In this document: positions 1 to 11,977 of the stretch, in pieces
Position numbering within the stretch: the stretch's first letter is position 1
Layout of the letters: each line of letters opens with the position of its first letter
Assembly: GCA_019454705.1 (NCBI GenBank)
Contig: JACFNS010000017.1
Location: forward strand, 1-11,977
Direction of reading: 5' to 3'
Origin: Taibaiella sp.
GTDB lineage: Bacteria; Bacteroidota; Bacteroidia; Chitinophagales; Chitinophagaceae
DNA length: 11,977 bases
Position numbers and translations under genes: made by a program
The notes under the pieces: model-generated
The model's database searches: none
The model's input: only the letters and a program-made list of their open reading frames with translations
Told to the model about the DNA's origin: nothing

Positions 1-21
1 TTGACTTTTAACTTTTGACTT
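1..21. repeat. Heptanucleotide repeat tract at left edge
   Basis: The first 21 bases are three 7-nt units: TTGACTT, TTAACTT, TTGACTT. The tract may extend to the left of the window. It ends five bases before the nuoG start codon. The same 7-nt periodicity with the same core (NNTTTTG, or CAAAANN on the other strand) brackets the four-helix-bundle gene at 3971-3996 and 4384-4409. This tract may therefore be the right end of another such cassette between nuoF and nuoG, or a solo copy. Only the repeat itself is seen; the cassette idea is inference. Confidence 0.6.
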
Positions 22-26
22 ATACT

Positions 27-1127
27 ATGTCTGATAAGATTAAAGTAACAATAGATAACATTACCATCGAGGTAGACCCGGGGACATCCATCCTCGAGGC
101 TGCGCGCATGATAGGTGGTGACGTAACGCCCCCGGCCATGTGTTACTATAGCAAGCTGGAGGGTAGTGGTGGTAAGTGCCGTACCTGCCTGGTAGAGGTG
201 AGTAAGGGCAGCGAAAAAGACCCGCGCCCCATGCCCAAACTGGTGGCTAGTTGCCGGACAGGTGTGATGGACGGCATGGAAGTGAAGAACATTACTTCCC
301 CCCGTGTGATAGAAGCGCGTAAAGGTGTAGTGGAGATGTTGCTTATCAACCACCCGTTGGACTGCCCTGTATGCGACCAGGCCGGTGAATGCCACCTGCA
401 GGACCTGAGCTATGAGCACGGAACTGAAGGAACCCGTTACGAGTTTGACCGTCGTACGTTTGAGAAAGAAGATATAGGCGAATACATATCGCTGCACATG
501 ACGCGTTGCATACTCTGCTACCGTTGCGTGTACGTGGCCGACCAGCTTACCGAAAATCGTGAACATGGCATATTGGAACGTGGCGACCATGCTGAAATCA
601 GTACCTTACTCGGCAAAAACCTGAACAACGAGTTTATAGGCAACGTAATTGATGTATGTCCGGTAGGTGCATTGACCGATAAAACTTTCCGTTTCAAAAA
701 CAGGGTATGGTTTACCAAACCTGTAGATGCACACAGGGATTGTAACAACCCCAAGTGCTGCGGAAAAGCACGCCTGTGGATGCGTGGCGAAGAAGTTTAT
801 CGTGTGACAGCGCGTAAAGACAAATGGGGTGAAGTAGAAGGATGGATTTGTAATGATTGCCGTTTTCACAAAAAGAGTGCCAGCGACTGGGTGGTAGAAG
901 GCCCTACAAAGGTGGACCGCCACAGTGTAATATCGCAAGGCCATTATGTAAATACGTTACAGCAGCCTAAGATAATAGACAAGGTGATAGGTAAAGAGCC
1001 GAAGCTGCTACTGGATATACATGATGTAAGTGATGTGAATAAGCCCAACGTGCATTTGTCGGAAATACCCGGCCCCGCACACTCGGACGATTTTGAGAAG
1101 AAAGACGATAAAAAATTAAACAACTAA
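27..1127 (+). CDS. nuoG: NADH-quinone oxidoreductase subunit G, short form (iron-sulfur subunit)
   Basis: This is a peripheral-arm subunit of complex I that passes electrons from the NADH-oxidising module towards quinone. The 366-residue protein shows the 2Fe-2S ligands (N1b) C39, C51, C54 and C76. It has the His-ligated 4Fe-4S cluster (N5) at H109, C113, C116 and C122, and the N4 cluster at C161, C164, C167 and C211. Further cysteines follow at C239, C244, C245, C275 and C278, but the canonical C-x2-C-x3-C pattern of the N7 cluster is not seen. The long molybdopterin-oxidoreductase-like domain of E. coli NuoG (about 900 residues) is absent, as is common in Bacteroidota. The ATG at 27 is preferred over an upstream in-frame TTG at 15, because the protein then begins MSDKIKVTID, directly at the ferredoxin fold, and the TTG lies inside a repeat. 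nuoH follows after 16 bp. Confidence 0.93.
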   Translation: MSDKIKVTIDNITIEVDPGTSILEAARMIGGDVTPPAMCYYSKLEGSGGKCRTCLVEVSKGSEKDPRPMPKLVASCRTGVMDGMEVKNITSPRVIEARKGVVEMLLINHPLDCPVCDQAGECHLQDLSYEHGTEGTRYEFDRRTFEKEDIGEYISLHMTRCILCYRCVYVADQLTENREHGILERGDHAEISTLLGKNLNNEFIGNVIDVCPVGALTDKTFRFKNRVWFTKPVDAHRDCNNPKCCGKARLWMRGEEVYRVTARKDKWGEVEGWICNDCRFHKKSASDWVVEGPTKVDRHSVISQGHYVNTLQQPKIIDKVIGKEPKLLLDIHDVSDVNKPNVHLSEIPGPAHSDDFEKKDDKKLNN

Positions 1128-1143
1128 TTACTTTTGCGCCACT

Positions 1144-2214
1144 ATGCTGTTATTGCAGATTGACATAGCATTTATCATAGAAAAACTCATACTGGCTACA
1201 GTTATCCTGCTGGGCTCTTTGGGCATTGCCATGTACGCTACCTGGGGCGAACGCAAGGTAGCCGCCATTATGCAGGACCGCATAGGCCCCAACCGTGCAG
1301 GCCCATTAGGGCTGTTGCAACCACTGGCCGATGGTGTTAAGCTGTTTTTCAAAGAAGAAATAATACCGGACAGTTCTACGCGCGCCCTTTTTATACTTGG
1401 TCCGTCACTGGCTATGCTGACAGCAACCATGACCAGTGCGGTAATACCATGGGGCCCTGATTATGTTACGGAAAGCGGCAGGGTAATAGCCCTGCAAGTT
1501 GCGGATATTAATATAGGTATCCTGTTCGTGTTTGGCGTAGTGAGCCTGGGTGTGTATGGTGTGATGCTGGGTGGCTGGGCATCCAACAACAAATTCTCTC
1601 TCTTAAGTAGTATCCGTGCAGCGGCTCAGGCTGTGTCTTACGAGCTGGCGCTGGGTATTAGCCTGGTGGCATTGTTGATGATGACCGGCTCGCTGAGCAT
1701 GAGGGAAATTGTAGAACAACAACATGGTTTCTGGGCTGATGGATATTTTACCTGGAACTTCTTCAAACAGCCTTTGGGCTTCCTGGTATTCCTGGTATGC
1801 ACATTTGCTGAGCTGAACCGCGCGCCTTTCGACATGGCTGAGTGCGAAAGCGAATTGAACATGGGTTACCACCAGGAGTATTCATCTATGAAGCTGGGCT
1901 TTTACCTCTTTGCTGAATACATCAATATGTTTATCAGCTCTACGGTAATCGCTACACTCTTCTTCGGCGGGTACAATTTCCCCTTCATGGATGAAGTGCT
2001 TGCATCTGTTGGGCCATTATTATTTACTATCATTTGTGTGCTGGTACTGCTTACCAAGGCTATCGGCATGATATTGTTTTTCATGTTTGTCCGTTGGACG
2101 TTGCCACGTTTCAGGTACGACCAACTGATGAAGCTGGGCTGGAAGACGCTGATACCATTGGCATTGTTCAATATGCTGGTAACAGGGTTGGTGATATTGT
2201 ATGCGTTAAACTGA
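1144..2214 (+). CDS. nuoH: NADH-quinone oxidoreductase subunit H
   Basis: This is the membrane subunit of complex I that forms much of the quinone-binding chamber and joins the peripheral arm to the proton-pumping arm. The 356-residue multi-helix protein carries the family signatures: the GERK block with DRIGPNRAGP at about residues 35-54, then LQPLADGVKLFFKEE at 58-72. The acidic loop NRAPFDMAECESEL is at 225-238, followed by GYHQEYSSMKLG at 241-252. That loop reads MAECE where LPEAE is more usual, but the glutamates E233, E235 and E237 are kept. The gene starts 16 bp after nuoG and ends 7 bp before nuoI, consistent with co-transcription. Confidence 0.95.
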   Translation: MLLLQIDIAFIIEKLILATVILLGSLGIAMYATWGERKVAAIMQDRIGPNRAGPLGLLQPLADGVKLFFKEEIIPDSSTRALFILGPSLAMLTATMTSAVIPWGPDYVTESGRVIALQVADINIGILFVFGVVSLGVYGVMLGGWASNNKFSLLSSIRAAAQAVSYELALGISLVALLMMTGSLSMREIVEQQHGFWADGYFTWNFFKQPLGFLVFLVCTFAELNRAPFDMAECESELNMGYHQEYSSMKLGFYLFAEYINMFISSTVIATLFFGGYNFPFMDEVLASVGPLLFTIICVLVLLTKAIGMILFFMFVRWTLPRFRYDQLMKLGWKTLIPLALFNMLVTGLVILYALN

Positions 2215-2221
2215 GAATGAA

Positions 2222-2731
2222 ATGGAGAAACTAACTAACAGGTCAGTAGCGGTAGATCGTAGCCCGATGACGTTCAGCGAGAAGATATATCTTCCCGCTA
2301 TCTTCAAGGGATTGACGATTACTGTCGGTCATATATTTAAGAAAAAGGTTACAGTAAAATACCCTGAGCAGAAAAGGCCTTTCAGCCCTGTGTTCCGTGG
2401 GCTGCATGTGCTGAACCGCGATGAGGAAGGCCGTGAGCGTTGCACCGCTTGCGGATTATGCGCGCTGGCTTGTCCTGCAGAAGCTATAACGATGGAAGCT
2501 GCTGAGCGCAAGCCCGAAGAAAAGAACCTGTATCGTGAAGAGAAGTATGCCGCTAAGTATGAAATCAACATGTTACGTTGCATCTTCTGCGGATATTGTG
2601 AAGAGGCTTGCCCTAAAGACGCTATATACCTGAGCGAAACGTTGATGCCTACGCATTACAGCCGTAAGACGATGGTATATAAGAAAGAAGATTTATTGAT
2701 TCCTCACCCCCAAAAGCAAGCAGGCCAATAA
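2222..2731 (+). CDS. nuoI: NADH-quinone oxidoreductase subunit I (two 4Fe-4S clusters)
   Basis: This is a ferredoxin-like complex I subunit holding clusters N6a and N6b, which relay electrons to N2 next to the quinone site. The 169-residue protein has two C-x2-C-x2-C-x3-C motifs: C74/C77/C80/C84 (CTACGLCALACP) and C120/C123/C126/C130 (CIFCGYCEEACP). The N-terminal segment with GLTITVGHIFKKKVTVKYPE (about 30-49) matches the part that lies along the membrane surface in the family. The gene begins 7 bp after nuoH and ends 4 bp before nuoJ, so translational coupling is plausible. No strong Shine-Dalgarno is seen, as expected for this phylum. Confidence 0.95.
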   Translation: MEKLTNRSVAVDRSPMTFSEKIYLPAIFKGLTITVGHIFKKKVTVKYPEQKRPFSPVFRGLHVLNRDEEGRERCTACGLCALACPAEAITMEAAERKPEEKNLYREEKYAAKYEINMLRCIFCGYCEEACPKDAIYLSETLMPTHYSRKTMVYKKEDLLIPHPQKQAGQ

Positions 2732-2735
2732 CGAA

Positions 2736-3260
2736 ATGAACGCATACGAACTCATATTCTGGTTGCTTACGGTTATGGCTATCAGCTGTGCGCTGGGTGT
2801 TATCCTCAGCCGCAACCCTGTAAGCAGTGTATTATTCCTGATTGCTACTTTCTTCGCTGTGTCAGGTCATTATATATTAATGAACGCACAGTTCCTGGCG
2901 ATTGTAAATATCATAGTGTACGCAGGGGCAATCATGGTACTGTTCCTGTTCGTCATCATGTTGATGAACCTGAACGCTGATACCGAACCTCAGAAGAACC
3001 GGCTGGTGCAGTTGGCGGGTGTAGTATCGGGGGGAATATTGTTCCTGGTGATACTGGCAGCGCTCAAGTCATCTACTAATAATATGCTGGAGCAAACAGC
3101 AACAGATATAGGATTGATAAAGAACCTGGGCAAGACGCTGTTCACGCAGTTTGTGCTGCCTTTCGAAATAGCGAGTGTCCTTTTCCTGAGTGCGATGATT
3201 GGTGCGGTAGTGTTAGGGAAAAAAGGAGAGGAAGAACCCCAAACCCCTAAAGGGGCTTAA
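2736..3260 (+). CDS. nuoJ: NADH-quinone oxidoreductase subunit J, with repeat-encoded C-terminus
   Basis: This is a small membrane subunit (174 residues, about five helices) near the quinone and E-channel region of complex I. The conserved third-helix block VYAGAIMVLFLFVIML is at about 61-76, including the conserved Y62. The last helix ends near VVLGKKG. The final seven residues, PQTPKGA (168-174), are encoded inside the 23-bp repeat at 3236-3258, and the stop codon TAA (3258-3260) begins on the repeat's last base. The original C-terminus has therefore probably been replaced by repeat sequence. This follows a charged, presumably exposed tail, so function is probably kept. Cassette insertion separates the gene from nuoK by about 400 bp instead of a few bases. 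Confidence 0.94.
   Translation: MNAYELIFWLLTVMAISCALGVILSRNPVSSVLFLIATFFAVSGHYILMNAQFLAIVNIIVYAGAIMVLFLFVIMLMNLNADTEPQKNRLVQLAGVVSGGILFLVILAALKSSTNNMLEQTATDIGLIKNLGKTLFTQFVLPFEIASVLFLSAMIGAVVLGKKGEEEPQTPKGA
3236..3258 (+). repeat. Left 23-bp inverted repeat of DUF559 cassette
   Basis: This repeat is the exact reverse complement of 3636-3658. It starts ACCCCAAACCCC and continues TAAAGGGGCTT; CCCCTAAAGGGG inside it forms a small stem-loop. It overlaps the last codons and the first base of the stop codon of nuoJ. The DUF559 start codon follows six bases later. Confidence 0.9.
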
Positions 3261-3264
3261 GGGT

Positions 3265-3630
3265 ATGAAGAAGGAAATGTTTTACGGAGCAGGTCCTTTG
3301 ATATTTGAGAAAGCTAAAGCGTTAAGAAGTGAGTTAACGCATGCTGAATTAGTTCTTTGGGGTTATTTAAAAACTAGTCCGGCTGGATTCAAGTTCAGAA
3401 GACAGCATCCCGCCGGAATATATATTGTTGATTTCTATTGTCATGAATTGAAATTGGTAATTGAGGTAGATGGAGGAATTCATGAAAAAATGGAGATAAA
3501 GCAACATGATGAGAACAGGGAGAGAGATTTGACAGATTGGGGGCTAAGAGTGGTAAGGTTTAAGAACGAAGAAGTAGAAAAGCAATTAGAAGTAGTGATT
3601 AAAACAATAGAAAAATTATTAGTTAAATAA
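3265..3630 (+). CDS. DUF559 domain protein (Vsr-like endonuclease fold)
   Basis: A 121-residue protein covering essentially one DUF559 domain, a family placed with the very-short-patch-repair (Vsr) and PD-(D/E)XK nucleases. Visible signatures are LTHAELVLW (24-32, E28), FKFRRQHP (42-49), IVDFYC (54-59, D56), IEVDGGIH (66-73, with E67, D69 and H73), DENRERDL (82-89) and LRVVRFKNEEV (94-104). These include the acidic residues expected for a metal-dependent nuclease, so activity is plausible but unproven. The ATG at 3265 is six bases after the left inverted repeat, and the stop is five bases before the right one, so gene and repeats form one compact unit. All seven arginines use AGA or AGG, which suggests a separate origin from the nuo genes. 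It lies in the sense direction in the operon and is probably co-transcribed. Its biological role is unknown. Confidence 0.85.
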   Translation: MKKEMFYGAGPLIFEKAKALRSELTHAELVLWGYLKTSPAGFKFRRQHPAGIYIVDFYCHELKLVIEVDGGIHEKMEIKQHDENRERDLTDWGLRVVRFKNEEVEKQLEVVIKTIEKLLVK

Positions 3631-3635
3631 AAGGA

Positions 3636-3658
3636 AAGCCCCTTTAGGGGTTTGGGGT
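3636..3658 (-). repeat. Right 23-bp inverted repeat of DUF559 cassette
   Basis: This is the perfect inverted copy of 3236-3258, reading AAGCCCCTTTAGGGG followed by TTTGGGGT. It lies between the DUF559 stop and the nuoK start codon at 3663, only four bases away, so it forms the nuoK translation-initiation region. It resembles the solo elements at 9537-9564 and 11819-11868 in layout: a C/G hairpin followed by a spaced G-run. Confidence 0.9.
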
Positions 3659-3662
3659 AACT

Positions 3663-3962
3663 ATGCCAATACAATATTATTTATTCTTAAGCCTGGCTTT
3701 ATTCAGCATCGGTATCATGGGTACGCTCATGCGCAGGAATGCCATTATCATATTCATGTGTATAGAGCTGATGCTGAATGCCGTGAACCTGTTGCTGGTA
3801 GCATTTTCAAAAATGTACAACGACCCTTCTGCCCAGATATTCGTGTTCTTCAGCATGGTGGTGGCAGCGGCAGAAGTAGCGGTTGGATTGGCGATAATAG
3901 TAATGATGTACCGCAAAGTACATTCGGTGGATATCAATATTTTGAACAGATTAAAACATTAA
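3663..3962 (+). CDS. nuoK: NADH-quinone oxidoreductase subunit K
   Basis: This is a three-helix membrane subunit of complex I (99 residues, the usual size) in the proton-transfer path between NuoH/J and the antiporter-like subunits. The two key buried glutamates are present: E35 in [18 protein letters not shown] and E71 in [15 protein letters not shown], matching E36 and E72 of E. coli. The C-terminus [14 protein letters not shown] looks like a normal family ending, so the downstream insertion has not altered it. The start codon lies four bases after the right repeat of the DUF559 cassette. A second cassette begins a few bases after the stop. Confidence 0.95.
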
Positions 3963-3970
3963 GAAAAGTA

Positions 3971-3996
3971 AAAATTCAAAAGTCAAAAATCAAAAA
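3971..3996 (+). repeat. Left heptamer tract of four-helix-bundle cassette
   Basis: The units AAAATTC, AAAAGTC, AAAAATC and AAAAA follow in strict 7-nt phase. The tract is the inverted counterpart of 4384-4409 with three mismatches. It lies 8 bp after the nuoK stop and directly before the GTG at 3997. Confidence 0.75.
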
Positions 3997-4377
3997 GTGG
4001 ATGATGAACAAAATATAATTGCTGAACCTGAGAAGGTATATGACATAAAGCACAGGGCTTATATCTTTTCCAGGGAGGTTGTCGGTTATGTTGGTGAAGT
4101 GAAGTTTGACAGAATATATTTTTCAATTTTTGACCAGTTAGTAAGGAGCGCTACATCAATAGGTGCAAATTTAGTAGAAGGCAGAGCAGGGACGACAAAG
4201 AAAGATTTTTTGAATTATTACGCTATCGCTTTGAAATCAGCCAATGAAACAAAATATTGGCTTTGTTTGATAAGAGATACTTTGGATATAGATAAGAATA
4301 GGATAAAAGGATTGCTGGAAGAAGCGGATGAAATTTCGAAAATAATCGCAAAAATCATCATCTCAACAAAGGGCTAA
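3997..4377 (+). CDS. Four helix bundle protein (23S rRNA intervening-sequence / S23 family)
   Basis: A 126-residue, mainly helical protein. The family signature QLVRSATSIGANLVEGR is at 47-63, followed by KKDFLNYYAIALKSANETKYW at 68-88. These are typical of the four-helix-bundle family first found in 23S rRNA intervening sequences and related in fold to the Avd protein of diversity-generating retroelements. Helices are expected at about 16-33, 38-62, 67-94 and 100-122. The only usable start in frame is GTG at 3997; the ATGs at 4001 and 4004 are in another frame that stops at once. No reverse transcriptase or template repeat is in the window, so a DGR is not indicated. Role unknown; the related Avd binds nucleic acid and reverse transcriptase. 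It lies in the sense direction and is probably transcribed with nuo. Confidence 0.82.
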   Translation: MDDEQNIIAEPEKVYDIKHRAYIFSREVVGYVGEVKFDRIYFSIFDQLVRSATSIGANLVEGRAGTTKKDFLNYYAIALKSANETKYWLCLIRDTLDIDKNRIKGLLEEADEISKIIAKIIISTKG

Positions 4378-4383
4378 ATACCT

Positions 4384-4409
4384 TTTTTGAATTTTGGTTT
4401 TTGAATTTT
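4384..4409 (-). repeat. Right heptamer tract of four-helix-bundle cassette
   Basis: The 7-nt units TTTTTTG (from 4383), AATTTTG, GTTTTTG and AATTTTG run in phase and end 11 bases before the nuoL start. The tract is the inverted, 23-of-26 match to 3971-3996. It forms most of the upstream region of nuoL. Confidence 0.75.
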
Positions 4410-4420
4410 GAATTATAAAA

Positions 4421-6304
4421 ATGACAAACTTAGTTTACTTGGTTCCCTTGTTTCCGTTGATAGGTTTTCTTATCAATGGTATCGGATGGAGGAAAATACC
4501 GAAATCTGCGGGTGGTGTTATAGGCAGCCTGGCAGTACTCGCATCATTTGCCGTATCGCTGGGTATATTCTTCGAGGTGAAGTCTTCGGGCGCGGGCACT
4601 ACCGTTCACCTGTTCGACTTCATCCAGTCCGGCTCGCTGAACATTCCGTTCGTGTTCCAGGTGGATGCACTGTCTTCTTTGTTCCTGTTAATCATTACCG
4701 GTGTTGGTTTCCTGATACACGTTTACTCTACCTCTTATATGCACGACGACGAAGGCATGGTGAAATACTTCGCCTACCTCAACCTCTTCGTGTTCTCTAT
4801 GCTGCTGCTGGTACTCGGTGGCAATTACCTTATTATGTTCATCGGTTGGGAAGGCGTGGGCCTCTGCTCTTACCTGCTCATTGGTTTCTGGTTCAAAAAA
4901 CGCGACTATACCAACGCCGCCAAGAAGGCATTTGTGATGAACCGCATTGGTGACCTCGGCTTTTTGGTGGGTATGCTGCTGGTGTTGTACAACTTTGGTA
5001 CACTGTCATACCAGGATTTCTTCGGGCAAATCAATGCAGGTACTACTGCCGTATCATCCGAAACATACAACTGGATAGCTATCTGCTTCTTCATAGGCGC
5101 TATGGGTAAGAGCGCGCAGATACCATTATACACATGGTTGCCCGACGCGATGGCCGGCCCTACCCCTGTATCGGCACTGATACACGCCGCTACGATGGTG
5201 ACTGCCGGTATTTATATGATAGCGCGCAGCAGCGTGCTGTACAACCTCGCTCCCATGGCGCAGGACCTGGTAGCGGTTATCGGTTTAGCTACAGCTATTG
5301 TTGCCGCATCCATCGCTATCAAACAATACGATATTAAAAAGGTACTCGCATACTCTACGGTTAGCCAGTTGGGCTTTATGTTTCTGGCGCTGGGTGTGGG
5401 TGCATATACAACGGCTGTGTTCCACGTTATGACGCACGCCTTCTTTAAAGCATTATTGTTCCTCGGCTCTGGCAGTGTGATACACGCTATGGGCGGCGAG
5501 CAGGACATCCGCAAGATGGGCGGGCTCAACAAGCACATGCGTATTACAGGCATTACCTTTTTGATAGGTTGCCTGGCTATTGCAGGTATTCCCGGTTTGT
5601 CGGGCTTCTTCTCCAAAGATGAAATACTGGCATCAGTGTATGCGCACAGCCCGGTAATGTATTACCTGGCACTGGGTGCGGCGCTTATGACGGCGTTCTA
5701 TATGTTCCGCCTCTACTTCCTGACATTTACAGGTACATTCCGTGGTACGCACGAGCAGGAACACCACCTGCACGAAAGCCCTGCGGCTATTACTATACCG
5801 CTGGTAGTGCTGGCGATACTGTCAGTAGTGGGTGGTTATGTTGGCCTGCCCCCTGTTATCAGCGAGCACCATACATTAAATACTTACCTCGCACCTGTTG
5901 TCAGCAACTTCAACGTGCACCACCTGGAGCATGCTACCGAGTGGATGCTGATGGGATTGTCAACCGGCCTGGTAGTGATAATGATTATTGTTGCCTATTC
6001 AGCAACAAAGAAGCCCAACTTCGTACAGAATACAGGTTTGGCAAAAGTGCTGGAGAACAAATGGTATGTGGATGAAATTTACGAAACAATCATAGTTCGC
6101 CCCATCGGCGCGCTGTCTGCACTGCTGAACAATATAATTGAAAGGCTGGGTATTGACGGAGCGGTGAATGGTGTGGGCAAATTGGTGAACTGGAGCAGTG
6201 GCAAAGTACGTTTGGTACAGAGCGGACAGGTTGGATTTTACATTTTCGCGATGGTATTGGGGATTACGGTACTCTTCGCTATCAGTTTTTTTTGGATACA
6301 ATAA
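4421..6304 (+). CDS. nuoL: NADH-quinone oxidoreductase subunit L (antiporter-like, proton pumping)
   Basis: This is the distal antiporter-like membrane subunit of complex I, 627 residues, near the usual length. Key residues for proton transfer are present: E144 in FIGWEGVGLCSYLLIGFW, K230 in MGKSAQIPLYTWLPDAM, H255 in SALIHAATMVTAG, histidines in VFHVMTHAFFKA (about 334-345), and K399 in GFFSKDEIL. The C-terminal part (about 540-627) contains KWYVDEIYETII and the helices that anchor the long lateral helix. The ATG at 4421 gives MTNLVYLVPLFPLIGFLING, a typical first helix. The gene starts immediately after the right tract of the four-helix-bundle cassette, so its initiation region is largely cassette sequence. 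nuoM follows after 27 bp. Confidence 0.96.
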   Translation: MTNLVYLVPLFPLIGFLINGIGWRKIPKSAGGVIGSLAVLASFAVSLGIFFEVKSSGAGTTVHLFDFIQSGSLNIPFVFQVDALSSLFLLIITGVGFLIHVYSTSYMHDDEGMVKYFAYLNLFVFSMLLLVLGGNYLIMFIGWEGVGLCSYLLIGFWFKKRDYTNAAKKAFVMNRIGDLGFLVGMLLVLYNFGTLSYQDFFGQINAGTTAVSSETYNWIAICFFIGAMGKSAQIPLYTWLPDAMAGPTPVSALIHAATMVTAGIYMIARSSVLYNLAPMAQDLVAVIGLATAIVAASIAIKQYDIKKVLAYSTVSQLGFMFLALGVGAYTTAVFHVMTHAFFKALLFLGSGSVIHAMGGEQDIRKMGGLNKHMRITGITFLIGCLAIAGIPGLSGFFSKDEILASVYAHSPVMYYLALGAALMTAFYMFRLYFLTFTGTFRGTHEQEHHLHESPAAITIPLVVLAILSVVGGYVGLPPVISEHHTLNTYLAPVVSNFNVHHLEHATEWMLMGLSTGLVVIMIIVAYSATKKPNFVQNTGLAKVLENKWYVDEIYETIIVRPIGALSALLNNIIERLGIDGAVNGVGKLVNWSSGKVRLVQSGQVGFYIFAMVLGITVLFAISFFWIQ

Positions 6305-6331
6305 CTATACAGCAGTACTGCGATTAGTATT

Positions 6332-7783
6332 ATGATATTGACATTACTCATATTAATTCCACTGGTGGCCGGCATAGCAGCTATGGCTATAAAGGGCGCT
6401 GCAAAAGGAATTAGCCTGTTAAGTTCTGTAGCGGTTACAGTTACTTCACTGTTGGTGCTCATAAGCATCAATTCGTTTGGCCCAAATGGCTTTATAGAAT
6501 GGAGCATGCCCTGGATACCCTCGCTGGGTTCTAATATCAGCCTGATGGGCGATGGCATGGCTGTGGTGCTTTGCCTGCTTACGGGTATCGTTATGTTGGT
6601 AACCGTTATTACCAACTGGAACAAAGAAGTGGAAAGGCCCGGTTCTTTCTACGGACTGATGTTACTCGCACAGGCGGGTATCACGGGCGTGTTCCTGGCT
6701 TCTGACGCTTTGCTGTTCTACTTCTTCTGGGAGCTGGCACTGATACCCGTGTATTTCCTGTCCTCCATATGGGGTGGCGAAAAACGTATCGCGGTTACTT
6801 TCAAGTTCTTCGTATATACATTCGTGGGAAGCCTGATGTTGCTGGCCGCATTGATATATTTATCACTGCAAAACCCCGGCGGCAATTCTTTTGCATGGCA
6901 GAATATTATTCGTGCCGGCGCTTCGCTGCCTGCCGATCAGCAGCAGTGGTTGTTCTGGCTCATCTTCATCGCCTTCGCTATCAAGATGCCGATATTCCCG
7001 CTGCACACATGGCAGCCCGATGCTTATGAGCAATCACCTACGCCCGTTACTATCATCCTCAGTGCGCTGATGGTGAAGATGGGTATATACGGTGTGGTGC
7101 GCTGGTTGTTGCCAGTTGTGCCCGATGCTGTGGCCTACTGGTCTGATACGGTGATTACATTATCCGTAGTAGGTATAGTATATGCATCGCTGCTGGCTAT
7201 AGTACAAACGGATTTGAAACGCCTGGTAGCTTATTCATCTATCGCCCACATGGGGCTGATGAGCGCCGCTGCTTTTGCTAATACTGATGTTGCAATGCAT
7301 GGCCTGGTTATCCAGATGTTCAACCACGGCATCAACATTGCCGGTATGTGGGTAATAGTGAGCATGGTAGAGCAGCGCTGGGGTACACGCGATATGAGGC
7401 AACTGGGTGGCATGGCCAACACCGCACCGCTTATGACTATTGCATTGGTAATAATATCGCTGGCTAACATAGCCCTGCCGCTTACCAATGGTTTCATAGG
7501 TGAGTTCATGTTGTTCAACGGCTTGTTTGCTTCGGCCTCTCCATACCATATCACGTTTATGGTTATTGCGGGTTTGGGTATCATACTGGGTGCTGTATAT
7601 ACACTCAACATGGTGCAGCGTACTGCTTATGGCGATGCTGTGGCTATGAAAGCCGGAGGAGATATTACAAGGAACGAATACATTGGTTTAGCCATCATTA
7701 TAGGACTCATTATATTCCTGGGAGTATATCCCAAGCCCCTGCTGGATATGACAACGGGTGTAACGAATATGGTGCTGCCGTAG
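6332..7783 (+). CDS. nuoM: NADH-quinone oxidoreductase subunit M (antiporter-like, proton pumping)
   Basis: This is the middle antiporter-like membrane subunit of complex I, 483 residues. Conserved charged residues are seen: E134 in FFWELALIPVYFL, K218 in AFAIKMPIFPLHTWQPDAY with H225, K249 in SALMVKMGIYG, and E391 in NGFIGEFMLFNG, equivalent to the terminal glutamate of the NuoM channel (K in NuoL and NuoN). The gene is 27 bp after nuoL and 72 bp before nuoN. Nothing in it suggests damage, and its codon use is like that of the other nuo genes. Confidence 0.96.
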   Translation: MILTLLILIPLVAGIAAMAIKGAAKGISLLSSVAVTVTSLLVLISINSFGPNGFIEWSMPWIPSLGSNISLMGDGMAVVLCLLTGIVMLVTVITNWNKEVERPGSFYGLMLLAQAGITGVFLASDALLFYFFWELALIPVYFLSSIWGGEKRIAVTFKFFVYTFVGSLMLLAALIYLSLQNPGGNSFAWQNIIRAGASLPADQQQWLFWLIFIAFAIKMPIFPLHTWQPDAYEQSPTPVTIILSALMVKMGIYGVVRWLLPVVPDAVAYWSDTVITLSVVGIVYASLLAIVQTDLKRLVAYSSIAHMGLMSAAAFANTDVAMHGLVIQMFNHGINIAGMWVIVSMVEQRWGTRDMRQLGGMANTAPLMTIALVIISLANIALPLTNGFIGEFMLFNGLFASASPYHITFMVIAGLGIILGAVYTLNMVQRTAYGDAVAMKAGGDITRNEYIGLAIIIGLIIFLGVYPKPLLDMTTGVTNMVLP

Positions 7784-7855
7784 GTGAAGGTTATTTGAAT
7801 TATTAAAACAAAAAATCAGGGTGGCGCGCACAACACGCTATCCCGGTACTGAAAT

Positions 7856-9235
7856 ATGAAGGCAATTATTGCTGCAACGTTATTAGGTGTTATCATGATG
7901 TTCACCGGGCTGTTTGTAAAAGACAAAAAGCAGGTGGTGATGATAGCTGTTATCGCATTCCTGGCATTGCTGGGCATCACTATATGGGAGGTGCAGGCTG
8001 CATCTTCTGCCGCGCCCGAAATGCTGTTCAACAATATGCTGCGTATAGACAGCTACGCCCTTTGGTTCAATATGATGATGGCGGGCTGTACTTTCCTGTA
8101 CGTGCTGCTGATGGGCAAGGATATCATGCGCGTAGGCAACCACGTGGCCGAATACTTTACATTGATACTCTTCATCCTCTGCGGTATCTTCCTGCTCACA
8201 GGTTACAACAACCTGCTCATGCTGTTCCTGGGTATCGAAATCATGTCTATACCCCAGTATATACTGGCGGGTGCCGACAGGCGCAACCTAAAGAGCAACG
8301 AAGCATCGCTGAAATACTTCCTGATGGGTGCGTTCACTACCGGCCTGCTGCTCATGGGTATTACCCTGCTCTACGGAGCTACGGGTAGCTTCTATATTAC
8401 CGACTTTAGTTTCCTGCGTACCGACGCGCTCAATCCTATGGCGCTGGCGGGTATATTGTTTATACTCATTTCTTTCGCCTTCAAAGTATCGGCAGTGCCC
8501 ATGCACATGTGGACACCCGATGTGTACGATGGTTCACCTACGGCGTTTACGGCGTTCATGTCCACTATTGTTAAGGCGGGTGCGTTCGTAGGTTTCCTGC
8601 GTTTGTTCCACATTGCCTTCGGCAGCCTTAGCGACCACTGGATGCTGATCGTGGCCATCATCACTGCGGCTACTTTGCTGGTAGGTAATATCACAGCAGT
8701 GTTTCAGCAAAGTGTAAAACGTATGTTGGCATACTCATCTATAGCGCAGGCAGGCTTTATGCTCTTTGCTATAGCCTCTGTCAACGCATCGGCCTGGCAG
8801 GGTATGATTATCTATGGCGTGGCGTACAGCGTAGCTACAATCGGCCTGTTCTCTGTGCTGATAAAAATGAAAGATTACACCTACGACGGCTTCAACGGGC
8901 TGGCTAAAAAACAACCCGCGCTGGCTTTCTTTACAACCGTGTTCTTACTCTCGCTGGCGGGCATACCACTTACCGGCGGCTTCATGGCCAAGTACTTTGT
9001 GCTGAATGCAGCGGTGCAGCAGGGTGGGTTGCTGTGGTTAGTCATCTTCGCATTGCTGATGGCCGCTATCAGTGTGTACTACTACTTCCGTGTGATTATT
9101 GCCATGTACTTCAAGCAGGGCGATGCCGAAATGGCGGTAGAAATCAACAGCAGCGACAGGATACTGTTGGGCATTACCTGCGCACTGGTTATCTTACTCG
9201 GCGTAGCACCGCATTTGTTTTTGGGGAGTATATAG
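7856..9235 (+). CDS. nuoN: NADH-quinone oxidoreductase subunit N (antiporter-like, proton pumping)
   Basis: This is the third antiporter-like subunit of complex I, 459 residues. Motif residues are E128 in LGIEIMSIPQYIL, K210 and H217 in FAFKVSAVPMHMWTPDVYDG, K240 in MSTIVKAGAF, the QQSVKRMLAYSSIAQAGFM block at about 284-302, and K379 in GGFMAKYFVL. It ends ...LVILLGVAPHLFLGSI with TAG. A diverged copy of exactly this ending lies 389 bp downstream (9574-9624), which suggests that this allele, or at least its 3' part, may have come in by recombination. The 72-bp gap before it holds no recognisable element. It is the last gene of the operon; a long palindrome follows directly. Confidence 0.95.
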   Translation: MKAIIAATLLGVIMMFTGLFVKDKKQVVMIAVIAFLALLGITIWEVQAASSAAPEMLFNNMLRIDSYALWFNMMMAGCTFLYVLLMGKDIMRVGNHVAEYFTLILFILCGIFLLTGYNNLLMLFLGIEIMSIPQYILAGADRRNLKSNEASLKYFLMGAFTTGLLLMGITLLYGATGSFYITDFSFLRTDALNPMALAGILFILISFAFKVSAVPMHMWTPDVYDGSPTAFTAFMSTIVKAGAFVGFLRLFHIAFGSLSDHWMLIVAIITAATLLVGNITAVFQQSVKRMLAYSSIAQAGFMLFAIASVNASAWQGMIIYGVAYSVATIGLFSVLIKMKDYTYDGFNGLAKKQPALAFFTTVFLLSLAGIPLTGGFMAKYFVLNAAVQQGGLLWLVIFALLMAAISVYYYFRVIIAMYFKQGDAEMAVEINSSDRILLGITCALVILLGVAPHLFLGSI

Positions 9236-9272
9236 TCAGATTTGACAACTTTCCAAAAGTTGTCAAATCTGA
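9236..9272. terminator. Perfect 17-bp stem-loop after nuoN (possible terminator or palindromic repeat)
   Basis: The arms are 9236-9252 (TCAGATTTGACAACTTT) and 9256-9272, exact reverse complements, with a CCA loop. It starts on the base after the nuoN stop. A T-rich stretch follows only after about ten bases, so it is not a textbook intrinsic terminator. It could end the nuo transcript, protect its 3' end, or be a dispersed palindromic repeat. Confidence 0.55.
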
Positions 9273-9313
9273 AACATTCATTTGTTTTTTGGAAGTAAAA
9301 ACCAAACGCTACT

Positions 9314-9538
9314 ATGAAACCACAATACTATAAACAGGCAAGAATAGGAAACATCTTCGGGATAGTCGCCGGCATATTGGGCTTGCTGATGTTTATTCCG
9401 CTATTGTATATCAGCTTCCACAAAGGCTGGTTGTTCCGGTCAATATTCCTGCTCAACATATTTATGAGCGCTTATTGTATCTACATATCCCGGGTGAGGA
9501 TGAAGAGGCTGAAAGTTAATAAGCCAATACAATCTTAG
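9314..9538 (+). CDS. Small membrane protein, two predicted helices
   Basis: A 74-residue ORF whose family I do not recognise. Two hydrophobic segments are seen at about 13-34 and 38-58. The N-terminus (KPQYYKQAR) and C-terminus (RVRMKRLKVNK) are strongly basic, so both ends are expected in the cytoplasm with a short outside loop. It is bracketed by the 17-bp palindrome on the left and the G-rich repeat on the right, whose first bases coincide with the TAG stop. It lies between nuoN and the nuoN 3' remnant, so it was probably gained together with that rearrangement. The coding call rests on composition and the clear hydrophobic pattern. Confidence 0.55.
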   Translation: MKPQYYKQARIGNIFGIVAGILGLLMFIPLLYISFHKGWLFRSIFLLNIFMSAYCIYISRVRMKRLKVNKPIQS

Positions 9539-9564
9539 TCTCCCCTTCAGGGGGATAGGGGGAA
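9537..9564 (+). repeat. G-rich REP-like repeat, copy 1
   Basis: AGTCTCCCC is followed by a hairpin core CCCCT-TC-AGGGG (9542-9553) and the tail AGGGGGATAGGGGGAA (9549-9564). The tail is identical, in the same orientation, to 11853-11868. The first two bases are part of the stop codon of the small membrane protein gene. The layout is like the ends of the DUF559 cassette. Confidence 0.75.
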
Positions 9565-9573
9565 ATACCCACG

Positions 9574-9624
9574 TTGGTTATCTTACTCGGCGTAGTCCCT
9601 CATCTGTTTTTGGGGAGTATATAA
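9574..9624 (+). pseudogene. Remnant of a second, diverged nuoN 3' end
   Basis: Fifty-one bases match the last 17 codons (stop included) of nuoN at 9185-9235, 45 of 51 identical. Translated, it reads LVILLGVVPHLFLGSI and stop, differing from NuoN by one residue (A to V). The other differences are synonymous (CTG/TTG, CCG/CCT, TTG/CTG, TAG/TAA), as expected for a homologue that diverged under selection and not for a recent duplicate decaying freely. Similarity ends sharply upstream, at the G-rich repeat region. It is too short to be expressed usefully. It is best read as the tail of a displaced nuoN allele left behind when new DNA was joined at this site. Confidence 0.8.
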
Positions 9625-9646
9625 GGTGCCCTTCGGAACACCTGCG

Positions 9647-9654
9647 TAAGTTTG
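9647..9654 (+). promoter_or_regulatory. Possible -7 element (TAAGTTTG) for lipoprotein gene
   Basis: This matches the Bacteroidota -7 consensus TAnnTTTG, 35 bases before the ATG at 9690. No good TTTG at the -33 position is seen, so the call is weak. Confidence 0.3.
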
Positions 9655-9689
9655 GCATATTATTTGGCCGTAGAGATAAAAAATATAAC

Positions 9690-10301
9690 ATGAAGTGCCT
9701 GTTTGCTGCCGCATTGATATTATTGACTGCGTGCGATAAAAAAATAGAATGTCCTGGATTTGATACAAATAATCTCAAACTGATGCCGTACCAGGATAAT
9801 GATGTTATTACTTTTACTGATGGTGTAAAAGATATTTCATTCACGGTTGGATATAAGGAATATTCTGAGGCATATAGGGATGAATGCGGCCCGGACGGCA
9901 TGCTTGGCCGTATTTGTCCTGATTGTTCAACGAAAGCTGAAATGATTGCTTATTCTGATGAAACACGAAATAATGCAAAACGGCTTCATATTATACTTGA
10001 AACAACAACCCACTACGGTAAAACCGATGAAATAATGATATTTCAGGTGTTGGATTTTATAGGTGATGGTACAAGTTTTTCAGGATTAAATGCCAATTCC
10101 AATTACTATCATGACAGTACCATACATGCGCTTAATGTCAATGGGAAATCCTATGAGAATGTCAGGGTTCACACATTGGATACATTGAATAGCTGGTCTG
10201 ACTTTGATAAAAAGCATATTTGGCGTGTATACCTTACAAACATGAAAGGTATTATCGGATTTAGTGACAGACAAACTAAATCTACATATTTTTTTAAGTA
10301 G
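9690..10301 (+). CDS. Putative lipoprotein of unknown function
   Basis: A 203-residue protein with a short signal peptide and lipobox L12-T13-A14-C15 (MKCLFAAALILLTACDKK). It is expected to be lipidated at C15 and anchored in an outer or inner membrane. Aspartate directly after the cysteine may affect sorting. The mature part is polar and probably beta-rich (for example DVITFTDGVKDISFTVGYKEY at 38-58) and has cysteines at C66, C76 and C79, in GPDG..RICPDC context, that could form a disulfide or bind metal. I recognise no domain. It lies downstream of the nuoN remnant and faces the minus-strand esterase gene, so it is probably a single transcription unit. Confidence 0.75.
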   Translation: MKCLFAAALILLTACDKKIECPGFDTNNLKLMPYQDNDVITFTDGVKDISFTVGYKEYSEAYRDECGPDGMLGRICPDCSTKAEMIAYSDETRNNAKRLHIILETTTHYGKTDEIMIFQVLDFIGDGTSFSGLNANSNYYHDSTIHALNVNGKSYENVRVHTLDTLNSWSDFDKKHIWRVYLTNMKGIIGFSDRQTKSTYFFK

Positions 10302-10334
10302 GCTTACCTCGCAAAAACCGTTTTCCTTGTGCTC

Positions 10335-10351
10335 GGTGTTGGCACCACACC
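10335..10351. terminator. Weak stem-loop between convergent genes
   Basis: In the 80-bp gap between two convergent genes, GGTGT (10335-10339) can pair with ACACC (10347-10351). There is no clean T-run, so a terminator role is only suggested by position. Confidence 0.2.
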
Positions 10352-10381
10352 ACCAGAGTATAATTTTCAAATTAACAAGCA

Positions 10382-11602
10382 TTATTCGCCCTTCGTCAAC
10401 TTGATGCGTGTTGGCGGGTGCATCTCTTTTATCACAAAAAAGTAGTCGAAAGATGCTGATAGTCTCAGGTGCTCTTTGTAGAAATTCTTTTTGCCCGCAC
10501 TTACCATATTATATTCCGCGCCAAAGTTGTTGATCATTTGTTTTTTGTCCACCAGCTCATGTTCCCTGTTCTTACCGATGTTGATACCCAGCAGGCCATT
10601 GTTTTTATCTTTTAGCTGATCTTCTATAGTGCCGGGGTAGTGCACTGCTGTATAAGTATGCATCACCGTTTTACCGTTTTCATTGGTATTTGCCAGAAAG
10701 TTACCTCCCTCAAAGCCAAAACCTATCACACGGTAGCCGTCTCCATAATGTTTGTGCAACATTTCACCTACCGATGGCCTGCCCGAATACTTTTTGCTTA
10801 GGTGATCGTTATGCGCCCATATCACCGCCTTTTCGCCGGCGGGTATACGGTCAATAATATACCGCGCGAATTGATACATAGCTTCTTCCCTGCATTTCCT
10901 GGCTTCGCCTCCCGCTGTCACTCCACATTTATAAGATTGTATCATATTGTTACGTTGTATAGAGTCGTATGTGGTGATAACCTCGGTCGAATTTTGCTCC
11001 AGCATTTCATCATAAATTTTCAGACGGGTTTTTTCATCCCGTTTTATCGTCTCCAGTTTCGCCAGCAGTGTAGTGTCCATATCAAAGGATAACTTATTAT
11101 AAAGCCGGTGCTCATTATACCGTGTACGTAATATTCGGTGGGCTGTTACATCCATACCATAAAATTGCACCTGTTCAGTCTCCGGTTTCCCCATATTATA
11201 AGACTTCAACCATTCCAGCAGGTTTGCAAACTCTTCGATGGCGAAGGGCCATGCTATGTTGTGCAGCACTAAAGCACGTAGGTCACCCTTTCCTTTACTG
11301 ATGTATTCATTGATAGCCTTACAGGGTATATATCCCCCTTCCAGTATAAAATGACGGTAGTTGTATTTCTGTACCAGCAGCTTTACTATCTCGCTGCGTA
11401 CATCCGTACATTCCACTGTGCCATGCGTGCATTCGCCCAGTCCCAATACTCGGGTGCCGGAGGCTATGTCATGCAGTTCTTCCTTATAATTGAAGCTCTG
11501 GGCATTTTCAGATGAAGAGTATTGCAGCTCCCCGGCAGACTGGGCAATAGTATTATAGCTTGTGCATAGAAGCAGGCCGAGTATTAGTATCGTTTTGTTC
11601 AC
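10382..11602 (-). CDS. Exported erythromycin esterase family protein
   Basis: A hydrolase-like protein of the erythromycin esterase (Ere) family, 406 residues from the GTG at 11602. That start gives MNKTILILGLLLCTSYNTIAQS, a normal Sec signal peptide with likely cleavage near A20. An in-frame TTG at 11635 would add 11 residues; a GGAGG lies directly against it with no spacing, so it is less convincing. Family motifs are VLGLGECTHGT (52-62), with E57 and H60, then R69 and E88, GMDV (149-152), AVIWAHNDHLS (259-269, H264 and H267), GEMLHKHYGDGYRVIGFGFEGG (279-300), and a DYFF block near the end. The spacing E-x2-H, R at +9 and E at +28 agrees with the active-site residues reported for EreB. Unlike EreA/EreB it appears exported, so macrolide resistance should not be assumed; the substrate is unknown. 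Confidence 0.86.
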   Translation of the reverse strand: MNKTILILGLLLCTSYNTIAQSAGELQYSSSENAQSFNYKEELHDIASGTRVLGLGECTHGTVECTDVRSEIVKLLVQKYNYRHFILEGGYIPCKAINEYISKGKGDLRALVLHNIAWPFAIEEFANLLEWLKSYNMGKPETEQVQFYGMDVTAHRILRTRYNEHRLYNKLSFDMDTTLLAKLETIKRDEKTRLKIYDEMLEQNSTEVITTYDSIQRNNMIQSYKCGVTAGGEARKCREEAMYQFARYIIDRIPAGEKAVIWAHNDHLSKKYSGRPSVGEMLHKHYGDGYRVIGFGFEGGNFLANTNENGKTVMHTYTAVHYPGTIEDQLKDKNNGLLGINIGKNREHELVDKKQMINNFGAEYNMVSAGKKNFYKEHLRLSASFDYFFVIKEMHPPTRIKLTKGE

Positions 11603-11653
11603 ACAACTTTGTTTTTGGAATATGAAATTATTCAACCTCCTGGTAATCAGGGA

Positions 11654-11668
11654 TTAATTACTAATTAA
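11654..11668. promoter_or_regulatory. AT-rich palindrome upstream of esterase gene
   Basis: TTAATTA-C-TAATTAA is a perfect 7-bp-arm palindrome, 52 bases upstream of the chosen esterase start and downstream of the candidate -7 element at 11719-11726. It could be a repressor site in the leader. AT-rich palindromes also occur by chance. Confidence 0.25.
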
Positions 11669-11718
11669 AACGCTGTTTACATCTGCAATATTAGCAGCTA
11701 TATACATTAAAATAACAA

Positions 11719-11736
11719 CAAATTTACGTATATTTG
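11719..11736. promoter_or_regulatory. Back-to-back candidate -7 elements in divergent intergenic region
   Basis: On the minus strand TAAATTTG (11726 down to 11719) and on the plus strand TATATTTG (11729-11736) both fit TAnnTTTG. They point to the esterase gene and to moaA respectively. Neither has a clear -33 partner, and the AT-rich context raises the chance of accidental matches. Confidence 0.25.
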
Positions 11737-11818
11737 TACATCATTTCTTTGATACTCCGGTAGAACGGTGCCGTTTTATTAAACCATTATTTAGGATACA
11801 AAATGGAACATTTTAATG

Positions 11819-11868
11819 AGTCTCTCCCCGGAATTTATCCCGCCTCGGCGGGAGGGGGATAGGGGGAA
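11819..11868 (+). repeat. G-rich REP-like repeat, copy 2
   Basis: It begins AGTCTCTCCCC. A stem TCCCGCC-TC-GGCGGGA (11838-11853) follows, then AGGGGGATAGGGGGAA (11853-11868), identical to the tail of the copy at 9549-9564. Compared with copy 1 the hairpin is different and about 22 bases longer overall, so the start and tail are conserved while the middle varies. It lies upstream of moaA. Confidence 0.75.
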
Positions 11869-11886
11869 CAACTTTAGCATATATCC

Positions 11887-11918
11887 TTTGGGCATAGGCC
11901 CTTTAAAAGTTAACTTTG
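11887..11918 (+). promoter_or_regulatory. Promoter for moaA, implying a very short or absent leader
   Basis: TTTG (11887-11890) and TAACTTTG (11911-11918) are separated by 20 bases, a good fit to the Bacteroidota housekeeping promoter (TTTG, about 17-20, TAnnTTTG). The moaA ATG is at 11923, only four bases after the -7 element. Transcription should start at or within a few bases of the start codon. Confidence 0.55.
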
Positions 11919-11922
11919 TAAT

Positions 11923-11977
11923 ATGCTGACAGACAACCACGGAAGGCCGGTAAATTACCTCAGGCTGGCGGTGACAG
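11923..11977 (+). CDS. moaA: GTP 3',8-cyclase MoaA, N-terminal fragment (runs off window)
   Basis: The last 55 bases encode MLTDNHGRPVNYLRLAVT, which matches the typical MoaA N-terminus just before the radical-SAM motif C-x3-C-x2-C (expected within the next few codons, outside the window). MoaA converts GTP to 3',8-cyclo-GTP in the first step of molybdenum cofactor synthesis. The match of DNHGR..NYLRLAVT to the family is strong even though only 18 residues are visible. It is divergent from the esterase gene and has its own close promoter. Confidence 0.85.
   Translation, partial: MLTDNHGRPVNYLRLAVT

Follow-up and report, generated by a model that had tools for sequence, protein, structure and literature searches.

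The window, by which we mean the whole stretch of 11,977 nucleotides that was analysed, lies in a nuo (complex I) operon of Taibaiella sp. At its nuoJ–nuoK junction, a short ORF with a DUF559 domain is enclosed by inverted repeats (the left and right arms). The features are as follows.

2736–3260, plus strand: nuoJ; its final seven codons and the stop come from the left arm.
3236–3258, minus strand: left arm, consisting of the tail ACCCCAAA followed by the palindrome CCCCTAAAGGGG, with most of the last nuoJ codons inside it.
3265–3630, plus strand: ORF of 121 aa for a predicted DUF559 (EDxHD/Vsr-fold) nuclease, assigned from its translation, a PF04480 match and the predicted fold.
3636–3658, plus strand: right arm, consisting of the palindrome CCCCTTTAGGGG followed by the tail TTTGGGGT, adjoining the start of nuoK.
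3663–3962, plus strand: nuoK, which starts 4 nt past the right arm.

The two 23-nt arms are 100% complementary and are separated by 377 nt, and the whole cassette forms a unit of 423 bp. Read from the outside in, an arm is a tail and then a palindrome, a REP-like architecture with a C-rich tail. The inverted alignment score of the arms was 23, compared with a maximum of 9.5 in 10 shuffles of these flanks. The ORF matched PF04480 (DUF559) with an E-value of 3e-31, and the ORFs on either side contained NuoJ and NuoK domains. ORF, domain and complementarity thus confirmed an earlier note on this DNA, which had described a 121-codon DUF559 ORF between exact 23-bp inverted repeats. The same note had placed the cassette precisely between nuoJ and nuoK. 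The junction was correct but the left arm encodes the end of nuoJ: the last seven codons and the stop (3237–3260) consist of the arm and two bases past it, giving a NuoJ C-terminus of ...GEEEPQTPKGA-stop. The Pfam matches in the cassette were DUF559 and a weak REase_MTES_1575; a Y1/HUH transposase was absent, and neither ORFs nor domain matches revealed any transposase gene enclosed by the arms.

A profile of 23 DUF559 domains matched PDB 3hrl, an endonuclease-like protein (3e-32), and PDB 3r3p, the catalytic domain of I-Bth0305I (E 2.9e-7). An AlphaFold2 model with a mean pLDDT of 88 matched the same two structures (E 3.4e-4 for the I-Bth0305I fold) and gave a weak match to Vsr (E 0.07). Profile and predicted fold therefore both point to the Vsr-like catalytic domain of EDxHD homing endonucleases, a name that a 2022 paper also gave to a DUF559 gene (PMC9403480, available part). 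D56, E67, D69, H73 and D82 (ORF numbering; D42, E53, D55, H59 and D68 in fragment numbering) were invariant in 23/23 aligned free and in-gene DUF559 domains, which suggests selection for activity. Judged from the alignment, these residues are a candidate active site with a putative catalytic role. We conclude that the ORF probably encodes a DNA-cutting enzyme.

Allowing up to 3 mismatches, we found nine copies of the 23-mer in the window's own genome and none in a backwards control. Two of the nine are the cassette arms. The rest stand alone, for example before a pntB-like gene, or form close inverted pairs, as at the scoA–scoB-like and recX–mnmG-like gene borders (gene names read from translations). 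DUF559 matched once in this genome. The repeat is thus not always paired with DUF559, a point that the earlier note had wished to see checked; most copies stand alone or in short pairs.

NuoK matched in 47 of the 59 genomes in our set of relatives, and the nuoJ–nuoK junction was readable in 23 of the 24 nuoK loci compared. The DUF559 profile matched one of 30 fetched nuoK loci, the window's own (the upstream sequence of one locus, L050, is incomplete). A genome of the same genus (G003) has both repeats at the junction with about 35 nt between them, two genomes of other genera (G030 and G033) have other or decayed repeat pairs, and a fourth (G001) has no repeat pair of the window type. We rejected the short G003 pair as a candidate unit remnant, since its score of −6.15 did not exceed those of 200 shuffles, which reached −2.2. 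Short repeat pairs were also seen at nuoK–nuoL in G003 and in Bacteroidetes bacterium UBA4414, and none in G002. UBA4414 (locus L218) carries DUF559 at the nuoJ–nuoK junction, with 66% protein identity to the window copy, a right arm identical to the window's and a diverged left arm. Presence of the gene at this junction across the whole family, which the earlier note had named as evidence against a mobile unit, was therefore not seen in these loci. Most relatives' junctions lacked the gene, but they did not resolve an exact empty site.

The position of the repeat copies in the window's genome, mostly at gene borders, would fit a reading in which DUF559 is a useful host repair enzyme and the palindromes are insulating mRNA hairpins or terminators. 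VsrA of Caulobacter, a protein with a DUF559 domain, has been interpreted as a likely mismatch-repair endonuclease (PMC12907096, available part). This reading leaves unexplained the patchy presence of the gene at nuoK loci, and we return to it below with the units found inside enzyme genes.

To assess how general the layout is, we took the best inverted alignment score between the 200-nt flanks of each DUF559 locus and set a threshold of 12. DUF559 matched in 27/59 relatives (E up to 1e-3) and in 153/395 genomes of the class (E up to 1e-15). The threshold was reached at 51 of 74 DUF559 loci compared with 5 of 740 shuffles, with the weak or partial loci L031–L036 set aside. Among named loci the figures were 49/78 and 10/780 (two of 80 loci were omitted for short flanks); 29/53 of these loci in Bacteroidota and 20/25 in other groups reached 12, the latter including cyanobacteria, Kiritimatiellae, Desulfobacteraceae and an archaeal bin. 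Control loci reached it in 3/28 cases for NuoK and 6/23 for Y1_Tnp, after omission of incomplete loci (2/30 and 7/30, respectively; 2/30 in the IVP set considered below). When the DUF559 loci were pooled (four of 154 omitted), 100 of 150 scored at least 12, as did 192 of 1494 swapped flank pairs, and 50 of 150 stayed below. In direct orientation 49/150 of the same flanks also reached 12, as palindromic arms can. In a plasmid collection with 39 records hit, 8 of 13 fetched loci scored at least 20 with 250-nt flanks; the 13 comprise nine alphaproteobacterial, two E. coli, one Deinococcus and one Synechocystis locus. The one-gene layout, which the earlier note had thought possibly general, is thus found at many loci, also outside Bacteroidota.

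The arms themselves were REP-like. In 80 arm pairs with a score of at least 14, a stem of at least 5 was present in 148 of 160 arms compared with 447 of 800 shuffled ones; from the outside in, a C-rich tail preceded the palindrome in 41 pairs and the order was reversed in 18. DUF559 units share with REPtrons the layout of inverted REP-like palindromes around a gene. Two Sinorhizobium megaplasmid loci of DUF559 (L409 and L412) have very long inverted arms, with scores of 104 and 46, and every arm is built from a pair of palindromes. Paired DUF559 genes about 560 nt apart occur at L165 (G116:C114) and at G114:C1:2788343-2789293, where they alternate with palindromes.

REPtrons have their gene between inverted REPs (PMC3733652, available part), and the palindromes could likewise be ordinary REPs that are mobilised by a RAYT (Y1 transposase) from another place in the genome, with DUF559 a passenger between two of them. 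Y1_Tnp was indeed common, matching in 44/59 genomes, and inverted repeats flanked some Y1 loci, as noted above for the controls. Across genomes, repeat presence tracked DUF559 instead. A generic repeat pattern occurred in 16/59 relatives; DUF559 was found in 14/16 of these and in 13/43 of the others (p=1e-4), whereas Y1_Tnp was found in 13/16 and 31/43, respectively (p=0.74, no link), with shared ancestry ignored in both comparisons. A second pattern in the 395 class genomes gave 35/42 versus 118/353 for DUF559 (p=7e-10, shared ancestry again ignored). Both patterns cover part of the repeat types. The repeats are thus statistically linked to DUF559, and not scattered at random as they would be in the other case that the earlier note had held against a mobile unit. 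Furthermore, two repeat-bearing genomes, G015 (13 pattern matches; 72% complete) and G027 (5 matches), had no Y1 match, and the arms at Y1 loci differ in sequence from DUF559 arms. We therefore regard movement by a RAYT as unlikely. The Y1 loci L104, L110, L112 and L119, perhaps of REPtron or TIRtron type, do have strong inverted repeats (scores 19–33), but with a different sequence.

In 1.6 Mb of one genome (G114), we counted 150 palindromes (one in a shuffle) and seven DUF559 ORFs, three of which lie between two palindromes. A 13-mer scan for inverted pairs mostly returned pairs unlike the repeats of DUF559 units, and the palindrome scan revealed numerous clusters of repeats with no DUF559, so DUF559 is not the sole neighbour of repeats. 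As a further candidate, we considered DUF559 as the missing mobiliser of CGTC REPs and rejected it: a CGTC-type end motif was present in 0/13 plasmid-collection loci. The literature describes CGTC REPs as having no transposase dedicated to them (PMC3733652, available part).

Many DUF559 domains were embedded in long reading frames. Open frames of at least 280 aa surrounded DUF559 in 18 of 46 strong rows in relatives and in 80 of the best 150 class rows, a selection that favours high scores. By eye, the IVP matches listed contained no such long frame and the Y1_Tnp rows one. Another Pfam family was present in 39 of 40 long ORFs scanned and in 10/10 of a further set; L025 and L038 (2/42 of the first set) and 17/27 named long ORFs were outside these scans. 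Nineteen rows of the 40-ORF scan were LeuRS or a class I synthetase of the LeuRS kind (two of them being one gene with two units), nine were MetH, two an IcmF-type mutase and two HsdR. AroC, MetRS, IleRS, an M23 peptidase, HemE, a PurL-type amidotransferase and RecG were found once each, and one ORF had no second domain. The further ten were six HsdR, two Type ISP specificity, one HsdM and one amino acid kinase. Some units split a single domain in two (Chorismate_synt, Met_synt_B12, tRNA-synt_1g); in others the insertion is at the border of a domain or at its end (HemE, PurL-type, amino acid kinase). The matches reported for the 50 in-frame ORFs (at 1e-8 for the 40 and at 1e-6 for the ten) included no intein or Hint family around the nuclease. 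One LeuRS gene (L013 and L039, G016:C90) carries two different in-frame DUF559 units, and apparent lone repeats are translated in frame elsewhere in LeuRS at L013 and L015.

We compared one site, a loop of MetH between ALSDF and DYIG, within a single genus (36 genomes, 34 with a match, 30 MetH loci read). Ten of the 30 loops were empty, eight held DUF559 units and three held lone repeats; one held a deleted unit, one a repeat remnant and seven other short inserts. The deleted unit (L300) is 177 nt long and has lost internal sequence, but neither its two ends nor the beginning of DUF559. The insert length was a multiple of 3 at all 30 loci. The eight units were of two types with differing ends, type a (five) and type b (three), the latter running GACCTCACCCC...GGGGTGAGGTC. 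G469 and G458 are close by their flanking MetH sequence, yet carry different unit types, and filled and empty alleles coexist within the genus. No clear target-site duplication was seen in the flanks of the 30 loci, and no exact empty site was resolved among the loci compared. At L313 (G274), a type-b unit is followed by an apparent type-a-like tail. These different occupants of one loop, and units inside LeuRS, MetH, HsdR and other genes, are likewise left unexplained by a host repair enzyme with insulating or terminating hairpins; we think that account improbable, and a repair role is unlikely to be the whole story.

Two DUF559 copies in G003 were 95.7% identical over 375 nt and this similarity stopped no more than one base from where the right arm ends on its outer side; the flanks beyond differ. 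This pair fixes one end of the unit, because the left end of one copy is off its contig. The L139/L140 and L131/L143 copies were about 74–75% identical and did not fix any ends. In a tree of 73 rows and 108 columns (35 of 70 inner branches open; one short row omitted), free and in-gene copies were separated by five changes, compared with a shuffled mean of 23.8. Close relatives occurred in different host genes, MetRS with CinA and IleRS with RecG (support 89 and 92). LeuRS and MetH labels were dispersed over the tree with some clustering, which indicates that related copies have in part used one gene repeatedly. Since the in-gene lineage is largely apart from the free one, to which the window copy belongs, what it shows is indirect evidence for the window copy. 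Taken together, the layout, the MetH states, the G003 copies and the tree lend good support to the view that DUF559 units move, and to the suggestion of a minimal mobile unit without a transposase from which this analysis started.

The E. coli DUF559 gene ycjD lies between sapF and fabI (L423, E. coli H15, 2189–2542) in many, not all, genomes; 3362/5426 genomes hold at least 80% of an 1800-base query. We rejected this presence and absence as proof of an empty site: in the two strains without ycjD that we compared, other genes come after sapF, so these offer no clean empty site. The repeat test found no inverted pair at two E. coli loci. At L420, a palindrome-like tail follows ycjD.

Movement of the units might also come about if another process spreads the repeats, and homologous recombination and horizontal transfer shuffle the DUF559 units while the nuclease is uninvolved. 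Repeats far outnumber DUF559 genes, DUF559-free repeat pairs lie at the same junctions, and Legionella segments that combine a transposase with DUF559 are reported to be hotspots of recombination (PMC12308824, available part), all of which would fit. The link between repeats and DUF559 across genomes and the residues invariant in 23/23 domains argue against it, and we give this explanation little credence.

Similar units in many bacteria, often in frame inside enzyme genes, have the look of a one-gene mobile element. Our preferred reading, to which we assign a probability of about 0.65, is that the 423-bp unit is such an element, a homing-type DUF559 endonuclease with REP-like ends that moves without a transposase. 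Its own nuclease would drive the movement: it would break the target, in many cases perhaps in or next to a palindrome copy already there, and repair of the break would copy the unit in. Inside genes, survival of a unit would require an intact reading frame, a constraint that would favour ends free of stop codons and the rise of a read-through lineage. Repeats that stand alone or in short pairs may be sites left behind or not yet filled. Whether these units amount to a separate class of transposable elements is a more tentative matter, on which we lean slightly to the negative; such a class would be nuclease-only and transposase-free, have REP palindromes as ends and landing sites, move from one conserved gene to another in many phyla, keep the frame in essential enzymes and seed the lone palindromes found in these genomes.

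Several known systems resemble these units in part. Profile, fold and a one-gene selfish logic are shared with I-Bth0305I, an EDxHD homing endonuclease. I-Bth0305I differs in being a mobile intron protein by its PDB name, whereas the DUF559 unit has neither intron nor intein, and in having a long multi-domain DNA-binding form (PMC3943268, available part), whereas the unit encodes a compact domain and is bounded by inverted palindromes. REPtrons (a RAYT gene with inverted REPs) are similar in their small nuclease-type gene between palindromes and their dispersed lone repeats, but the units described here have DUF559 where a REPtron has a Y1/HUH transposase, and their repeats do not track Y1_Tnp. 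Rickettsia palindromic elements and intragenic REPs (PMC3733652 and PMC10969869, available parts) are in-frame palindromes within protein genes, as are the lone in-frame repeats seen here; unlike these elements, DUF559 units carry an ORF. MITEs share the short paired inverted repeats and the internally deleted form (L300), but the full DUF559 unit is protein-coding and has no known parent transposon. Insertion sequences differ by the transposase between their terminal repeats. In the available parts of the literature that our search returned, DUF559 is not described with terminal palindromes or as in-frame units.

If true, the preferred reading would account for unusual in-frame insertions in enzymes such as LeuRS and MetH and would add movement by way of a homing nuclease to the routes that DNA can take; where annotation shows a DUF559 domain within an enzyme, that domain may then be parasitic, with no functional fusion involved. 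Should DUF559 nucleases mobilise this G/C-rich type of palindrome, the source of palindromic-repeat mobility becomes testable here.

A second cassette lies between nuoK and nuoL of the window. It spans 3971–4409 and has a 23S rRNA IVP (PF05635) ORF at 3997–4377 between AT-rich inverted arms at 3971–3996 and 4384–4409 (score 18.5). At IVP loci in relatives, inverted arms were present in 23/28 cases compared with 1/280 shuffles, and many had iterated units of ~10 nt. The cassette may be a separate one-gene system. Elsewhere in the window, an ORF of 417 aa at 10382–11635 on the minus strand encodes what we take, by eye, to resemble an erythromycin-esterase-like protein.
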